Assembly (NCBI GenBank): GCA_002238415.1 | Contig: MPMI01000029.1 | Span: forward strand, 1-64,000 | DNA from: Desulfurellaceae bacterium bin18 | GTDB lineage: Bacteria > Desulfobacterota > Binatia > Bin18 | Direction of reading: 5' to 3' | DNA length: 64,000 nucleotides | Shown: positions 1-64,000 of the stretch, piece by piece | How positions within the stretch are numbered: the stretch's first letter is position 1 | Layout: each line of letters starts with the position of its first letter | Notes under the pieces: generated by a model | Told to the model about the DNA's origin: nothing | Databases searched by the model: none | The model's input: only the letters and a program-made list of their open reading frames with translations | Program-made: the position numbers and the translations under genes

Positions 1-410
1 ATACAACCGCCAATCGCGCCATTGCGTAAACGGACCACCGATTGGCCGACCCAACCGGCTCCCAGCCCGACGGCAAGCCCGAAAATTCCCCAGCCTATAA
101 CCCGCCCGCCAAGACCGCCAAACAGGCCAAACACCAGTTCCCCCATGAGGAGACCGACCGCCCCACCCACCAGACCGGCCAGTCCACCCAGCTTCACGCC
201 TTGCCACGTCTTGTTCTTATGCCCGGCACTCAGCCCTTCAATGGCGCCCATAAATGCGCCAACACAAATACCGGTCACCCCCCCCAGGGCCATGGCCCGG
301 AGATGGACATTCCCCACCGCGGCCAAAGGGTCGGCCGCGGCCCAGCCGGCAAGACCACCCAGAAGCCCGGCCCCGCTATACAGGACAAGTCGTTCGCGTG
401 AAAGTTCCAT
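1..410 (-). CDS. Glycine-rich membrane protein, C-terminus cut by window edge
   Basis: Reading from an ATG at 408-410 gives at least 136 residues with no stop before the window edge. The protein is almost wholly Gly/Ala/Val/Leu hydrophobic segments with short polar turns (for example GLLGGLAGWAAA, LGGLAGLVGGAVGLLMG, FGLFGGLGGRVIGWGIFG). This looks like several glycine-zipper type membrane helices. No catalytic motif is visible. It lies 69 bp downstream of the transmembrane Ser/Thr kinase on the same strand, so it is probably the next gene of the signalling cluster. Function is unknown; a membrane partner or output of the kinase is inference only. The ORFs on the opposite strand here are proline-rich shadows of this reading frame. 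Confidence 0.7.
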   Translation of the reverse strand, partial: MELSRERLVLYSGAGLLGGLAGWAAADPLAAVGNVHLRAMALGGVTGICVGAFMGAIEGLSAGHKNKTWQGVKLGGLAGLVGGAVGLLMGELVFGLFGGLGGRVIGWGIFGLAVGLGAGWVGQSVVRLRNGAIGGC

Positions 411-479
411 ACTGCTCCGCTCAAGGTCTGCTCAATGCCCCACGTTCCCCCATGCCGGAAGCCGTCATCATAACCCGGC

Positions 480-2855
480 CTAGAGTTGCAGTGACCAATT
501 TCCGCTCACATCCTCGGACGACCCGACACGATAGGTTCCTCTGAGCCAATTTTCTTCACGCCAGCCCTGGAAATGATAGACGCGATTGCCAACCTTACTG
601 GCAAACTCAATCTGGTTGCCCTGCGTCGCTCCTTCCAGAGAGGCGGCCCCAAAGCCGCGCGCGTGAATCACCAGGCGGCCACGCAAGGCTCCATTACTGT
701 GCGGTTGGAAATGCGCTTCAAGCAGCGCCTCTCGCTCAGGACCGAGCCCGAGGATACTCCCCTGGTGTGAGTTGAGGATACGGGCCAAGTCTCGATCATC
801 CCTTACGCTGAATTTTCTGGACGAGAGCGGGTAGCCGTTGACATAAAAGTCAACCCGATAGTCGCCTGGGAGAAAGGCGCCGCCACTGGCATTGCCGATT
901 CTGGCCGTAAACGTCACCTGCTCTGTTTTATCCGAGACTTCTTTCCCGTCTTCGACCGTCCCAAGAATCTGACCATTCGGGGCAAAATAGGTTGCGGTGA
1001 CCCGGTGGTGAGAAGGCAACAGGTCATGCAGTTGGTTCTGAAAATCCGCCTCCCAGGCCAGATATCGAAGCTGTGATGCACCAAACGAGGTCGCCGGCTT
1101 GGATAAAGGGTCACCATTTTTTGCCGTATTGAAAAAGCGGACGGAGACCAGAGAAAGTGGTTCCTTGCTCCGTTCCTGGATGAGGGCCAGCCGTTTTTCC
1201 TCTCCTTCACGTCGAGCACGTTCTTCCTCCGGTGACGGTCCAATTGCTGCCGGGACATCAGCTCCACCGGCGACACTGCTTTCTTTTTCTTCTGCCGCGT
1301 CGACTTTTGCGACCTGGACCGGGTCGGATCCTATCTGGACTGTTTGACTGGCCAACTTGGCATCCCCAAGGTAGAGCTCAAGCTGATAATCACCGGTCGC
1401 CCGCTCTTTGAGCCCCTCAAGCAGGGTCACTCCCCGCAGCTCAAGCTGTTCTTCTTCGGGCCGGACAAACCGACCGGCTTCGCTTTTCCCGGCCAAGCCG
1501 CCTTCAGGGTCGAAAAAGCGGCCTTCCAGGCGATGATTCCCACCTTCGACCTCAAACAGCCTGTTTTTCAGCACCACTTCCCAGGTCAGGTATTGCACCT
1601 CACTCAGCGTATATTTGTCCTTGACCTCCGACAGCGGCGTGCCATCGCGCGAAGTATTCAGCAGATTGAGAGACACTAGTTCGAGCGGATCGGCCCGGAG
1701 CGCGCGCAGGCGTTTCTCCCGCTCCCAGGGTAAATCCGCAACAAACGCTCGAAACCCTGCACGCTGGGATTCCGGCAGCCAGGTTTCAATCTGCTGCCAC
1801 GGTATTTTCTCTCCCACGCGCGCGATCGGATTGCCTTGCAGCAACTCAGGGGAGGTGAACAGTCCATACGCCCCGCCAGTCAGCAGCAGTAAGAAAACAA
1901 GGGTCGCAACCATACGCCCCCAGCGCCGTTTCTTTTGCGGCGGTGCGGCGGTGAAGGACTCCTCAACCGGCTCCGGCAAGGGCTCCAGAATCTGGGTCGC
2001 GGCCTGGGACGAGCCAGGATGGGGAGCTACGCTCAGCCCGCGCCCATACAGAAACATGTCCTTAAACGCTTCCGCGCTCTTTGGCCGCTCTTCCGCTTTA
2101 TAGGCCAGAGCCTGGTCAATCGCCTGGGCGAGGAAAGGAGAGGCGTCGGGTTTCTCCGAAAGTACCGGCGGACACGAGAACGGCGGGTGTTTCTCCGGGT
2201 CACGACCGGTCAGAATATAGTGCAGGGTTGCGGCCAGGCCATAAAGATCGGACCGTTCATCGACCTGTCCCGAGTATTGCTCGGGCGGGGCAAATCCAGG
2301 CGTACCAATCAGGGTGGCTTTACCCTGGGGTGAGAAAATTCTGGCAATGCCGAAGTCAATGAGCGTGATGCGCCCGTCCGGCCGGAGGATCACATTGCCC
2401 GGTTTCATATCCCGATAGATGATGGGCGGAGAAAAGCTATGCAGATAGGTCAACACGTCGCACAGTTCCCGGCCAATCTCGATGACCCGGCTCTCGGGGA
2501 GCTGGCCGTCCAGTCCGGCGATTTCCTGCTCCAGATTGACCCCTTCGACAAAATCCATCACCAAATAATGGCAATTGCCTTCACCAAAACGGTCAAAAAT
2601 GGCGGGAATGGCAGGATGGGTGAGCTGGGCCAGCGTGTCGGCCTCGCGATGAAAATACTCGATGGCCTGGGCGCGTTCTTCGGGATTCGTAAATCGGTCA
2701 AAAATTTCTTTGATCGCGACCTGTCTCTCAGCCAGACGCTGGTCCTGGGCAACATAGACGACACCCATCCCACCACCCGCAAGAAAGCGCTCGATCTGAT
2801 AACGGTCCGCCAGGACCGTTCCGGGTTCGAGTTGACCGCTTTCATTCCGCGACAT
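480..2855 (-). CDS. Transmembrane Ser/Thr protein kinase (PknB/Spk-like) with duplicated extracytoplasmic domain
   Basis: The predicted protein has 791 residues. The N-terminal half is an intact Hanks-type kinase: glycine loop AGGGMGVVY (about 26-34), ATP lysine in VAIKE (K49), catalytic loop YRDMKPGN, metal loop LIDFGIAR and the APPEQYSG segment. A Pro-rich linker leads to one membrane helix (about 313-331). Outside follow two homologous beta-rich repeats of about 115 residues (starting near 388 and 563, both opening with PL-x-LVS and containing LRYL/VQYL-T/A-WE and a GDY motif). A C-terminal domain of about 100 residues ends the protein. I chose ATG 2855 over the longer reading because it lies just after the stop of the upstream phosphatase part (2869). 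It presumably senses an envelope signal and phosphorylates the FHA/VWA partners encoded next to it. Confidence 0.88.
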   Translation of the reverse strand: MSRNESGQLEPGTVLADRYQIERFLAGGGMGVVYVAQDQRLAERQVAIKEIFDRFTNPEERAQAIEYFHREADTLAQLTHPAIPAIFDRFGEGNCHYLVMDFVEGVNLEQEIAGLDGQLPESRVIEIGRELCDVLTYLHSFSPPIIYRDMKPGNVILRPDGRITLIDFGIARIFSPQGKATLIGTPGFAPPEQYSGQVDERSDLYGLAATLHYILTGRDPEKHPPFSCPPVLSEKPDASPFLAQAIDQALAYKAEERPKSAEAFKDMFLYGRGLSVAPHPGSSQAATQILEPLPEPVEESFTAAPPQKKRRWGRMVATLVFLLLLTGGAYGLFTSPELLQGNPIARVGEKIPWQQIETWLPESQRAGFRAFVADLPWEREKRLRALRADPLELVSLNLLNTSRDGTPLSEVKDKYTLSEVQYLTWEVVLKNRLFEVEGGNHRLEGRFFDPEGGLAGKSEAGRFVRPEEEQLELRGVTLLEGLKERATGDYQLELYLGDAKLASQTVQIGSDPVQVAKVDAAEEKESSVAGGADVPAAIGPSPEEERARREGEEKRLALIQERSKEPLSLVSVRFFNTAKNGDPLSKPATSFGASQLRYLAWEADFQNQLHDLLPSHHRVTATYFAPNGQILGTVEDGKEVSDKTEQVTFTARIGNASGGAFLPGDYRVDFYVNGYPLSSRKFSVRDDRDLARILNSHQGSILGLGPEREALLEAHFQPHSNGALRGRLVIHARGFGAASLEGATQGNQIEFASKVGNRVYHFQGWREENWLRGTYRVGSSEDVSGNWSLQL

Positions 2856-2868
2856 CGACAATGCCTCA

Positions 2869-3405
2869 CTACTCGTGAAAGACAACCACCACCGAGGTAT
2901 TATCGCTACCGCCCGCGGTATTGGCCGCAACCGTCAGTTCCAAGGCGGCTTCGTGCGGAGTCCGGTGGCGACTCATAATATCGGCGATCGCCGGATCGAG
3001 CACATGGCTGGTCAGCCCATCGCTGCACAGGAGGAGGCGGACGCCGCGCTTCAGCGGTCGCGAGAGCGTATCGACCTTTACGTTTTCCTTGCTGCCCAAA
3101 GACCGAATCAGGACGTTGCGGTGCTCGTGAGTCAATGCCTCTTCTTCCGTCAGTTGGCCGATTTCGACCAGCCGGGCAACCAGGGAATGATCGTGCGAGA
3201 GTTGGTGCAACACTCCGTTTTCCAGCAGATAGACCCGACTGTCCCCGACCCAGGCCAGCGCCAGTTGTCCCGCCTGAATCAACGCGGCCACGATCGTGGC
3301 CCCCAGGCCGGCCGCCTCGGGATGGTCTTTTCCGTATTGGACAACCTGGGCATTGGCCGCCGCAACCGCCTCACGTAAACAGCTCTCCCCAGCGGCCGCG
3401 TCCAC
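2869..3405 (-). pseudogene. PP2C phosphatase, C-terminal part (separated by an in-frame stop)
   Basis: This is the C-terminal two thirds of a PP2C-type Ser/Thr phosphatase: ATIVAALIQAGQLALAWVGDSRVYLL, then LLLCSDGLTSH and the final GGSDNTSVVVV metal-binding motif. The first motifs (RDHNED and VSDGMGG) lie in the preceding gene, in the same frame. Only one TAA codon (3406-3408) separates the two. A GTG (3405-3403) directly after the TAA, with AAGGAG just before the stop, could allow reinitiation, but the spacing is only 3 nt. A PP2C fold needs both halves, so this is either a recent nonsense mutation, a sequencing error, or a product made by reinitiation and complementation. Stop and next start follow the arrangement TAAGTG. 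Confidence 0.75.
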
Positions 3406-3480
3406 TTACTCCTTCGCCCCCCTCGCACCCGCCCCACGTAAACAGCCCCCCCAGGCGGCTGCGTCCACTTCCTCTTTCGC
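3355..3480 (-). repeat. 63-bp imperfect in-frame tandem duplication carrying the stop codon
   Basis: Two copies of 63 nt (3418-3480 and 3355-3417) lie end to end on the minus strand. Both begin GCG AAR GAG NAA GTG GAC GC and share GCTGTTTACGTG. At the matching position the first copy has GAA (Glu) and the second has TAA (stop), a single G-to-T change. The second copy encodes the normal PP2C helix (SCLREAVAAAN). The first encodes a glycine-rich version (GGCLRGAGARGA). The duplication sits between the VSDGMGG motif and the rest of the phosphatase. Confidence 0.85.
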
Positions 3481-4638
3481 CTCACTCTCAGCCCAGGCGG
3501 CCTCGACCTGGCGCGCTACCGTCTGGATGGCGATCTGGCTCGCGACCTCACCGGCTTCGGCTCCACCCATCCCGTCTGACACAATATACAGCCCCCGGAA
3601 ATCATTACCGGCTATGCTGCCCTGCCCGACCTCTTTGACCAGAACGGCATCTTCATTATGGTCGCGTACCTGTCCGACATCGGTCCGCCAGGCCGAACGG
3701 ATGTGTCCGGACTGACCCAACGCGAGCAAGTCGTGTTTGAGCGCGTGCAGGTCCGCATAGCGCTCCGCAGGCTCGAGGGCCAAGGCTCTGCTTAAAACGC
3801 GCTCGAACTCGGGGGTCAGGACTTTCTCCGGATAGAAGACCGGTGGCTCAGGCTGAACCGCCCAGCCCTCAACGGGCAAACGCCGCCCTACCAACACGGC
3901 ATACAAGCAGGCGCCAAGCGCAAACACGTCCGCGGCTTCGTTTAATACCTGGGTCTTGTATGCCTCGGGCGCAGCATAGCCATCCGTCAACACAGGATGC
4001 TCCTCAATCGCATCTTTGAGACGAATCGCGTCGAATTGGGTGAGGTGCAGCCGGCCTGTCTTGTCGAGCAGGATATTTTCCGGAGGCAGTTCGACACATA
4101 AGAGTCCATGCCGGTGCAAAACATCCACGGCCTGACAGAGCTGGACACCCCAGCCGGCGGCCTCCCGCTCCGATGTCCGGCCAATACGCTGACTCAGCGG
4201 GAGACCGGACTGACTCGGGGTGACGAGGCAGACCCGGCCGTCACGTTCACAACGTTCCTGGGGGAGAATCAGGGCCGGATGGCGAATCTCGGCAAGCTGT
4301 TCGGACAAGCGAAACGCGCCGCCCAAATGGGCATCGGCCGGGTCGCGCGACCGTTCCGCTATGAGGTAGGTCTGGCCGTCGTCCGTCTGACGAACCGCCC
4401 GGTAACGATTTTCCTGTCCGGTCGAGAGGAGTGCGGTCAGACGATAGGTAGCGGCCAGAACGGTGCCAATAGGTAGCGGTTCAAGTGAAGTAACCGACTC
4501 CCCTTCACCGTCTTCTTCAAGCGCTACGCCACAGGCGGTGCAAAACGTTTCGCCGATGACATTGGCCTGTCCACACTCACCACAAACACAACTCTCCTCA
4601 AGGTCTATCGGCTCGGTCGTCAGCGGCGCAGAACCCAT
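3406..4638 (-). CDS. Zinc-ribbon pseudokinase fused to PP2C N-terminal part
   Basis: The protein has 410 residues before the TAA. Order of parts: a zinc ribbon (Cys 17, 19, 22, 33, 36), a kinase-like domain (about 55-310), and the start of PP2C with RDHNEDAVLV and IVSDGMGG. The kinase domain keeps fold landmarks (PPENILLDKTGRLHL and YAAPEAYK) but has lost the catalytic groups. The glycine loop is LLSTGQENRY. The ATP lysine position reads LIAERS. The HRD site reads CVEL and the DFG site reads TQFD. It is therefore a pseudokinase, probably a scaffold for FHA or kinase partners. Read through the TAA, the whole protein would be about 589 residues. It is followed by the active kinase and preceded by FHA and VWA genes, all on the minus strand. 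Confidence 0.8.
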   Translation of the reverse strand: MGSAPLTTEPIDLEESCVCGECGQANVIGETFCTACGVALEEDGEGESVTSLEPLPIGTVLAATYRLTALLSTGQENRYRAVRQTDDGQTYLIAERSRDPADAHLGGAFRLSEQLAEIRHPALILPQERCERDGRVCLVTPSQSGLPLSQRIGRTSEREAAGWGVQLCQAVDVLHRHGLLCVELPPENILLDKTGRLHLTQFDAIRLKDAIEEHPVLTDGYAAPEAYKTQVLNEAADVFALGACLYAVLVGRRLPVEGWAVQPEPPVFYPEKVLTPEFERVLSRALALEPAERYADLHALKHDLLALGQSGHIRSAWRTDVGQVRDHNEDAVLVKEVGQGSIAGNDFRGLYIVSDGMGGAEAGEVASQIAIQTVARQVEAAWAESEAKEEVDAAAWGGCLRGAGARGAKE

Positions 4639-4704
4639 GCATCACCCATCACCAGTCCACTGAAGGTTCTCGGTCTCGCCTGTTCCAGAAAGGCCAAGCC
4701 AGCC

Positions 4705-5430
4705 TCATTGCGCGCGCGACACCTTGAAGAAGGTTTTGCCGACGATGATCTCATCTCCGTCTTTGAGCGGGACGGGCGAGCCGGGCTCAAGGCGTTGTCC
4801 CCGATTGACAAACGTCCCGTTCAGGCTGCCGATATCTTCAATCGTCAGCTCGGCTCCGAATTTTATCAGCGCGTGTTTGCGGGAGATTCGCGCTTCCGGG
4901 TCATCGTTTTCCATATCAACTTCAGGAAAAGAACCGGAATCCGGGTCCCACCGACCAACGAGATTGTCTCCGGCCTGGAGCTCAAAGACTTTCCCCACCG
5001 TACCGCCGCGGGTGATGGTGAGCGAAGCGCTGCCGCCTGCGACTTGATCGTCGCTGAGGGCTACGGCTTCAGGGGCTGCTTCAGCAGCCGGAGCCTCTGC
5101 GGGCTCATCTCCAGCGGCCCTGGCACTCTCCTCGCCCTCAGCTTCCGAGGTCTCAGCCGCAGCTTCTTCTGGCGCGGCTTCTTCTGCCTCGGTCTCCGTA
5201 CTTGCCTCAACTACAGCGGGAGCTTCCTCTGCGGCTAGGCTGTCAGAAGCAGCAGTCTCAGCTTCCGGGGCCTCGGCTTCAGTCGCTACGGCTTCAAGTT
5301 TGGTGCCGTCGCTATCGCTCATAGGGTGTTCGATGGGCAGCGGCACGAAGGCTTCAAGTTTGGCGCCGCAGCTATCGCAGTACTCCAGGCCATCCATTTG
5401 TTCTTCATTGCATTCCGCACAGCGAATCAT
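4705..5430 (-). CDS. Zinc-ribbon FHA-domain protein
   Basis: The protein has 241 residues. An N-terminal zinc ribbon (CAECNEEQ...CDSCGAK) is followed by a long Glu/Ala-rich acidic linker (about 35-140). A C-terminal FHA domain follows with the phosphothreonine-binding signature: LVGRWD, ISRKHALI, and IGSLNGTFVNRGQ. FHA domains bind phosphothreonine, so this is the likely substrate or adaptor of the kinase encoded two genes downstream. ATG 5430 is preferred over GTG 5436 because AGGAGAGG lies at proper spacing before the ATG and overlaps the GTG context. The linker begins with a duplicated copy of the ribbon end (DSCGAKLEA, DSDGTKLEA). That duplication is visible as a near-repeat at DNA level (about 5291-5320 and 5347-5380). 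Confidence 0.88.
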   Translation of the reverse strand: MIRCAECNEEQMDGLEYCDSCGAKLEAFVPLPIEHPMSDSDGTKLEAVATEAEAPEAETAASDSLAAEEAPAVVEASTETEAEEAAPEEAAAETSEAEGEESARAAGDEPAEAPAAEAAPEAVALSDDQVAGGSASLTITRGGTVGKVFELQAGDNLVGRWDPDSGSFPEVDMENDDPEARISRKHALIKFGAELTIEDIGSLNGTFVNRGQRLEPGSPVPLKDGDEIIVGKTFFKVSRAQ

Positions 5431-5468
5431 TTTCACCTCTCCTTCATGGGCTGCACCTGGGATGAAGC

Positions 5469-6758
5469 TTAATCTTGCAGCGCGTCTTTGACACTCTCAG
5501 GGTCGAGTTGCTGCGTTTTTCGGAGGGTTGCCTGAGCGCTGAGCAACTGGGTCTTGGCAGCCCCGGTTGCAAGACTCTGGGTCTTCTTCAATTCACTCTG
5601 GAGCCCCTCCAGCGCTTGGGTTGCTTTCGTATTCCCCAAGCGTTGCGTGCCGGCTATGGCATTACCCAACAACCGCGTGGCTTTATCCGTGTTGCCGGTA
5701 GCCATAGCCGCCTCAGCCTGCATCTGAATCTTGGCGACACTGACTTGATCGACCAGATTCATCACATAGCCGTTTGCCTGGCCCATGGCCGAGCGCTCAA
5801 GCGTATAATTCACCACCACGTCCGCGCTGTCGTGTTGGTTCTTTGCCTCGGGCGTATCGTAATACAGCTCGGCCCGCGCCAGCCGCACCCGGCCGGGGCG
5901 GCGGGGCGGCAAGACGAGTACGGCTAATGCTGAGCTTGGCGTTCCGGCTTCAATATCTCCCAACGGCAGGGAAAGCGTCCGGTTGGCGTCGGGCGTAATC
6001 TCTTTTATCGGGTAAATCTGGGGACTGGCACGAAAGGCTTCTTTCACCTGCACCCCTGCGCTGAGTTGCATATCAATACGCGCGTTGGTCAGGGCAACAT
6101 TCCGCAGTCCCTGGAGTTCACTGGAGAAAATATTCGGAATGGAGGTCGGGGTATCGATAAAGTGATAATTGGCGCCACTCTCCTCGGCCATTTCCATCAG
6201 CAATTTTTCATTGAACTCAATCCCCACCCCGAGCGTGCTGCACGAAATGCGCTCCCGGTGTTGGCGGGCGAGTTCCAGACACTTACGCTCCTCATACGTC
6301 TGGCCGTCGGTCAGGAGCAGCAGCCGGTTCAGGCGGTTCGGCGAATAATACTTCTCCACCTCGGCAAGCGCCGCTTCCATGCCCAGCGCCATTTGCGTTC
6401 CGCCCCCAATCTCCAGGAGATCGAGATCGTCAATCGTCCGTTTCACCCCGGCGGCATCAGTCGCGACCTGGTCTGCCGTTGCCGCAACTTCGGCCCGGTC
6501 GGCAAACGCGACCACCGCCGCCTTGTCGTCCGGACCAAGATTATCGATCAGGTATTTAATGGCCTCGATGACGTAATCAAGCCGCTGTTCGTCATACATC
6601 GAACCACTACGGTCAAGGACAATGCCAAGATTGAGCGGCAGACGCACGCCCCCACCCTGCGGCTTGGTCTCCATGAGCAGGTACAGGATAAAATTTTCTG
6701 CGCTGCTCAGCACGGCATTACGGCTTGTCAGCGCTTGGAACCCAACAGCACCGGACAC
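5469..6758 (-). CDS. VWA-domain protein
   Basis: The protein has 429 residues. A von Willebrand factor A domain carries a complete MIDAS site: DRSGSM (DxSxS), a GGTQM threonine loop, and LLLTDGQT with the Asp. A beta-rich part follows, then a C-terminal helical tail with repeated KTQ/ATR-type segments (about 350-429). No signal peptide or membrane helix is seen, so it is probably cytoplasmic. GTG 6756-6758 is the start, backed by AAAAGGAG seven bases upstream. It heads the signalling cluster of FHA, pseudokinase/PP2C and kinase. Threonines in the tail could be phosphorylated and read by the FHA domain; that is inference. Similar VWA plus kinase plus phosphatase clusters are known from many bacteria. 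Confidence 0.85.
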   Translation of the reverse strand: MSGAVGFQALTSRNAVLSSAENFILYLLMETKPQGGGVRLPLNLGIVLDRSGSMYDEQRLDYVIEAIKYLIDNLGPDDKAAVVAFADRAEVAATADQVATDAAGVKRTIDDLDLLEIGGGTQMALGMEAALAEVEKYYSPNRLNRLLLLTDGQTYEERKCLELARQHRERISCSTLGVGIEFNEKLLMEMAEESGANYHFIDTPTSIPNIFSSELQGLRNVALTNARIDMQLSAGVQVKEAFRASPQIYPIKEITPDANRTLSLPLGDIEAGTPSSALAVLVLPPRRPGRVRLARAELYYDTPEAKNQHDSADVVVNYTLERSAMGQANGYVMNLVDQVSVAKIQMQAEAAMATGNTDKATRLLGNAIAGTQRLGNTKATQALEGLQSELKKTQSLATGAAKTQLLSAQATLRKTQQLDPESVKDALQD

Positions 6759-6840
6759 AAGAGACTCCTTTTGCCAAGAGAATTACTGAATTTTTTATCT
6801 CACGTTTTTTGCCAAGGAGCAATATAACTCCCCCACGGGC

Positions 6841-7338
6841 TTATTCCTCCGGCTTGCGAAACTGGTCGTGACAGCCCTTACACGTCCCGAACATCTTTTG
6901 CATATGTTCTTTGACTGCGGTGGCATTATCTTCTCCCGCAGCCACGGTCAGCGCGTTCGCTGCCGTACTCAGCTCTGTGGCTGAGGCGAGAAAAGCGTCC
7001 CAGGTTTGCCAGATTTCTTCTTTCGCCCGAGAGGCGTCCGACGTGCTGCCCTCAGGAAAGAGTGCTGCGATGCGGGTGGAATGAAGGGCTATGGCGGCCG
7101 CATTCATTTTTGCCTCTGAGAGCTTACCGGCATCGATCTTGCCCTTCATCTCCTTGGCATTGGCCCCGATATTCTCCATCAGATAGGTGCGAAACGCCAC
7201 CGTCTGCTGCGGGTCCGGCATCTGGGTGGGGTGGTTTTCATGCCCGAAACTCAGCCCTCCCATAGTATGCAGCCCCCCTGCCATCACACTGACGCTGATC
7301 AAAACCCCACGCACCGCACGGACAACCATCTCTTTCAT
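6841..7338 (-). CDS. Cytochrome c' family (class II) protein
   Basis: The protein has 165 residues with an N-terminal signal peptide (VLISVSVMAGGLHTMGG). An all-helical body follows, with the heme motif CKGCH close to the C-terminus, the typical layout of class II cytochromes c'. Expected location is the periplasm. It sits 31 bp downstream of a second c-type cytochrome on the same strand, so the two may be cotranscribed. Family members bind NO or serve in electron transfer; which applies here cannot be told. Upstream of ATG is AGGAGGCAGTACA, a good ribosome site. Confidence 0.85.
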   Translation of the reverse strand: MKEMVVRAVRGVLISVSVMAGGLHTMGGLSFGHENHPTQMPDPQQTVAFRTYLMENIGANAKEMKGKIDAGKLSEAKMNAAAIALHSTRIAALFPEGSTSDASRAKEEIWQTWDAFLASATELSTAANALTVAAGEDNATAVKEHMQKMFGTCKGCHDQFRKPEE

Positions 7339-7369
7339 TGTACTGCCTCCTCTTTACGAAAGCTCCACG

Positions 7370-8278
7370 CTATTCCGCTTCTGCCTGCTTCCTTGGAGGA
7401 AGCGATTTCAGATATGCGGCAACAGCGTGGGCATCTTCATCCGTCATGTCTTTGTATCCGCCTCCGGGGACCCCATCAATCACCACCGCCATCAGACCTT
7501 GGACATTATCAAAATTCGGGAGGAAGCCGGTGCGCAGCAGGGAAACGATATCTCCTTCACTCCACTGTCCGATACCCGTCTCGTCATCCGGAGTAATATT
7601 GGGCGCGACCTCGCCGTCAATGCCAGCCGGATTGCCGGCGAGATCACGCGTCCGGTCGAGAGTGCCAAACACCGTGCGCGGCGTATGGCACTCCTGGCAA
7701 TGGGCGAGATGTTCGCTGATGTAGCGGCCTCGGGCAATGGGGTCGGCCCAGGCCGTCGCCTGGGTTTCAACCGGTTCAAAAAACAGCCAGCGCCAGACGC
7801 GCATGGCAAGCCCGGAAAACGGAATGGAGACCTCGTGGGGGAGATTTTCCTGCGCGACGGGCTCGCGGCTGCGCAAGAAAGCCACCAATGCCGTGACATC
7901 TTCATCCGTCATACCGCTCAGGGCCGGGTATGGCATGACCGGACTCATGACCGTCCCATCGGGTTTCACCCCCAGCCGGATCGCGTCGATGATTTCCCGG
8001 TCCGTCCAGGTCCCAATACCGTGGACCGGGTCGGGCGTAATATTCGTCCCGTAAAACCGCCCATAGGGGGTTTCAATCGGCCGGCCGCCCGCGTTTGTGG
8101 GTCCCGTATCCGCCGTATGGCAGCCACACCCGCCGGCTAAGGCAAAGACATACTGTCCCTGGGCGACCAGAGCGGCATTATCGGCCCAGACGTTTGGGAG
8201 AGGGCCGAATAAAAAGCTACAGAAAAGAAGAGCAAGACAAAGACGCTGCCCAGCGCTCTTCTCGCCTGCGTTTTTCAT
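7370..8278 (-). CDS. Diheme c-type cytochrome
   Basis: From ATG 8278 the protein has 302 residues, with a signal peptide (LCLALLFCSFLFGPLPNVWA). AAGGGGGT just before this ATG supports the start over longer readings. Two cytochrome c domains follow. The second has a canonical heme site (CQECHTPRTVFG). The first reads GGCGCHTADTG, so the cysteines are separated by one residue instead of two (CXCH). Methionine-containing loops (MSPVMPYPALSGMTDEDVTALVAFL and YKDMTDEDAHAVAAYL) provide the axial ligands. The family usually passes electrons from periplasmic dehydrogenases to terminal oxidases. The partner dehydrogenase is not in this window. The CXCH site is either a variant or a 3-nt deletion. Confidence 0.82.
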   Translation of the reverse strand: MKNAGEKSAGQRLCLALLFCSFLFGPLPNVWADNAALVAQGQYVFALAGGCGCHTADTGPTNAGGRPIETPYGRFYGTNITPDPVHGIGTWTDREIIDAIRLGVKPDGTVMSPVMPYPALSGMTDEDVTALVAFLRSREPVAQENLPHEVSIPFSGLAMRVWRWLFFEPVETQATAWADPIARGRYISEHLAHCQECHTPRTVFGTLDRTRDLAGNPAGIDGEVAPNITPDDETGIGQWSEGDIVSLLRTGFLPNFDNVQGLMAVVIDGVPGGGYKDMTDEDAHAVAAYLKSLPPRKQAEAE

Positions 8279-8363
8279 ACCCCCTTGGAGAGCCGGTTTA
8301 TCTGCCATGAGAATGGGTGACGGGTCTTGGGATATAAGGAGTGGTCTGCTAGGCTGCCGGGCC

Positions 8364-8825
8364 ATGCACCGGATCGGCCTCAGCGTCGTTGGTTTCCTGA
8401 TTCTTGGAACCACAAGCGCCTTCTACCTGTTCTCGTCACTCGGAGAAACCGTGCTCTATAACGCCTGGGGGTATACCATCTATGCCAACTTTGAAAGTGC
8501 TACTGGCCTGGGGCCCGGCACCCCTGTCGAGGTCGCCGGTGTCCGCGTCGGCCGGGTTGATACCGTCCAGCTCACGGGCACGCGGGCGAGAGTCCGCCTA
8601 ACCATAGACAGTGATATTGAAATTCAGGAAGACGCGATCGCGTCCGTTCATACCAAGGGTTTGCTCGGCGGCCCTTATGTCCTGATCTCGCTTGGCGGGT
8701 CGGATACAATTATCCCACCTGGCGGCGTGCTCAGAGAGACAGAGTCGCCTATTGACCTGCCAGGACTCATGAAGGCCTATGTTGACAGCCGCAAGGAGCC
8801 AGTCGAGGAGCTTCCTGCCCCCTGA
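8364..8825 (+). CDS. mlaD: MlaD/MCE-family protein
   Basis: The protein has 153 residues. One N-terminal membrane helix (IGLSVVGFLILGTTSAFYLF) precedes a single MCE domain, with typical VEVAGVRVGRVDTVQL and LLGGPYVLISLGG motifs. MlaD forms a hexameric ring that carries phospholipids between inner and outer membrane. The usual mlaF, mlaE, mlaB and mlaC are not next to it. ATG 8364 gives a start right at the membrane helix. A longer reading starting upstream is less likely. It is divergently placed from the cytochrome gene, which shares the short upstream region. The function is inferred from the domain. Confidence 0.85.
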   Translation: MHRIGLSVVGFLILGTTSAFYLFSSLGETVLYNAWGYTIYANFESATGLGPGTPVEVAGVRVGRVDTVQLTGTRARVRLTIDSDIEIQEDAIASVHTKGLLGGPYVLISLGGSDTIIPPGGVLRETESPIDLPGLMKAYVDSRKEPVEELPAP

Positions 8826-8862
8826 TGACTAGCATCCCGGCTCCATAACCTCAGTTCCTTCT

Positions 8863-9009
8863 CTACTCAACTCGCTCCCGGCGTTTATGCCGACGGTATG
8901 ACGCGGGTTTCATACGGATTTTGCCACACTGAGGGCAGCGCCATTTTTCGTGTTTGTGGGGCCGGTGCGCCTCTACTTTCATTTTTGTTCGGCAGCGCGG
9001 ACAGATCAT
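8863..9009 (-). CDS. Small zinc-ribbon protein (48 aa)
   Basis: This short reading frame is easily missed. ATG 9007-9009 is preceded by GGAG at six bases spacing, and the stop is TAG at 8863-8865. The product starts MICPRCRTKMKVEAH and continues with RCPQCGKIRMKP, then ends in a basic tail (SYRRHKRRERVE). Two CPxC knuckles 18 residues apart make a rubredoxin-like zinc ribbon. The many Arg/Lys/His residues suggest nucleic-acid binding. It is convergent with mlaD. I do not recognise a named family. The plus-strand frames over the same bases have no recognisable content. Confidence 0.65.
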   Translation of the reverse strand: MICPRCRTKMKVEAHRPHKHEKWRCPQCGKIRMKPASYRRHKRRERVE

Positions 9010-9166
9010 GGTGCACTCCGTCCATACCATATCATCTGAGCAGAGCCCATCCGGATTATCCTGTGAGTATCAAGTCGGGGCTTGCCTGTTCTCGTCAAGG
9101 GAGCTATGGGGAGACCTCATGCGGAGGATGAAAAATCACCGCCATTGCTAGTGTGGGAGTCGCCGA

Positions 9167-10408
9167 ATGCTCAACCCTTATCGAGTCCTTGACCTGACAA
9201 CAGAACGCGGATTGCTGTGTGGCCAAATCCTGGCCGACCTTGGCGCCGATGTGATTAAAGTCGAGCCCCCCGGAGGTTCCTCGGCTCGCAAGCTGGGCCC
9301 CTTCTATCAGGATCAGGAGGATGCGGAAAACTCGCTCTACTGGTGGGCCTATAACCGCAATAAACGGGGGGTCACGCTTGATATCACGCGGTCCGAAGGC
9401 CAGGACCTTCTTCGGCGTCTGGCGCGGGACGCAAAATTTCTGATCGAATCGGACAATCCCGACACCCTGGCCCAATACGGCCTGAGCTATAACGAGTTAG
9501 CGGCAGACAATCCGGGGCTGATTTATGTCTCGATTACTCCTTTTGGACAAGACGGCCCAAAGGCCAGTTATGCGGACAGCGACCTGGTGATTCTGGCCAG
9601 CAGCGGACCGCTCGTCATTACCGGTGACGAAGACCGCCCGCCGGTCCGCCTGAGCGTTCCCCAGGGCTATCTGCACGCCAGCGCTGCGGCAGCGCCGGCC
9701 GCGCTGATTGCCCTGTACGAATCCCACCGTTCGAACCGTGGTCAGCATATTGATATTTCCGCCCAGCAGGCGGCGGCCCAGGCAACCCAATCGACCATAC
9801 TCGCGGCTCCGCTCAACGATGCCGAAACCCGCCGGATGGCCGGTGGGGCAAAAATGGGACCGCTGGAAATCCGCCTGCTCTGGCCGGCGAAAGACGGTCA
9901 TGTTTCGATTGCCTATCTGTTTGGCTCGGCGTTTGCCCATTTCACCAAGCGTCTGATGGACTGGATCTATGAAGAGGGGTTTTGTGACAAAGAAGTCCAA
10001 CAGATGGACTGGGTTGATATGGGCGGTGGCCTGTTTGGTGGCGATCCGAAAACGCTTGAAGACTATGAACGCCTCAAACTGATCGTTGAAGACTTCACCA
10101 AGACCAAAACCAAAGAAGAGCTGTTCCAGAACGCACTGGACCGCGGCCTGCTTGTCGCTCCGGTCACCACGATTGACGAGGTTGTCGAGAGCGAACAGTT
10201 GGAGTCGCGTCAATACTGGACCGCGGTCGACCATGAGGAGATGGGCAAAGCGTTCGCCTATCCCGGTCCGTTTGCCAAGTTCAGCGAGCAGCCGATTGAC
10301 TATAAGCGTCGTCCGCCCAAGATTGGCGAGCACAATGCCGAGGTCTATGGCGAACTCGGCCTTGATGCACAAGCGTTAGCAGAGCTACAGAACAAGCGGA
10401 TAATCTAA
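9167..10408 (+). CDS. CaiB/BaiF family III CoA-transferase
   Basis: The protein has 413 residues and is full length for the family. It opens with the typical YRVLDLTTERGLLCGQILADLGADVIKVEPP. YWWAYNRNKRGVTLDI and the LAQYGLSY segment follow. Family III enzymes move CoA between organic acids through an aspartyl-CoA thioester. The next gene encodes a second member of equal length, 28 bp downstream. Such pairs often form heteromers, as in benzylsuccinate CoA-transferase. The substrate cannot be named. GGGAG lies nine bases before the ATG. Confidence 0.9.
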   Translation: MLNPYRVLDLTTERGLLCGQILADLGADVIKVEPPGGSSARKLGPFYQDQEDAENSLYWWAYNRNKRGVTLDITRSEGQDLLRRLARDAKFLIESDNPDTLAQYGLSYNELAADNPGLIYVSITPFGQDGPKASYADSDLVILASSGPLVITGDEDRPPVRLSVPQGYLHASAAAAPAALIALYESHRSNRGQHIDISAQQAAAQATQSTILAAPLNDAETRRMAGGAKMGPLEIRLLWPAKDGHVSIAYLFGSAFAHFTKRLMDWIYEEGFCDKEVQQMDWVDMGGGLFGGDPKTLEDYERLKLIVEDFTKTKTKEELFQNALDRGLLVAPVTTIDEVVESEQLESRQYWTAVDHEEMGKAFAYPGPFAKFSEQPIDYKRRPPKIGEHNAEVYGELGLDAQALAELQNKRII

Positions 10409-10436
10409 CCGAGACTCTCACTCAGGAGGGGTAACC

Positions 10437-11678
10437 ATGGCAGAGGGACAACAGACCGGCAGCGAAAACAATCAAGCCCTGGCCGGGGTCAAAGTGCTCG
10501 ATTTCATGTGGGCGATGGCCGGCCCCGGTTCGACTCGTATTTTGGCCGACTACGGAGCGACCGTTGTGCGGGTTGAATCCACCACCCGCTTTGACGCGGT
10601 GCGCATGGTCGGGCCCTTTCAAAACAAGCAACCCGGCCCGAATAATTCCGGTTTGTATAATAATATGAATACCGGCAAACTGCCGATGACCCTGAACCTG
10701 TCCAAACCGGAGTCGCGCGACATCATTTTTGACTTGGTGCGCTGGGCAGACGTGGTGACCGAGTCTTTTTCTCCCAAAGCCATGCGGGAGTGGGGCTTTG
10801 ACTACGAGTCGCTCACAAAAATCAAGCCTGACATCATCATGCTCAGCACCTGCTTAATGGGTCAGACTGGGCCGCATTCTCACTTCGCCGGGTTTGGCAA
10901 TCTGGCGGCTGCCGTCTCAGGCTTTTTCGATCCCACCGGCTGGCCCGACCGCGAGCCGGCGGGGCCGTTCGGTGCCTACACCGACTATATTGCACCGTGG
11001 TATAACGCCGCGGCCGTGCTGGCTGCATTGGAACACAAGCATCAGACCGGCAAAGGCCAACATATTGACCTGGCGCAGGCCGAAGCCGCCCTCCATTTTC
11101 TGGCGCCGTTTCTTTTAGACCAAACCGTCAACGGACGGACTCAGACCCGTATGGGCAACCGGGATATGAACTTCGCCCCGCACGGGGTGTATCAGTCCGC
11201 CGGAGAGGATCGCTGGGTAGCGATCGGCGTGGAAACCGACGACCAGTGGCGCTCGCTGTGCGAGACCATGAACCGCCCGGACCTCGGCAGTGACGAGCGT
11301 CTTGCCACCGTCAAAGGTCGGTTGGCTAATCAGGACGAAATCGACAAGGCCATCAACGCCTGGAGCAACCAATTCAGCCCGTATGAGGCCGAAGAAAAAC
11401 TCCAGGCCAAAAACGTCCCGGCCAGCGCGGTGGAAACCATAAACGAGCTGTACGAGGACAAGCAGCTTCAGCACCGTGAGCACTTTGTAGATCTGGATCA
11501 TCCCGACTTCGGCAAGACCACCGTCGAAGGCACCCGATTCAAATTCTCCCGTACCCCGGCCCAGATCAACCCGGTAGCCCCGACGCTGGGACGTGAGAAC
11601 CAGAGCGTGCTGGAGAATATTCTGGGGTATGACGAAGAGAGGATCACCGAGTTAGTGATTGCCGAGGTGCTGGAGTAG
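10437..11678 (+). CDS. CaiB/BaiF family III CoA-transferase (second of pair)
   Basis: The protein has 413 residues. It shows VKVLDFMWAMAGPGSTRILADYGATVVRVES, NMNTGKLPMTLNLSKPE and a complete C-terminal half. It is homologous to the gene just upstream but clearly diverged, so it is probably the partner subunit and not a recent copy. A strong ribosome site (AGGAGGGG) precedes ATG 10437. The pair is followed by a good rho-independent terminator, which marks it as a two-gene operon. Reaction: transfer of CoA between carboxylic acids; the acids are unknown. Confidence 0.9.
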   Translation: MAEGQQTGSENNQALAGVKVLDFMWAMAGPGSTRILADYGATVVRVESTTRFDAVRMVGPFQNKQPGPNNSGLYNNMNTGKLPMTLNLSKPESRDIIFDLVRWADVVTESFSPKAMREWGFDYESLTKIKPDIIMLSTCLMGQTGPHSHFAGFGNLAAAVSGFFDPTGWPDREPAGPFGAYTDYIAPWYNAAAVLAALEHKHQTGKGQHIDLAQAEAALHFLAPFLLDQTVNGRTQTRMGNRDMNFAPHGVYQSAGEDRWVAIGVETDDQWRSLCETMNRPDLGSDERLATVKGRLANQDEIDKAINAWSNQFSPYEAEEKLQAKNVPASAVETINELYEDKQLQHREHFVDLDHPDFGKTTVEGTRFKFSRTPAQINPVAPTLGRENQSVLENILGYDEERITELVIAEVLE

Positions 11679-11711
11679 CAGACACACCCCAATTCACATC
11701 CGAGCATAGAG

Positions 11712-11740
11712 GGGCGCACCGCGGTGCGCCCTTTCTGTTT
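11712..11740 (+). terminator. Rho-independent terminator after CoA-transferase pair
   Basis: A perfect palindrome, GGGCGCAC-CGCG-GTGCGCCC (11712-11731), is followed by a T-rich tract (TTTCTGTTT). It lies 33 bp after the stop of the second CoA-transferase. Confidence 0.85.
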
Positions 11741-11855
11741 GTGCTTTTACTTTCGGCCTGAAATGCCGCAGGGTGGGCATATATTATAAGCAGGAACGCC
11801 GATTTCTTCTTGCAGAAGACTCGCTTTTATATCTTGAACGGGATAGTGTAGAATC

Positions 11856-12131
11856 ATGCCGGCAACATACAAAGCAACCCTTCGCGGTAACCAATTAGAG
11901 TGGAGCAGCGGAAGGCCGCAGACTCTTCCCGAGGAGCGGCCTGTTCCTGTTCAAGTGACGATTTTGCAAGAGAAATTACTAGCCCCAGCATCTGACAGTG
12001 ATAGCGGTCAACGCATGGCAAACGCACTGGAGAAAATCGCACGATTGAGTACGTTCCCACAGGATGTTGATCCTTTAGATTGGGAAAGAGAACAGCGCCA
12101 GGATAGGCCCCTTCCAGACCGAGAAGCGTAG
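11856..12131 (+). CDS. Putative antitoxin (VapB-like position)
   Basis: The protein has 91 residues, starts MPATYKATLRGNQLEW and is charged at the C-terminus. The next reading frame starts at a GTG overlapping its TAG stop and encodes MLIDSNII, the hallmark beginning of a PIN-domain toxin. By position and by its beginning it resembles the small antitoxins that precede PIN toxins. The toxin is cut after about eight residues (see next entry), so this is probably an orphan antitoxin. Base composition is lower in GC than the flanking CoA-transferase genes. Confidence 0.6.
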   Translation: MPATYKATLRGNQLEWSSGRPQTLPEERPVPVQVTILQEKLLAPASDSDSGQRMANALEKIARLSTFPQDVDPLDWEREQRQDRPLPDREA

Positions 12132-12211
12132 TGCTCATCGACAGCAATATCATTTCCCCCTTCCGCTCCAGGACAACGACTTCCCCAGCGGCGACTTCAT
12201 CAAGCACTTGA
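12131..12211 (+). pseudogene. PIN-domain toxin, truncated after the first strand
   Basis: Starting with GTG at 12131-12133 (overlap TAGTG with the antitoxin stop), the frame reads MLIDSNII, including the first acidic residue of a PIN active site. It then runs into DNA that is the reverse complement of an unrelated Phd-type antitoxin gene and stops at 12211. The rest of the roughly 130-residue toxin is missing, which implies a deletion or recombination near 12150-12160. Confidence 0.6.
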
Positions 12212-12252
12212 AACCAATTTTTCCTCGCCTCGGAGGCGGTCAGCTTTTTCAT
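12150..12252 (-). pseudogene. Phd/YefM-type antitoxin, truncated
   Basis: From ATG 12252 on the minus strand the frame reads KKLTASEARKNWFQVLDEV followed by AAGEVVVLERKGE. This is the typical N-terminal DNA-binding half of Phd/YefM antitoxins. After about 36 residues it continues only into the antisense of the PIN cassette, so the C-terminal toxin-binding part and the toxin are lost. Together with the plus-strand remnant it forms a head-on fusion of two broken toxin-antitoxin modules. Confidence 0.6.
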
Positions 12253-12282
12253 AGCGTGTATCTGGCCAGGGTTTCTCGCGGG

Positions 12283-12408
12283 CTACGAGTGTTGATCCGG
12301 CTCCTCATGGCGTGCGCCGTAGGAGCGCTTGGTCCACCAGTAGGCGAACGCGCCACAGAGGAAAAGGATACCGCCGTACCCTATCGAGAGAATCAACTCG
12401 CCGCTCAT
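12283..12408 (-). CDS. Small single-helix protein, probable symporter accessory subunit (41 aa)
   Basis: ATG 12406-12408 overlaps the TGA stop of the symporter gene as ATGA, a sign of translational coupling. The 41 residues begin MSGELILSIGYGGILFLCG, forming one membrane helix, followed by the charged tail KRSYGARHEEPDQHS. Very short membrane proteins coupled to SSS-family symporters are known as small accessory proteins. A role in stabilising or regulating the transporter is inference from this context. Confidence 0.7.
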   Translation of the reverse strand: MSGELILSIGYGGILFLCGAFAYWWTKRSYGARHEEPDQHS

Positions 12409-14051
12409 GACAAGAACCACTGGGCCAGACACAGGTAGTCGGCCTTGTGCTCGACCGTATGTTCGTACGGCAACACGTAAAACACGATCATGAGTATCGT
12501 CAAGGCCGCGCCACAGACCATTAAACCCTTCGCGAACCACAAGGTTTTGGCAGTCAGTGAGGGGTCGTATTCGGCGGGCGGCGTTTGATGGACCTTCATG
12601 CGATACAGATGTTCCTCCTCGGTGACCCGGCCATTCCGCGATACGAGAATGATCGTGATGAGGCTCAATACGATGCCAATCACAAATGGATCGAGATAAA
12701 CCGGAAGGTATATTACCTCGAATACCGAGAGGATCTTCGGTATCAGATTCCCGACGAAGCCGACGACTATCCCCCAAAAAGCTCCGTCTGCCGTGATGCG
12801 TTTACTCCACACGCTCATGAAGGCCACCGGTCCCCACGACGATGAAAACAGCGTCGCCGCAAAATAGCTGATCATCATGATCGCGGGCGGTTGGAAATAC
12901 GCCACGATCAAGATGACGATCCCGACCGCCAGCATGGTGTAGCGGCTCAATCGGAGCTTGCGGTGTTCATCTCCCTGACGAATCTCGACCAGATCGTTCG
13001 TCGCGCTGAATCCGATCAAGGAGAGAAACGTCGACGCCGATGACAGGGCGGCAGCCACCACGCCGGTCATGAACAACACACCCGCATAGGTCGGCATGGC
13101 GTTGAAAGCCGCCCAGATCATTGCCTTTTCGTTGGGCTCGATATCCGGGTTGAGGAGATTGACGGCGGCGGCGGACACCACCAACGCCCAATACAGCACC
13201 ACGACCGACGCGCTCGCAAAGCAAGCCGATCGAATCACGGTGTGCTCGTTTTTCGCCATGAGGTAGCGGCTCGATTGCCACGGGCTCACCGCAATCGTGA
13301 ATGCCCACGCGACCCCGAGCACGAGACCCCAGCCAACTGAATCGAACGGCGTTTGCCAGCGCGAATCGGATCCGACGATACCGTGCCAGGAGATGATTCC
13401 CGGCTTGGCTTCGTATACCGCCAGGGACTCGATGGTGGCGAACCATCCACCGGTCTCATCGAGGATATAGTAGAGAGAGAGGAAACCGACGAAGGTGAAC
13501 AGCAGGTACATGACGGTATCCGTCAACACCACGCCTTTCGAGCCGGAATATATCGTGAACGAGGTGTAGCCGATCCAGACGATCAGCAAAGTCACGTCAT
13601 AGGGAATATGCATCACTTCCGATATCGCCAGTGATGCCCCCTGGGTCACCGCCAGCAAATAGGCGGTGACCCCCCCGATAACCGTCACCCCCGCGGCGGC
13701 CTGAACGCGCCGACTGTTGAAGCGCTTGCCGAAGAACTCGGCGACCGTTATCGCCTGGCTGCGTCTGACATAGCGGCCGAAGAACGCTGCGCCCAGTACG
13801 TAGCCGACGATATTGACCCCGACCAGGATCATGAGGATCGCGCCGTGCCCTTGATACGTAAACCCGGTTTCACCCAGGAACGCGGCGGTGCTCAGGTAGC
13901 TCGCGACCAGGGTGCCGGCTATCAGCAAGGTCGAGCTGTCACGCCCCGCAACGAAATAATCATCGACATCTTTTACCCGCCGGCCGGCGTAACTTCCGAT
14001 CAGCAGATAGATCACGATGCTCGTGATGATGCCGAAGGCGTAGGGGTTCAT
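12405..14051 (-). CDS. Sodium:solute symporter (SSS family)
   Basis: The protein has 548 residues with about 13 hydrophobic segments. SSS landmarks are the start (YLLIGSYAGRRVKDVDDYFV), the AGRDSSTLLIAGTLVASYLS segment, GETGFTYQGHGA, ITVAEFFGKRF and VVAAALSSASTFLSLIGFSA near the Na2 site. It imports a solute with Na+. The start overlaps the stop of the upstream selenoprotein gene as ATGA (14048-14051). The selenoprotein, symporter and small accessory gene therefore form one coupled unit, with an amidase upstream. The substrate is unknown and is most likely the compound processed by the amidase or selenoprotein. Confidence 0.9.
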   Translation of the reverse strand: MNPYAFGIITSIVIYLLIGSYAGRRVKDVDDYFVAGRDSSTLLIAGTLVASYLSTAAFLGETGFTYQGHGAILMILVGVNIVGYVLGAAFFGRYVRRSQAITVAEFFGKRFNSRRVQAAAGVTVIGGVTAYLLAVTQGASLAISEVMHIPYDVTLLIVWIGYTSFTIYSGSKGVVLTDTVMYLLFTFVGFLSLYYILDETGGWFATIESLAVYEAKPGIISWHGIVGSDSRWQTPFDSVGWGLVLGVAWAFTIAVSPWQSSRYLMAKNEHTVIRSACFASASVVVLYWALVVSAAAVNLLNPDIEPNEKAMIWAAFNAMPTYAGVLFMTGVVAAALSSASTFLSLIGFSATNDLVEIRQGDEHRKLRLSRYTMLAVGIVILIVAYFQPPAIMMISYFAATLFSSSWGPVAFMSVWSKRITADGAFWGIVVGFVGNLIPKILSVFEVIYLPVYLDPFVIGIVLSLITIILVSRNGRVTEEEHLYRMKVHQTPPAEYDPSLTAKTLWFAKGLMVCGAALTILMIVFYVLPYEHTVEHKADYLCLAQWFLS

Positions 14052-15751
14052 GGTACGGCCTTAGCCGTCCAGTCACCGTGCGGGCCATCGTTACTCATTA
14101 CGTAAGCATTGTTCCGGTTCGGGTCGCCTGCAACGGCGATCAGAAACTTCGAGGCTTCGGTCACGACCGGCACGAGGCGTTGCGGGTCATTGGACTCGCC
14201 GAAGACCGGCGGGACCAGACCTTCGGTCGCCAGTTCGAACAGGGTGCGGCGCCCCGCATCAATGTTGCTCCACTCGCCGATGAGCTGCTCGAACCTGGCC
14301 GCCGGCAGCCGTGCCTTTATGAACAGCGCCTGCTTGACGTCATCCTTACTCCAGCCGGATCGGGCGAATGTGCGCGCCAGCATCGGGGAAAGGATCAGCA
14401 GCGGTCGATAATGGCCCTGTCCGAGCCCGTAGATGTGCGCGAGGTCCCAGCCACTGACTCGAACGAGACCGTCGGCCAGATACGGCACGATCGCATCGCC
14501 CGTCGATCCGAAGACGCTGCCGAGGATAAGGCCGCTGTTCATGCGGGCCATGGTGACCACGTCGTCACCCCGCCCGAACCCGAACTCCGCACTCAGTGGT
14601 TGCCAGCCGATGTCGGTCAGCGTCTGCTCATCTTCGGCCAATACCACCCGGGTACTGTTACCGAACGTGGCCTTGTCGTGTTCGTCGGCGGTGAATCCAC
14701 ACACATTGCGCAGGTACAGCCGGAGCCATCGGGCGACACTGGTATTCGCGTGGGCGCCCTCCCGAAGTACTCCCTGCCGGGCGTTGAAGCCGAGTTCGAC
14801 CATCGACGGCCCATTAACAATTATGAGGGCGTCGGCCCCGGTGGTGTTGCCCGAGTGCTCTACGCCGTAACCGGGATCGGCGACGATTTCGGCGAGCGCC
14901 AAGAGCACGGGCAGGTGCCGGGGCTGACAACCGGTCATGACGGCATTGACGGCAACCGACCAGACCGTGATCTCGCGGCCCGAGGGCCGGGCGGTGCCGA
15001 TTACTCTCCAGGGGTTATCGTTCAGCGCGGCGAGAAACGCCCTGACCCGGTCCCGGGTCGGCGGAATGACCGGCAGTCCATCACTCCACCCCTCAACGGT
15101 GAAATGTTCGTTGATATCGTCAATCGTTCCTGTGGCGACAACATCCAGTGCCGCGGGCTCAGCGGCAGCGCCCTCACTGACGACCGGTGCGCTGGTGAGG
15201 CCGGCTATGATCTGGTCGAGTGTCGAGTCACGCAGGTAACCGATCATCTCGTCGTGGCTCTGCGCGTCCACGTGCCCGCGCAGCACGCCGAGGGGAAGTC
15301 CGTCGAATCCCACGCCGCGACCGGTGGCCGACGCCTGGCGTTCGAAACCTTCACAGACCAGCGACACCGACGGCACCCCGGCGGCTTCCGCGACAACCGA
15401 CGCCCGCATCACGGCGGGCGTACAACTCCCTCAACATCCCACCCCGGAGACGACGGCGTCGATACGGCGGTCGCGCAACCGGTTAGGGAGGGCGGCAATC
15501 ACCTCGGCTTCATCGCCCCCGTGCGTGTTGCCGAATTCGTCGTACCCGACGATTTCGATCCCAGTGAAACGGTTCTGCAACTCTTTTTCGATGACGGGAA
15601 AAAGCTCGTGACCGCGAAACAGGAAATCCCACAGGAACCCGACTCGTTTATCCTCGAGCGTATCGAGCCGTTCGGCAAGAGGCCGTGTCTGTATCGCTAG
15701 CGGCGATTTCGGCCAGACGACTTCGTAGTGAATTTCGCTATGTGAACTCAT
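14048..15751 (-). CDS. UGSC-family selenoprotein fused to a large domain of unknown function
   Basis: Read with TGA 15431-15433 as selenocysteine the product has 567 residues, Sec at 107. Residues 1 to about 185 are a UGSC-type redox domain: GIEIVGYDEFGNTHGGDEAE, then SGVGC-U-GSCTPAVM, then AAGVPSVSLVCEGFE. Residues about 200-567 form a second domain beginning VEGWSDGLPVIPPTRDRV, with AVNAVMTGC and NGPSMVELGFNARQG. That domain matches the separate gene at 46252-47334. A gene caller would give a 106-residue stub and a 454-residue protein; both lie in one frame with no other stop. A SECIS-like hairpin follows the TGA. The UGSC family is known but its reaction is not. It is coupled to a Na+ symporter and follows an amidase, so a catabolic or redox reaction on an imported organic compound is likely (inference). 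Confidence 0.85.
15400..15433 (-). promoter_or_regulatory. SECIS-like hairpin after UGA (UGSC locus 1)
   Basis: After TGA (15433-15431) come nine bases (GGGAGTTGT). Then follows a perfect 8-bp stem ACGCCCGC/GCGGGCGT (15414-15421 with 15400-15407), closing a 6-nt loop CGTGAT. Bacterial SECIS elements are short stem-loops at this distance inside the coding region that bind SelB. Confidence 0.75.
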
Positions 15752-15884
15752 CGCGCTCTCCCATGATGAGGCTTGCGACCATTAATGCCGGAGTTCTGCA
15801 AACCCGTCATTAACGGGTCTCTTCCTGGTGGCCGCCCGGCGCCGATGCGGCAAGGCTGATCCGTCGGCAGCGTTCCGCGAGCGC

Positions 15885-17423
15885 TCAAAACGGTCCACGC
15901 AACGTCTCGAACGCATGCCCGGCGCGCAGCACAACGTCGTCTTCACCGTAGCGTCCCGTGATCATCATGCCGACGGGCAGGCCGTTCGACAGACCGGTCG
16001 GCACACTCATCGACGGATGGCTCGCCGCATCGAAGGGTGCGGTGTTGCCGATCATGTCGAGCGTGAGCCCCATGACGACTTCACGGGATGCGTCCGGTGG
16101 TGGAATCCGGTGGGCTTTCATCACGGTCGTCGGCATCACGAGCAGGTCGCATGTATCGAACGCGAGATCGTAGGCGGCGCGTAGCGTGCGGACGAGGTTT
16201 TGTGCCTTGGCGGAATAATAGTTGCCGTAACGGGCGCGCATGACCTGCGCGAACAACAGCACGGTCTTGGCCATGTCCGGCAGCTCCGCCGCCCGGGTTT
16301 TGCGCGCCTCCTGAAAGAAGCGGATCGCTCCGAGTGGGTGGTGGCCATCTGCGTTTCCGCCCGCCGGACCCTGATCGCTCCACGTTGACAGCGTCCCGTC
16401 GACGGAACCTGCGAACATGATCTTCAATGCCTCGGTGTGCATTGGGACGGAGATTTCTTCAACCACGGCACCGGTTTCCTGCAGCCGCCAGGCCGCGGCC
16501 ATCACGGATTCATCCACGTCTGCTTCCGAGCCCGGCGCGCCGAAGCCTTCACGGACGATACCGATCCGCAGCCCCTCAATCCCCTGACCGACGAGTTCGC
16601 TATAGGGTTTTGCCTGCAACGCCGCCACCTGACGCGGGTCGAGGCCATCGTCGTAGCCCGCGATGACTTCGAGTAACAGGGCGCAATCGAGGCTCGAGGA
16701 AGCCATCGGCCCGAGGTGATCGATAGTATGCTCGATGGGTCCGGCGCCGGTATAGGGCACCAGGCCGTGAGTCGGCTTGATCCCGACGCAGCCAGACCAC
16801 GAGCTCGGCATGCGTACGGAGCCGCCCTGGTCGCTGCCGATCGCCATGTCGCATTCACCCGTCAGAATCAATGCGGCACAGCCGCTCGACGAGCCGCCGG
16901 TCATGAAGTCGGGGTCGCGCGGGTTCCTCACCGGACCCGAAGCCGACGTATGGCTGCCGCCGGAATAGCAGAAGTTTTCGCACACGGCCTTGCCGACCAC
17001 TTCGCCGCCGGCATCGAGCACGCGGGTCACGACGGTCGCGTCTTCGTCGGCGATAAAACCTTCATACAGCGCCGAGCCGTTCAGCATAGGCATGCCCGCA
17101 ACGCTGATGTTGTCCTTGATGGCGACGCGTTTACCGACGAGCTTGCCGGACGCCGCGCCTTTGATCGAACACTTCCACTGCCAGGCACCGTAACGGTTCT
17201 CATCGCCGGTCGGGCGATAACCCTCACCCCGCGGGTATTTCGTCGGCAGGGGCGGCGCGTCCATGGCGTCGATGGCATTGTAGTCGTCAACGAACTTGCC
17301 CATCGCGGTGGCGAAGAAATCCAGGTCGCCCCGATCCAGATCGAGAAATAAAGCCTGCGCCGCCACGCGCAGCTCGCTGTCTGTAGGCGCGCCTACAGGG
17401 CCACCGGTTTTATCGGAACTCAT
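15885..17423 (-). CDS. Amidase signature family hydrolase
   Basis: The protein has 512 residues from ATG 17423, which has AAGGAG seven bases upstream. A longer reading runs into the helicase gene and is not credible. The Ser-cisSer-Lys triad of amidase signature enzymes is complete: Lys103 in VAIKDNISV, Ser178 in TGGSSSGC, and the nucleophile Ser202 in SDQGGSVRMPSS. These enzymes hydrolyse amide bonds to acid plus ammonia. It is the first gene of a minus-strand run with the UGSC selenoprotein and Na+ symporter (133 bp gap). It may therefore act on the imported compound. The exact substrate is open; the GatA role is unlikely without GatB/C nearby. Confidence 0.88.
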   Translation of the reverse strand: MSSDKTGGPVGAPTDSELRVAAQALFLDLDRGDLDFFATAMGKFVDDYNAIDAMDAPPLPTKYPRGEGYRPTGDENRYGAWQWKCSIKGAASGKLVGKRVAIKDNISVAGMPMLNGSALYEGFIADEDATVVTRVLDAGGEVVGKAVCENFCYSGGSHTSASGPVRNPRDPDFMTGGSSSGCAALILTGECDMAIGSDQGGSVRMPSSWSGCVGIKPTHGLVPYTGAGPIEHTIDHLGPMASSSLDCALLLEVIAGYDDGLDPRQVAALQAKPYSELVGQGIEGLRIGIVREGFGAPGSEADVDESVMAAAWRLQETGAVVEEISVPMHTEALKIMFAGSVDGTLSTWSDQGPAGGNADGHHPLGAIRFFQEARKTRAAELPDMAKTVLLFAQVMRARYGNYYSAKAQNLVRTLRAAYDLAFDTCDLLVMPTTVMKAHRIPPPDASREVVMGLTLDMIGNTAPFDAASHPSMSVPTGLSNGLPVGMMITGRYGEDDVVLRAGHAFETLRGPF

Positions 17424-17490
17424 TGTGGTTCTCCTTACATAGCCTTCGTACATTAAAACGAATGATGGCCAGTAGAAGGCCATTGACTCG

Positions 17491-20400
17491 TCAGTCTGCG
17501 CCAAGCGCTGAATTAATTGTCCTTTGTAGATCAGCCCCAATACGCTTGAAGCCGAGCAGTCGGCCGATCTCACGTACCATTTCGGTACGGTCCATCTGTC
17601 CACATTCTTTCTCCAACATCGTAGCGGCGGCTCTGACTTCCATTGGGGGTAGCGCCGCCGCCTGCAAAGTAGGGCCGGATTCTCCAGATCGATCCCGCAC
17701 GGGAACGTTCTTGCTCTGTGCAACCGTGAACCAGAAATCTCCACTGCATTGAAGATGCTCTTCGCCGTGATGGTTGGCCTGAGCATCGCGTAACGCCTGT
17801 CGTGCTGCTGTGGATATGCGGGTCCCCGTGCGCCTCTTGCCCAGCACCGTCGCCAGCCGACGAGCCACCTCATCCACATGAACAGGCCCTTCAATCTTCA
17901 CAATTCCCTGTACGATCTCTACCAATTCTTTCAGAGGCATCTCATGGGGTTCGAGGAAGGTTGAAACCGTGGAATCGGCTCTCTCATAGGCAGGCACGGT
18001 GATTTCTGGTCGCTCGGATGCATGCTCCAGGCTGACATCCAAGACCGGCATATTCTCACCGGAATTTGCCGGTGCTGCCCCAGTACCATCTTCATCATTG
18101 GCACCGGGAACGCGGATCCCGACAATTACTCTCCGGTAAGCGTCTTCAAGCGCGCTCTTCAGACGTTCTACTTCTTGGGCGCGGCGATGAAACCAGTCTG
18201 TGCTCCAGATACGATGAAACGTCCAGCCTAGTCCTTCCAGTACATCTTGCCGTTGGCGGTCGCGTTCACGGGCGCTCAATGCACTGTGATAGGCAGCACC
18301 GTCGCACTCCACAGCTAGAATATATTGTCCGGGTCTGTCGGGATGTCGAACCCCCACGTCAATCCGAAATCCTGCACTGCCCACCTGATGGTCAGCCAGA
18401 TATCCGAGTGAGGAGATCATCTGGGCAACGTCTTCCTCAAAGGGGCTGTCCGGACCGCCGTCCGTTGTCGTGCGCTCGTTCATCTGCCCCGTCTGAGCGA
18501 ACTCCAGAAATCGTTTGAGAACCCGTGGCCCGTCACGGCTTGTTTTTGCCAGATTCATATCGCCAGGGTCGAATGAGGCAAACACCTGACAACGTGCTCG
18601 CGCACGGGTAAACAGGACATTCAATCGTCGCTCACCGCCCTCGCCATTGATCGGCCCAAAGTTCATGCTGGCAAGCCGGCTGCCGGCCTCATGCGGGCCA
18701 TAGCCAACGCTTATCAAGATGACGTCGCGCTCGTCACCCTGCACGTTTTCGATGTTTTTTACGAATACGTCTTCGGCATGAGTCTCACTCAGAAATTCAT
18801 TCAGTACCCGATCCTGGCGACGAGCATATTCCAGCACTTCGGTCACCATGTCACTTTGCGCTTTGGAAAACGTAACAATACCCAGCGACAATCCAGGGCA
18901 AGTACAAGCGTGGTGTGCTACCACAGCGGCTATCTTCTCGGCCTCAATCCGATTCGTACCAGCACGTCCTCCACCACGGCTCTTGCTGGAATAGACTCCA
19001 GGCACCTTGTGGAAACTAAGGCCGTAATGTTCGTCTAATTCCAGGGGGGACGGAGGCAGCACCAGCCGGTTTTCATAGAACTCAGAGTTCGAGACACAGA
19101 TGAGAGATGGGTCTTTAGAGCGATAGTGCCATTCCAGCATGCGCCGACCAAGTCCCCGTGCTTCACAGAGGGTAAGAATACTCTCCATCTCTGTTGCCCG
19201 GGTGGTTGATAGTGGCTCATCTTCCTCTTCGTCACTGTCGTTACCACCGAGCCGCTCGAAAAAGGATGTGGGCGGCAGTTGTTTCTGATCGCCCACAACA
19301 ACGATTTGCCGTACACGGGCGATAGCACCTAGAGCATCCTCCGGGCGTACCTGACTGGCTTCATCCACCACCAGAAGGTCAAACGTCAGTGATCCAGGAG
19401 GCAAAAACTGGGCAATGGAAATCGGGCTCATTAAAAACAACGGCTTAATCCGTTGTACCATAGTGCCTGCCCTATCGATCAGCTTGCGGATCGGCATGTG
19501 CTTTCTTTTGCGCCCGATCTCGCCAAGGATGATTCCCATCTCCCCTGCTGCTCCCTGCGGCAGCTGGGCCAGATGTTGCGAGCGGAGCAGGGTTTGTATG
19601 TCTGTCAGTCGATTTGATTCCAACTCATGGAACACCTTCACAAGCCTGTGGCGATCAAGATGGGTGAGTTCGGCAAGCCCAGGAATCCGCCTTTGGGCTT
19701 GCCGCCAGCGAGCCTCGGCACAGGCATAATTGAACTCGTCCGTGGCGTCTGTCGGGGCCAGGTCACCCGCGTCAATAGCGGTTATCAGCGCATCAAGGCC
19801 ATATCCTCGAATAGTTTCAGTGACATTCCCCAGTTGCGCCCACTCACCGTACCTATCAAGCCCTGCATGTATGGTCACCAAACGTTTTTGCAAGTCGGTG
19901 AGAGGAATCGTTACTAATTCCTTAGTCAGCCCGATAGCCTCAAGATCAAGCCGTAAACGTTCCACAACCTTCTGAATCGCATTGGTGGTTTTCTCGCCAA
20001 GATCAGCGAGTTCAGGCGCTATCGACTGTAATTTAGAGACGGTCCGTAACAAGCGCTCAAGACCATCCAATGTCGGGATCAACCTAGTAGCTTCCACCTC
20101 ACCCAGCCAAGTAGCCGCCCTGGTAAGACCAGCGAAATCTGTATGTTCACCCTGCCAGACATCGCCTAGTAATGTCTCCAGCCAAGCCCGATCTTCGTCT
20201 AGCAGCCTGCACCGGCTTTGAACACGGTCAAGCCTAAGCTGAGCTTGCTCTAATTTGCTTTGTGCAGGGTCAAACCTATTTTGTGCTTGGTCTAACTTGC
20301 TCTGAGCCTTCGCAAGGTTGCTTTGCGCTTGATCCAGTTTGCTTTGCGCCTTAGCAAGTTTATCCAGCAGCGCGAGTCGCCCCTCGGCCACCTGTGGAAA

Positions 20401-22536
20401 CTCACCCTGGATCAATTGCTCTAGCGTCTTACTAGCGACTCGGTACCGGTTACCGAGTCGCTTGAAGAAAGGCCAGATTCCGCTACCAGTGCCGCCTTTA
20501 ATGGTGACTCGCAGATGTTCAAGCGGCGTTGTCCAAGCCTGGTCGTAAAATTGAGACCCTTGCTTTATCTCACTACACTCCTTCTCAGCGGCAATAAGGT
20601 CTCGCTGCGCAGCATTACACTCCCGCCCTGCGGCCTTCCGGTTCTGCTTTGCCACAACAAGGTCTCGCTGCGCGGCCTCCTCGTCCTGCTTTGCTGCAGT
20701 CCAGATCGGACCGGCCTTTTGAAGCCTCTCTGCCACCAAGTTGCTCGGCTCCTTGCTGAATATCAGCCGGCCAAGCTCCATTGCACGCTCAGGCGTATTC
20801 CTCAGCAATTCCAGAATGTGTTGCTTAGAGGCTTCCGATCCCGTCGGATTCCCTAGCAACTCCAGAATGCGAAGGTCGCTATCGAGATCTTTGAGGCACC
20901 GTACGCTAGATAATCCCAGTGTCGAAAATGTTGTGGTATTGTTGGTCAAGGCGGCGTCTATGGACGCGACCGCTATACGCAATTCGCTATCAAGGCGCTG
21001 GATATCGGTAGGTTGCAGGTCGAACGCTCGGGTACCAGCGAAAGGATGCATGGCTCGGCTCCCCGATTTTTCTAGCACCCTAGCCAATTCACGAATCGTA
21101 CGGTTGATCTCTTGACGTTTCTCATTCGTTAGGCGATCCAAGCCCTCCTGAGGAAGATCAGGAGGCGATTTACCCCAACCTGTGAAGCCGATGATTTCTG
21201 CCATGGCGTCAAACGGGGAGAAGTCGTACCCGTTAATGTTTGAGTGCAAGAGAGCGGCAATCCGGTTCAACTCATCGCGTTTTGCCCGAAGTTCGTCAGG
21301 CGGTGGTGGTACGTGTGGGGTATTGCCAGCAGCGCGCAAAGTCCGTCCTAATTCCTGCACGACAGCCTTCTTGTTGGCCTTGCGGGAATGCAGTTCCAGG
21401 CATAAGTCACCTAGCCTCACTTTTTCCAGACGCTTGTGAACCACGGATAGCGCTGCCATCTTCTCTGCCATGAACAGCACGGTTTTGCCGTCATGGGCAG
21501 CCGCAGCAATGATATTGGTGATGGTTTGAGACTTACCGGTACCAGGCGGTCCCTGCACAACGAGATTGCGGCCTTTACGCACCTCCTCAATCACCTTGGT
21601 CTGGGACACATCAGCGTCAACTACCTGAACGATATCTGCGGGTTCCAGCCGTCCGTCCAGCTTTTCGTCTGGTCCGAACAGGGGATCTGTGGGCTCAAAC
21701 CCGTTCAGCAAGAGGTTCTGCATAGTTTCGTTCTCGCCTAGGGACCCTGCCGGCCAGTTGGCCTGCTCCAGGTCGTGCTGCATTAACTGCTTGGCGAAAG
21801 AGAAGAAGCCGAGTTGAATACCATTGTCATCAATCTGCCAGCGCGGCTTGGTCGTACAGACATCCCGCACCTGCTCAAAGTAGTCTGACGGAGTGAAATC
21901 TTCTCCTTCCTCAATCTCCGGCAGAGTCATGCCGAAGTCGTTTTTTATACGCTCCTGAAAAGGCAGATTGGTGGCAATGTCGTCATCGCGAGCTTGTAGA
22001 TCGTAGGTGGAAGAGCGCTGGTTGCGAACGAGATCAACGGGGATGAGAATGAGCGGTGCTTCCCGTCGTGTGTTTGAGTTTTCGTCTTCGTACCAAGTGA
22101 GAAAACCCAGTGCTAAGTAAAGGATGTTGATCCCCTGCTCCTCTTCCGCAGTTTTTGCATCCCGTGCCAGTTGCAGCAGGCGCTTCTGCAGAGCATCGAC
22201 TCCCAAGGGTGTATCAAGCAGTCGGTCTGTAAAACGCGACTTGTCTACAGTTTCTTCTTCTGGAGACAGATCCACCTCTTGCAAAAGCACCTCGTCAGCA
22301 GTGTTAGTATCGGAATCGCTGTCATCATCTATCGTATCCGAGGCATGAAACTTCATCTTTCGGCCTTGGGTCCGCAGGATATCAAAGACATCATCGGAGC
22401 GTTCGTTGATGATGTTCAGAAATTTACCAGTCTTGCGACTGCGATTCACATGGATCAGACGATTGCGCGTACCCGTGTCTACCAGTCTGCGTCGGGCATC
22501 TTCAATAATCTCTGCAATTTGCAGATTTTCCGACAT
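17491..22536 (-). CDS. Giant DUF4011 SF1 helicase with MTES_1575-type nuclease and DUF3320 domains
   Basis: The protein has 1681 residues from ATG 22536. The longer reading would use the ssrA gene and is rejected. Order of parts: a DUF4011-type N-terminus; Walker A VVQGPPGTGKSQTITNI (about 325-341); a long coiled coil (about 600-775) of heptads such as LAKAQSKLDQAQS; Walker B LLVVDEASQ (about 1050); helicase motifs MLEWHYRSKDPSLI and NVQGDERDVILISVGYG; a Vsr/MTES_1575-like nuclease (GFRIDVGVRH...AVECDGAAYH, about 1355-1440); and a DUF3320-like C-terminus. Such proteins occur in defence islands and are suspected single-gene antiphage systems. It lies directly at the 3' end of ssrA, a common island insertion site, and appears lower in GC than its neighbours. 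Confidence 0.88.
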   Translation of the reverse strand: MSENLQIAEIIEDARRRLVDTGTRNRLIHVNRSRKTGKFLNIINERSDDVFDILRTQGRKMKFHASDTIDDDSDSDTNTADEVLLQEVDLSPEEETVDKSRFTDRLLDTPLGVDALQKRLLQLARDAKTAEEEQGINILYLALGFLTWYEDENSNTRREAPLILIPVDLVRNQRSSTYDLQARDDDIATNLPFQERIKNDFGMTLPEIEEGEDFTPSDYFEQVRDVCTTKPRWQIDDNGIQLGFFSFAKQLMQHDLEQANWPAGSLGENETMQNLLLNGFEPTDPLFGPDEKLDGRLEPADIVQVVDADVSQTKVIEEVRKGRNLVVQGPPGTGKSQTITNIIAAAAHDGKTVLFMAEKMAALSVVHKRLEKVRLGDLCLELHSRKANKKAVVQELGRTLRAAGNTPHVPPPPDELRAKRDELNRIAALLHSNINGYDFSPFDAMAEIIGFTGWGKSPPDLPQEGLDRLTNEKRQEINRTIRELARVLEKSGSRAMHPFAGTRAFDLQPTDIQRLDSELRIAVASIDAALTNNTTTFSTLGLSSVRCLKDLDSDLRILELLGNPTGSEASKQHILELLRNTPERAMELGRLIFSKEPSNLVAERLQKAGPIWTAAKQDEEAAQRDLVVAKQNRKAAGRECNAAQRDLIAAEKECSEIKQGSQFYDQAWTTPLEHLRVTIKGGTGSGIWPFFKRLGNRYRVASKTLEQLIQGEFPQVAEGRLALLDKLAKAQSKLDQAQSNLAKAQSKLDQAQNRFDPAQSKLEQAQLRLDRVQSRCRLLDEDRAWLETLLGDVWQGEHTDFAGLTRAATWLGEVEATRLIPTLDGLERLLRTVSKLQSIAPELADLGEKTTNAIQKVVERLRLDLEAIGLTKELVTIPLTDLQKRLVTIHAGLDRYGEWAQLGNVTETIRGYGLDALITAIDAGDLAPTDATDEFNYACAEARWRQAQRRIPGLAELTHLDRHRLVKVFHELESNRLTDIQTLLRSQHLAQLPQGAAGEMGIILGEIGRKRKHMPIRKLIDRAGTMVQRIKPLFLMSPISIAQFLPPGSLTFDLLVVDEASQVRPEDALGAIARVRQIVVVGDQKQLPPTSFFERLGGNDSDEEEDEPLSTTRATEMESILTLCEARGLGRRMLEWHYRSKDPSLICVSNSEFYENRLVLPPSPLELDEHYGLSFHKVPGVYSSKSRGGGRAGTNRIEAEKIAAVVAHHACTCPGLSLGIVTFSKAQSDMVTEVLEYARRQDRVLNEFLSETHAEDVFVKNIENVQGDERDVILISVGYGPHEAGSRLASMNFGPINGEGGERRLNVLFTRARARCQVFASFDPGDMNLAKTSRDGPRVLKRFLEFAQTGQMNERTTTDGGPDSPFEEDVAQMISSLGYLADHQVGSAGFRIDVGVRHPDRPGQYILAVECDGAAYHSALSARERDRQRQDVLEGLGWTFHRIWSTDWFHRRAQEVERLKSALEDAYRRVIVGIRVPGANDEDGTGAAPANSGENMPVLDVSLEHASERPEITVPAYERADSTVSTFLEPHEMPLKELVEIVQGIVKIEGPVHVDEVARRLATVLGKRRTGTRISTAARQALRDAQANHHGEEHLQCSGDFWFTVAQSKNVPVRDRSGESGPTLQAAALPPMEVRAAATMLEKECGQMDRTEMVREIGRLLGFKRIGADLQRTINSALGAD

Positions 22537-22562
22537 AGCTGGTTCGTCAATATGACAAGGGA

Positions 22563-22914
22563 TGGAGGCGGCGGGAATCGAACCCGCGTCCGAGAGTAGT
22601 CCACTCAAGGCATCTACAATGCGTAGCTCGTAGTTTAATCTCATCCTCGGGCCTCCTACGAGCAGGATGCCCTCAGACCAGCCAAAGTAAGGTTTCGGGC
22701 GCGCACCCTTCGGCACGATGCGAGCCTTATCCCGATTTGTGTCGCCTTAGCCAACCCTACGGGCGCGGATCAGTAAGACGCAAGCTGCTCTAGGCAGCAA
22801 GAGCGTAATCAAAATCGTCTGCAGTTAAATTGCAGCCTGTCCGTTTTACGGGCGGGACAGAACCCCGGCATGCAGCCCTGGCTTTCTAGCCCACGTCGAA
22901 ACCAGATCGCCCCC
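22563..22914 (-). ncRNA. ssrA: Transfer-messenger RNA
   Basis: The 5' end GGGGGCG (22914 downward) pairs with CGCCUCC at the 3' end (22570-22564), with discriminator A at 22563; CCA is not encoded. The T-arm GGGTTCGATTCCC and the 5' GGTTTCGACGTGG are typical. The tag frame reads NLTADDFDYALAA and ends at TAG 22790-22792. tmRNA frees stalled ribosomes and tags the peptide for degradation. smpB, its protein partner, lies directly upstream on the same strand. Confidence 0.95.
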
Positions 22915-22968
22915 TTATCGGAATTATTTCGTCCCCGCAGAAGGGAAGAGTAGAGAGAGTATACCCCC

Positions 22969-23439
22969 TTAGCCCGTTCGTCTATGCATGGCACGCTCAA
23001 CATCACGCTTCATCTCGCGTTCGCGAATGGTAGCACGCTTGTCATACGTCCGTTTACCCTTGGCCAAGGCCAACTCAACCTTGACCCGGCCTTCCTTAAA
23101 GTACAGCCGCAGCGGGACCAGGGTCAGTCCCTGCTCCTTTGTTTTACCCATTAGCCGCATGATTTCTTTTTTGTGCAGGAGGAGCTTGCGCTTGCGGTTG
23201 GGGTCGCCGTTGAAATAATGGGCCGGTTTGTAGTCGCTGATATGCGCGTTCAATAAAAACGCCTCGCCCCTGTCGATCCGGCCATAGCTGTCTTTGAGGT
23301 TGGCCCGACCGTCCCGGAGCGATTTGACCTCTCCACCGTTCAGCACAATCCCGGCTTCGAGGGTTTCGCTAATGATATAGTCGTGCCGCGCCTTTCGGTT
23401 GACGCAGATCGCTCTCTCGGCTGATTTCTCTTTGGCCAT
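22969..23439 (-). CDS. smpB: SsrA-binding protein SmpB
   Basis: The protein has 156 residues. Family motifs: ICVNRKARHDYIISETLEAG, GGEVKSLRDGRANLKDSY, HFNGDPNRKRKLLLHKKE, and the basic tail ending KRDVERAMHRRTG that enters the mRNA channel. SmpB brings tmRNA to stalled ribosomes. ATG 23439 is preferred over an upstream TTG. It follows panC by 15 bp and precedes ssrA by about 54 bp, so the order is panB-panC-smpB-ssrA. Confidence 0.96.
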   Translation of the reverse strand: MAKEKSAERAICVNRKARHDYIISETLEAGIVLNGGEVKSLRDGRANLKDSYGRIDRGEAFLLNAHISDYKPAHYFNGDPNRKRKLLLHKKEIMRLMGKTKEQGLTLVPLRLYFKEGRVKVELALAKGKRTYDKRATIREREMKRDVERAMHRRTG

Positions 23440-23454
23440 ACGCAAACTCTGCGA

Positions 23455-24297
23455 CTAATGTAACACACAGTTATCAATCAGCCGGACCTCGCCGACCCAG
23501 ACCGCGATGGCCAACAAGGTGGGACCGGATAGCTGCTCCACTTCTTCAAGCGTGTCAGGATGGCACAGGGAGGCGTACTCGACCCGCACCTCAGCGTTTT
23601 GGGTTAATATCTGCTGCACGGTCTGAAGAATAACAGCCGCGGAGGTTTGTCCGCCGGAGACCAACTCCTGGGCGGCCCCGAGCGCCCGTGACACGCACAG
23701 GCTCGTCTCTCTTTCAGCCGCACTCAGCCGGGCATTCCGGGAACTCATGGCCAGGCCGTCGTCTTCGCGCACCGTCGGCAGGGCAACAATATCGATGTCA
23801 AAGTTCAGGTCTTGGACCATACGCTTGATGACAACACACTGCTGGAAGTCCTTTTCGCCGAACAGGGCGCAGTGCGGTTTGACCATATTGAACAGCTTGG
23901 CCACCACCGTTGTCACCCCCCGAAAATGGCCAGGCCGAAAGGCACCGCACAAGGGTTGGCTGACTTTCTCGACCTCAACCGCGCTCTGGTAGCCATCGGG
24001 ATAGATTTCAGCGGGCGGCGGCATGAACAAAACATCGGTGCCTAATTCCTTCAGGGCACGTTCGTCCTGGACCTCGTTACGCGGGTATTTGTCGAAATCG
24101 GACGACTGATTGAATTGCATGGGGTTGACGAAAATGGAGACCACGACGACATCGCCTCGATTCTTCGCCTCGCGCACCAGGCTGAGATGGCCCTCGTGCA
24201 GAAAGCCCATGGTGGGGACAAAGGCTACGGTCTTACGCTCCAAGCGTTGATCTTCCGACCAACGCTGCATCTCTCGAACGGTCTGAATAATATGCAC
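23455..24297 (-). CDS. panC: Pantothenate synthetase
   Basis: The protein has 280 residues, the usual length. It joins pantoate and beta-alanine using ATP. Motifs: VPTMGFLHEGHLSLVREAK (HxGH nucleotide-binding site), SIFVNPMQF, GEKDFQQ, and SSRNARLS (KMSKS-like). It lies 20 bp after panB on the same strand, so the two form a pantothenate operon. Nothing unusual is seen. Confidence 0.97.
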   Translation of the reverse strand: MHIIQTVREMQRWSEDQRLERKTVAFVPTMGFLHEGHLSLVREAKNRGDVVVVSIFVNPMQFNQSSDFDKYPRNEVQDERALKELGTDVLFMPPPAEIYPDGYQSAVEVEKVSQPLCGAFRPGHFRGVTTVVAKLFNMVKPHCALFGEKDFQQCVVIKRMVQDLNFDIDIVALPTVREDDGLAMSSRNARLSAAERETSLCVSRALGAAQELVSGGQTSAAVILQTVQQILTQNAEVRVEYASLCHPDTLEEVEQLSGPTLLAIAVWVGEVRLIDNCVLH

Positions 24298-24317
24298 GTC
24301 AGGTTTCCTGGAAAGCT

Positions 24318-25136
24318 TTAATGGAACGAATGCTCATCCTGGGGGAAGGCCTGCTCCCGCACCTCGCTGATATAGGCGCTCACCGCGTCGGCAACGACAC
24401 GCTCCAGGTTGGCATAGCGTTTGACGAATTTGGGCGTGAAATCACCGGACATGCCCAGCAGGTCATGCATCACCAGAATCTGGCCATCACAGTGCGGGCC
24501 GGCACCGATACCAATGGTGGGAATGGGCAGCATATCCGTTATCTCGGCGGCCAGGTCCATCGGGACCCCTTCCAAGACCACGGCAAACGCGCCGGCGTTG
24601 GTGACGGCTTCCGCGTCTTCGATGAGACGTTCCCGAGCGCCGGGCTGGCGACCCGACTTCTTGCCCTGGACCTTATAGCCGCCCATGCGATGCACCGACT
24701 GCGGCGTCAGACCAATATGGCTCATCACGGGGATATCTACATTGACGATGGCCTTGATGACCCGGGCGATGTTGACCCCACCTTCCAGTTTGACGGCCTC
24801 GGCCCCGCCTTCCTTGAGTAAGCGTCCGGCATTGGCAATGGCGTCACAAATACCGGCCTGGTAGGACAAAAACGGCATGTCCCCCACAATGAGGGCACGC
24901 GGACGGGCTCGATTGACCAGCCTGAGGTGGTAGACCATATCGTCCATCGTGACCGGCAGGGTCGTATCCGCCCCCTGCACGGTCGTGCCCAAAGAATCGC
25001 CAACCAGGAGAAAGTCGATGCCACATTCGTCCAGGATGCGGGCGAACGGGTAATCGTAGGCGGTCAGGGCCGTGATCTTCTGCCCCGACGCTTTCAGCCG
25101 TTGCAACTCAGGAACCGAAATCTTTGTGGATTGCAT
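24318..25136 (-). CDS. panB: 3-methyl-2-oxobutanoate hydroxymethyltransferase
   Basis: The protein has 272 residues from ATG 25136, which has GGAGGG upstream. Longer readings add about 200 residues without known content. Motifs: [43 protein letters not shown], and [21 protein letters not shown]. It makes ketopantoate from alpha-ketoisovalerate and methylene-THF, the first step of pantothenate synthesis. It is the first gene of the panB-panC-smpB run. Confidence 0.96.
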
Positions 25137-25496
25137 GTTGTCCCTCCTTCTACGGTTTCTCCATGGACCACAGTCGGAGGGCATCGAGGCAGGGAAGATG
25201 GGTTGGGGGTCATGCGCGCTACTGTCAAAGCCGCACGCTATCGCTATTCCCTGTCGTATAGCTTTTCTGCCGTCCGTCTCGGTCCGTACAACAATGGGAT
25301 CCAAGCGGTCTACCACAACTATCTTTTTGCCTCTCCAGAGCCTATTTGGGTCGACCGGTTTGTCGCCCAGCGGCTCTTTCCCCAGCCTTCCGTCCGGGGC
25401 AAAGCGATAGCATGGGCGTGCTGATAGCATATTTGTTTGAGGATTGTCTAGGTACTGTGGGATTTTCTTTTCTCGTATCAGCCTTCTTGTTAGAGT
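25137..25496. other. Divergent intergenic region, no confident gene
   Basis: 360 bp lie between panB (minus) and nagZ (plus). Open frames cross it on both strands, including an upstream extension of panB and a 70-residue plus frame ending at 25424. None shows recognisable motifs or a good ribosome site. It should contain both promoters. I cannot define them with confidence. Confidence 0.5.
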
Positions 25497-26579
25497 ATGG
25501 TTATGAATAACCGCTTCTCTCAAGACGCCATTGGTCAGTGCCTGATGGTTGGTATTCCCCATCCAACCCTTGATGCTGAGACGCGCCGGATACTTGCTGA
25601 CTTGCAGCCTGGGGGCATCATCCTCTTTCAGCGGAATTATACGGACCCGGACACGCTCCAGGCCCTGTGTGCGGATATACACGCCCTGACCCCCGAGCAC
25701 CCACCCTTGATTGCGCTTGACGCAGAAGGCGGGCGCGTCCATCGTCTCTCACCGCCATTCACCCATTTCCCGCCCGCTCTTCAGATAGGCCAGACCGGCT
25801 CCCCGCAACTCGCCCATGCCGTCGGAGTCGCCCTTGGACAGGAGCTGCGCAGCGTGGGGATAGATATTGACTTTGCGCCCGTACTCGACGTGTATAGCAA
25901 CCCTGACAACACGGTTATTGGCGACCGTGCGTTTGGCTCTGACCCGCAACGGGTGGCGGAGTTCGGCTGTGCCCTTGCCGCCGGACTGCGCGCGGCGGGT
26001 GTACTCCCGTGCGGCAAGCATTTTCCTGGGCACGGGGCGACCGTCATCGATTCGCACGACGACCTGCCCTACGACGAGCGCGGCAAGGCTACCCTGGAGG
26101 AGGTTGACCTCCCCCCGTTTCAAGCCGCTATTGCTCAGGAGATCGAGCTCCTGATGACCGCCCACGTTGTCTATCCGGCCCTTGACCCGCAGCAGCCCGC
26201 CTCGCTCTCCCCCATCATCATGAACGACCTGCTGCGGCAGCGGTTAGGGTTCCAGGGGATCATTGTCTCGGACGATCTGGAGATGGGCGCTATTGTTCGG
26301 CATTCCTCGGTTGCAGCCGCAGCGGTTCAGGCGCTCAGCGCCGGAGCCGATCTCTTATTGATCTGCCAAAGCCTGGAGCGCGCGCTCAGCGCTCGGGATG
26401 CGTGCCGACGAGCGCTCCAACAAGGCGTTTTGACCGGGGAGCGGGTGACCGAAGCGCAGCGTCGTGTTGAGTGGCTGAAGCAACGCATTGCAGATCGGAC
26501 CTCTCTCCCGTTGCCGGCAATCGGAGCACCGGAACACCACACCCTGGTTGAGACGATTGTCCAACGGGCAGCAGGATAA
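25497..26579 (+). CDS. nagZ: Beta-N-acetylhexosaminidase (GH3)
   Basis: The protein has 360 residues. GH3 NagZ features: [29 protein letters not shown], the loop [18 protein letters not shown] with the His-Asp acid/base dyad, and [12 protein letters not shown] with the nucleophile Asp. NagZ removes GlcNAc from anhydromuropeptides during cell-wall recycling in the cytoplasm. The start is ATG 25497 or ATG 25503; neither has a strong ribosome site. It is convergent with mtnA, with a 15-bp gap. Confidence 0.93.
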
Positions 26580-26594
26580 GGACGGATATCCAGC

Positions 26595-27641
26595 TCACCG
26601 TTTTCTTTTGACAAATTTCGGCAACGACTGCGAATAGGGACTGCGGGCGACCCCCTTTTCCGTGATGATCGCACTGACCAGGCGATGGGGGGTGACATCA
26701 AAGGCGGGATGCGCAACCGCGACCTCGCTGGGGGCAATCTGTTGGCGCAGCACGTGGGTGACTTCCTGGGCGGACCGCTCTTCAATCGGAATCTTCTTGC
26801 CGGAGGGACAATCCAGATCAATCGACGTTGTTGGGGCGGCCACATAGAACGGCAGCTTGTGTCGTCCGGCCAGCACGGCAGACGTATACGTGCCGATCTT
26901 ATTGGCCACGTCCCCATTGGCTGCGGTACGGTCGGTGCCCACAACAACACAATCAATCGCACCCTTTTGCATGAAATGACCGATCATATTGTCGGTAATC
27001 AGGGTTGCGGGAATCCCCTCGCGGACGAGTTCCCAGGCAGTTAAACGTGCGCCTTGTAAATACGGCCGGGTTTCCGGCACAAAGACGGAGATATTCTTGC
27101 CCTGCTCCCAGGCAGCCCGGATCACGCCCAGGGCGGTTCCATATCCGGCCGTTGCCAACGCCCCGGCGTTACAATGCGTTAAAACCGTCGCCCCTTTGGG
27201 AATCAGTTTTGCGCCGTGGCGGCCGATACGCTGATTGGCGCTTATGTCTTCCCGATAGATTTTCAGGGCTTCCTGCTCCAGAGCTTCAATGAGGGCATCA
27301 CGGCCTTTGGCCCGCACTTTCTCATACCGGCGTCGCATGCGGTCAATGGCCCAAAAGAGGTTGACCGCAGTCGGCCGGGTGGCGGCAAATACCTGACAGA
27401 TGCGTGCAAAAACGGCGGGCTCGGCACTCCGCTTGAGCTGTCGCACTCCAAGCGCAATCCCCATGGCAGCGGCTACTCCGATCGCGGGGGCGCCGCGAAT
27501 CACCATATCGGTAATGGCGCGCGCGACGCTGCGGTAATCCGTGTAGCTGCGGTAGACTTCCCGGGTGGGTAAAGCGCGCTGATCGATCATCACCACCGCA
27601 CCGTCCCGCCAGTCTATGGTAAAAAACGCGGCTGACTTCAT
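26595..27641 (-). CDS. mtnA: S-methyl-5-thioribose-1-phosphate isomerase
   Basis: The protein has 348 residues from ATG 27641, which has AAGGAAGG upstream. Motifs: [69 protein letters not shown] and [20 protein letters not shown]. It converts methylthioribose-1-phosphate to methylthioribulose-1-phosphate in methionine salvage. No other mtn genes are in the window. Confidence 0.95.
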
Positions 27642-27684
27642 GCCTTCCTTTCGCCTCGTATCCCCGTTTCCCCGCGAGGTTTGG

Positions 27685-28272
27685 CTATCCGTGGCTTGGC
27701 GATTCGGACTCTCCCTCGACGAGTTGGACTCCGTCGTGCGGCGTCCAGACCGCCACAATCGTATCGTCGTCCGCGCTTTTGAGCGTCACGCTTTCCAGCC
27801 CGGCTCCTGGCTCAAACAGCGCCAAGTCCTGGCTGTTCTTTTGCCAGGTCGTCGCCACTAGTTCGACTACGGTGGAGCGCTGGTCGGGTGTCAGGTCGGT
27901 CCATTTCGGAGAGACGGAGACGGATACCGAGCGCCCGGCGTCGCTGGCTTCCATGCCGTGGTACACATCCGACCAGAGGCTTTCAGAAAGTTGGGTGTCG
28001 GTGCGGTAGACACAGGTCCAAAAGGCCGGGCTGATACTGGCAGGAAGATCGTCCGGTGGCTGCGGCTCTTCCTGTGATATCGAGTCTTCGGGTGGTTGCT
28101 CTGGCGGCTGCGCCTCGTCCGGCGAACGAAAATAAATAAAAAGTCCGATCAGCACCAGGACAAAGGTAGTCGGTATTTTTCGCAGCCCGGCACCAATGGC
28201 ACCCAGCAGAGTCTGGGCCGGGGTTTTCTTGGCAGCCTGCTTAGGCGTAGTGGATCGAGAGTCTCTGGCCAT
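27685..28272 (-). CDS. Membrane-anchored protein of unknown function
   Basis: The protein has 195 residues. A basic N-terminus ([20 protein letters not shown]) leads to one membrane helix ([16 protein letters not shown]). A Pro/Glu/Gln-rich linker (about 55-80) and a soluble C-terminal domain of about 110 residues follow. It has one cysteine (FWTCVYRT) and no recognised motif. It lies 43 bp upstream of mtnA on the same strand and may be cotranscribed. Function is unknown. Confidence 0.7.
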
Positions 28273-28498
28273 GCGTGCAATATATCACAGGCTAAGCGCA
28301 GCAACTTCTGAAACGAGGTCAGGAGGCTCGTGAGACGGAGGCGACAGGCGAGTCATGGGCCGGAGTGTAGCACAGGGCCGGTCTGTTGCAGAAGACCGGC
28401 GCGTTCTTGCCTTGACTCGCTGCCGGGTCATGGCTATAGGTGGCCCACCGTGCCTTGTTCGCCCTGACCCGGCGCGCATCCCAGAAAGGAGCACAGCT

Positions 28499-29032
28499 AT
28501 GGAACGCCTCCATCCCGGAGATCCTTTTCCCGCCATCAGCGGTCCGAGCGTCGGCGGAGGGACTGTCAGTCTGCCGGCCGACATCTCGACCCCGTACGCT
28601 ATCGTCCTGACCTACCGGGCTTACTGGTGACCGTTCTGCGATCAGCAGTTGGCTGATTATCAGGCCAATCTTGAGCAGGCCCAGGCGACTGGGATTTCGG
28701 TCTACGCCATCTCAACCGACCCGCTCGATAAAGCCCGGCAGACGGTCGATAAGTCGGGGCTGACGTTTCCCGTCATCTACGACGTGGACGGCCCGGCCAC
28801 GGCCGCGACCCTGACCTGCTGGTACGAAGAGAAGCGCAATATCATCCAACCGGCGGCGTTTATCATCGACCCCGCACGTAATATCCTGAACGTGACCTAT
28901 ACCTCGGGGCCGATCGGGCGGCTGCAGATAAAAGACGCCCTGGGGCTGGTCGGCTTTTACGCTTCAAAGAAGATCTCAGCCACAACGGTCGATAAAGACA
29001 AAGGCTGGACGGCAAATGTGACCGGAGCCTGA
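28499..29032 (+). CDS. AhpC/TSA (redoxin) family selenoprotein
   Basis: Read with TGA 28628-28630 as selenocysteine the product has 177 residues, Sec at 44. The active site reads TYRAYW-U-PFCDQQLADYQ, where thioredoxin-fold relatives have WCPYC. It is thus a UxxC redox centre. PHPGDPF-type N-terminus, VYAISTDPLDKARQT and FPVIYDVDG are typical of AhpC/TSA proteins. The frame is otherwise open on both sides of the TGA. A 6-7 bp hairpin starts ten bases after the TGA. Expected role: thiol-dependent peroxide or disulfide reduction. ATG 28499 is preceded by AAAGGAG. Confidence 0.85.
28628..28658 (+). promoter_or_regulatory. SECIS-like hairpin after UGA (redoxin)
   Basis: Ten bases after the TGA comes ATCAGC-AGTTG-GCTGAT (28641-28657). 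It is a perfect 6-bp stem, extended by one G-T pair (28640 with 28658), with a 5-nt loop containing G and T. Place and shape fit a bacterial SECIS. Confidence 0.65.
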
Positions 29033-29083
29033 CACGACACCGGACCGCCTGGGGTGAGTTTCCGCGTGTTCACCGCAGATCGC

Positions 29084-30241
29084 TCACCCTCCCCACAAGC
29101 GCTGCGAGGCGAGGCGCGCGCCCTCCGCGCACGCCCGCAGCTTGGCCCACACCACGCTCTCGGACACCATCTCCCAGCCGGCAAACGTGCCGAAGCCGCA
29201 GTCCGAACCGGCAATGACCCGACTCCGGTCACCGATCGCGTCAACTACCTGACAGAGGCGGTCGGCAACGATTTCCGGATGTTCGATATAGTTGCTTGTG
29301 GAATCGATCACACCGGGGATGAGCAGCATTGAGTCGGGCAGGGGATGCTGCCGGAAGGCTTTATATTCGTGTTGGTGGCGGGGATTCGCCAGCTCAATGG
29401 ACAGGGCTCCAACCTTGGCCTGATAGAGAACGGGCAGAATATCGGCCAGCGGTACATCGTGATTGTGGGGACCGTCATAATTCCCCCAGCAGATATGTAA
29501 CCGGATACGCTCGGCCGGGATATTCTCGGTCGCGCGGTTGACCGCCTCGATATGCACCTCAATGGTCCTCTGGAATTCGGCGAGTGTCTGCTCCTGAAAG
29601 AGGAAGGTCCGCTCCATAGCCAGGTCGGGGGCGTCGAGTTGCAGCAACAGGCCCTGGGCGTGGATGTATTCGTACTCCTTCTTCATCTGCTCAGCCACCG
29701 CCAGCACATACGCCTCGTGCGAGTCGTAGTAGGCGTTCAGCATGGTGGTGGCAATGATGCCGGGCGAAGCCGCGGTCATGAAGCGTTCGGTGAACACTGC
29801 CTGCTCCGTACAGCGTAGAAACAACGCGCATTCGTGTTGTACGGCGGACAGATCATCGTAGGCAAGCTCGGCAATGGCCTGCGGGGCGTTGAAGACCTTG
29901 GCCCGCATCATATTGCGCCGCTGCATCATGGCCATGAAATCCGGGAATTCGGCCATGTCTTGCGGGGTGGGCCGCTTGCTTTCCCCGCCAAAGCCGCGCA
30001 TGCGCTGCGGCACGTAGGTCTGAAAACCGATACGCGGCTGTTCGCCGTCATTAATGATATCCACACCGGCTTTGAGCTGTTCATCGATCACGTGTTGGAC
30101 GGCTATTTCGGATTGGTGCTCCAGGGCCGCGGCCTCTATGGCCTTACCCTGCTCCTGGTCAATCAACAGATCGGTCAGCGCAGGACTGCGAGGCAGGCTG
30201 CCGACGTGGGTGGCGAGAATCCGTTCGTCGCTCTTTTGCAT
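29084..30241 (-). CDS. MetE-like (cobalamin-independent methionine synthase C-terminal) methyl/alkyl transferase
   Basis: The protein has 385 residues, a single UROD/MetE-fold domain. It starts LATHVGSLPRSPALTDLL and has GVDIINDGEQPR. Zinc ligands are seen in RLHICWGNYDG (His, Cys) and GSDCGFGTF (Cys). Stand-alone proteins of this type act as methyl- or alkyl-thiol transferases, including epoxyalkane:coenzyme M transferase; few are true methionine synthases. It follows SMP-30 and a CoA-transferase on the same strand, so a catabolic role is plausible. The substrate is unknown. Confidence 0.85.
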   Translation of the reverse strand: MQKSDERILATHVGSLPRSPALTDLLIDQEQGKAIEAAALEHQSEIAVQHVIDEQLKAGVDIINDGEQPRIGFQTYVPQRMRGFGGESKRPTPQDMAEFPDFMAMMQRRNMMRAKVFNAPQAIAELAYDDLSAVQHECALFLRCTEQAVFTERFMTAASPGIIATTMLNAYYDSHEAYVLAVAEQMKKEYEYIHAQGLLLQLDAPDLAMERTFLFQEQTLAEFQRTIEVHIEAVNRATENIPAERIRLHICWGNYDGPHNHDVPLADILPVLYQAKVGALSIELANPRHQHEYKAFRQHPLPDSMLLIPGVIDSTSNYIEHPEIVADRLCQVVDAIGDRSRVIAGSDCGFGTFAGWEMVSESVVWAKLRACAEGARLASQRLWGG

Positions 30242-30276
30242 GAGAAGGCTCCGTATGGCTAACGCTGATGATACTC

Positions 30277-31182
30277 TTAGCGTTGGTGATACAAAGGATG
30301 GCCTCGGACTGCGGTCCGGACCTTGTTCATATGATCCCCCTCCAGATTGGCGATAAAGAGGTCCTGCATGTCAGGGCCGCCAAACGCGCAGTTGGTTGGA
30401 AAGGCCAGCGCGGTACTGTCCGGGTCGTGGATAAAGGTTTCCCAATTGCCGTTCGGGTCAACCTTGATGACCCGGTTTCGGGGCTCCAGCTTGCCGTTTT
30501 CGGGTACGCCGGGCAGCGTGATATACAAGTTGCGGTCCACATCAAAAGCCATTCCGTCCGGCAGGGCCGGAAAATCTTTGGCATAAATTTCAGGCGAACC
30601 AAAGCTGCCGTCTTTGTTGATCTGAATACGGACGCAGTCGTTGCGCGAGCTCTCCAGAACGTAGACCGCATCCTCATTGGGATCGATAGCCGTCCCATTG
30701 GCAAAATAAATTCCGGTGGCGACGACCTCGCCCCGGCCGTCGGGACGGATGCGCACAACCGCGCCGTTGGGCTGGGGATTCACAAATTCCTTAAACACCT
30801 CACGGCCTGGCTGTGAGCTGGAGTTCGAGACGTAGAGATTGCCCTCGGCGTCATAACTGGCGAAGTTCGGGATCGAAATCGGAAAGTCTCCGGCGTGGTC
30901 AGCGACCAGGGAAACCTTCCCGTCTTGTGACAGCCGCATTACGGCTTTATGTCTGAGATCGCAGTAGACGAAGTTCCCTTCCCGGTCCAGCGTGACGCCG
31001 TTGGGGATGGCCCGGTCCGGCAACTGGGCGACCTCGTGCACGACCCCGTCCGGACTGACTTTATAGACGATGCCATTACGCCCGCCACCCCAGGCGTTGC
31101 CTTCCTTATCAATGACCACGCCTTCAGCTCTGAGTACGCCGGCGCCAAAAATTTCCACCTGCTCAACGGGAATCATTGCCAT
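30277..31182 (-). CDS. SMP-30/gluconolactonase-like beta-propeller protein
   Basis: The protein has 301 residues with repeating propeller strands: AEGVVIDKEGNAWGGG, PNGVTLDREGNFVYCD, NGTAIDPNEDAVYVLES, and PDGMAFDVDRNLYIT. Glu/Asn/Asp residues at the usual metal sites (AEG, N in FANG, PDG) are present. The family hydrolyses lactones such as gluconolactone. It lies between the MetE-like gene (35 bp downstream) and a CoA-transferase (65 bp upstream) on one strand. The lactone is unknown. Confidence 0.85.
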   Translation of the reverse strand: MAMIPVEQVEIFGAGVLRAEGVVIDKEGNAWGGGRNGIVYKVSPDGVVHEVAQLPDRAIPNGVTLDREGNFVYCDLRHKAVMRLSQDGKVSLVADHAGDFPISIPNFASYDAEGNLYVSNSSSQPGREVFKEFVNPQPNGAVVRIRPDGRGEVVATGIYFANGTAIDPNEDAVYVLESSRNDCVRIQINKDGSFGSPEIYAKDFPALPDGMAFDVDRNLYITLPGVPENGKLEPRNRVIKVDPNGNWETFIHDPDSTALAFPTNCAFGGPDMQDLFIANLEGDHMNKVRTAVRGHPLYHQR

Positions 31183-31247
31183 ACCTTCTCCCTGTTTTTG
31201 CCTTGACCCGGAGACTGACCGGTGTAGCCGGGTCTGTCCGGTACACG

Positions 31248-32474
31248 CTAACGGTCCTCTGCGTACAGCACCCCCTTCGCTTGGAGTGCGGCGATGGTTT
31301 CGTTGCTATAGCGCAGTTGCTCTTGCAGCACCTCGGCGCTGTGCTGGCCTAAAAGCGGAGCTTGAATGTCCGGGAGCTGGGGGAACTCGGAGTACTTCAG
31401 CGGGAAACCAGGGATGGTGACTTCCCCCAGGATGGGGTCGGGCACCGTCCGGACCATCTCCCGCGCCTTGAAATACGGGTGCTTCAATATATCGGTGATG
31501 GACATAACGGGAGCGGAAGGAACCCGATGCTCTTCAAAGATTTGGAGGACGGCTTCATCACTCGGCTGCGCCTGCATCCACGCTTCGATAATCGGAATGA
31601 GTTCGCCCTGGTTCTCCCCGCGCGCGGCATTGGTCGCAAAGCGTGCATCGTCAATCAGCTCCGGCCGGCCCATAGCCTTACACATATTGGCCCACTGACG
31701 GTCCAGGACGAGGACGACTATCCAGCCTTCGGGCCCCTTGAACACCCCACACGGACACACCAAGGGATGGTGAGATCCCATCCGGAGCGGCACAAACTCG
31801 CCCTTGCTCAGGGTATGGCCCTGCACATTGACCTCATGCATATGGAACATGGCGTCAATCATGGACAGGTCTATATACTGGCCAACGCCTGTCCGTTCCC
31901 GGTGGTATAAGGCATAACCCAAAGCCGCAAAGGCGTGGACGCCACTGCTGACATCGGCAATACCGAGCCCGACGAACTGCGGCGGCCCATCCGGACTGCC
32001 GGTCATATGCATAATGCCGGAGAAAGCCTGCGCAATAAAATCGTAGCCCACCTTGTGAGACAGCGGACTTTTTCGCCCAAAGGCGGAAATCGAGACCATG
32101 ATAATTTTGGGATTGATGGTCTTGAGCGACGGATAGTCAAGATTCCGTTTTTCCATCACGCCTGGCCCGAAATTCTCAACCACCACATCCACGGTCGGAA
32201 TCAAGGCCCGCAGGATTTCAAGGGATTCAGGCTTGTCGAAATCGAGACAGAGGCTTTTTTTACCACGATTCTGCTGGACAAAATACGCGCTGCGCTCATC
32301 CTGAATAAACGGCAGCAAACGCGAAGGGTCACCCATGGGCGCCTGTTCGACCTTAATGATATGAGCGCCCATCTCTGCCATGAGACGGGTCACGGTCGGT
32401 CCGGCCAGGTACTGGGTAAAATCCAGGACGGTTACGCCGGAAAGCATATACTGCTGGTCAGTGGTCTGTTGCAT
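31248..32474 (-). CDS. CaiB/BaiF family III CoA-transferase
   Basis: The protein has 408 residues from ATG 32474, with GGAGGTG six bases upstream. Family landmarks: VTVLDFTQYLAGPTVTRLMAEMGAHIIKVE, YFVQQNRGKKSLCLDFDKPE, VVVENFGPGVMEKRNLDY, and GQYIDLSMIDAMFHMHEV with the catalytic Asp region. It moves CoA between acids. Not closely paired with the two members at 9-12 kb. It heads a three-gene minus-strand run with SMP-30 and the MetE-like protein, a likely small catabolic operon. Confidence 0.9.
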   Translation of the reverse strand: MQQTTDQQYMLSGVTVLDFTQYLAGPTVTRLMAEMGAHIIKVEQAPMGDPSRLLPFIQDERSAYFVQQNRGKKSLCLDFDKPESLEILRALIPTVDVVVENFGPGVMEKRNLDYPSLKTINPKIIMVSISAFGRKSPLSHKVGYDFIAQAFSGIMHMTGSPDGPPQFVGLGIADVSSGVHAFAALGYALYHRERTGVGQYIDLSMIDAMFHMHEVNVQGHTLSKGEFVPLRMGSHHPLVCPCGVFKGPEGWIVVLVLDRQWANMCKAMGRPELIDDARFATNAARGENQGELIPIIEAWMQAQPSDEAVLQIFEEHRVPSAPVMSITDILKHPYFKAREMVRTVPDPILGEVTIPGFPLKYSEFPQLPDIQAPLLGQHSAEVLQEQLRYSNETIAALQAKGVLYAEDR

Positions 32475-32616
32475 ACTGCACCTCCGCTTCATCCGTACCG
32501 ATACGACGGGTGGTGTAACACGGGCCCTCTGAAAAAGCGAGTCTTTTTCAGGCAGGCATTATGGGGGAGCAGTGCTGTTCGAGAGGTCTGACAGGCGTGA
32601 GAAGCGGTCGTGTACT

Positions 32617-33516
32617 TTACGACGCAGGTTCTTCAGAAGAGGGAACCGGGGCCGGGTATTTCCAGGTCAACGACAGCAGCGTATCACCACCGGGGAGCGG
32701 GGTGGATTCTGACTCGGGCGCAACATCGGCGGGCACTTCCGGGTGGCGGTTGCGCGCCTCGGCAATCGCCATCTGAACCAGGTCTTGCTGCGCTGACGGC
32801 GCCTCACCATTCAACGAGTCTTTGAGCTCGGAAGCCCGGAGCTTGACGGTGACGGTCACCTGCATTGCCGCAGAGCTGCGGGGTGGCGGTGCGGGCGGCT
32901 CGCCGGCCTCAACGTCCACCTCAAGTTCGGTTGGCGCTTCAACCTCTTCCGGCTCAACTGCAACCGCCTGTATCGCTGGCTCTGGAGCGGAAGGCATTGC
33001 ACTTGGCTCAGCAGCAGGTGTTGGCTCAGCAGCAGGTGTTGACGGGGCTTCTCCCTGGGGTACCTGGGTCTGATCCGTTTCCTGTCGCACCCCTCTGTCG
33101 CGTTCCTGATCGTCTCGTCTCCTCCGACCCCGACCCGGCGCACCACGCCGCCGCCCGCCCCGTTCGTTGGCGTCGGTATCGCGCGCTTCTTCCCGTCGGC
33201 GCTGTACCCGTTGACGACCGGGAACGAGCCCGAAGGCTAGATATTGGCAGGCCTCCGTCGAAATATACTCAAAGGCATCATTCGCAAAGTCCAGCGCTTT
33301 TTCTTCGGTGTATGCATCGACATCGCAGTCGACAAACACCATGCAGTAGAAGCTTTTTCCTGCTGACGCAGCGCTAGGGCCTGCACTCAGTTCGTGCTCA
33401 TGGTAACGGACACGTTGATGAGAGAAGGACGCGAAGAGGGATGAAACGGCTTCTTGGATCTCTTCTGTTGAAGAGCCACAGGCTTCAAAAACGGCTAGGG
33501 CGTGAAAGTTGGGCAT
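32617..33516 (-). CDS. Protein of unknown function with Arg-rich and Pro/Ala/Glu-rich disordered centre
   Basis: The protein has 299 residues from ATG 33516. A folded N-terminus (about 1-100: PNFHALAVFEACGSSTEEIQ, KSFYCMVFVDCDVDAY) is followed by an Arg/Gly-rich basic stretch (RGGRRRGAPGRGRRRRDDQE). An acidic Pro/Ala/Glu linker comes next, containing a direct repeat TPAAEPTPAAEP. A C-terminal region of about 80 residues ends the protein. The basic stretch resembles RNA- or DNA-binding tails. No known family is recognised. The ribosome site is weak and a start 13 codons upstream cannot be excluded. Confidence 0.65.
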   Translation of the reverse strand: MPNFHALAVFEACGSSTEEIQEAVSSLFASFSHQRVRYHEHELSAGPSAASAGKSFYCMVFVDCDVDAYTEEKALDFANDAFEYISTEACQYLAFGLVPGRQRVQRRREEARDTDANERGGRRRGAPGRGRRRRDDQERDRGVRQETDQTQVPQGEAPSTPAAEPTPAAEPSAMPSAPEPAIQAVAVEPEEVEAPTELEVDVEAGEPPAPPPRSSAAMQVTVTVKLRASELKDSLNGEAPSAQQDLVQMAIAEARNRHPEVPADVAPESESTPLPGGDTLLSLTWKYPAPVPSSEEPAS

Positions 33517-33722
33517 ATCCCACAGGACTGTATAGAGCGCGGCGCATATCCGCAAGAGCCGCCAGGATAGAAAACGGACAGTGACAGGCTTTGCCTGCTC
33601 TTGAGTCTTGGCTCAGTTTCACATCGCGCTTGCCTTCTGTCGGCGGAGCGCCGCCCCCCTCCCGCGCCCTCCCCTCCCAGGACGTGGACGGCACCTTGCC
33701 GAGGGGGACCGGGCCGGCCGGG

Positions 33723-33752
33723 GAAGGGGCAACCACAGAGGGTTGCCCCTTC
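33723..33752. terminator. Strong hairpin, terminator-like
   Basis: A perfect 12-bp stem GAAGGGGCAACC / GGTTGCCCCTTC closes a 6-nt loop ACAGAG. It has only AAG and ACATATTT after it, not a clear U tract. It sits in the 600-bp non-coding stretch upstream of the minus-strand gene. Role uncertain: terminator of an unseen transcript or part of the repeat. Confidence 0.5.
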
Positions 33753-33841
33753 AAGACATATTTCCGCTCGCCTGGCGGGCTGCGGGCCTGACGGTTTGGC
33801 GGAGACCGGGAATCCGGGGGGCAGGAAACAGCACCTCCCCG

Positions 33842-33894
33842 CCTGGGAGGGCGGCCATCTTGGCCGCTTGCGGGCTGGAAGCCCGCACTCCTGG
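33842..33894. repeat. Dispersed double-palindrome repeat, copy 1
   Basis: Two perfect palindromes lie side by side: GCGGCCA-TCT-TGGCCGC (33851-33867) and GCGGGCT-GGA-AGCCCGC (33870-33886). They are flanked by TGGGAGG and TCCTGG. An inverted second copy with the same palindromes lies at 42115-42178. This is a REP/MITE-like non-coding repeat. Confidence 0.8.
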
Positions 33895-34170
33895 AGACCC
33901 ACCCCACCGCTCGCGAGGCACCCCTCCCGAGCGGAAATGGGGAATAAGCAAACGGCACCCCTCCCTTCTCTTGTAGACACTAGACCTTTGAAACATTTGG
34001 GCGTAGGCTGGGTGTAGTTTTTCGGTCGGGCTGACACAGCCCGCGGCGTTTCTGCCCCTATGATGCGATAGGACAGAGCGGACCGAGCCTCGGGCCGGTA
34101 GCGGCGATCGGTTCCTGGCTGAAGCGGATTCTGGACCCGCGCTGGGTACGCCGAGAAAGGAGGTGGTCTA

Positions 34171-34215
34171 GTGCAGTTATCAACGACGGTGATCAGTGAG
34201 GTGGTGGCCTCTTAG
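34171..34215 (+). CDS. Possible leader peptide (14 aa)
   Basis: GTG 34171 stands two bases after a near-maximal Shine-Dalgarno sequence. The frame encodes MQLSTTVISEVVAS and stops at TAG 34213-34215, inside the first stem of the RNA. There is no run of one amino acid as in classical attenuators. Its short length means it may not be translated at all. Confidence 0.35.
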   Translation: MQLSTTVISEVVAS

Positions 34216-34268
34216 GCCGACCTATCCCAAATCGGGTGGTCGCTTGGGAGGACCAGGCACCACCGTGA

Positions 34269-34333
34269 CCCCGGCAGCCCGTGTTCATCACCCACGGGAC
34301 GTCCTCGCGGACGTAGCACTGTCGGGGTTTTTT
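34269..34333 (+). terminator. Branched rho-independent terminator
   Basis: The outer stem CCCCGGCAG/CTGTCGGGG (34269-34277 with 34319-34327, one G-U) encloses two hairpins, CCCGTG/CACGGG (34278-34283 with 34293-34298) and ACGTCC-TCGC-GGACGT (34299-34314). T6 follows at 34328-34333. It would end transcription 33 bp before the next ATG. Confidence 0.75.
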
Positions 34334-34365
34334 CTGAGGTCTGGCAATAATACGGATCGTAAAAA

Positions 34366-34902
34366 ATGTGTAACAGAGATGAGATAAGGAATAGTGTCTG
34401 TCAGGCATTGACCGAGGTGAATGATCGTCTGAGAGGTCAAGGGGCATCCGATACAGAGTGGACGACAGCTATCAAGACTGCACTCTGTCAAGCGGGTCAT
34501 GGTCTAAATTATCTTGTGGCCGCATCGCTCGACAGAAACAGGGTAGTAGCAGGATGCGCAGGCGGCCCCGACTTTGGGGAATGGCTTTTCGATTTAGTTT
34601 GGATGTTCTGGCATGGAGAACCACAACGACAATTGAATCGCATCTGTCTTGTCGTCGAATCGGAATGGGGAAATCGCGGTGACATCATGGACGATTTCGA
34701 GAAATTGCTCGTGGCTCGCTCAGATGTTCGCTTAATGATTTTTCAGGCGTCCAATGAAGTAGAAGTAAGAAAAATGTTTGACTTGCTTGAAAGGGAAGCG
34801 CAAGGATTTGAACAAAGCCAAGCTGGAGATTACTACCTTCTTGCCGGTTATGATTGTGAGGGCTCGATCTTCCTGTGGCGTGAACTCCAGGTAGAGCGTT
34901 AG
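34366..34902 (+). CDS. Hypothetical protein (178 aa), possible degenerate nuclease fold
   Basis: The frame is open from ATG 34366 to TAG, with lower GC than its neighbours. Residues FGEWLFDLVWMFW, then LVVESEWGNRGDIMDDFEKLLVARSDVRLMIFQ, recall the E-x-E...K core of PD-(D/E)XK folds (strand with acidic residues followed by a helix with Lys). This is a weak structural guess. No strong ribosome site precedes the ATG. It starts just after a structured RNA with terminator and overlaps the end of the minus-strand gene by four bases. Function unknown; the composition hints at transfer. Confidence 0.6.
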   Translation: MCNRDEIRNSVCQALTEVNDRLRGQGASDTEWTTAIKTALCQAGHGLNYLVAASLDRNRVVAGCAGGPDFGEWLFDLVWMFWHGEPQRQLNRICLVVESEWGNRGDIMDDFEKLLVARSDVRLMIFQASNEVEVRKMFDLLEREAQGFEQSQAGDYYLLAGYDCEGSIFLWRELQVER

Positions 34903-35246
34903 CGTTTTTTGGCTTGGGCCTCAATCAGCAACCATTGCGCTTGACCGATCCCGCGCAGGCTGCGGTATTCAGCCTCGGACCAGCCCTGATCCCCTCTTTT
35001 CCGAGCAACGTCAAGGGCCCGCGTCAGTACCGATTCACACATCTCAAGTAATGGCACGAGTTCCCGGTCCACCTCGTCCAAAGGAGTCTCAAGGAATGCG
35101 GTCTGGAAATGGGGCAGCAGGGTAGCAAGCGATGCCTGAGTGCGCCTCCCGTTTCCTTGACGCGGAGTTGTAGCCTCACTTGCAGCAGAAAAAAACGCAA
35201 AGCCGAGTTGACCGGAGTTGTGTGGGTGATCCGTTTTGTCTGTCAC
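34899..35246 (-). CDS. Hypothetical protein downstream of holA (115 aa)
   Basis: The protein has 115 residues, mostly helical and soluble: DEVDRELVPLLEMCESVLTRALDVARKRG and GIGQAQWLLIEAQAKKR. Its start overlaps the end of holA by four bases, which suggests translational coupling. No recognised family. The gene ends convergently with the plus-strand hypothetical, overlapping by four bases. Confidence 0.65.
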   Translation of the reverse strand: MTDKTDHPHNSGQLGFAFFSAASEATTPRQGNGRRTQASLATLLPHFQTAFLETPLDEVDRELVPLLEMCESVLTRALDVARKRGDQGWSEAEYRSLRGIGQAQWLLIEAQAKKR

Positions 35247-36274
35247 AGTCTGGACCCACCTCCAGTAGCTCCTCTCCCACAGACGTCCAACACAAAGGCA
35301 TCGAACAAGAGACGTGGGGAAGTCGGACTCGATTTGAGGGCCAGGTCTAATTGCGAGGCGTGTCGCAAGATGCGGCGCAGGTCTGCATTTGAAAAGACAC
35401 GACTCTGCTCCACGGCAGCGCGTAGCCGCTGGCCGCGCAACCCGACCGCCCGCTCAATCTGACTGCTCGGAGCATGAGCATCGGACAAGTCCTTGACTTG
35501 CCACAGACGCCGGAAATGACTGACTAGCGCGTGCAAGGCAGGGAGCGCTCGCTTCTCATTGCTCAATACTTCCTGTACCAGGCGGACCGCCCGTTTGCTG
35601 TTGCGTCGCCCCAAAGCCTCGGCCAGATCAAAGGCCGAGTGCTGATGCAGATCCCCCGTACATTGCCTGACCACGGCCTGGCCTATTTCGGTTGCCGGGA
35701 AAACAAAAGCAACCAGCTTGTCAATCTCGGTGGACAAGGCAAGCAGATCGGTTCCAATATGGTCGGCCAAATACGAGGCCGCCTCGGCGCTGACACGGAC
35801 ACCCCGTTCCCGGGCAAAACGCTGCGCCCAGCCGGGGATCTGGTTGATAAAAGGCGAACGGAATTCGCCAACAAACCCCCGCTTTGCACACACAGAAAAG
35901 AATTTCTGGCTGAGATTGGCCCTACCCTGCACGCAGACCACCAGGGGCTGACTGTCGTCCCGGAATTCGGCCTCGGTCGCCAGACTTTCCCGGTCGGCGG
36001 CAGACAGTTGGCCCGCGCCCTTGAGTACGATTAACTGACGTTCGGCAAAAAGTGAGGCACTACCCCAAGCCTCAAGTAGCTGCTCAAGAGGATCTTCTCC
36101 CGCATAAAACGTATGCACTGCCGGGTTTTCACCCAGACGAGCCCGCACCAAGGCGATGGCGCGATGAATGAAGTATACCTCCTCACCATGAAAGAGGTAG
36201 AGCGGGTGGAGTGGCTCTTTGGTCAGGAGCGCAAAAATTTCGTCAGGTTGGCGAAACGTCTTTCTCGTCTGCAT
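35243..36274 (-). CDS. holA: DNA polymerase III subunit delta
   Basis: The protein has 343 residues. It starts MQTRKTFRQPDEIFALLTKE and has PLYLFHGEEVYFIHRAIALV, the degenerate Walker region typical of HolA. Then come FAERQLIVLKGAG, YLADHIGTDLLALSTEIDKL and FDLAEALGRRNSKRAVRLVQ. Delta is part of the clamp loader that opens the beta clamp. A GTG at 36286, overlapping the previous TAG, is an alternative start four codons upstream. It follows the sdh genes without a gap. Confidence 0.92.
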   Translation of the reverse strand: MQTRKTFRQPDEIFALLTKEPLHPLYLFHGEEVYFIHRAIALVRARLGENPAVHTFYAGEDPLEQLLEAWGSASLFAERQLIVLKGAGQLSAADRESLATEAEFRDDSQPLVVCVQGRANLSQKFFSVCAKRGFVGEFRSPFINQIPGWAQRFARERGVRVSAEAASYLADHIGTDLLALSTEIDKLVAFVFPATEIGQAVVRQCTGDLHQHSAFDLAEALGRRNSKRAVRLVQEVLSNEKRALPALHALVSHFRRLWQVKDLSDAHAPSSQIERAVGLRGQRLRAAVEQSRVFSNADLRRILRHASQLDLALKSSPTSPRLLFDAFVLDVCGRGATGGGSRL

Positions 36275-36285
36275 CGAGGGGCGCA

Positions 36286-37173
36286 CTATGATCTGATACT
36301 GACCTCCAGTTGACGCGAAACGGCTTCGGTCGAAACGATGTGCCGCTGGAGTTCCATTTCCTTCTCATCGAAGCCAAAGGCCAGACCCAGGAGCTGAGGC
36401 AGGTGGATAATCGGCATCCCAATCTGGGTCCCGGCCTGTTTCTCGGCCGTCGGCTGGTTGGCGTCAAGATTGAGATGACACAGGGGACAGGGCGTCACCA
36501 TGCAGTCGGCCCCCTTCGTCTTGGCGTCACCGGTATGGTCGCTCACCATCCGCATTGAATTTTCTTCGTTGACCGTCAGAATCGGAAAGCCGCAGCATTT
36601 TGACTTGCCGCTCGAATCTACGGACTCGGCACCAAGAACGTCGAGCAAGTCTTCTAAATAGGTTTTCCGTCCCGACAAGCCCTTGGGCGCAATAATGGAG
36701 GTCGGACGACGGATATAACAGCCATAGAACGGCGCGACCTTGAGCCCGGTCAGTTTCCGCTTGATATACGGCTTGAGGTTCTCCACCCCATAGTCTTCCA
36801 TCAGCACCCATAAGAGGTGCTTGACCTCCACCGTACCTTTGTATTCCAGCCCCTCCTCGGCCAGATATTCGGTGTTAATCTTTTGGCGATACTCAGGCTC
36901 GTTTTTGAAGCGGTGGTTGGCCTGGGTAAAGATCCCCTGACAGGTACTGCAGATCGTCATGAGAGAGGAAAGCCCCATGGCTTCCACCTTGGCCAAGGTG
37001 CGTGCGTTGATGGGGTCGGACAGATCACGGCTCAACACCCCGGCACCGGTACAGCCGACATCGGTCACTTCTTCGATTTCGATCCCGAGTGTTTCCGCCA
37101 CCTTGACCGAAGCGGGATAGAGTTCAGGACACGCCCCACGCGACACACAGCCTGGATAAAATGCGTACTTCAT
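36286..37173 (-). CDS. HdrB/SdhE-like CCG-domain subunit of a type-E succinate dehydrogenase
   Basis: The protein has 295 residues with two CCG-type halves. First half: YPGCVSRGA, VGCTGAGV, CSTCQGI. Second half: YGCYIRRP, KCCGFPI, CPLCHLNLDA. Such subunits bind a special 4Fe-4S cluster and replace the membrane anchors in type-E succinate:quinone oxidoreductases, or act in heterodisulfide reductases. In the first motif the paired cysteines are reduced to one (Cys-Thr), while the second is complete. ATG overlaps the sdhB stop as ATGA. No haem-binding SdhC/SdhD genes are near, which supports the type-E layout. Confidence 0.82.
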   Translation of the reverse strand: MKYAFYPGCVSRGACPELYPASVKVAETLGIEIEEVTDVGCTGAGVLSRDLSDPINARTLAKVEAMGLSSLMTICSTCQGIFTQANHRFKNEPEYRQKINTEYLAEEGLEYKGTVEVKHLLWVLMEDYGVENLKPYIKRKLTGLKVAPFYGCYIRRPTSIIAPKGLSGRKTYLEDLLDVLGAESVDSSGKSKCCGFPILTVNEENSMRMVSDHTGDAKTKGADCMVTPCPLCHLNLDANQPTAEKQAGTQIGMPIIHLPQLLGLAFGFDEKEMELQRHIVSTEAVSRQLEVSIRS

Positions 37174-38138
37174 ACTTCGCTCCTCTGGGCTTTGTCTATG
37201 ATGCGTCGAATCGCCTCGGCGCCCGGCCGCTTGTGATGGAAATACGGCAGCGGGGCCTTGCCCTTGGGGATGGCCCGGATCACCGTGGGCAGGAGTTTCG
37301 CCAAGCCCGCAATATTGGTCAGGCCCTCACTCTCGATCGCCAGCCGGCCTTCATCCAGCCAGCCGCTCCGCTTGACCGAATTCAGGAAGCTATCGTAATG
37401 CCGCTGTACCTTGGGATTCCTGGTGCCGGAGCGAATGCCCTGTCGAATCGCCTCGTCACGCACCTCGAACAGTCGGTCGGTCGGTTCCAGGCCCAGAGGG
37501 CAATGCCCATTGGCCTCAAAACAGTGCGTGCAGTCCCAGACACCACCAGGCTCGCTAACCAGCGTTAAGCGCTCATCGTGCTGCCCGTCGCGTGGGTCGA
37601 AAACGGCTCGATACGCCTTGGTCAGGGCGGCCGGACCGACAAAGTCCTTGTCAATTTTAATCACCGCACAGCCCTCGTCACACAGGCCGCACATGACACA
37701 GCTCATCGCCTTGCGAACTTCGGCCAGTTGCTCCTCGGCGACCACGTATTCGCCCTCGGGTTCTGGCTCGCGGGGCGTAATCCAGGGTTGGACCGCCTTG
37801 ATTTTCTTCCAGAGGAAGTCCTCGAGGTCATACACCAGGTCTTTCAGTACCGGGATATTGCGAATAGGTTCGACGGTCACCACGCCATTCTTGACCGTTT
37901 TGGCGATTTTCAGGCTACAGCCAAGCCGGCCCTTTTTGTTTATACGGAGCGCGCAGTCACCACACGATCCCCGCTCACACGAGGCCCGAAACGCCAGGCT
38001 GGGGTCCTGCTCGTCCCGAATATGTCTGAGCCCATCCATCACGGTCGCCGAATCCGGCAGGTCTACCTGGTAGGTCGCAAAATCCGGTTTGCTGCCATTT
38101 TCAGGGTCGAAACGGTAGACCTTAAATGTTGTTTCCAT
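37170..38138 (-). CDS. sdhB: Succinate dehydrogenase / fumarate reductase iron-sulfur subunit
   Basis: The protein has 322 residues. The N-terminal [2Fe-2S] site is CERGSCGDCALRINKKGRLGC-like (four Cys in the usual spacing). The C-terminal ferredoxin part has SCVMCGLCDEGC and DCTHCFEANGHCPLG. It carries electrons from the FAD subunit to the quinone side. It is longer than E. coli SdhB (about 238), because of a C-terminal extension of about 70 residues, a common feature of type-E enzymes. Located between sdhA and the HdrB-like gene, overlapping the latter by four bases. Confidence 0.9.
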   Translation of the reverse strand: METTFKVYRFDPENGSKPDFATYQVDLPDSATVMDGLRHIRDEQDPSLAFRASCERGSCGDCALRINKKGRLGCSLKIAKTVKNGVVTVEPIRNIPVLKDLVYDLEDFLWKKIKAVQPWITPREPEPEGEYVVAEEQLAEVRKAMSCVMCGLCDEGCAVIKIDKDFVGPAALTKAYRAVFDPRDGQHDERLTLVSEPGGVWDCTHCFEANGHCPLGLEPTDRLFEVRDEAIRQGIRSGTRNPKVQRHYDSFLNSVKRSGWLDEGRLAIESEGLTNIAGLAKLLPTVIRAIPKGKAPLPYFHHKRPGAEAIRRIIDKAQRSEV

Positions 38139-38177
38139 AGGTCCCCTCCATTCTCTACCTTCAGTAAGAGACTCCCG

Positions 38178-39800
38178 TCACGCAGACTGCCCGGCATTGA
38201 CCACCGGACTGGTGGCCAGGCTTGGTCCATCGGGTCCACACGTCACCAACGAATGATGCTGCCACTCTGCATCGTTCGTTGCCGGGAAGTCACTCCGGTG
38301 GTGGACGCCACGGCTTTCCTGTCGTTCCTGGGCCGCGGTCACAATGGCTCCGGCAACGTCGAGCAGCGCTCCCAGCTCATAAAAAGTGAGCAATTCATGG
38401 TTATACATTTTTCCGTGATGTCGGAGTCCAACCTGAGTGTAGCGAGTCTGTAAGTCGGCGACACAGCGGGCGGCCTCTTGTAACCTGGCTTCGTCCCGTA
38501 CCAGCCCAACGTGCTCGGCCATTGTGTTCGCCAGCGCACGCTGAATCGTGACCACCGTATCCCCCGCCGTCGGGCGGGAAAAAATTACCTCCAGGGTTCG
38601 TCGAGTGTCCTGCAGGGCAGAGTCGGCAATCGTCCTGGGATCGATACTCGATACATGGGCGGCCGCAGCGCTACCGGCCCGCCGACCAAAGACAACGCTG
38701 GCGGTCAGCGCATTCCCAGCCAAGGCATTGGCCCCGTGTACCCCAGGGGAGGCACACTCTCCGGCAGCAAACAGACCAGAGACAGCCGTTGCCCCGTTCG
38801 TATCGGTCTGGATGCCACCCAGGACCCGATGCATGCGCGGCATAACAGGCAGCGGTGCGCTGTCCAGACTGATGCCAGCCATATCATTGGCCGCTCGCTC
38901 CAAATAGAGGAATCGGGCGCCAATACGCTCTTTGCCAATCGAGCGGAAATCGAGTGTCGCACCGTCCTCGGCGGAAGCGAGCGAGCGACACAGCGCGTCC
39001 CGAAGCGGCGGATCGTCTGCCTGAAGGATGGGCTGTCCGTCCGGGTTGCACAGCACAGCACCTTCGCCCAAGGCGCCTTCAGAGGCAAAGGCCGCCCGTT
39101 CGCAAAAGCCCAGGGGATGGTATTGCACCATTTCCATATCCCTGAGGCCCAGCCCGGCCCTATAGGCCAGGCTCATACCGTCACCGCAGCACGATTGCGA
39201 GGCTGTGCTCGGGGTATAGACACGCCCGGCGCCACCCGTGGCCAGTACCACAGCGGACGCACTGAACGCATCGAGCTTACCAGTGCCAAGTTCCAGGGCG
39301 AGCACCCCGCGACAGATGCCGTCCTCAACAACGAGGGAGGTCGCGAGCCACTCTTCATGACTGGGAATCTCTTCCCGTATACATTGCTCATAGAGTGTGT
39401 TGAGCACTGCATGACCGGTCATATCGGCAGAAAATGCCGTGCGCGGGCTGGTATGCCCGCCGAGAGCCCACCGGTCGAGTTTGCCCTCAGTATTCCGGTT
39501 AAACGGCACCCCGATATGGTCGAGCTGAATAATGTCGTCTGACGCTGTGCGGCACATCTCCTCAACAGCCGCGTGATCGCACAGGCCCGCTCCGGCCCGT
39601 ACCGTATCCTGGGCGTGCTGCTGCCACGAATCGTCTTTTCCAAAGGCTGCGTTCAGCCCGTCTGACGAGGTCGCGGAATGGCTGCGTAGCGGATGGGTCT
39701 TGCTGAGCAGGGCAACCTGTACGCCGGCCTGCTTGGCCGCAAGGGCGGCCCGGAGTCCGGCAACCCCGCCACCGACAATAAGAACATCGTATTTGAGCAT
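38178..39800 (-). CDS. sdhA: Succinate dehydrogenase / fumarate reductase flavoprotein subunit
   Basis: The protein has 540 residues from ATG 39800. FAD site: YDVLIVGGGVAGLRAALAAKQAG. HSATSSDGLNAAF is the region of the FAD-linking histidine, followed by GGHTSPRTAF, MVQYHPLG, and the late GVHGANALAGNALTASVVFGR. It oxidises succinate to fumarate, or runs in reverse. sdhB follows at 39 bp. The enzyme with its HdrB-like subunit would sit at the inner membrane and feed quinone. Confidence 0.9.
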   Translation of the reverse strand: MLKYDVLIVGGGVAGLRAALAAKQAGVQVALLSKTHPLRSHSATSSDGLNAAFGKDDSWQQHAQDTVRAGAGLCDHAAVEEMCRTASDDIIQLDHIGVPFNRNTEGKLDRWALGGHTSPRTAFSADMTGHAVLNTLYEQCIREEIPSHEEWLATSLVVEDGICRGVLALELGTGKLDAFSASAVVLATGGAGRVYTPSTASQSCCGDGMSLAYRAGLGLRDMEMVQYHPLGFCERAAFASEGALGEGAVLCNPDGQPILQADDPPLRDALCRSLASAEDGATLDFRSIGKERIGARFLYLERAANDMAGISLDSAPLPVMPRMHRVLGGIQTDTNGATAVSGLFAAGECASPGVHGANALAGNALTASVVFGRRAGSAAAAHVSSIDPRTIADSALQDTRRTLEVIFSRPTAGDTVVTIQRALANTMAEHVGLVRDEARLQEAARCVADLQTRYTQVGLRHHGKMYNHELLTFYELGALLDVAGAIVTAAQERQESRGVHHRSDFPATNDAEWQHHSLVTCGPDGPSLATSPVVNAGQSA

Positions 39801-39904
39801 AGACACTCTCTAGCGCAGGCCACTATAACCGAAATGGCACGAGAAGGGCAAATCCAGCCAAGCGCCCTGCCGGCGGCGGCTCTTTCCACTCTCCAGGCTG
39901 TCGT

Positions 39905-40501
39905 CTAGGCATCTTTTCTCAGCCTGGTCCCGACACATTCGATCAGTCGCTTTTCCGTGACAATGTAGTCCACACGCTCGTCATGCTCATCAATAGGGAT
40001 ATGCGAGACGATTTGGTAGTCATGGGCAAGACCAACCCGTAGCGCGCCGGCCAGTAAGTTTCTCAACACTCGGTCATAATAGCCTCGGCCCCGTCCAAGT
40101 CGGTGTCCGGCCCGATCAAAACCAACGCCGGGGATCAGCACCAGATCAGTTTGGGCGACACTCGTGAGCAGGTCTTCTCCGGGTGGGACCGGGATATCAA
40201 AAACCCCTGGAATCAAAGGCTCGTTATCGTGACGCCTGACAAACTCAACCTCCTGTTTATCTGCCGTCACTCTCGGATAGTAGACGTCTATTCCTCGCCG
40301 GCAGGCTGCCTGCCATAGCCCTTCGGTTTCCACCTCATTTTCATCGGAACTGTACAGCAGAATCTGCCGGGCCTGGTGAAACATCGCCTGCGCACACAAA
40401 CGAGCCGCAATCCGCTGACTGTTTTTCCTGACGTCCTGGGCTGAGAGGGCCCGCCGCCGCTGACGGAGCAGCGTGCGAAGCCGTCGTTTTTCGGCCAACA
40501 T
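39905..40501 (-). CDS. 5-formyltetrahydrofolate cyclo-ligase
   Basis: The protein has 198 residues from ATG 40501. Family motifs: LAEKRRLRTLLRQRRRAL, ILLYSSDENEVET, DLVLIPGVGFDRAGHRLGRGRGYYDRVL and VGLAHDYQIV. It converts 5-formyl-THF to methenyl-THF with ATP. A 9-bp minisatellite lies immediately upstream of the start (40509-40607), so its ribosome-binding region is repeat-derived and weak. The longer reading translates the repeat and is rejected. Confidence 0.94.
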   Translation of the reverse strand: MLAEKRRLRTLLRQRRRALSAQDVRKNSQRIAARLCAQAMFHQARQILLYSSDENEVETEGLWQAACRRGIDVYYPRVTADKQEVEFVRRHDNEPLIPGVFDIPVPPGEDLLTSVAQTDLVLIPGVGFDRAGHRLGRGRGYYDRVLRNLLAGALRVGLAHDYQIVSHIPIDEHDERVDYIVTEKRLIECVGTRLRKDA

Positions 40502-40508
40502 AAACGCC

Positions 40509-40607
40509 ACCCGACCCAATCAACTCAACAGACCCTATGGACCCTATAGACTCAATGGACCCAACAGACCCAACAAACCCCATGGACCCTATAGACCCAC
40601 CCGACTC
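40509..40607. repeat. 9-bp minisatellite (about 11 units)
   Basis: Units on the plus strand include AACAGACCC, TATGGACCC, TATAGACTC, AATGGACCC, AACAGACCC, AACAAACCC, CATGGACCC, TATAGACCC and ACCCGACTC, consensus WAYRGACCC. The period stays at nine bases across the whole stretch, so a frame through it would read Gly-Ser-Ile/Val repeats. It fills the space between the MaoC gene and the cyclo-ligase gene. Confidence 0.9.
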
Positions 40608-40609
40608 CC

Positions 40610-41050
40610 CTACCCCCGTTGGGGCAAGGTAAAAGTCGCCTCACCAGTCAGAATCTTCTCCCCTTTTTGATTCTGCTGCCAGATCTCACAATCGACCCGC
40701 GGCTCGTCATTGGCATGATATGTCCGCTTCACCACTCCACCACAGGTCAAGCGATCACCCGGAAAAACATTGGCGGCAAAACGGAGCCTGGTTTTGCGCA
40801 GGTCCCAGGGATGATGCAGCCAATCGGTCAGAAAACGGTACAGAAAAGTTTCGTTGAGGGGACCTTGCTGTACAACGTCGGGCAGCCCCCGTTCCTGCGC
40901 GTAGACACGGTCAAGATGCAGCGGATTGGTGTCGCGAAGAATAATGGCGACGGGGATATAGGACAGACGGTCCATCGGACCATAGGTCGCCTGGGGGAGC
41001 GGCATGCCCTCATACGCCTCGTCAAAAAATGTTTTCGGGCGGGTGTCCAT
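40610..41050 (-). CDS. MaoC-like hydratase/dehydratase subunit
   Basis: The protein has 146 residues and one hot-dog domain. RDTNPLHLDRVYAQERGLPDVVQQGPL is the hydratase motif with catalytic Asp and His. FLTDWLHHPWDLRKTRLRFAANVFPGDRL continues the fold. It works on acyl-CoA or acyl thioesters. The gene before it (three-base gap) encodes the second hot-dog half, so both together form a HTD2/MaoC-type heteromer. Confidence 0.85.
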   Translation of the reverse strand: MDTRPKTFFDEAYEGMPLPQATYGPMDRLSYIPVAIILRDTNPLHLDRVYAQERGLPDVVQQGPLNETFLYRFLTDWLHHPWDLRKTRLRFAANVFPGDRLTCGGVVKRTYHANDEPRVDCEIWQQNQKGEKILTGEATFTLPQRG

Positions 41051-41053
41051 TGG

Positions 41054-41533
41054 CTATTTGAACAGGATGTACGACTGCGCTCCCTGAAGGGCCACCACCT
41101 CAGAGTCGTCCGTCGCGGTAAAATGGACCTGGATCACGTCAAACGTGTTTTTCCCTTTCTTCTCGTACACGTTCGCAACTTCGGACCGAACGGTCAGCGT
41201 TTCACCCACATAGAGGGGCCGCAGATATTCCAGTTCCTGCTCGCCAAACATGGCGGTTCCGGTCCGATAGTTGAACAGAAAGTCTCGCTCCCAATCGAAA
41301 GCCTGGAGCAGCGCCTGCACCGCAACAAAGGGGGCAAACGAGGGCGGAATAACCCGGCGCTCGTAGCCGGCCGCTTGGGCTTTTTCGTCACTCAGAAAGG
41401 CGGCCTGCTCCTCACCCGCAACTGACAGATAGTCGTGGATATCGTCCTCACGAATCGTGTAGCGAACGGGAGACAGAACGCGACCGATCAGGCAGGTCCG
41501 ATCCGGCGCGGTGACAGATTCTTGGCTGGGCAT
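41054..41533 (-). CDS. FAS1-like/MaoC N-terminal dehydratase subunit
   Basis: The protein has 159 residues with a hot-dog fold lacking the catalytic D...H motif. RYTIREDDIHDYLSVAGE, RVIPPSFAPFVAVQALLQAF, and EYLRPLYVGETLTVRSEVANVYEKKGKNTFDV are typical of MaoC N-terminal partners. It pairs with the downstream MaoC subunit. Substrate unknown; presumably a 3-hydroxyacyl-CoA connected to the CoA-transferases of this genome. Confidence 0.85.
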   Translation of the reverse strand: MPSQESVTAPDRTCLIGRVLSPVRYTIREDDIHDYLSVAGEEQAAFLSDEKAQAAGYERRVIPPSFAPFVAVQALLQAFDWERDFLFNYRTGTAMFGEQELEYLRPLYVGETLTVRSEVANVYEKKGKNTFDVIQVHFTATDDSEVVALQGAQSYILFK

Positions 41534-41572
41534 GGATTAGGGCGGGACGCCGGACCCGACGCCCCTTGGGAC

Positions 41573-41971
41573 TTACTTTCCAAATACCGCGTTCACCAGT
41601 TCAGTATCCAGATATTCGGTGACCTGCTGCACTTTCCCATTTTCAAGTCGGAAGACCTGAGCGTAGGTGTTGTTATACGCCTTACCAGACTTGGTCATGG
41701 ACTCGCCGCGGCCCTGCATGACAACATTGTCCCCTTCCGCAATCAGATTGTCCACGTGCACGGTCAGCCCGTTTTCGAGCTGTGCCCCGAGGGGGGCCAG
41801 GACCTTTTCAACGAACTCCGCCTTGCCCTTGAACACACCCGAGAATTTGGTCGAGCCGATCAGGGTGAAATTGACATCGTCCGCCAGGGTACTCAAAAAG
41901 GCGTCCGCATTCCCTTTCGAGAGTTCGGCAAACATATTGCTGATGATTTCCTTATTCTCTGCTGCACTCAT
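41573..41971 (-). CDS. SnoaL-like (NTF2 fold) protein
   Basis: The protein has 132 residues. MSAAENKEIISNMFAELSKGN, DAFLSTLADDVNFTLIG, GKAEFVEKVLAPL, and YAQVFRLENGKVQQVTEYLD match the SnoaL/NTF2 cone fold. Such proteins are cyclases, isomerases or ligand-binding proteins. The catalytic specificity cannot be read. It lies 39 bp upstream of the dehydratase pair on the same strand. GGAGGAAATC precedes the ATG. Confidence 0.82.
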   Translation of the reverse strand: MSAAENKEIISNMFAELSKGNADAFLSTLADDVNFTLIGSTKFSGVFKGKAEFVEKVLAPLGAQLENGLTVHVDNLIAEGDNVVMQGRGESMTKSGKAYNNTYAQVFRLENGKVQQVTEYLDTELVNAVFGK

Positions 41972-42114
41972 GATTTCCTCCTGTGAAATATTCTTCGCCG
42001 GGAGAACTGTACGCCGGATGACAAAAGGGTGTCAAGATTAAGATACCCGGATGCAGATTCCATTACTCGGCGGCCCCCCCACTCCCCTGCGCCGTGCCTG
42101 TCTGCGCCAGGGGG

Positions 42115-42178
42115 CCAGGAAGGCGGGCTTCCAGCCCGCAAAGGGGAAAACAGCGGCCAAGATGGCCGCGCTCCCAGG
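42115..42178. repeat. Dispersed double-palindrome repeat, copy 2 (inverted)
   Basis: It is the inverse of copy 1: GCGGGCT-TCC-AGCCCGC and GCGGCCA-AGA-TGGCCGC, bounded by CCAGGA and CTCCCAGG. Between the two palindromes this copy has 13 bases (AAAGGGGAAAACA) where copy 1 has two. The 390-bp stretch 41972-42361 holds no gene. Confidence 0.8.
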
Positions 42179-42261
42179 CAGCGGGCGGGCGAGCGGCCCG
42201 AGGCGGGGGCCGCCGGACCGGTCCCGGGAGGCTTACGCCACAATATGCATTACACGTCCTG

Positions 42262-42320
42262 GGAGGGCAAGAGGAAACGTGCCCTCCAAATAGCCCTCAA
42301 TGCGGGACACGTTTCCTCTT
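42262..42320 (-). terminator. Long hairpin with an alternative inner hairpin
   Basis: A perfect 13-bp inverted repeat, AAGAGGAAACGTG / CACGTTTCCTCTT (42269-42281 with 42308-42320), lies 42 bp past the stop of the minus-strand hydrolase. The left arm can instead pair in GGAGGGCA/TGCCCTCC (42262-42269 with 42280-42287). The two folds exclude one another. A terminator role is likely; the alternative fold is noted. Confidence 0.6.
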
Positions 42321-42361
42321 TGTGGCCGTAGGCCGGGGTGGGTTCCTTTTTGCATCATACC

Positions 42362-43642
42362 TTACCGTCCGGGGAACCGTTCGCGCAGCCAGTCCACAAT
42401 CACTTTCATTGTCGCGTCGCGCCCGCCGTGGTCGGGCTGCGACGCGAGCGGGAAACCAAAGTGATCGGCGTCCACATGCGCCAGGTGTTTGTCGTCAGCC
42501 GGCGAGTGTTGATAGACGGCCTCTGACTCCTGCGGGTAAATGGCGTGATCTCCGGTGTGATTTACGACCAGGGTCGGCAGGCTGAGGTGGGCCATATTGT
42601 CGAGCACGGCCGCTCGCGACGACTGGCCCGACCAGGTGCTCAGCCAGGCGCGCGGCGTCTGGTATTTGGCAAAGCCGGCCTCAAGATAGTTAAACAGGTC
42701 CGGCCGTGGCGACCAGAGCGAGCCATAATCACGCGCTGAGGGATGAATCGACGGGTCCGTATAGGCAAGATGCGCCTCCGTGCGGTGAATCTCCATATAG
42801 CGCCCGACGAGAGCCCGCCGGCTGAGAAAAGCCCTCCGCTCAAGCGGCTGGTCGTCAAAGTCCGGCTGTCGAATCTGCTCTTGAAAATAGCGTTGTTCGT
42901 CCACATAGCGACGGGCGATGGCGTCAATCCGCTGCACCCGCTGCACCTGAGCGGCCCGGTAGCGTGTGATAAACTCGGCGCTGTACGCGCTGGGCTGTGG
43001 TGGCTCACAAAAGCCATTGGCCGGATGATACATATCCAGGCTGGGATCGCAGGAGAGCGGGTCGTCCTCATCCGTTACGGAGGGGTCGATTGCGCCTTCC
43101 AGGAATTTTCCCTCTCCAAGGTGGGCTGCCAGAAAAACCATCCCGTCTACGCCCGGCAGTTGAAATCGGTTCAGATCGTACGGGTCGCCCGCCGGAGTTG
43201 TTGTCAGCCGGTCCGGCGGGGCGGTAGAGGCCTGGGCTAGATAAAAGGCGTATAGGGAACCGCCGCCACTATTGCCGATCAGCACGATCCGCTCAAAGCC
43301 CCGCTCTTCTCTGAGGTAGCGCAGACTGGCGGCGACATCCAGCAACAGCATTTCGTGGATACAGGCAATATCGTTGCTGGGCCAGCGACTTTCCTGGCCA
43401 AACGCGGCATACCCACCGTCAAGCAGATAGGGAATAGCATAGTGGCGGCTCATGTCGGCCCGCGGGTGCATCAGACACACCACGGTTTTCTCTCCGCCAC
43501 GGGTATATAGGACGCCTTTTGATTCACCCCGGTCTTCCGCGGTGAACGGAATAACCTCGACGTTTGTGGGTGACGAGAGCGTCTCAAACGAAATCAGGCT
43601 GAGGCCCTGGGCCGAATAGCGCGGGATACGGGCGAGTGCCAT
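42362..43642 (-). CDS. Alpha/beta hydrolase
   Basis: The protein has 426 residues. The nucleophile elbow is GNSGGGS, with the acid in HTGDHAIYP and the histidine in DADHFGFP. EVIPFTAEDRGESKGVLYTRG and VVCLMHPRADMSRHYAIPYL show the entry of the fold. A long helical cap (about 200-310) is unusual and would shape a large substrate pocket. No signal peptide. Probably an esterase, thioesterase or polyketide-type hydrolase; substrate unknown. It is divergent from the SirB1-like gene across a 200-bp region. Confidence 0.85.
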   Translation of the reverse strand: MALARIPRYSAQGLSLISFETLSSPTNVEVIPFTAEDRGESKGVLYTRGGEKTVVCLMHPRADMSRHYAIPYLLDGGYAAFGQESRWPSNDIACIHEMLLLDVAASLRYLREERGFERIVLIGNSGGGSLYAFYLAQASTAPPDRLTTTPAGDPYDLNRFQLPGVDGMVFLAAHLGEGKFLEGAIDPSVTDEDDPLSCDPSLDMYHPANGFCEPPQPSAYSAEFITRYRAAQVQRVQRIDAIARRYVDEQRYFQEQIRQPDFDDQPLERRAFLSRRALVGRYMEIHRTEAHLAYTDPSIHPSARDYGSLWSPRPDLFNYLEAGFAKYQTPRAWLSTWSGQSSRAAVLDNMAHLSLPTLVVNHTGDHAIYPQESEAVYQHSPADDKHLAHVDADHFGFPLASQPDHGGRDATMKVIVDWLRERFPGR

Positions 43643-43842
43643 AGTCGGTCTTCCTTTCTCACACAGCCTCCCGAGACATAGAAGACCTCGCTCCGCTTGT
43701 CAAAACACGTGTGCTGCCGGGCCGGGGCAAACCTACCCCGGCCCTTCGGGCCATGAGGGACAATGAGGAGAGTGTGTACGGATTCTTCCTTGCACCCCTG
43801 CCCTTTTCCGGGCAGTATAAGGCGCAAGGAAGAGAGGTTTGT

Positions 43843-44676
43843 ATGGCGACACCGGCACGTGAACGTTTCACCGCTCTTGTCTCAGGACCCGAAGCAGAAC
43901 TGGACCTTGCCGAAGCCGCCCTCCTGATCGCCCAGGAAGAACAGCCGGATCTCGACGTTGCCCACTACTTGAAACGTCTCGACCAGCTCGCAGACACGGT
44001 ACGGGCCAAGCTGCCCGAGTCCCCTACCCCCCAGGACCGGATTCAGGCCCTCAACACCCATCTCTTTTTTGAGGAGGGTCTGAGGGGCAATGCCGGCGAG
44101 TATTATGACCCGCGCAACAGCTTTCTGAATGAAGTCCTGGAGCGGAAGACCGGTATCCCGATCACCCTGTCCGTTCTGTATATGGAGGTGGGCCGGCGCC
44201 TGGGCCTGTCCCTGGCTGGGGTTGGATTTCCGGGACATTTCCTGGTCAAGTATGTCGGCCCGGATGAAGAGCAGATTCTCGACCCGTTTGCTGGCGGGGC
44301 AGCAGTAACCGAAGAGCAACTCGCCGCAAAACTCAAGAGCATGTATGGGGACAATAATCCCTTTGTGGCCCAAATCCCTCAGTTGCTTACCCCGGCAACG
44401 AAAAAAGAAATCCTCATCCGCATGCTCCGCAACCTGAAAGGCGTCTATCTGCAAAAGGGCGATTTTGAACGGGCCCTCAGCATTATTGACCGGATTCTTT
44501 TGCTGGCACCGGATTTTGCCATGGAGATACGTGATCGCGGAGCCGTTCAGCAACGCTTGGGCCGCATGCAGGGTGCTGTCCGCGACTTCAAGAAATATCT
44601 GCAACTGGCACCCAAGGCCGAAGATGCGGCAAACATCCGCGCCCTTATCCAGCGCTCGGTCGCCCAGTTAAACTGA
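43843..44676 (+). CDS. SirB1 family transglutaminase-like/TPR protein
   Basis: The protein has 277 residues from ATG 43843, preceded by AGAGAGG. The core is RIQALNTHLFFEEGLRGN, YDPRNSFLNEVLERKTGIPITLSVLY, GVGFPGHFLVKYVG and ILDPFAGG. The C-terminus has TPR-like helices (YLQKGDFERALSIIDRILLLAPDFAMEIRDRG). SirB1 relatives lack a proven catalytic activity; a role in protein interactions is likely. The Nudix gene follows after four bases, so both are in one operon. Confidence 0.85.
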   Translation: MATPARERFTALVSGPEAELDLAEAALLIAQEEQPDLDVAHYLKRLDQLADTVRAKLPESPTPQDRIQALNTHLFFEEGLRGNAGEYYDPRNSFLNEVLERKTGIPITLSVLYMEVGRRLGLSLAGVGFPGHFLVKYVGPDEEQILDPFAGGAAVTEEQLAAKLKSMYGDNNPFVAQIPQLLTPATKKEILIRMLRNLKGVYLQKGDFERALSIIDRILLLAPDFAMEIRDRGAVQQRLGRMQGAVRDFKKYLQLAPKAEDAANIRALIQRSVAQLN

Positions 44677-44680
44677 GATA

Positions 44681-45109
44681 ATGGCCAATGCCATTCGGCC
44701 TGTTCGCGTCTCAGCCGGTCTCGTGACTCGCTCCACCCGGCTGCTTATCTGCCGGCGGCGCAGAGATGCCCTGCACGCCCTGAAATGGGAATTCCCCGGC
44801 GGTAAAGTCAAAGACGGCGAAGATGAGGCGGCCTGCCTGCTGCGCGAGCTGGAGGAAGAACTCGGCATTCAGGCCACCGTGGGAGAAGAACTCCACCGGA
44901 CCAGTCATGCCTATCCGAATGGCCGGAGCGTGGCGCTGACCTTTTTCCATGTTCCCGCCTACCACGGCGCTCTGGCCAATAATGTTTTTGAGACCTTCGC
45001 CTGGGTAGAACCGACACAGCTCCTCGACTACGACTTTCTTGAGGGCAATATCGCCTTTGTCACCAGCCTGGCGCAGGGCCGGTGGAGTCATATTTTCTCC
45101 ACCGGCTGA
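44681..45109 (+). CDS. Nudix hydrolase (MutT-like)
   Basis: The protein has 142 residues with a perfect Nudix box from Gly41 to Ile63 (GKVKDGED...RELEEELGI). WEFPGGKVKDGE and the small size fit MutT-type 8-oxo-dGTP diphosphatases that clean the nucleotide pool; the substrate is not certain. It starts four bases after the SirB1-like gene. Its last codons form one arm of a hairpin that may end transcription. Confidence 0.9.
   Translation: MANAIRPVRVSAGLVTRSTRLLICRRRRDALHALKWEFPGGKVKDGEDEAACLLRELEEELGIQATVGEELHRTSHAYPNGRSVALTFFHVPAYHGALANNVFETFAWVEPTQLLDYDFLEGNIAFVTSLAQGRWSHIFSTG
45078..45106. terminator. Hairpin at the convergent end of the Nudix and ychF genes
   Basis: A perfect 10-bp stem GCCGGTGGAG / CTCCACCGGC closes a 9-nt T-rich loop (TCATATTTT). 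It covers the last codons of the Nudix gene and lies 47 bp from the ychF stop, so it could serve both strands. There is no clear U tract. Confidence 0.5.
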
Positions 45110-45152
45110 GACGCGGTGTTCCACCCTGCACTCTTTCGGCGCAGGCTCCGTC

Positions 45153-46199
45153 TCACACCTTGAACCGGAAATGGACCACGTCGCCATCCTGCATGACGTA
45201 TTCTTTGCCTTCGAGCCGCATTTTTCCCGCGTCCCGACAACCTGATTCCCCGCCGTATTCGATATACGCCTCGTAGGCGATGACTTCGGCTCGAATAAAG
45301 CCGCGTTCAATATCCGAATGAATTTTTCCTGCGGCTTTGATAGCCGCCAGGCCGCGTTCTATGGTCCAGGCGCGGGCTTCCATCGGCCCTGCGGTGAAAA
45401 AGCTCATGAGGTTCAGCATCCGATAGGCATACTGAATAAACCGATCCCGTGCCGACTCCTCCACGCCGAGGTCGGCCAGGAAGAGGCCGCGTTCGTCTTC
45501 CTCCAGCTCGGCGATTTCCATCTCTACCTTGCCGCAGATGGGCACGGCGGTGAGCCCCTGTTCCTCAATATAGGACGCAACTTCCTGCGGCACTGCGGCA
45601 TGCATCTCTTCTTCTGCTCGGTTATAGACAATCAGCAGAGGTTTTTGACTCAGAAAGGCAAAGCCCGACAGGAGCATTTCTTCTTCGGGCAGAAACGTTT
45701 CGTTCCGCAAGGGCCGCTCGACTTCGAGCACGGCCTGGCATTTCTCCAGCAACTCGCGTTCGCGCTCCTTGCCCCTTTCCTTGCGCAGCCGTTCCAAGCG
45801 TTTCTCAATCACTCCCATATCAGCCAGAATCAATTCTGACTGAAAGTCCCGTAAGGCACGGAGAGGGTCGGCCGGGGCAGTCGCCAGCGGGTCGTCAAAG
45901 GCGCGCACCACCTGCGTCAGGGCTTCGACCTCGCGCATCTGAGTCAGCGAGCGCGTATCCAGCGCGGCCTTGCGTTCGGCCGAGGGTGGAAAGTCGAGAA
46001 ACGTCACTTCCGCGTATTTTTTCCGGTCGGGCTGAACGATCTCGGCCAAGGCATCAACCCTGGGGTCGGGAACTTTGACCACGGCAATCGCGGCATCGCG
46101 TTTGGTTTCAAAGCTGCCGACCTCGGCGCTCATGCCGGTCAGGGCGTTAAAGATGGTGGTTTTTCCCGAACGAGCAAATCCAACTAAACCGACTTTCAT
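45153..46199 (-). CDS. ychF: YchF/OLA1-type GTPase-like ATPase
   Basis: The protein has 348 residues from ATG 46199. P-loop: VGLVGFARSGKTTIFNALTG. VTFLDFPPSAER takes the place of the usual DxPG loop, and YNRAEEE the G4 loop. The helical domain and C-terminal TGS domain (FFTAGPMEARAWTIERGLAAIKAAGKIHSDIERGF and VMQDGDVVHFRF) are complete. YchF proteins bind ribosomes and prefer ATP. G3 and G4 diverge more than usual, so it may be a paralogue and not the canonical housekeeping copy. Overlong upstream readings are rejected. Confidence 0.88.
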   Translation of the reverse strand: MKVGLVGFARSGKTTIFNALTGMSAEVGSFETKRDAAIAVVKVPDPRVDALAEIVQPDRKKYAEVTFLDFPPSAERKAALDTRSLTQMREVEALTQVVRAFDDPLATAPADPLRALRDFQSELILADMGVIEKRLERLRKERGKERERELLEKCQAVLEVERPLRNETFLPEEEMLLSGFAFLSQKPLLIVYNRAEEEMHAAVPQEVASYIEEQGLTAVPICGKVEMEIAELEEDERGLFLADLGVEESARDRFIQYAYRMLNLMSFFTAGPMEARAWTIERGLAAIKAAGKIHSDIERGFIRAEVIAYEAYIEYGGESGCRDAGKMRLEGKEYVMQDGDVVHFRFKV

Positions 46200-46251
46200 G
46201 GGTCGGAGTCTAGCAGCTTCGCCGGGATGGATCATCCGGCCCGGTGAGGCG

Positions 46252-47334
46252 CTAGCGACGAAACTCTTGAATGGACGTGGCCGGCCGGCCGTCTTTGAGG
46301 GCAATCTGGCGGGTCACGGAGCGGGTCATGGCCCCGAACGTGGGCATCCAGCACGAGTGGCGACCCGGACCACCGACGACAAGAACCATGAGCCGTTCCG
46401 GCTTGCGAATCAGCGGGATGGCGTCCGCGTCGGGAAAGGCATCATCCGGAGTAAACCCCATACCGATCATACCGCCCGCCTCCCATTGTTCGCGCGGCAC
46501 CCGGGCGTGCTCAAAAACATAGGTGCGGATATCATCTTTTGAGATGCCGTCTCGGGCCAGGATATCGGCGTGCTCGGGTCCAAGCCCGAGAATCGGCTCA
46601 CCAAACGCGTAGGCATTATTCGAGCCCATGCCGGCCATGGTGCTGGCAATGGTCGTCAGAATCCCAGGTGCAGCACTGCTGATGTGGTCGTTGATGTTAT
46701 GCGGCCCTTCCGCTCCGCAGACCGTGACCGTGCTGGTCGCCGCCGCAAATCCGCGTTCGACGTGTAGCGGTCCCCAGGGATTTTCCTCTTCGTTCTCGGC
46801 AATACAATAGCTGTATTTTGAGGGCTGGCCCTGAGTTGAGCGGTCCAGCATGCCCGGCGTTCCCCCGCCGATATTAAGGAGGACCAGACGAATCGCTCGC
46901 CCGATCGTAGCGTTTGGTCGCCAGCCCTGGCCAAAGGCATTATAGCGAGAGTTGACACCGATCTCAGCCGCAATCGGGCCGTTGAGAATCAGCAGCGGCG
47001 CGCAGGGGTGGGTCGTGCTCTGGACTCCGTAGAGATTGAACGGGCCTTCGAGCAGCGCCTCAACCGCGGCAATAATGACCGGAAAGTATTCGGGCACACA
47101 GCCGGCCATGATCGCGTTCACGGCGAGTTTTTCCAGGGTGGCTATGCCGTATTTTGGCGGGATCGGCCCCAGTACGTCTTGGGGGCTGCGATCCGTCCAG
47201 GCCAGTATCTTTTCCACCCGCTCGGGTGTAGGCGGGATGATCGGCAGCCCATCCGTCCAGCCCTGGTCGTAAAACCAGTCGTTGACGGATTCGAGAGAAT
47301 CGTCCAGGGAGATTTTGTCTGATTGGAAATCCAT
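46252..47334 (-). CDS. Large partner protein of the UGSC selenoprotein, function unknown
   Basis: The protein has 360 residues from ATG 47334. GWTDGLPIIPPTPERVEKIL, AVNAIMAGCVPEYFPVIIAAVEALL and LNGPIAAEIGVNSRYNAFGQG correspond line by line to the C-terminal domain of the fused selenoprotein at 14048-15751. The C-terminus has TMAGMGSNNAYAFGEP, then GPGRHSCWMPTFG. Several conserved Cys and His could bind metal or take part in redox. No known domain is recognised. It follows the separate UGSC selenoprotein gene on the same strand, so both parts probably form one enzyme. Confidence 0.8.
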   Translation of the reverse strand: MDFQSDKISLDDSLESVNDWFYDQGWTDGLPIIPPTPERVEKILAWTDRSPQDVLGPIPPKYGIATLEKLAVNAIMAGCVPEYFPVIIAAVEALLEGPFNLYGVQSTTHPCAPLLILNGPIAAEIGVNSRYNAFGQGWRPNATIGRAIRLVLLNIGGGTPGMLDRSTQGQPSKYSYCIAENEEENPWGPLHVERGFAAATSTVTVCGAEGPHNINDHISSAAPGILTTIASTMAGMGSNNAYAFGEPILGLGPEHADILARDGISKDDIRTYVFEHARVPREQWEAGGMIGMGFTPDDAFPDADAIPLIRKPERLMVLVVGGPGRHSCWMPTFGAMTRSVTRQIALKDGRPATSIQEFRR

Positions 47335-47356
47335 TACGCCATTGCTCCCTCTTACT

Positions 47357-47379
47357 CCCTCTCCCCTGGAGGGAGAGGG
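47357..47379. repeat. REP-like palindrome
   Basis: CCCTCTCCC-CTGGA-GGGAGAGGG is a perfect 9-bp stem followed by GCTGGGGTGAGGG. This palindrome with its GC-rich tail is a very widespread bacterial intergenic repeat. It stands just upstream of the ATG of the large partner gene. Confidence 0.8.
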
Positions 47380-47390
47380 CTGGGGTGAGG

Positions 47391-47622
47391 GGGCCGATAA
47401 GGGGCTGATTACGCCGACACCCGCTCGATCTTTTTTTCCATCGGCTTTTGGAAACGCCCCCGGTATGCGTCGGCCCACTGCTCCGCCGGCGGGGGCCGGA
47501 GGGGCGGTGGGGGGGGGGGGCCCGATAAGGGGCTGATTACGCCGACACCCGCTCGATCTTTTTTTCCATCGGCTTGAGAAACCGCCCGCGATATGCGTCG
47601 GCCAACTGCTCAGCCGGCTGGG
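47391..47622 (-). repeat. Diverged tandem copy of the selenoprotein gene end, with a G12 run
   Basis: About 100 bases (47391-47491) repeat 47519-47622, the 3' end of the UGSC gene. The relic encodes PAEQWADAYRGRFQKPMEKK and then IERVSA-stop. The living gene reads PAEQLADAYRGRFLKPMEKK with the same ending. The two differ at several silent and two amino-acid positions. Between the copies is a run of 12 G (47509-47520). It is either the tail of a deleted paralogue or an old duplication. Confidence 0.8.
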
Positions 47623-48136
47623 TCAGAATGGCCAGAATTTCATCCGCCACAGCTACGGCTTTGGCCTGTACCACCTGCGGCGTATTGCCGGCCAGGGGAT
47701 GGGGAATCACAGCAATGGGCACACTGCTCATACCCAGAGTGCGGGACTCGGCCCGGCCGAGCGGTGCAAACTCGTCGCTGCAAATGATAGCGGTTGGAAC
47801 GCCCTGCTTTTCCAGTTCAATGGTGTCGTGGAGCCCCCACGACGTGCATGAGCCTCAATCGCCTATGGCCGCGACAACCACATCACAGGTTGACAGGCGG
47901 GCCATGACCTCTTTGGGTGCGCCGAGTGAGGCATTTTTTTCACCTTTAATAACGACAAAATCTCCGCAGCGTTCGTGCAGCAGCGCTTCCACCTGTTCGA
48001 GCAGCAGGCCGGCGTTAGCCTTGCGGTTATTCAGAAAGCCGATTGTTTTCCCTTGTAAGTTACGGTCTCGTCGGGCAAGTGGCAGATCACCGACTTGCGC
48101 TTCTCCAACCGGACTGAGGACTTCAATCTGTCCCAT
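47537..48136 (-). CDS. UGSC-family selenoprotein, stand-alone form
   Basis: Read with TGA 47855-47857 as selenocysteine the product has 199 residues, Sec at 94. ATG 48136 has AGGAGG five bases upstream. GKTIGFLNNRKANAGLLLEQ leads to VVVAAIGD-U-GSCTSWGLHD and then GVPTAIICSDEF. The frame is open throughout apart from the TGA. Without Sec it would be called as a 95-residue stub and a 64-residue remnant. The UxxC pair is an expected redox centre; the reaction is unknown. The separate large partner is downstream and two tiny membrane proteins are upstream on the same strand. Confidence 0.86.
47825..47857 (-). promoter_or_regulatory. SECIS-like hairpin after UGA (UGSC locus 2)
   Basis: Exactly 11 bases after the TGA comes GTCGTGG-GGGCT-CCACGAC (47843-47825), a perfect 7-bp stem with a 5-nt loop. 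The 11-base distance equals that described for the formate dehydrogenase SECIS of E. coli. Confidence 0.75.
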
Positions 48137-48156
48137 ACGCACCTCCTACAATGATT

Positions 48157-48246
48157 TCACGGTCTTGTCAGTCTCCAGACAAACACCCCAATGGTCGCCA
48201 AGATCGCCAGCCCGACACCTGCGGCAAAAATCTCTATCCCAGTCAT
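48157..48246 (-). CDS. Tiny membrane protein (29 aa)
   Basis: ATG 48244-48246 has AAGGAG at six bases spacing and overlaps the TGA of the upstream small gene as ATGA. The product begins MTGIEIFAAGVGLAILATIG and is a single membrane helix with a basic end (WRLTRP). It lies 20 bp before the UGSC selenoprotein. Too short for family assignment. The strong ribosome site and coupling speak for a real gene. Confidence 0.6.
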   Translation of the reverse strand: MTGIEIFAAGVGLAILATIGVFVWRLTRP

Positions 48247-48410
48247 GCTGTCTCCTTAATCTCCTCGACGAGTTGCTGCGTCCGAACGCGTTGTCTCCAG
48301 CCCGCAACCGCCAGACCAAGGGTGACGAGTAGACCGCCTACGGCCGATATCAATCGTAAAACGGCTATTCTTTTCTCTTGAGGTGAACAGAGTCGAGCGT
48401 TGATAGCCAC
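48243..48410 (-). CDS. Small membrane protein (about 55 aa) before the UGSC locus
   Basis: From GTG 48408-48410 the frame gives a basic N-terminus (SPQEKRIAVLRLI), one membrane helix (AVGGLLVTLGLAVAGW) and a charged tail (RQRVRTQQLVEEIKETA). The exact start is uncertain, as there is no good ribosome site and a TTG further in is possible. Coupled by ATGA to the 29-residue gene. Together they may anchor the UGSC enzyme to the membrane (inference). Confidence 0.5.
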   Translation of the reverse strand: MAINARLCSPQEKRIAVLRLISAVGGLLVTLGLAVAGWRQRVRTQQLVEEIKETA

Positions 48411-48488
48411 TCTAGTCCAACCCTCTTGCCCGCGCAATGGAACGCCGGGTACAGTTTTGGCCACCAAAAATGAAGAGAGTGTATCCTC

Positions 48489-49094
48489 ATGGTGAACGTC
48501 AAAATCCCGATCTACTACGATTATGCCTCTTCCCTCAGCTATATCGCCAAGCGTGTGATGGAACAGCTCGACGGTCAGCTCGCAATCGAGTTGGTGTGGA
48601 AAGGCGTAAATATCGCCCGCCGGCATAAGGGCTGGAAAAATGGAGAAGTGGTCGGAGATGACGCCAAAGGAAAAATTGTCCGCATCTCGCGCGAAACCGG
48701 CGTCCCGCTACGCATCCCGGCAAAATGGCTGGACTCGACCTACGCCTTGGAAGCGGCCGAATTCGCCAAAGACCGCGACCTGTTTGCCGCCTACCACGAA
48801 GCGGTTTTTGTAGCTGCGTTTGAGGAAGAGCAGGATATTGGCGATCTGTCTGTTTTGCTCGGCGTAGCAGAACAGGTGGGTTTACCCGAGGCTGAATTGG
48901 AACAGTCGCTCCAGTCCGGCGAGCTGACCCAGCGGGTCCGGGCAACCGAACAAGAAGCCGCCAGGTTTGGTGTGGTCGGGTATCCCACCTTTCTGCTCGG
49001 CGAGTTCCCGCTCATCGGCATCCAGCCCGCGGAAACCATGCGCCTGCTGATTCAGCGCTATGTTGATAAGGCGCGGGGGCAGGTGGGGCATTAG
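48489..49094 (+). CDS. DsbA-family / HCCA-isomerase-like thioredoxin-fold protein
   Basis: The protein has 201 residues. [20 protein letters not shown] opens a thioredoxin fold in which the CxxC is replaced by ASSLSY. The inserted helical domain and [27 protein letters not shown] with the cis-Pro loop are standard. This matches 2-hydroxychromene-2-carboxylate isomerase and FrnE-like proteins, not disulfide oxidases. No signal peptide, so cytoplasmic. It is divergent from the small membrane genes and UGSC locus, possibly sharing regulation. Confidence 0.85.
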
Positions 49095-49102
49095 TAGGGT
49101 AG

Positions 49103-49882
49103 TCAGAACTGAACCGAGAACCCCTCACGTTCGTCGTTCTCTTTGTCAATCACGGAAGTGCGGGCGGAAGAGTAGTTTCCGACCGGATAGTAGAGAAACC
49201 CGGACGCACTTTGGCCGGGCTCGATAGTCATGTCCTGGAGCGCGCTGCCCCCGCCCGGTGAGGAGACCGGGGCAACCCGACCGCCACTTTCGGGCACCAG
49301 AAAAATCTTGCTGGCCTCTATTGCATACGGACGGGGCGTGTTGTTCTGGACCGTCACCCGCACGGGCAAAATCCCACCCGCCTGCATATCGCTGCCCAGG
49401 ATATTCTGCGATTCAAAATTATTGAGCGGCACAATGGTCAGTTGGAGGGTGCCGGTTTCAGGGTTCGCGGTTTCATACGCCTCGCGCCGCTGGACCATTT
49501 GATACGTCATGGGAAAGCTGTTCACAAAATGGTGCGGACGCTCAACCGCACCAATCAGCGACGGCATATTAACCGCGTTCCGGGCGTCAATCGTGGCACT
49601 GTTATCGGTACACGTAATGGTGACTACGCCATCAGTCGCGTTTTCCTTGGTTGCCGAGATGCGCCCCGCCTGCCCCGGTCGTGCCAGGTTGTATTCGGCG
49701 ATGGTGTAGCCCATGGTCTGGACGGCTTTATAGACCAGCCGGTTCGCCTCTTCACAGGACGTTGCCGTCAGTTTGGGCTTTTCTCGCACCACCCGAGGCG
49801 GCGTCTTTTGTGCGGCACAACTGACGATAAAAACCGAGAGGGCAGCCGCAATCAGGTGAATGGGACGGACGGTCATCTTCAT
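49103..49882 (-). CDS. Lipoprotein of unknown function
   Basis: The protein has 259 residues. The signal peptide ends in a lipobox (SVFIVSCAAQ), so it is predicted to be lipid-anchored. After a basic linker comes a domain with TSCEEANRLVYKAVQTMGYTI and VVTITC. A beta-rich C-terminal domain (LPVRVTVQNNTPRPYAIEAS, FLVPESGG, LYYPVGNYSSARTSV) follows. No named family is recognised. It is convergent with the DsbA-like gene at an 8-bp gap. Confidence 0.75.
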   Translation of the reverse strand: MKMTVRPIHLIAAALSVFIVSCAAQKTPPRVVREKPKLTATSCEEANRLVYKAVQTMGYTIAEYNLARPGQAGRISATKENATDGVVTITCTDNSATIDARNAVNMPSLIGAVERPHHFVNSFPMTYQMVQRREAYETANPETGTLQLTIVPLNNFESQNILGSDMQAGGILPVRVTVQNNTPRPYAIEASKIFLVPESGGRVAPVSSPGGGSALQDMTIEPGQSASGFLYYPVGNYSSARTSVIDKENDEREGFSVQF

Positions 49883-50054
49883 GGAACTTGCTCCTTGCAG
49901 TCGTGTCTGGATGGCGGGTATCCTACCATAGCGTCGGGGGGAGATCGACTGGAGGAGTCCCTCCGCCTACCCTTCCGGCAGGTCAGAAAAATCGATACAC
50001 TCCTGCCGGTTACGCGCTGCTCACAGCGCAGCCTATCTTGCGGAGGACAGATCG

Positions 50055-50843
50055 GTGGAATTCAAAGAGGTTGTTGGTCGCAGACGCTCAATTCGGTATT
50101 TCCTGCCGTGGCGGCCGGTGGAACGGGACAAAGTGCAGACGATTCTTGAGGCGGCGCGATTGGCGAGCCGAGCCGGGAACGCCGACTTTGCGCGGGCCAT
50201 CGTTGTCGAGCGGGATGCTCTCTCGAAGGCGGACCTTGCGTCGCTGACGCTACCGGTGAATGCCGGCATGATCGAAATGGCCCCCATCCATATCTACTGG
50301 TGGGGCGATCTCAAAGCCTTTGCCCGCGACATGCCCTCCCGAGCAGCGGAGCAGGTCGATATGGGCATCCTCAATATCAGTCATGGCTGGACGCATACCT
50401 TTATCAACGAAGTCGCCTACCCACAGGTCGTCCAGGCCTTCAGTTCTGACGAGGTGTTATGCGCCAAGGTGACGGGCTGTGAAGCGGGTCTGGCCATATC
50501 GCAGGCCCTCCTTGCCGCGGTCGATGAAGGACTGGGGACCATGCTGTGTACCTATCCTGAAGAACCCGCCCGCCAGGTGCTTGGGGTGCCGGACTCCTGG
50601 ACCTCGTTGTGGGTCCAGTTTGTCGGCTACCCGGCAGAGAGTTGGGAAGCCGGCGGCCAACGCCCCCGTCCTCCGCTGGGTGAACTGTTCCACGAGGGGA
50701 AGTATGGCCAGCCGTTTCGGGGTACAGAGGAAGGTGCCGCCCGGCTGCGGGCCGAGAAAATGATTCAGGACCCGGCGCCCTTCTCGTGGCGGAAAGAGGA
50801 AGTCCGGGCGGTGAGCCGGATGCTGGGCCTGCCGGAAGAATAG
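50055..50843 (+). CDS. Nitroreductase family protein, cassette copy 1
   Basis: The protein has 262 residues starting at GTG 50055, with GGAGG nine bases upstream. FMN-site motif: VVGRRRSIRYFLPWRPVERD. AARLASRAGNADFARAIVVE and EAGLAISQALLAAVDEGLGTML are typical. Members reduce nitro groups, quinones or flavins, or dehalogenate, with NAD(P)H. The active substrate is unknown. Followed after 28 bp by a small helical protein, and then by a second copy of this two-gene set. Confidence 0.88.
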   Translation: MEFKEVVGRRRSIRYFLPWRPVERDKVQTILEAARLASRAGNADFARAIVVERDALSKADLASLTLPVNAGMIEMAPIHIYWWGDLKAFARDMPSRAAEQVDMGILNISHGWTHTFINEVAYPQVVQAFSSDEVLCAKVTGCEAGLAISQALLAAVDEGLGTMLCTYPEEPARQVLGVPDSWTSLWVQFVGYPAESWEAGGQRPRPPLGELFHEGKYGQPFRGTEEGAARLRAEKMIQDPAPFSWRKEEVRAVSRMLGLPEE

Positions 50844-50871
50844 CCGGAAGATATAGAAGGACACGCACACG

Positions 50872-51216
50872 ATGACGACAGATATAGAGAACACCAAAAC
50901 GGTTCAGGCCTGGCTGAAGGGCCTGGAAGACCAGTCCGGCGTGTCCCGCGACGAGGGATTGCAGCGCGTGGCGGTCTTACAAGATTTCTGCGCCCTGGTA
51001 GACAAAGAGCCGGATCAGATCATTGCGGAGTGCTTGCGCGAGGTTGAGGGCGGGAAAAAAATTCGGGCCAAGGGGCGGCGTTTTTACGCGGACCGGATCA
51101 CCGAGTTTGAATCCAGCATCGGAGGAGGCGCGGGCGAAAAGCGACAAATGGGGAATTATATCCGCAGCTTTTTGATCCATAACGGCGTCCTGTTACAAAC
51201 GAGTCCACTGTCATAA
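50872..51216 (+). CDS. Small helical protein resembling an integrase core-binding domain, copy 1
   Basis: The protein has 114 residues. VQAWLKGLEDQSGVSRDEGLQ, VLQDFCALVDKEPDQIIAEC and the end MGNYIRSFLIHNGVLL recall the SAM-like N-terminal domain of tyrosine recombinases. No catalytic domain follows. It is homologous to the protein at 52109-52435 (both end in R-S-F-x-IHNG). It lies between two nitroreductase genes. A DNA-binding regulatory role or a partner role is possible. Function unknown. Confidence 0.72.
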   Translation: MTTDIENTKTVQAWLKGLEDQSGVSRDEGLQRVAVLQDFCALVDKEPDQIIAECLREVEGGKKIRAKGRRFYADRITEFESSIGGGAGEKRQMGNYIRSFLIHNGVLLQTSPLS

Positions 51217-51243
51217 GCTGGCCCACGGAATAAGGAGGCGACG

Positions 51244-52077
51244 ATGGATTTTCTCGAAGTGGTTGGTTCACGGCGCAGCATTCGGATTTTCAAGCCCTGG
51301 GAGCAGGTCGAAAAGGAGAAGATACAGCGGATTCTCGAAGTGGTCCGTTTGACCACCTGTCCGGGTAACCTCCAGCCCTGGCGCGCTATTGTTGTTGAAC
51401 GAGACAAGCTGTCAAAAGAAGACCGGGAAACCCTGCTGGCGTGTGACAACTATCAGGGGGCGCACGTCAACGCGCCCGTCTGGATCTACTGGTTTGCCGA
51501 TGTGGAGGGTTCTACCGCCGACACCTTTCGGACCCGGGTTCATGACCTGGTAGACCTCGGTGCGCTGCCGACCTTCTACGGCTGGACGCATGAGACGATT
51601 GATTCGGCCATTGTCAAAGGCGAGACCGCACCCGAAGGCATGCCGGCCATCCATTCGCTGATTCACGGCCTCCCGCGTGAAGCAGCAGAAGCGGTTGCCC
51701 GGCAGGAGACGGTCGGAGCGTGCGCGGTCGCCGTTCTGGCCGCCGTCAACGAGGGACTCGGCACCTGCCTGCATATGGCTGCTTCGGCCGAGAAAACTCC
51801 AGACCTCCACGCCGTCCTGAATGCTCCTGAGGGCTGGGTCCCGGTCTGGTGCCAGTTAGTTGGCTATCCCGCGGAATCCCCGGATGGGGGCGGCCAACGA
51901 CCCCGCCTGCCCTTTGAAACGCTCTATTATGACGGCGCCTATGGCAAACCGTTTGCGCGTAATGCCGAGGTTGTCGAAAAATTGGAAGAAGAAAAACTGC
52001 TCCAAGAAGAAATGCCCAAGCCCGGACGTTTTGAAGAACTCAAGCATCTGGCCCGCATGTTGGGTTTTCCGCTGTAG
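51244..52077 (+). CDS. Nitroreductase family protein, cassette copy 2
   Basis: The protein has 277 residues. VVGSRRSIRIFKPWEQVEKEKI and VVRLTTCPGNLQPWRAIVVERDKLSKED align with the first copy but with many changes, so the duplication is old. GACAVAVLAAVNEGLGTCLHMA is the second FMN region. AAGGAGG lies right before the ATG. It has an insertion of about 15 residues relative to copy 1 (near 60-130). Same open question about substrate. Confidence 0.88.
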   Translation: MDFLEVVGSRRSIRIFKPWEQVEKEKIQRILEVVRLTTCPGNLQPWRAIVVERDKLSKEDRETLLACDNYQGAHVNAPVWIYWFADVEGSTADTFRTRVHDLVDLGALPTFYGWTHETIDSAIVKGETAPEGMPAIHSLIHGLPREAAEAVARQETVGACAVAVLAAVNEGLGTCLHMAASAEKTPDLHAVLNAPEGWVPVWCQLVGYPAESPDGGGQRPRLPFETLYYDGAYGKPFARNAEVVEKLEEEKLLQEEMPKPGRFEELKHLARMLGFPL

Positions 52078-52108
52078 GAGCAGGCCGACAGAGCAAAATA
52101 CAGCAACC

Positions 52109-52435
52109 ATGAACGACTTGAAATCTTGTCCCAGCGTCCAAAAGTGGATCGAGAACGTCAATCGCTATTACAATCTCAGCGATGAGGAGTGGGATAGTCG
52201 CCTTCAGACCCTGGCCGATTTCTGCCGGTCTGAGGAAAAGGACCCGGATACGGTTATTGCCGAGGCCCTCGCGGACAGAGGAGAGAAGGTCGATTTTATT
52301 CGCCGTCTCAAGAAATTCGTCAAAACCCAGACCTCGAATCCCCGCGTCGGACACGATTTGGAGAATATCGTCCGCTCCTTCTTTATTCATAACGGCGCTC
52401 GGGTGGTGACCCGTCCGTATCGGGGTGACGCCTAA
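52109..52435 (+). CDS. Small helical protein resembling an integrase core-binding domain, copy 2
   Basis: The protein has 108 residues from ATG 52109. VQKWIENVNRYYNLSDEEWDSR, TLADFCRSEEKDPDTVIAEALAD and LENIVRSFFIHNGARV match copy 1. There is no catalytic domain. It closes the second nitroreductase cassette, 31 bp after it. That the small gene was kept with each nitroreductase suggests that the two work together (inference). Confidence 0.72.
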   Translation: MNDLKSCPSVQKWIENVNRYYNLSDEEWDSRLQTLADFCRSEEKDPDTVIAEALADRGEKVDFIRRLKKFVKTQTSNPRVGHDLENIVRSFFIHNGARVVTRPYRGDA

Positions 52436-52455
52436 ACTCCGTGTGAGGCTCCGCT

Positions 52456-53034
52456 CTAGCGCGCCCTGGCCTGGAGCGACTCTTTGAATTCCTTGAGATC
52501 GCGCAGCGCCGCAACAATATCGCTCAGCGAGTAGTGCGCATTCCGCGGGCTGGTCGACGGCACCGCGAATACGTGGGCACCGCCAAAACGATGGTCCCGA
52601 TCGCCCAGCCCGGCATCTTTGCCACAACAGATGCGGTAGCCGGTCAGGCCGTTAAAGCATACAATACGCGGCGCATAGTGCATAATCTTCTCGCGCAGCG
52701 CTTTTGCACCGCGACGAAACTCAGCCCGCGAAACCTCATGAATGCCCCCGGTCGGACGCTTGACGATATCGGTCAGCCCAATGCCCCAGCCCATGAGTCG
52801 AGCGTCATCTTCCGGCCCGACCGGGTCGGGAACCAGACCTGAAGCGGACAGCGCCTCCCAGAAACGATTGACCTTGTTGGCAAAATAATGGCCGACTTCG
52901 GCCGAATAGAGGCCGGGATTCAGGCCCACAAACACGATATCCAGGTTTTTTCGTAAATAGTCAGGCAAGGTCCGCCCCTGCCAAGCGTCTCCGCGCCGGC
53001 CCCGTCCGGAGATTTTCTGTGTTCCTTTTTTCAT
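52456..53034 (-). CDS. mug: Mismatch-specific uracil/thymine-DNA glycosylase (Mug/TDG family)
   Basis: The protein has 192 residues. ATG 53034 overlaps the stop of the squalene-synthase-like gene as ATGA. Motifs: LPDYLRKNLDIVFVGLNPGLYSA (GLNPG active-site loop), RFWEALSASGL, GIGLTDIVKRPT, and VPSTSPRNAHYS. It removes U or T from G mismatches. The basic N-terminal tail (KKGTQKISGRGRRG) may bind DNA. Confidence 0.9.
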   Translation of the reverse strand: MKKGTQKISGRGRRGDAWQGRTLPDYLRKNLDIVFVGLNPGLYSAEVGHYFANKVNRFWEALSASGLVPDPVGPEDDARLMGWGIGLTDIVKRPTGGIHEVSRAEFRRGAKALREKIMHYAPRIVCFNGLTGYRICCGKDAGLGDRDHRFGGAHVFAVPSTSPRNAHYSLSDIVAALRDLKEFKESLQARAR

Positions 53035-54131
53035 CGGGTTCTTTTTTTCATAGGAAGTGGGCAATCCGGCCCCTGGTTTGAAAAGCGGACCGCATGGTAC
53101 TGGCGTGTCAGCGCCCGATTTGACCAGACTGTCACCACAGAGCCGAGGAGGAGTCGATACAGGTGGGCACGGGGAATCTTCACCCGGATAGCCGGGTCAA
53201 GCAGGTCGGGCGCATCACGCAGGAGACGGACGGTGGCGGCCCCGATGAGGAGAGGCCAGGCACAGGCCAGACGCAGTTGCCACTCGCGTCTGGGGATGGC
53301 CTGGGTATAGACCCAGCCCTCTTGATAATGCCTCAGGGTGACTTCCAGCAACTCATTCAGTAGCGGCCGGACCTTCTGCATGGCTTCCAGCCGGTCTGCG
53401 CCGCATAATTGTTCCGGTTCCACCCCTAGGGCAATGAGATCGGTCCGGGGGAGATAGCAGCGTCCGATCCGCAGGTCTTGCGCCAAGTCGCGCAGGATAT
53501 TGGTGAGTTGCAAGCCTTTGCCAAATCGCACCGCCCGCGCAAGCATGTCCTCGGCATTCCAGTATTGCAGCGAGGCGACATGATCCAGCGATATTTTCGT
53601 CCAGAATTCGCCGACACAGCCGGCTACAAAGTAGGTGTAACGGTCCAGGTCGGCCCGCGTCTCAAGCACGCCGACCCGCCCCGCCTCTTCGGCCGGGAAA
53701 AGCGTCAAATCCATTTGCATCCCCTGCGTCAGGGTTAAGACCAGCGTCCGGATATGAGCCTGGTCTTGCGGGTCGAGCGTGTCCAGACACGAGAAACACT
53801 GTCCGAGGCTTGAGAGTAAAGTGCGCTCTGCGGGATTGTCCTGGCGCGGGGCAAGCTCGGTCGCCAAAGTCTGGCAGATCGCCAGATTCTGCTCTGCAAA
53901 TGCTGCGCGGTACTCCAGCAGACGCTCCAAACGCCCCGCGCGCGGAACGAGACGCGTATCCGCGATAGTGTCCGCTGCCCGGCAGAACAAATAGGCCAGC
54001 CCGATCGGCCGGCGGAGCGCTGTGGGGAGAATGCGGACACTCAAATAGAATGATCGACTCACCCGCGGCAGGATATCGAACAGGAGCCTGTTTTCAGCAG
54101 AGCGCGTGCCCACCATGCGCATCAGACTCAT
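53031..54131 (-). CDS. Squalene/phytoene synthase family enzyme
   Basis: The protein has 366 residues from ATG 54131, 13 bp after the upstream stop. VSRSFYLSVRILPTALRRPI, CRAADTIADT (first Asp-rich motif), FVAGCVGEFWTKI and GLQLTNILRDLAQDLRIGRCYLP (second Asp-rich motif) are complete. It joins two prenyl diphosphates head to head. Length and FVAGCVGEFW are closer to squalene synthase than to phytoene synthase. Hopanoid genes are not next to it, so the product remains open. Confidence 0.87.
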   Translation of the reverse strand: MSLMRMVGTRSAENRLLFDILPRVSRSFYLSVRILPTALRRPIGLAYLFCRAADTIADTRLVPRAGRLERLLEYRAAFAEQNLAICQTLATELAPRQDNPAERTLLSSLGQCFSCLDTLDPQDQAHIRTLVLTLTQGMQMDLTLFPAEEAGRVGVLETRADLDRYTYFVAGCVGEFWTKISLDHVASLQYWNAEDMLARAVRFGKGLQLTNILRDLAQDLRIGRCYLPRTDLIALGVEPEQLCGADRLEAMQKVRPLLNELLEVTLRHYQEGWVYTQAIPRREWQLRLACAWPLLIGAATVRLLRDAPDLLDPAIRVKIPRAHLYRLLLGSVVTVWSNRALTRQYHAVRFSNQGPDCPLPMKKRTR

Positions 54132-54144
54132 GCAGGTCAACGGC

Positions 54145-54687
54145 TCAGCCGTCCAGCAAACCTGACACTCGGAATGCCTCAAGCGCCTTGCGCCGCATAG
54201 AGAAACGATCTTTTTCCGCAGCGCTCATTTCAGCAAAGGTGAGGACGCTCGCCTCTGGCTGAAAAATCGCATCCCAGCCAAAACCATCCGTGCCTCGTGG
54301 GTAATCGGGGATGGAGCCCTGGACCGTCCCGGCAAAGGTACGCACGCTTTCACCGTCGCAATAGCCCAGCAGCGTTGCGGCTGTTGCCGCCCGATTCGTC
54401 TCCGCCCGCATCAGCCGACACAGGCCCTCGGTCCCCAGACTGTTGAGGAACCATTTGATTAACGCACCGGGCAATCCGGTCCAGGCGGCAAAGGCCAGGC
54501 CCGTGTCTTCAACCAGGACGGGACGCTTGAGGGCGGCGTAGGCCAGCCGGGCCTTGTGTTCGACGACCGGGAGTGAGTCGATCGACTGGATTTCATCAAG
54601 CGGCAGTGACTCATACGCCAGCGTAGCGCCAAGCAGACGTTCGCATTCCCGGACCTTGTTGGTATTCCCGGAGATAAAAGTCAGCAT
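54145..54687 (-). CDS. XTP/dITP diphosphatase-like (Ham1/RdgB)
   Basis: The protein has 180 residues from ATG 54687. LTFISGNTNKVRECERLL (SGNxxK), VEDTGLAFAAWTGLPGALIKWF, and TDGFGWDAIFQPE are the family's motifs. KDRFSMRRKALEAF is the usual S-R-KA end. It hydrolyses non-canonical purine NTPs. Somewhat shorter than E. coli RdgB (197). A GTG four codons upstream is an alternative start. Confidence 0.92.
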   Translation of the reverse strand: MLTFISGNTNKVRECERLLGATLAYESLPLDEIQSIDSLPVVEHKARLAYAALKRPVLVEDTGLAFAAWTGLPGALIKWFLNSLGTEGLCRLMRAETNRAATAATLLGYCDGESVRTFAGTVQGSIPDYPRGTDGFGWDAIFQPEASVLTFAEMSAAEKDRFSMRRKALEAFRVSGLLDG

Positions 54688-54708
54688 GACAACACACAAC
54701 CGCCGATG

Positions 54709-55380
54709 TTATCGTCTACGGCGGGATATTCGGGTGGGGGTTTCGTGCGCCGCCCCGGAGCGAAACGCATGCACGCGGTGCCCCTTTACCTGCAGGGATC
54801 GTAATCTCAGAAACTCGTCCTGGTCGATCAGCACCACCCCCTGCTGTAACGCGGCCACCTGCACTTGCGCTGACGATTTGTGCGGGCTCAGGACCATGAC
54901 TTGGTTGCAGTCAATCTTTTTCAACGCCGCACGGGCTGCGTCAATCACCGCCTCATCCACTGGTGTATATTCAACCAGACACCAGACCCGCTCGTCGCCT
55001 CTAACAAGCTGTAGATAGGTTGCCGCGTTATCGGACACGTTCTGTATCTGGGTTTCATACCCTTGCGCCTGAAGGACGCCAACAGCCTGTTCCAGGAATT
55101 CTGCGTCCTCCATCTTGTCGATCTCAATCAGCTGGGACGCTTCAGCTTGCTGAGAGCTTTCCACGCCATTGGGGCGCCGACGCGTAAAAGTACTGATAAG
55201 CAACCAGACCCCAACACCACCCGCCAGCCACAAAACGGAACTCGGACCAAAGGATCGCAGCAGGGTTGTCGTGCCGAAGATAATCAGAAGGAGAAGCGCC
55301 GTCCCCTTCACCAGACTTTCTCGTGAGCGTTTCGCTCGACGGAGCTTTTGCACTTCAACTGGACGAGAAGGCTCCTGCAT
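54709..55380 (-). CDS. Membrane protein with a degenerate Mrr-like restriction-endonuclease domain
   Basis: The protein has 223 residues. Two membrane helices (GTALLLLIIFGTTTLL, SVLWLAGGVGVWLLIS) are followed by a cytoplasmic domain. Its pattern EDAEFLEQAVGVLQAQGYETQIQ, YLQLVRGDERVWCLVEYTP, AARAALKKIDCNQVMVLSPH is that of Mrr_cat. The usual D...ExK/QxK residues are not seen (ATYLQLV and VEYTP in their place). It is probably catalytically dead. A basic tail (TRISRRRR) ends it. Function unknown. Confidence 0.75.
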   Translation of the reverse strand: MQEPSRPVEVQKLRRAKRSRESLVKGTALLLLIIFGTTTLLRSFGPSSVLWLAGGVGVWLLISTFTRRRPNGVESSQQAEASQLIEIDKMEDAEFLEQAVGVLQAQGYETQIQNVSDNAATYLQLVRGDERVWCLVEYTPVDEAVIDAARAALKKIDCNQVMVLSPHKSSAQVQVAALQQGVVLIDQDEFLRLRSLQVKGHRVHAFRSGAAHETPTRISRRRR

Positions 55381-55491
55381 ATTTTACTCCTACGTGGAGG
55401 GCTTACTCTTTTGGCCCTATCGATTTAGCTGATAGGCCCCTCCTCTCGCAAGCGCATCTACATATTACGCAATGAGAACCGGAACGGGACA

Positions 55492-56358
55492 TCACTGCTT
55501 TGTCGTCAGCACGACGCCACCGATCACGCAGGCGGTCCCGATGATCTGTACCCGCGTGATCTGTTCGCCGAGAAAAATGGCTGACGAGATCATCACGATG
55601 ATCGGAATGAGGTTCATGAACACCGCCGCCCGATGGGGACTCACTCTGGTCAGGGCTTGGTAGTACAGGAGATTCGTCAGTGGCGACAGCACCGAGAGAA
55701 AGCCCAAGGCGGTCAGAACGAGGGGTGAAAAATCAAAGCCCGCGCTGAACGGTGCTTCAATTAAACACAGCGGGACCAGGATAAAGGTCCCGGCGATATA
55801 CGAACTCGCTGTTGCCGCAGCCGCCGAACGCTGCGCCAGGGCCACCCGACTATAGACGGTATACGACGACCAGCTGAGTTGGCCAAGCAGGATATATAAA
55901 TCTCCCCAATTCAAAGACAGATCAAAGAGGATATCCAGCGAGCCCCGACAAATAATGGCAACGAGGCCCACAAAGGACAGCAGAATGCCCGAGACATTGA
56001 TGAGGGAGAGATGCTCCTTCAAGAAGGTCCAGGAAAGGAGGGCGACCCACATCGGGGTGGAGGCGGCGATAATACTCGCATTCGAGGCGGACGTCGTCTT
56101 GAGACCAATATAAAAAAGCGTTCCGGCCCCAATCACACCGGTGAGGGTCATCACGGCCGTACTTTTCAGGTCCTTTCGAAGTTCAGCCCACCAATCGGGC
56201 TGCGACTTCCAGCCCATGAGCGTCAGGAGCACCGCGCCGACGACCGTGCGGAGCGCGATCAAGGTCAGCGGTCCAACCGCCCCGAGCATGAACTTCCCGG
56301 CCGGGAAATTCATTGCCCATAAACACACCACGCCAAAGAGGAGAAAATAGGCCGCCAC
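55492..56358 (-). CDS. EamA/DMT-family transporter
   Basis: The protein has 288 residues with ten membrane segments in two EamA halves: YFLLFGVVCLWAMNFPAGK begins the first, and SYTVYSRVALAQRSAAAATAS the second. NASIIAASTPMWVALLSWTFLKE is a typical motif. Such proteins export or import small metabolites in the inner membrane. Substrate unknown. It lies alone between the Mrr-like gene and apt. Confidence 0.9.
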   Translation of the reverse strand: MAAYFLLFGVVCLWAMNFPAGKFMLGAVGPLTLIALRTVVGAVLLTLMGWKSQPDWWAELRKDLKSTAVMTLTGVIGAGTLFYIGLKTTSASNASIIAASTPMWVALLSWTFLKEHLSLINVSGILLSFVGLVAIICRGSLDILFDLSLNWGDLYILLGQLSWSSYTVYSRVALAQRSAAAATASSYIAGTFILVPLCLIEAPFSAGFDFSPLVLTALGFLSVLSPLTNLLYYQALTRVSPHRAAVFMNLIPIIVMISSAIFLGEQITRVQIIGTACVIGGVVLTTKQ

Positions 56359-56424
56359 GTACGCCTTATCCTTTAATCACAGTCAGGGGTGCGGCAACTT
56401 TTTTACCGCTGTTGGCCAGCGCCC

Positions 56425-56946
56425 TTATTCCCCGTCATACTGGATAAAGGAAAAAACGGCATGCGGGGTAAGACGCTCTCGACCGCCCAAAAAGGACAGC
56501 TCTATCAGAAAGGCGGCTTCTACGATGTGGGCTTGGAGTTTTTCTGCCAGCGAAAGGGCGGCTTGGGCTGTACCGCCGGTTGCGAGGAGGTCATCGATCA
56601 GCAAGACGCGGCTATTCGGCGGAAATGCATCCTGATGCATCTCCAGCGTGTCGGTTCCGTATTCGAGCTCATAGCTTGCCGCAAAGGTTGCCGCCGGCAG
56701 CTTGCCAGGTTTTCGAACCAGGGCATGGCCACAGCCCAAGGCATAGGCCAGTGCCGAACCAAAAATAAATCCACGCGATTCAATCCCCAGGATGATGTCA
56801 ATTTTGTTTCGATATCGTTCGACGAGTTGATCTATCACCTGCTGCCAGGCCGGTCCATTGGTAAGTAGGGGCGTAATGTCCTTAAAGACGATGCCCGGTT
56901 GGGGGAAATCCGGGACCTCACGAATAAATGGTTTCAAGTCCAGCAT
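56425..56946 (-). CDS. apt: Adenine phosphoribosyltransferase
   Basis: The protein has 173 residues, the usual length. [39 protein letters not shown] and the PRPP loop [18 protein letters not shown] are complete. It makes AMP from adenine and PRPP (purine salvage). It stands between the NlpD-like gene and the transporter on the minus strand. Confidence 0.96.
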
Positions 56947-56988
56947 ACCTGTCTCCTCAATCTCTGGTCTGCTTGTGTTTCGTCGGTT

Positions 56989-57735
56989 TTATTTCCGCTG
57001 CGTCGCGTGGCGGACAGGGCGCAAATAATGGAGCGGGTTGCGGGCGTTTTTACCACTGCGGACCTCAAAGTGTAAGCTTGGGCCTGTAACCCGGCCGGTT
57101 TCTCCAACCTCGCCGACAACATCGCCCCGCTGGACCGCTTGACCGTCTTTCACCAGATTGCGCTGATGGTGGGCGTACACGGTGGTGAAGCCGTTCGCAT
57201 GCTTGACAATAACAACATTGCCATAGCCGCGTAAGGCATCGCTAAAGATGACCCGCCCCGCGGCGGCCGCACGGACCGGGGTGCCGGCTGGAGCGGCAAT
57301 GTCGATGCCATCGTGGAAGCTTCCATTACGCGGGCCGAAACGGGAGGTCAATCTGCCGTTGAGCGGCCAACTGAAAAGCTTTTCCGTATCCTTGGGAATA
57401 GGCTGGTGGGCGGCGGGCGCTTTCGGTCTCCAGCGTGACCGGGCATGCCTCTTCTCGGACCTGGAGCGGGAAGACCGGGCTGTTGCTGCTCTGGACCTGT
57501 TGTATCTGGCTCCGTGCGGCATACGTAGGCGCTGCCCAGCCTCTATACGGTCAGGGTTGCGAATCCCATTCAGCGCTGCCAATTTCTGATACGGAATGCG
57601 GTACGCATACCCGATCTCGGACAGCGTCTCTCCGGGCCGAACGACGTGATATCTGTACTGGGTGCGGGAACAGGCTGAAAGGCCGACCAGCACACATAGG
57701 AAGACGCCGAGGACCACTCCACCCCACCGCCACAC
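56989..57735 (-). CDS. LysM/M23 lipoprotein, NlpD-like
   Basis: The protein has 248 residues. Signal with lipobox (VLVGLSACSR), LysM (YHVVRPGETLSEIGYAYRIP), basic linker (RSRSEKRHARSRWRP) and LytM/M23 domain (SRFGPRNGSFHDGIDIAAPAG, VVIVKHANGFTTVYAHH, TGPSLHFEVR). The first His of the usual HxH is Ser (GPSLHF), as in degenerate NlpD-type members that activate amidases and do not cut peptidoglycan themselves. Location: envelope, facing the periplasm. The start is a GTG with AGAGGAAGAAG before it. Confidence 0.88.
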   Translation of the reverse strand: MWRWGGVVLGVFLCVLVGLSACSRTQYRYHVVRPGETLSEIGYAYRIPYQKLAALNGIRNPDRIEAGQRLRMPHGARYNRSRAATARSSRSRSEKRHARSRWRPKAPAAHQPIPKDTEKLFSWPLNGRLTSRFGPRNGSFHDGIDIAAPAGTPVRAAAAGRVIFSDALRGYGNVVIVKHANGFTTVYAHHQRNLVKDGQAVQRGDVVGEVGETGRVTGPSLHFEVRSGKNARNPLHYLRPVRHATQRK

Positions 57736-57844
57736 TGCTTCTTCCTCTCCTAGCGCAAACTATTCGCCCGCAATCATGCGCGCTATGGACCATTGTCAGA
57801 CGCCCGCGCCGCTTTGTCAAGAAAGAAGACAGGTGAAAGACAAC

Positions 57845-58834
57845 TCAACGCACTGGAGCGACGTGGTTTTTGAGCCGGTCCAGGCCGAGGGTTATTCCCG
57901 CGCCAAGCGCGATCAACCCCAGCGCAGCGCCCAGCTGCCCAACGCTGGGTGGGAACCGCCGGACGGGCCAGTCTTCGGCATCGATCCGGGACAGGGTTTC
58001 TGGGGTGACCACTTGACCGTGTAGCCGATCACCGACCTGAGGCGGGACCCCAGCCTGAAATGGCCACAGGCCAATAATCGCGCCGAGCACCAGGCCCATG
58101 AGGGCGCCCAGGGTGGCTGTCCGATGGTGTTCCAACAACCAGCGGATGAGATTGCTGACCCCAATAATACCCGCCGCCACGCCCAGGCCGACCGGGATGA
58201 CGACCCATAACGCCTCGTGAACGAGGGGCCAGTCCAGCCCGGCCTGTTCGCCTGCGCCAAACAGGCCCAGGCGCAGCTTTTCTATGCTCCTGAGGATGGG
58301 CACGTATTGACCGAGCAAGAGGAGCAGATATCCCCCGGATACGCCGGGTAGCACCATCGCACTGGCCCCGGCCAGACCGGCAACAAAGAGCAACCCGAAA
58401 GACTCGTCCCCCGGTCCCGTTTGCAGCGGAGTCCCGAAGGCAAGCAGGACCATCAGCAGAAAAGTGACCCCGGCACTGATGAAGAAGCGCCGCGACGCCG
58501 GCTGGGACAGACGCCAGAGGAGCGGCACACTCCCCAGCGTGAGACCAATGAATAGGCTATACATGACCCAGCGGTACTCAATAACGAGTGTTTTGGTGGG
58601 TCCGGCAAGGAGAAAGATGGCCAGGACTGCGGCGCCTCCTATCGTCCCCAGCAATACCACGGACGACCACCGCCAGCGCAGGGTCGTGATTTCGGCTATG
58701 GCCCCAATAAAACCTGGATAGACACCGGCGATCAGCAGCATGGTGCCGCCACTGATACCAGGAACGAGATTGGCCAGTCCCATCAGCGCTCCGCCAATGA
58801 CGGCGTGGACGAGCGTACTGGATTGTTCGGCCAT
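57845..58834 (-). CDS. popT: DUF368 / PopT polyprenyl-phosphate transporter
   Basis: The protein has 329 residues and about nine membrane segments. The two inverted-repeat signatures GLANLVPGISGGTMLLIAG and MVLPGVSGGYLLLLLGQY are clear. PopT carries undecaprenyl phosphate back across the inner membrane for cell-wall synthesis. It follows cimA with a one-base gap, so the two are probably cotranscribed. The gene symbol rests on the DUF368 family identity. Confidence 0.9.
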   Translation of the reverse strand: MAEQSSTLVHAVIGGALMGLANLVPGISGGTMLLIAGVYPGFIGAIAEITTLRWRWSSVVLLGTIGGAAVLAIFLLAGPTKTLVIEYRWVMYSLFIGLTLGSVPLLWRLSQPASRRFFISAGVTFLLMVLLAFGTPLQTGPGDESFGLLFVAGLAGASAMVLPGVSGGYLLLLLGQYVPILRSIEKLRLGLFGAGEQAGLDWPLVHEALWVVIPVGLGVAAGIIGVSNLIRWLLEHHRTATLGALMGLVLGAIIGLWPFQAGVPPQVGDRLHGQVVTPETLSRIDAEDWPVRRFPPSVGQLGAALGLIALGAGITLGLDRLKNHVAPVR

Positions 58835-58835
58835 A

Positions 58836-60416
58836 TTAGTTGGTATCTTTTTGCAGCTTGAACTCCATACTGTCCACTAGTGCCTGCCAGCTCGCCTCTA
58901 TGACATTATGCGACACGCCCACAGTGCCCCACCGGTCGGTTTCATCACCGGATTCAATCAGAACCCGCACCGTGGCGCTGGTCCCCTCGCCCGCGCCCAG
59001 GACCCGGACTTTATAGTCGTGCAGTTCGACCGATTCGAGCTGGGGGTAAAATTTGGTCAGGGCTTTACGTAAAGCCTGGTCCAACGCATTGACCGGCCCG
59101 TTGCCCTGCGCCGCGGTGTGCTCTATCTGGCCGTCCGGTCCTTCCAGCATAATGGTGGCTTCGGACAGCGGCGGCTCATCCTCTTTCCGTTTTTCGTCTA
59201 TCACCCGAAACCCGATGAGACGAAAATGACGGACCGTGCCATTCAGGGCTTTGCGCATTAAGAGCTCAAATGAGGCCTCGGCCCCTTCGTACTGAAAGCC
59301 TGAGTGCTCAAGCTGCTTGACCTCGTTCAGGATGTTCTTGACCGCTGGATCGGCGCTCTCGACATCCAGGCCGAACTCTTTGGCTTTGTAGATGACATTA
59401 CTCCGTCCGGACAGGTCGGAGACCAGCACGCGCTGGGTGTTGCCAATCAGTTCCGGGTCGATGTGTTCATAGGTCTCACTGTTTTTCTGGACTGCGGCGA
59501 CATGCAGGCCGCCCTTGTGCGCAAAGGCGCTTGCTCCGACATAGGCCTGGCGTTTATTCGGCTCGATATTGGCCAACTCGTACACCAGGCGGGATAACTG
59601 AGGGAGATGCTTGAGCTGCTGAGGACCAACACAACGGTAGCCCATCTTGAACTGCAAATTAGGAATGACGGAGCACAGGTTGGCATTGCCACAGCGCTCG
59701 CCAAAGCCGTTAATCGTTCCCTGGACCTGAACGGCCCCACTTTCCACCCCGGCGAGCGAGTTTGCTACGGCCAATTCACAGTCGTTGTGACAGTGAATGC
59801 CGAGGTTTGCCTCGACTACCTGGGAGGCGGCCTGCATACCAGCACGAATGTCGAGCGGCATACTCCCCCCGCGCGTGTCGCATAATACCAGGACGTCCGC
59901 GCCGGCCTGAGCCGCGGCGGTGAGGCATTCCAGCGCGTAGCTCGGGTTGGCCTTGAAACCGTCAAAGAAGTGTTCCGCATCGAAAATGACTTCATCGACG
60001 CGCTGTTTCAGATAGGCAATCGAATCGCCAATGACTTCGATGTTGGCCTCTTTTGAGATGCGCAGATCGTCCCGCACGTGGAGGTCCCAGGTCTTGCCCA
60101 CAATGGTCACCACTGGAGTGGCTGCCTGTATGAGCAAGCGGATATTCAGGTCGTCCGCGGCGGTGCTATTCACCCGTCGGGTGGACCCAAAGGCGGCAAT
60201 CCGGGCCTGTTTCAGGCTAAGCTTTTTGACTGCCGCAAAGAATTCTTCGTCGCGGGGATTCGAGCCCGGCCAGCCGCCTTCGATGTAGTGCACACCAAAA
60301 GTGTCCAGTTCCTGGGCAATGCGTAATTTATCATCCAGGGTGAGCGAAACATCCTCGGACTGACACCCGTCCCGTAGGGTTGTGTCGTATAGAGTGATTG
60401 TGGGCGTCTTGTTCAT
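58836..60416 (-). CDS. cimA: (R)-citramalate synthase
   Basis: The protein has 526 residues. [77 protein letters not shown] and [13 protein letters not shown] (HMGL-like). The C-terminal LeuA allosteric domain ([22 protein letters not shown]) is complete. It makes citramalate from pyruvate and acetyl-CoA for isoleucine synthesis. lysC lies just upstream, so amino-acid pathways are grouped. Confidence 0.95.
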
Positions 60417-60463
60417 AACTCTCTCATATATTTCCCGACCGTCTTGGATACCCGCTTCGTTGG

Positions 60464-61675
60464 CTAGGCCGAGGAGATAAAGGCATCGTGCAGCACCCGC
60501 ACGGCTAATTCGGCGTACTTGGCGGCAATCACGATAGAGATTTTAATCTCCGAGGTTGAAATCATCTGAATATTGATTCCTTCTGCGGCCAACACCTCAA
60601 ACATGCGGGAAGCCACCCCCGCGTGGCTGCGCATGCCCAGCCCGACAATCGAGACCTTGACGACTTCGGTGTCGTAGACAACGTCCTCTGCCCCGATCTC
60701 CGGTGCCACATTTTTGACCTGCTCAAGAGCCTTGTGTACATCCCCGCGCGGGACCGTAAACGTGACATCGGTCTTTTCGTCCACGCTGGCGTTCTGGAGA
60801 ATCATGTCCACGACGATATTGTCCTGTGCAATGGGCGCGAACAGCTTGGCAGCCAAGCCTGGCCGGTCAGGCACCCGCATCAGCGTAATTTTCGCCTGAT
60901 CCAGATCAGACGTAACACCCGAGACCGTCACCTCTTCCATGCTTTGATCCTCCGGCACTAACCACGTCCCTTCGTCCGGCGAAAAGCTTGAGCGGACATG
61001 CACCGGGACCTGATAGCGCTTGGCAAATTCTACTGAGCGGATTTGGAGCACTTTTGCGCCCAAACTGGCGAGTTCGAGCATCTCGTCATAGGAGATACGC
61101 TCCAGCTTATGAGCTTGGGGACAGATGCGCGGATCGGCGCTATACACGCCGTCAACATCCGTGTAGATCTCGCACACATCCGCCTGGAGCGCCGCGGCAA
61201 TGGCCACCGAGGTCGTGTCCGAGCCACCCCGCCCCAGGGTGGTAATATCCTGCTGCGCGTTCACACCCTGGAAGCCGGCAATCACGACAATATTGCCGTC
61301 CTTCAGCGCGTTCGACAGACGTGTCGTCTGGACCTGCCTGATCCGCGCCCGACCATAGGCAGTATCGGTCTCGATCCGGACCTGATGGCCAAGCAGAGAC
61401 ACCGCCGGCGAACCGCGCTCTTTGAGGACCATGGCCAGCAGGGCAATCGAGACCTGTTCACCAGTTGAAACAAGCACGTCGCTCTCACGCGCATCGGGCT
61501 GCTCGACAATCTGTCGCGCCAGGGCGAGCAGGCGATTTGTTTCGCCACTCATCGCGGACAGCACGACGGCGACCTGATGGCCGGCGTCGTGCGTCGCGGC
61601 CACACGTGCGGCCACTTCTTGGATGCGCTCAATAGAGCCGACCGAAGTGCCACCATATTTCTGAACAATCAACAT
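60464..61675 (-). CDS. lysC: Aspartate kinase
   Basis: The protein has 403 residues. [20 protein letters not shown] (KFGGTS-like), [50 protein letters not shown], and two ACT domains ([37 protein letters not shown]). It starts lysine, threonine and methionine synthesis and is normally feedback-inhibited through the ACT domains. ATG overlaps the tsaE stop by one base (TGATG). It opens with MLIVQKYGG, a mild variant. Confidence 0.96.
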
Positions 61676-62169
61676 CAGCGCTTATGACTCTCTGTGCGTA
61701 TGGTGCCCACCTGGGCAAGCAGCCGGTCGTACCGTTTCCCGTAGGGAGTCAGGGCTAGCATACGCGTGTCTCCGGCCCCACACTCAATCGCAATCAGCAG
61801 GTATTCTTCTACCACCTCGCGCATATCGTTCGGCAGAAACGGAAACCACTCAACGACGGCTACACCCTGCCCAAAGAGATATTCCTCATATCCCAATTCT
61901 TCGCCTTCTACCCCTTCAAGCCGGTAGAGATCGATATGATAGAGTGGCACCCTTCCCCTATAATGCTCGGCCACAAGAGTAAAGGTGGGGCTGGTAACGG
62001 TTTCAGGGGCAATCCCAAGTCCCTCCGCTATACCTTTCACCAGGCAGGTCTTGCCCGCGCCCAAGTCACCACACAGCCCGAGGATCATGCCGGGGGCCAG
62101 GAGTCGCCCAATCTGGCGTCCAAGGGATAACGTCTCTTCAGCCGAGAATGTTTGAATAATATGCGGCAT
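61675..62169 (-). CDS. tsaE: tRNA threonylcarbamoyladenosine biosynthesis ATPase
   Basis: The protein has 164 residues from ATG 62169 (ATG 62175 is possible). Walker [21 protein letters not shown], then [23 protein letters not shown], and VVEWFPFL. It supports TsaBCD in making t6A37. The start lies inside the end of the nnr gene (overlap of about 30 bases), and its stop overlaps lysC. Confidence 0.94.
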
Positions 62170-63730
62170 GCGCATCGACCTGGCCGGTCCGAGAGAGATC
62201 GCCCAGCGTGTCGGGAAGATTATCAATCACGTCACGCGCCAGCATCCCGGCCTGGCCATGCTGTTGGGCAAAGATATCGGCGGCAGCACCGTGCAGAAAC
62301 ACGCCGAGGCAACACGCCACATCAGGCACATAGCCCTGGGCGAGCAGGCCGCCGATAATGCCGGACAGAACATCGCCCATGCCACCGCTGGCCATACCCG
62401 GATTCCCGGTCGGGTTGATCCAGGCCCGACCGTCAGGAGCAGCGATAATGCTCCGGGCTCCCTTGAGGACGAGATAGCAGCCGTATCGAGTGGCAAACTG
62501 ACGAGCGACCTCCAGCCGCTGGGCTTGAATGTCTGCGGTTGACAGTGCAGCCAGCCGGGACATTTCTCCAGGGTGGGGGGTGAGTATGACCGGCACCTGG
62601 GCCGTTTTCAGCAGGGCTACCTGAGACGCCACACAGTTCAGCCCGTCGGCATCGATGAGAAGGGGGACTTGGCTGTTTTTGAGAAGCCAGCGTGCCATAC
62701 GCTTCGTTTCGGCAGACACGCCGATACCCGGCCCAAAAACGAGGGCGCTTTTCCCATGCAGGGATTGGCTTAATATGCGTACGTTCAGTTTCAGACTCCC
62801 ATCTGCGCGCTCGGGCTGAGGGGCGGTCATGGCTTCGAGCAAAACCGAGGAAAATATGGGAATGAGTCCCTGTGGACCGGCTAGGGTGACCAGCCCGGTT
62901 CCGGTCCGTAAGGCGGCAGAGGCGCTTAACACAGCCGCGCCGCTTTTCCCGCGCGCGCCGGCAAGGACCAGCACGTGGCCAAAATCGCCCTTATGCGATT
63001 CGGGCTGACGCCCGCGTATCTGTCCACCCACCTCGCGCCGTGTCAGGACGTGCAGTTGGGGCGCAACCTCGGTCAGCGCTTGCGGGGCAATCCCGATATC
63101 GACACAGGCGAGTTGTCCGACATACGCCGTCCCAGGATAGCGCACCTGGCCGAGCTTAGGATAGCCAAATGTCACTGTTAGCGTCGCCTCGACGGCGCAG
63201 CCGACGGGCTGTCCGGAATCGGCGTGCAAACCGGACGGCATATCAACCGCTACGATGGGCACACCGCAGGCGTTCATGCGGGCGATAAGCGCCGCCTGGA
63301 TACCTTTGACCGCGGTATTCAGCCCGGTCCCAAGCAGGGCGTCAATAATCACGTCGCACCGTCCGAGTCGTTTCTCGGCAGCGGGTAGTTGGTCCAGTGC
63401 GCAGACTTCTTCGACTCGGCCCCTGAGGCGCAAGAACGCCTGCAGATTGCGCCTGGCATCGCCCCTTACCTCCCGCTTTTTGGCCGCAAGAATCACCTCA
63501 CACGCGACGCCCTGCTTTTTCAGCAGGCGCGCCATGACAAAGCCGTCTCCCCCGTTATTACCTCTGCCGGCGACCACGACCACCCGTTTGGGTCGCTTCT
63601 CAAAAAAGTCGAGCAGGGCCTGCGTCGCACCACTGCCGGCCCGCTCCATCAGGACATGGCCGGGGGTGCCGTATTTATCGATTGTGAGCCGATCAAGCTC
63701 ACGCATCTGGGCGGCAGAGACGAGATACAT
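62138..63730 (-). CDS. nnr: Bifunctional NAD(P)HX epimerase/dehydratase
   Basis: The protein has 530 residues. The N-terminal epimerase has VLMERAGSGATQALLDF, VVAGRGNNGGDGFVMAR and DALLGTGL. The C-terminal carbohydrate-kinase-like dehydratase has KGDFGHVLVLAGARGKSGAAVL, VFGPGIGVS, LTPHPGEMSRLA and NPGMASGGMGDVLSGIIGGLL. It repairs hydrated NAD(P)H. It lies between glmM (12-bp gap) and tsaE, a common bacterial order. Confidence 0.95.
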   Translation of the reverse strand: MYLVSAAQMRELDRLTIDKYGTPGHVLMERAGSGATQALLDFFEKRPKRVVVVAGRGNNGGDGFVMARLLKKQGVACEVILAAKKREVRGDARRNLQAFLRLRGRVEEVCALDQLPAAEKRLGRCDVIIDALLGTGLNTAVKGIQAALIARMNACGVPIVAVDMPSGLHADSGQPVGCAVEATLTVTFGYPKLGQVRYPGTAYVGQLACVDIGIAPQALTEVAPQLHVLTRREVGGQIRGRQPESHKGDFGHVLVLAGARGKSGAAVLSASAALRTGTGLVTLAGPQGLIPIFSSVLLEAMTAPQPERADGSLKLNVRILSQSLHGKSALVFGPGIGVSAETKRMARWLLKNSQVPLLIDADGLNCVASQVALLKTAQVPVILTPHPGEMSRLAALSTADIQAQRLEVARQFATRYGCYLVLKGARSIIAAPDGRAWINPTGNPGMASGGMGDVLSGIIGGLLAQGYVPDVACCLGVFLHGAAADIFAQQHGQAGMLARDVIDNLPDTLGDLSRTGQVDAHAAYYSNILG

Positions 63731-63742
63731 GCGACGCTACGT

Positions 63743-64000
63743 TTAGGCTGCTTCTCCCGCCCCAAGGTGGGTCCGCACGGCGTCAGCGACTTCCTCACCA
63801 TAGGCGCGGACCAGGCTTTCGTCTTCCCCCTCGACCATGACCCGGAGCAGCGGCTCAGTCCCGGAATAACGGACTAAGAGCCGTCCATTCTCACCTAGTT
63901 TATCGGTGACATGCTGGATGACTTGTGACACCGGTGCAATGGTCCGCAAATCCTGTCGTTCTCGGACGCGCACGTTAATCAACGTTTGAGGGTAGCGTCG
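63743..64000 (-). CDS. glmM: Phosphoglucosamine mutase, C-terminal end (cut by window edge)
   Basis: The last 85 residues are visible, beginning RRYPQTLINVRVRER and containing GRLLVRYSGTEPLLRVMVEG, the phosphate-binding loop of the fourth domain of alpha-phosphohexomutases. The order with nnr and tsaE and the PQ-LINV motif favour GlmM over other mutases. It converts glucosamine-6-phosphate to glucosamine-1-phosphate for cell-wall precursors. Confidence 0.85.
   Translation of the reverse strand, partial: RRYPQTLINVRVRERQDLRTIAPVSQVIQHVTDKLGENGRLLVRYSGTEPLLRVMVEGEDESLVRAYGEEVADAVRTHLGAGEAA

Follow-up and report, generated by a model that had tools for sequence, protein, structure and literature searches.

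The window, a stretch of DNA of 64,000 nt, encodes at about 34012-34335 a stand-alone structured RNA about 320 nt long, which is homologous to Ms_IGR-5 and is found, almost always in single copy, in at least eight bacterial phyla. Everywhere it is defined by the same trio of features: an extended Shine-Dalgarno (SD) sequence, a tiny open reading frame ending in GAGGUG-N9-stop, and pairing of the frame's codons with the strand that precedes the terminator and with a loop of the terminator. It is proposed, at somewhat better than even confidence, that this RNA is ribosome-gated: translating its own tiny frame would open or close the fold, and the RNA would act in trans.

Anatomy and extent of the RNA

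The preliminary description had placed a candidate structured RNA at 34156-34333, with a 13-base anti-Shine-Dalgarno match, a 14-codon frame and a branched terminator. All three elements are present (Table 1), the terminator being three-way with a T6 run that ends at 34333, but those bounds are too short, as conserved structured sequence reaches back to about 34012. The 13-base match AAAGGAGGTGGTC can pair, with one G-U, with the whole single-stranded 16S tail; the tail used is the common bacterial one, a 16S 3'-end pattern having matched in none of 13 genomes, in which the rRNA seems to be masked. The pattern AAAGGAGGTGRTCYA has a single occurrence in its own 5.2-Mb genome, and its reversed control gave no match in the same genome search. 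It was present in nine of the 12 relatives searched, once in each except for one extra match beside an assembly gap, and in the own genome and its congeners it always lies at the same site. The minimum free energy (MFE) is -83.3, compared with -68.9 +/- 4.4 for shuffled sequences (z -3.3; 0 of 200 as low). Positions 34096-34335 are 93-99% identical to five congeners and identity collapses to 28% from 34336, so the conserved unit ends at the T-run.

Table 1. Predicted elements of the RNA gene (window positions)
Element	Position	Strand	Basis or detail
Predicted promoter	33980..34009	+	CTAGACC (33980-33986, -35-like), 17 nt, TAGGCT (34004-34009, -10-like); inference
5' hairpin CGGGC-UGACACA-GCCCG, conserved ACACAG loop	34027..34043	+	both stem sides change in relatives
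Binatota-type 5' structured domain	34060..34145	+	RNAalifold and identity within the genus
Extended Shine-Dalgarno AAAGGAGGTGGTC	34156..34168	+	complementarity to the 16S tail
Tiny ORF, GTG start, 14 codons, TAG stop, VQLSTTVISEVVAS*	34171..34215	+	GTG CAG TTA TCA ACG ACG GTG ATC AGT GAG GTG GTG GCC TCT TAG
Pseudoknot 5' strand GGUGAU, within the ORF	34188..34193	+	partner 34287-34292
Internal SD-like element GAGGUG, separated from the stop codon by exactly 9 nt	34198..34203	+	
Helix A 5' strand GGUGGUG, within the ORF	34200..34206	+	
Alternative local hairpin GGUGGU-C-GCUUGG...CCAGGC-ACCACC, competes with helix A	34235..34264	+	MFE, both-sided changes
Helix A 3' strand CACCACC	34258..34264	+	CGCCACC with GGUGGCG in congener L006
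Three-way intrinsic terminator, T6	34267..34333	+	11-bp outer stem 34267-34277/34319-34329, two inner hairpins, T6 34328-34333
Pseudoknot 3' strand AUCACC, loop of the terminator's first inner hairpin	34287..34292	+	

The RNA of Binatota probably begins near 34012. Relatives carry promoter-like elements at the same position as the predicted promoter of the window (CTAGACC/CTGGACC-N17-18-TATAGT/TAGAGT/TACACT), and promoters lie directly upstream of the RNA in L100, L101, L108 and L212. Copies from Binatota and Rokuibacteriota share an extra 5' domain, in which the ACACAG-loop hairpin is followed by a conserved structure of about 90 nt; the copies of Actinobacteria and Zixiibacteriota start instead at UACACA, about 10 nt before the SD. 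The stem of the hairpin is GGAGC/GCUCC in L017, GAGGU/ACCUC in L020 and GAGGC/GCCUC in L036. RNAalifold on 20 sequences of the 5' domain gave -16.9, against -0.7 +/- 1.1 for shuffled columns, and 34060-34145 is 91-97% identical within the genus. The Binatota-specific part (34012-34150) also includes a hairpin or palindrome of the form GCGG(G)-NNCTGG-NCCCGC about 20 nt before the SD, and palindromes resembling it precede the copies of Myxococcota and some of those of Acidobacteriota.

The tiny frame and its pairing partners

Among 143 unique homologues, most of them collected with a pattern whose bases were fixed through GUGG and which left stop and start free, 142 have their stop as the seventh codon, the Cys of CEVxxx being the first (TAG in 127, TGA in 10 and TAA in five). 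After the SD, 142 of the 143 have a NUG or AUU start in frame; for the two other frames the counts are 36 and 21. The covariance model R1 was made from 38 sequences, carries no structure other than helix A and is blind to the frame; of its 76 unique matches 75 end in E-V-x-x-x-stop, the exception being L259 (a script returned 68, and seven that were mis-anchored or had no standard start were added by eye). The residue preceding E may be C, R, S, G, T, M, L, A or V, the N-terminus is variable, and the three residues after V vary freely, with compensating RNA changes. The E itself is encoded by GAG and the V by GTG with no synonymous codons, apart from two AAG exceptions. Because the flanking residues vary while the GAG and GTG codons stay, the constraint falls on the frame and the RNA, not on the peptide. 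At the level of aligned homologues, this comparison shows selection on the frame, its start, the position of its stop and the RNA, the encoded peptide not being conserved. GAGGUG sits 6 nt ahead of the last sense codon, which is the usual Shine-Dalgarno spacing. Four Acidobacteriota copies (L217, L219, L220 and L221) have the GAGGUG codons twice in the tiny frame (SEVxYRTREVxAT*), and in these only the second GAGGUG is at the fixed distance from the stop.

Helix A joins GGUGGNN of the frame to NNCCACC immediately before the terminator. Across phyla 94.2% of cells are paired, with 46 both-sided changes against 15.7 in shuffled data, and sliding the helix by one position lowers the paired fraction to 27% and 43%. 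GGUGGUA/UACCACC in L028 adds to the forms found in the window and L006 (Table 1). Of 34 Binatota-type sequences folded by energy alone with the 30S site masked, 4 formed helix A, so in Binatota this helix rests on covariation.

The 5' strand of the pseudoknot consists of the bases right before the UGUGA of the frame (or its equivalent), and its partner is the loop of the terminator's first hairpin. The GGUGAU/AUCACC of the window is replaced by GGUGAA/UUCACC in L008, GGUGUU/AACACC in L025, GGAC/GUCC in most Actinobacteria, GGAUG/CAUCC in Kitasatospora, and UACGGCG/CGCCGUA, UACGGUG/CACCGUA or UACGACG/CGUCGUA in Myxococcota. The mean complementary run is 5.26. Permuting the partners gives 4.32 (highest of 300 permutations, 4.56) and shuffling the loops gives 3.68; in Myxococcota 97.8% is paired, with both-sided changes. 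Restricted to Binatota-type sequences, the permutation test is weak (5.84 vs 5.66) because most members share the same letters; the comparative case for the pseudoknot draws its strength from the whole set and from Myxococcota.

The preliminary description had proposed a covariance search for homologues and a check of the leader codons against the stems. The search returned homologues in many phyla with compensatory changes in helix A and the pseudoknot, and the codons of the frame do lie in these two elements, both of which show such changes.

The 3' strand of helix A can also enter the local hairpin at 34235-34264. With the start region of the window masked, helix A (plus a second helix that covers the stop codon) and this hairpin are within 2 kcal/mol of each other; when the whole frame is masked, the hairpin forms alone. 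Both-sided changes are found in it (GGUAGU/ACUACC in L012 and GUUUGG/CCAGAC in L008), and it is missing in L017- and L022-type members; the putative toggle between helix A and the local hairpin is lineage-specific. Long insertions lie between the tiny frame and the 3' strand of helix A in L018, L035 and L063.

Distribution, neighbourhood and candidate mechanisms

BLAST found the element in 37 of 58 relatives. R1 matched in 69 of the 118 genomes searched in the class, and in 75/198 Actinomycetota, 40/247 Acidobacteriota and 52/235 Myxococcota, with one match per genome save for one duplicate at an assembly gap. Other phyla yielded single finds. Outside the class the distribution is patchy, as a phylum-wide sample gave 3 of 148 genomes. 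A pattern scan of GTDB gave at least 120 matches; among the matches listed, most are from Mycobacterium and other Actinomycetota, accompanied by Rokuibacteriota, Manganitrophaceae (Nitrospirota), Zixiibacteriota, Myxococcales, Solibacteraceae and several deltaproteobacterial MAGs. A phage origin was considered and rejected, the pattern having 0 matches in viral contigs. In Saccharopolyspora rosea (L104, around 3453, minus strand) the RNA seems to have been cut just after the stop by an IS-transposase-like insertion with loss of the 3' domain, and in this organism the RNA may be dispensable.

The ORF that follows in the window (34366-34902) encodes a hypothetical protein with no Pfam match. It is missing beside the RNA in all six congeners, where an opposite-strand gene and holA come next, and it appears to have been inserted recently, separating the RNA from the opposite-strand gene adjoining holA. 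No conserved co-directional gene was found right after the terminator in the six congeners, none of the neighbours was noticed to be conserved across phyla in a non-exhaustive comparison, and conserved flanks were seen within Mycobacterium and within Binatota only. This setting bears on the suggestion, made earlier, of an attenuator for the gene at 34366 and, more generally, on a role as transcription attenuator or leader for a downstream gene. The order of a small ORF, alternative hairpins and a terminator followed by another ORF is indeed leader-like; the ORF is nevertheless peculiar to its own genome, and similarity ends at the T-run, which leaves this explanation with hardly any probability, and it was rejected. 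Identity with tmRNA was likewise dismissed, since the tmRNA match of the window lies elsewhere: a tmRNA gene is found at 22560-22914 on the minus strand (172 bits).

Comparison of sequences shows the anatomy of the RNA, its conservation and its stand-alone position, with no conserved downstream gene. The same stretch appears to be contested by the ribosome and the fold, and the following model is suggested. A 30S subunit would dock on the SD and start codon beside the folded 3' domain, and translation of the 14 codons would strip helix A and the pseudoknot. With the stop where it is, GAGGUG would lie at Shine-Dalgarno spacing from the ribosome during termination and may hold it there; in the lineage of the window the freed 3' strands would then pair together at 34235-34264. 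The RNA could thus be a switch that reports initiation or termination capacity, with its output in trans. More tentatively, the frame may be part of a tertiary fold, knotted to the terminator loop, with the second, SD-like element parking the terminating ribosome, which would make the RNA a general bacterial sensor of ribosome initiation and recycling. Ribosome sensing and the holding of 30S subunits, both raised in the preliminary description, are possible mechanisms that sequence alone cannot tell apart.

The second of these could take the form of a decoy, in which the maximal SD and the short frame hold 30S or 70S and lower initiation elsewhere once the RNA accumulates. An SD complementary to the whole 16S tail, the ribosome-protected reads on mycobacterial homologues and a start-to-fold distance of at least 13 nt, which fits a docked 30S, are what a decoy would be expected to display; it would, however, need near-ribosomal abundance, and it leaves unexplained the conserved stop position, the use of three stop codons, the open frame and the pseudoknot with the terminator loop. 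We regard it as unlikely. It is quite unlikely that the RNA is a base-pairing sRNA with a secondary ORF, whose 3' strands (CACC, UCACC) or loops pair with the SD regions of other mRNAs. CACCACC and AUCACC do resemble the 16S anti-SD, the gene is stand-alone with a terminator, and the M. smegmatis homologue is listed among sRNAs, but the 3' strands are engaged in conserved pairs and, unlike a fixed seed, co-vary with their partner in the ORF (GUCC in Actinobacteria, AUCACC in Binatota). The strictly kept frame, start and stop and the nearly invariant EV would also suit a tiny mRNA, for which a peptide of 10-17 residues is the product and the RNA a mere messenger. We give this little credence, as the fixed GAG and GTG codons are explained by helix A and the SD-like element, and the residues before E and after V, like the N-terminus, are variable.

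An sRNA family filed as actinobacterial, with no function assigned, turns out to occur widely, nearly always with one copy per genome, and its design centres on ribosome engagement. A stop codon and an SD-like element stand at one fixed distance across phyla, and codons of the frame pair with the terminator loop; these two properties supply concrete point mutants for testing whether bacteria devote an RNA to reading or tuning how many ribosomes are available. For Rfam there is room to merge and enlarge the family, and the frame should be included in gene predictions.

Relation to known systems

An SD-like element in frame just upstream of a stop codon is also present at the programmed frameshift site of prfB (RF2). 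Neither a frameshift product nor a downstream frame is present here, and the likeness is at most geometric. SgrS/SgrT, SR1 and RNAIII are dual-function sRNAs that carry a translated ORF, and their peptides are conserved products. In the present RNA, by contrast, no conserved peptide product was found, residues varying except where pairing or GAGGUG fixes the codons, and the codons of the ORF are themselves RNA structure.

The Caulobacter sRNA CC2171 (RF01867, cut-off 75 bits) has a near-identical 5' end (GAAAGGAGGUGAUCCAGUG) and a terminator that directly follows a helix formed with the 5' part, but its consensus has no visible GAGGUG-N9-stop, and the window scores 15.5 bits, below the cut-off. 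The Binatia homologue L212 (1492-1676; promoter TTGACA-N17-TACAAT, frame MIDKCCDCEVAET*) scores 30.7 bits with RF01867 and 26.9 bits with RF02471, both below cut-off. Its sequence possibly bridges to the alphaproteobacterial CC2171 family, a putative relative.

For Ms_IGR-5, Ribo-seq reads were reported in M. abscessus and M. smegmatis, with the caveat that footprints on an sRNA are possibly RNP artefacts (PMC4974804). The S. avermitilis homologue is its own transcription unit with mapped ends (PMC8780764), that of S. lividans was confirmed by RNA-seq (PMC8079986), and that of M. smegmatis was detected as ncMSMEG15794c and listed among sRNAs (PMC10454040). The frame and the pseudoknot were not found named in PMC4974804, PMC8780764, PMC8079986 or PMC10454040, and no earlier functional description was found in the literature searched, mostly outside subscription journals; the family-wide anatomy appears to be undescribed before. 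These transcripts and ribosome footprints of actinobacterial homologues add to the covariation and the homologues in many phyla, which together strongly support the earlier view of a structured RNA with a ribosome-engaging leader and a tiny frame.

An Rfam scan of the feature gave no match above cut-off. Against RF02471 (Ms_IGR-5, curated cut-off 45 bits) the window scores 24.4 bits (E 0.0021) in a full-length alignment, below the cut-off, a congener 26.5, two other Binatota 27.5 and 32.1, and a Zixiibacteriota copy 37.6. Above the cut-off are Binatia L166 (49.1), Acidobacteriota L214 (50.3), Streptomyces (73) and Mycobacterium (175); the scores form a chain from Mycobacterium down to the window. 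The control genomes of Caulobacter and Thermus match RF02471 weakly, below the cut-off. The Binatota form differs in its 5' domain of about 110 nt and its three-way terminator, and the structure line of RF02471 shows neither the ORF nor the pseudoknot, yet the RF02471 consensus reads ...WTCEVAAR* in frame. The window shares with Ms_IGR-5 the same 5' motif, the GUGAGGUGG core, the strands of helix A and the terminator; alignment and pair counts place AAGGAGGUGGUCC ... GUGAGGUGG and the helix to the pre-terminator strand in the window as well, together with the GAGGUG-N9-stop found here in actinobacterial Ms_IGR-5 members. Without claiming strict Rfam membership, we conclude that the feature is a diverged, below-threshold homologue of the orphan sRNA Ms_IGR-5.
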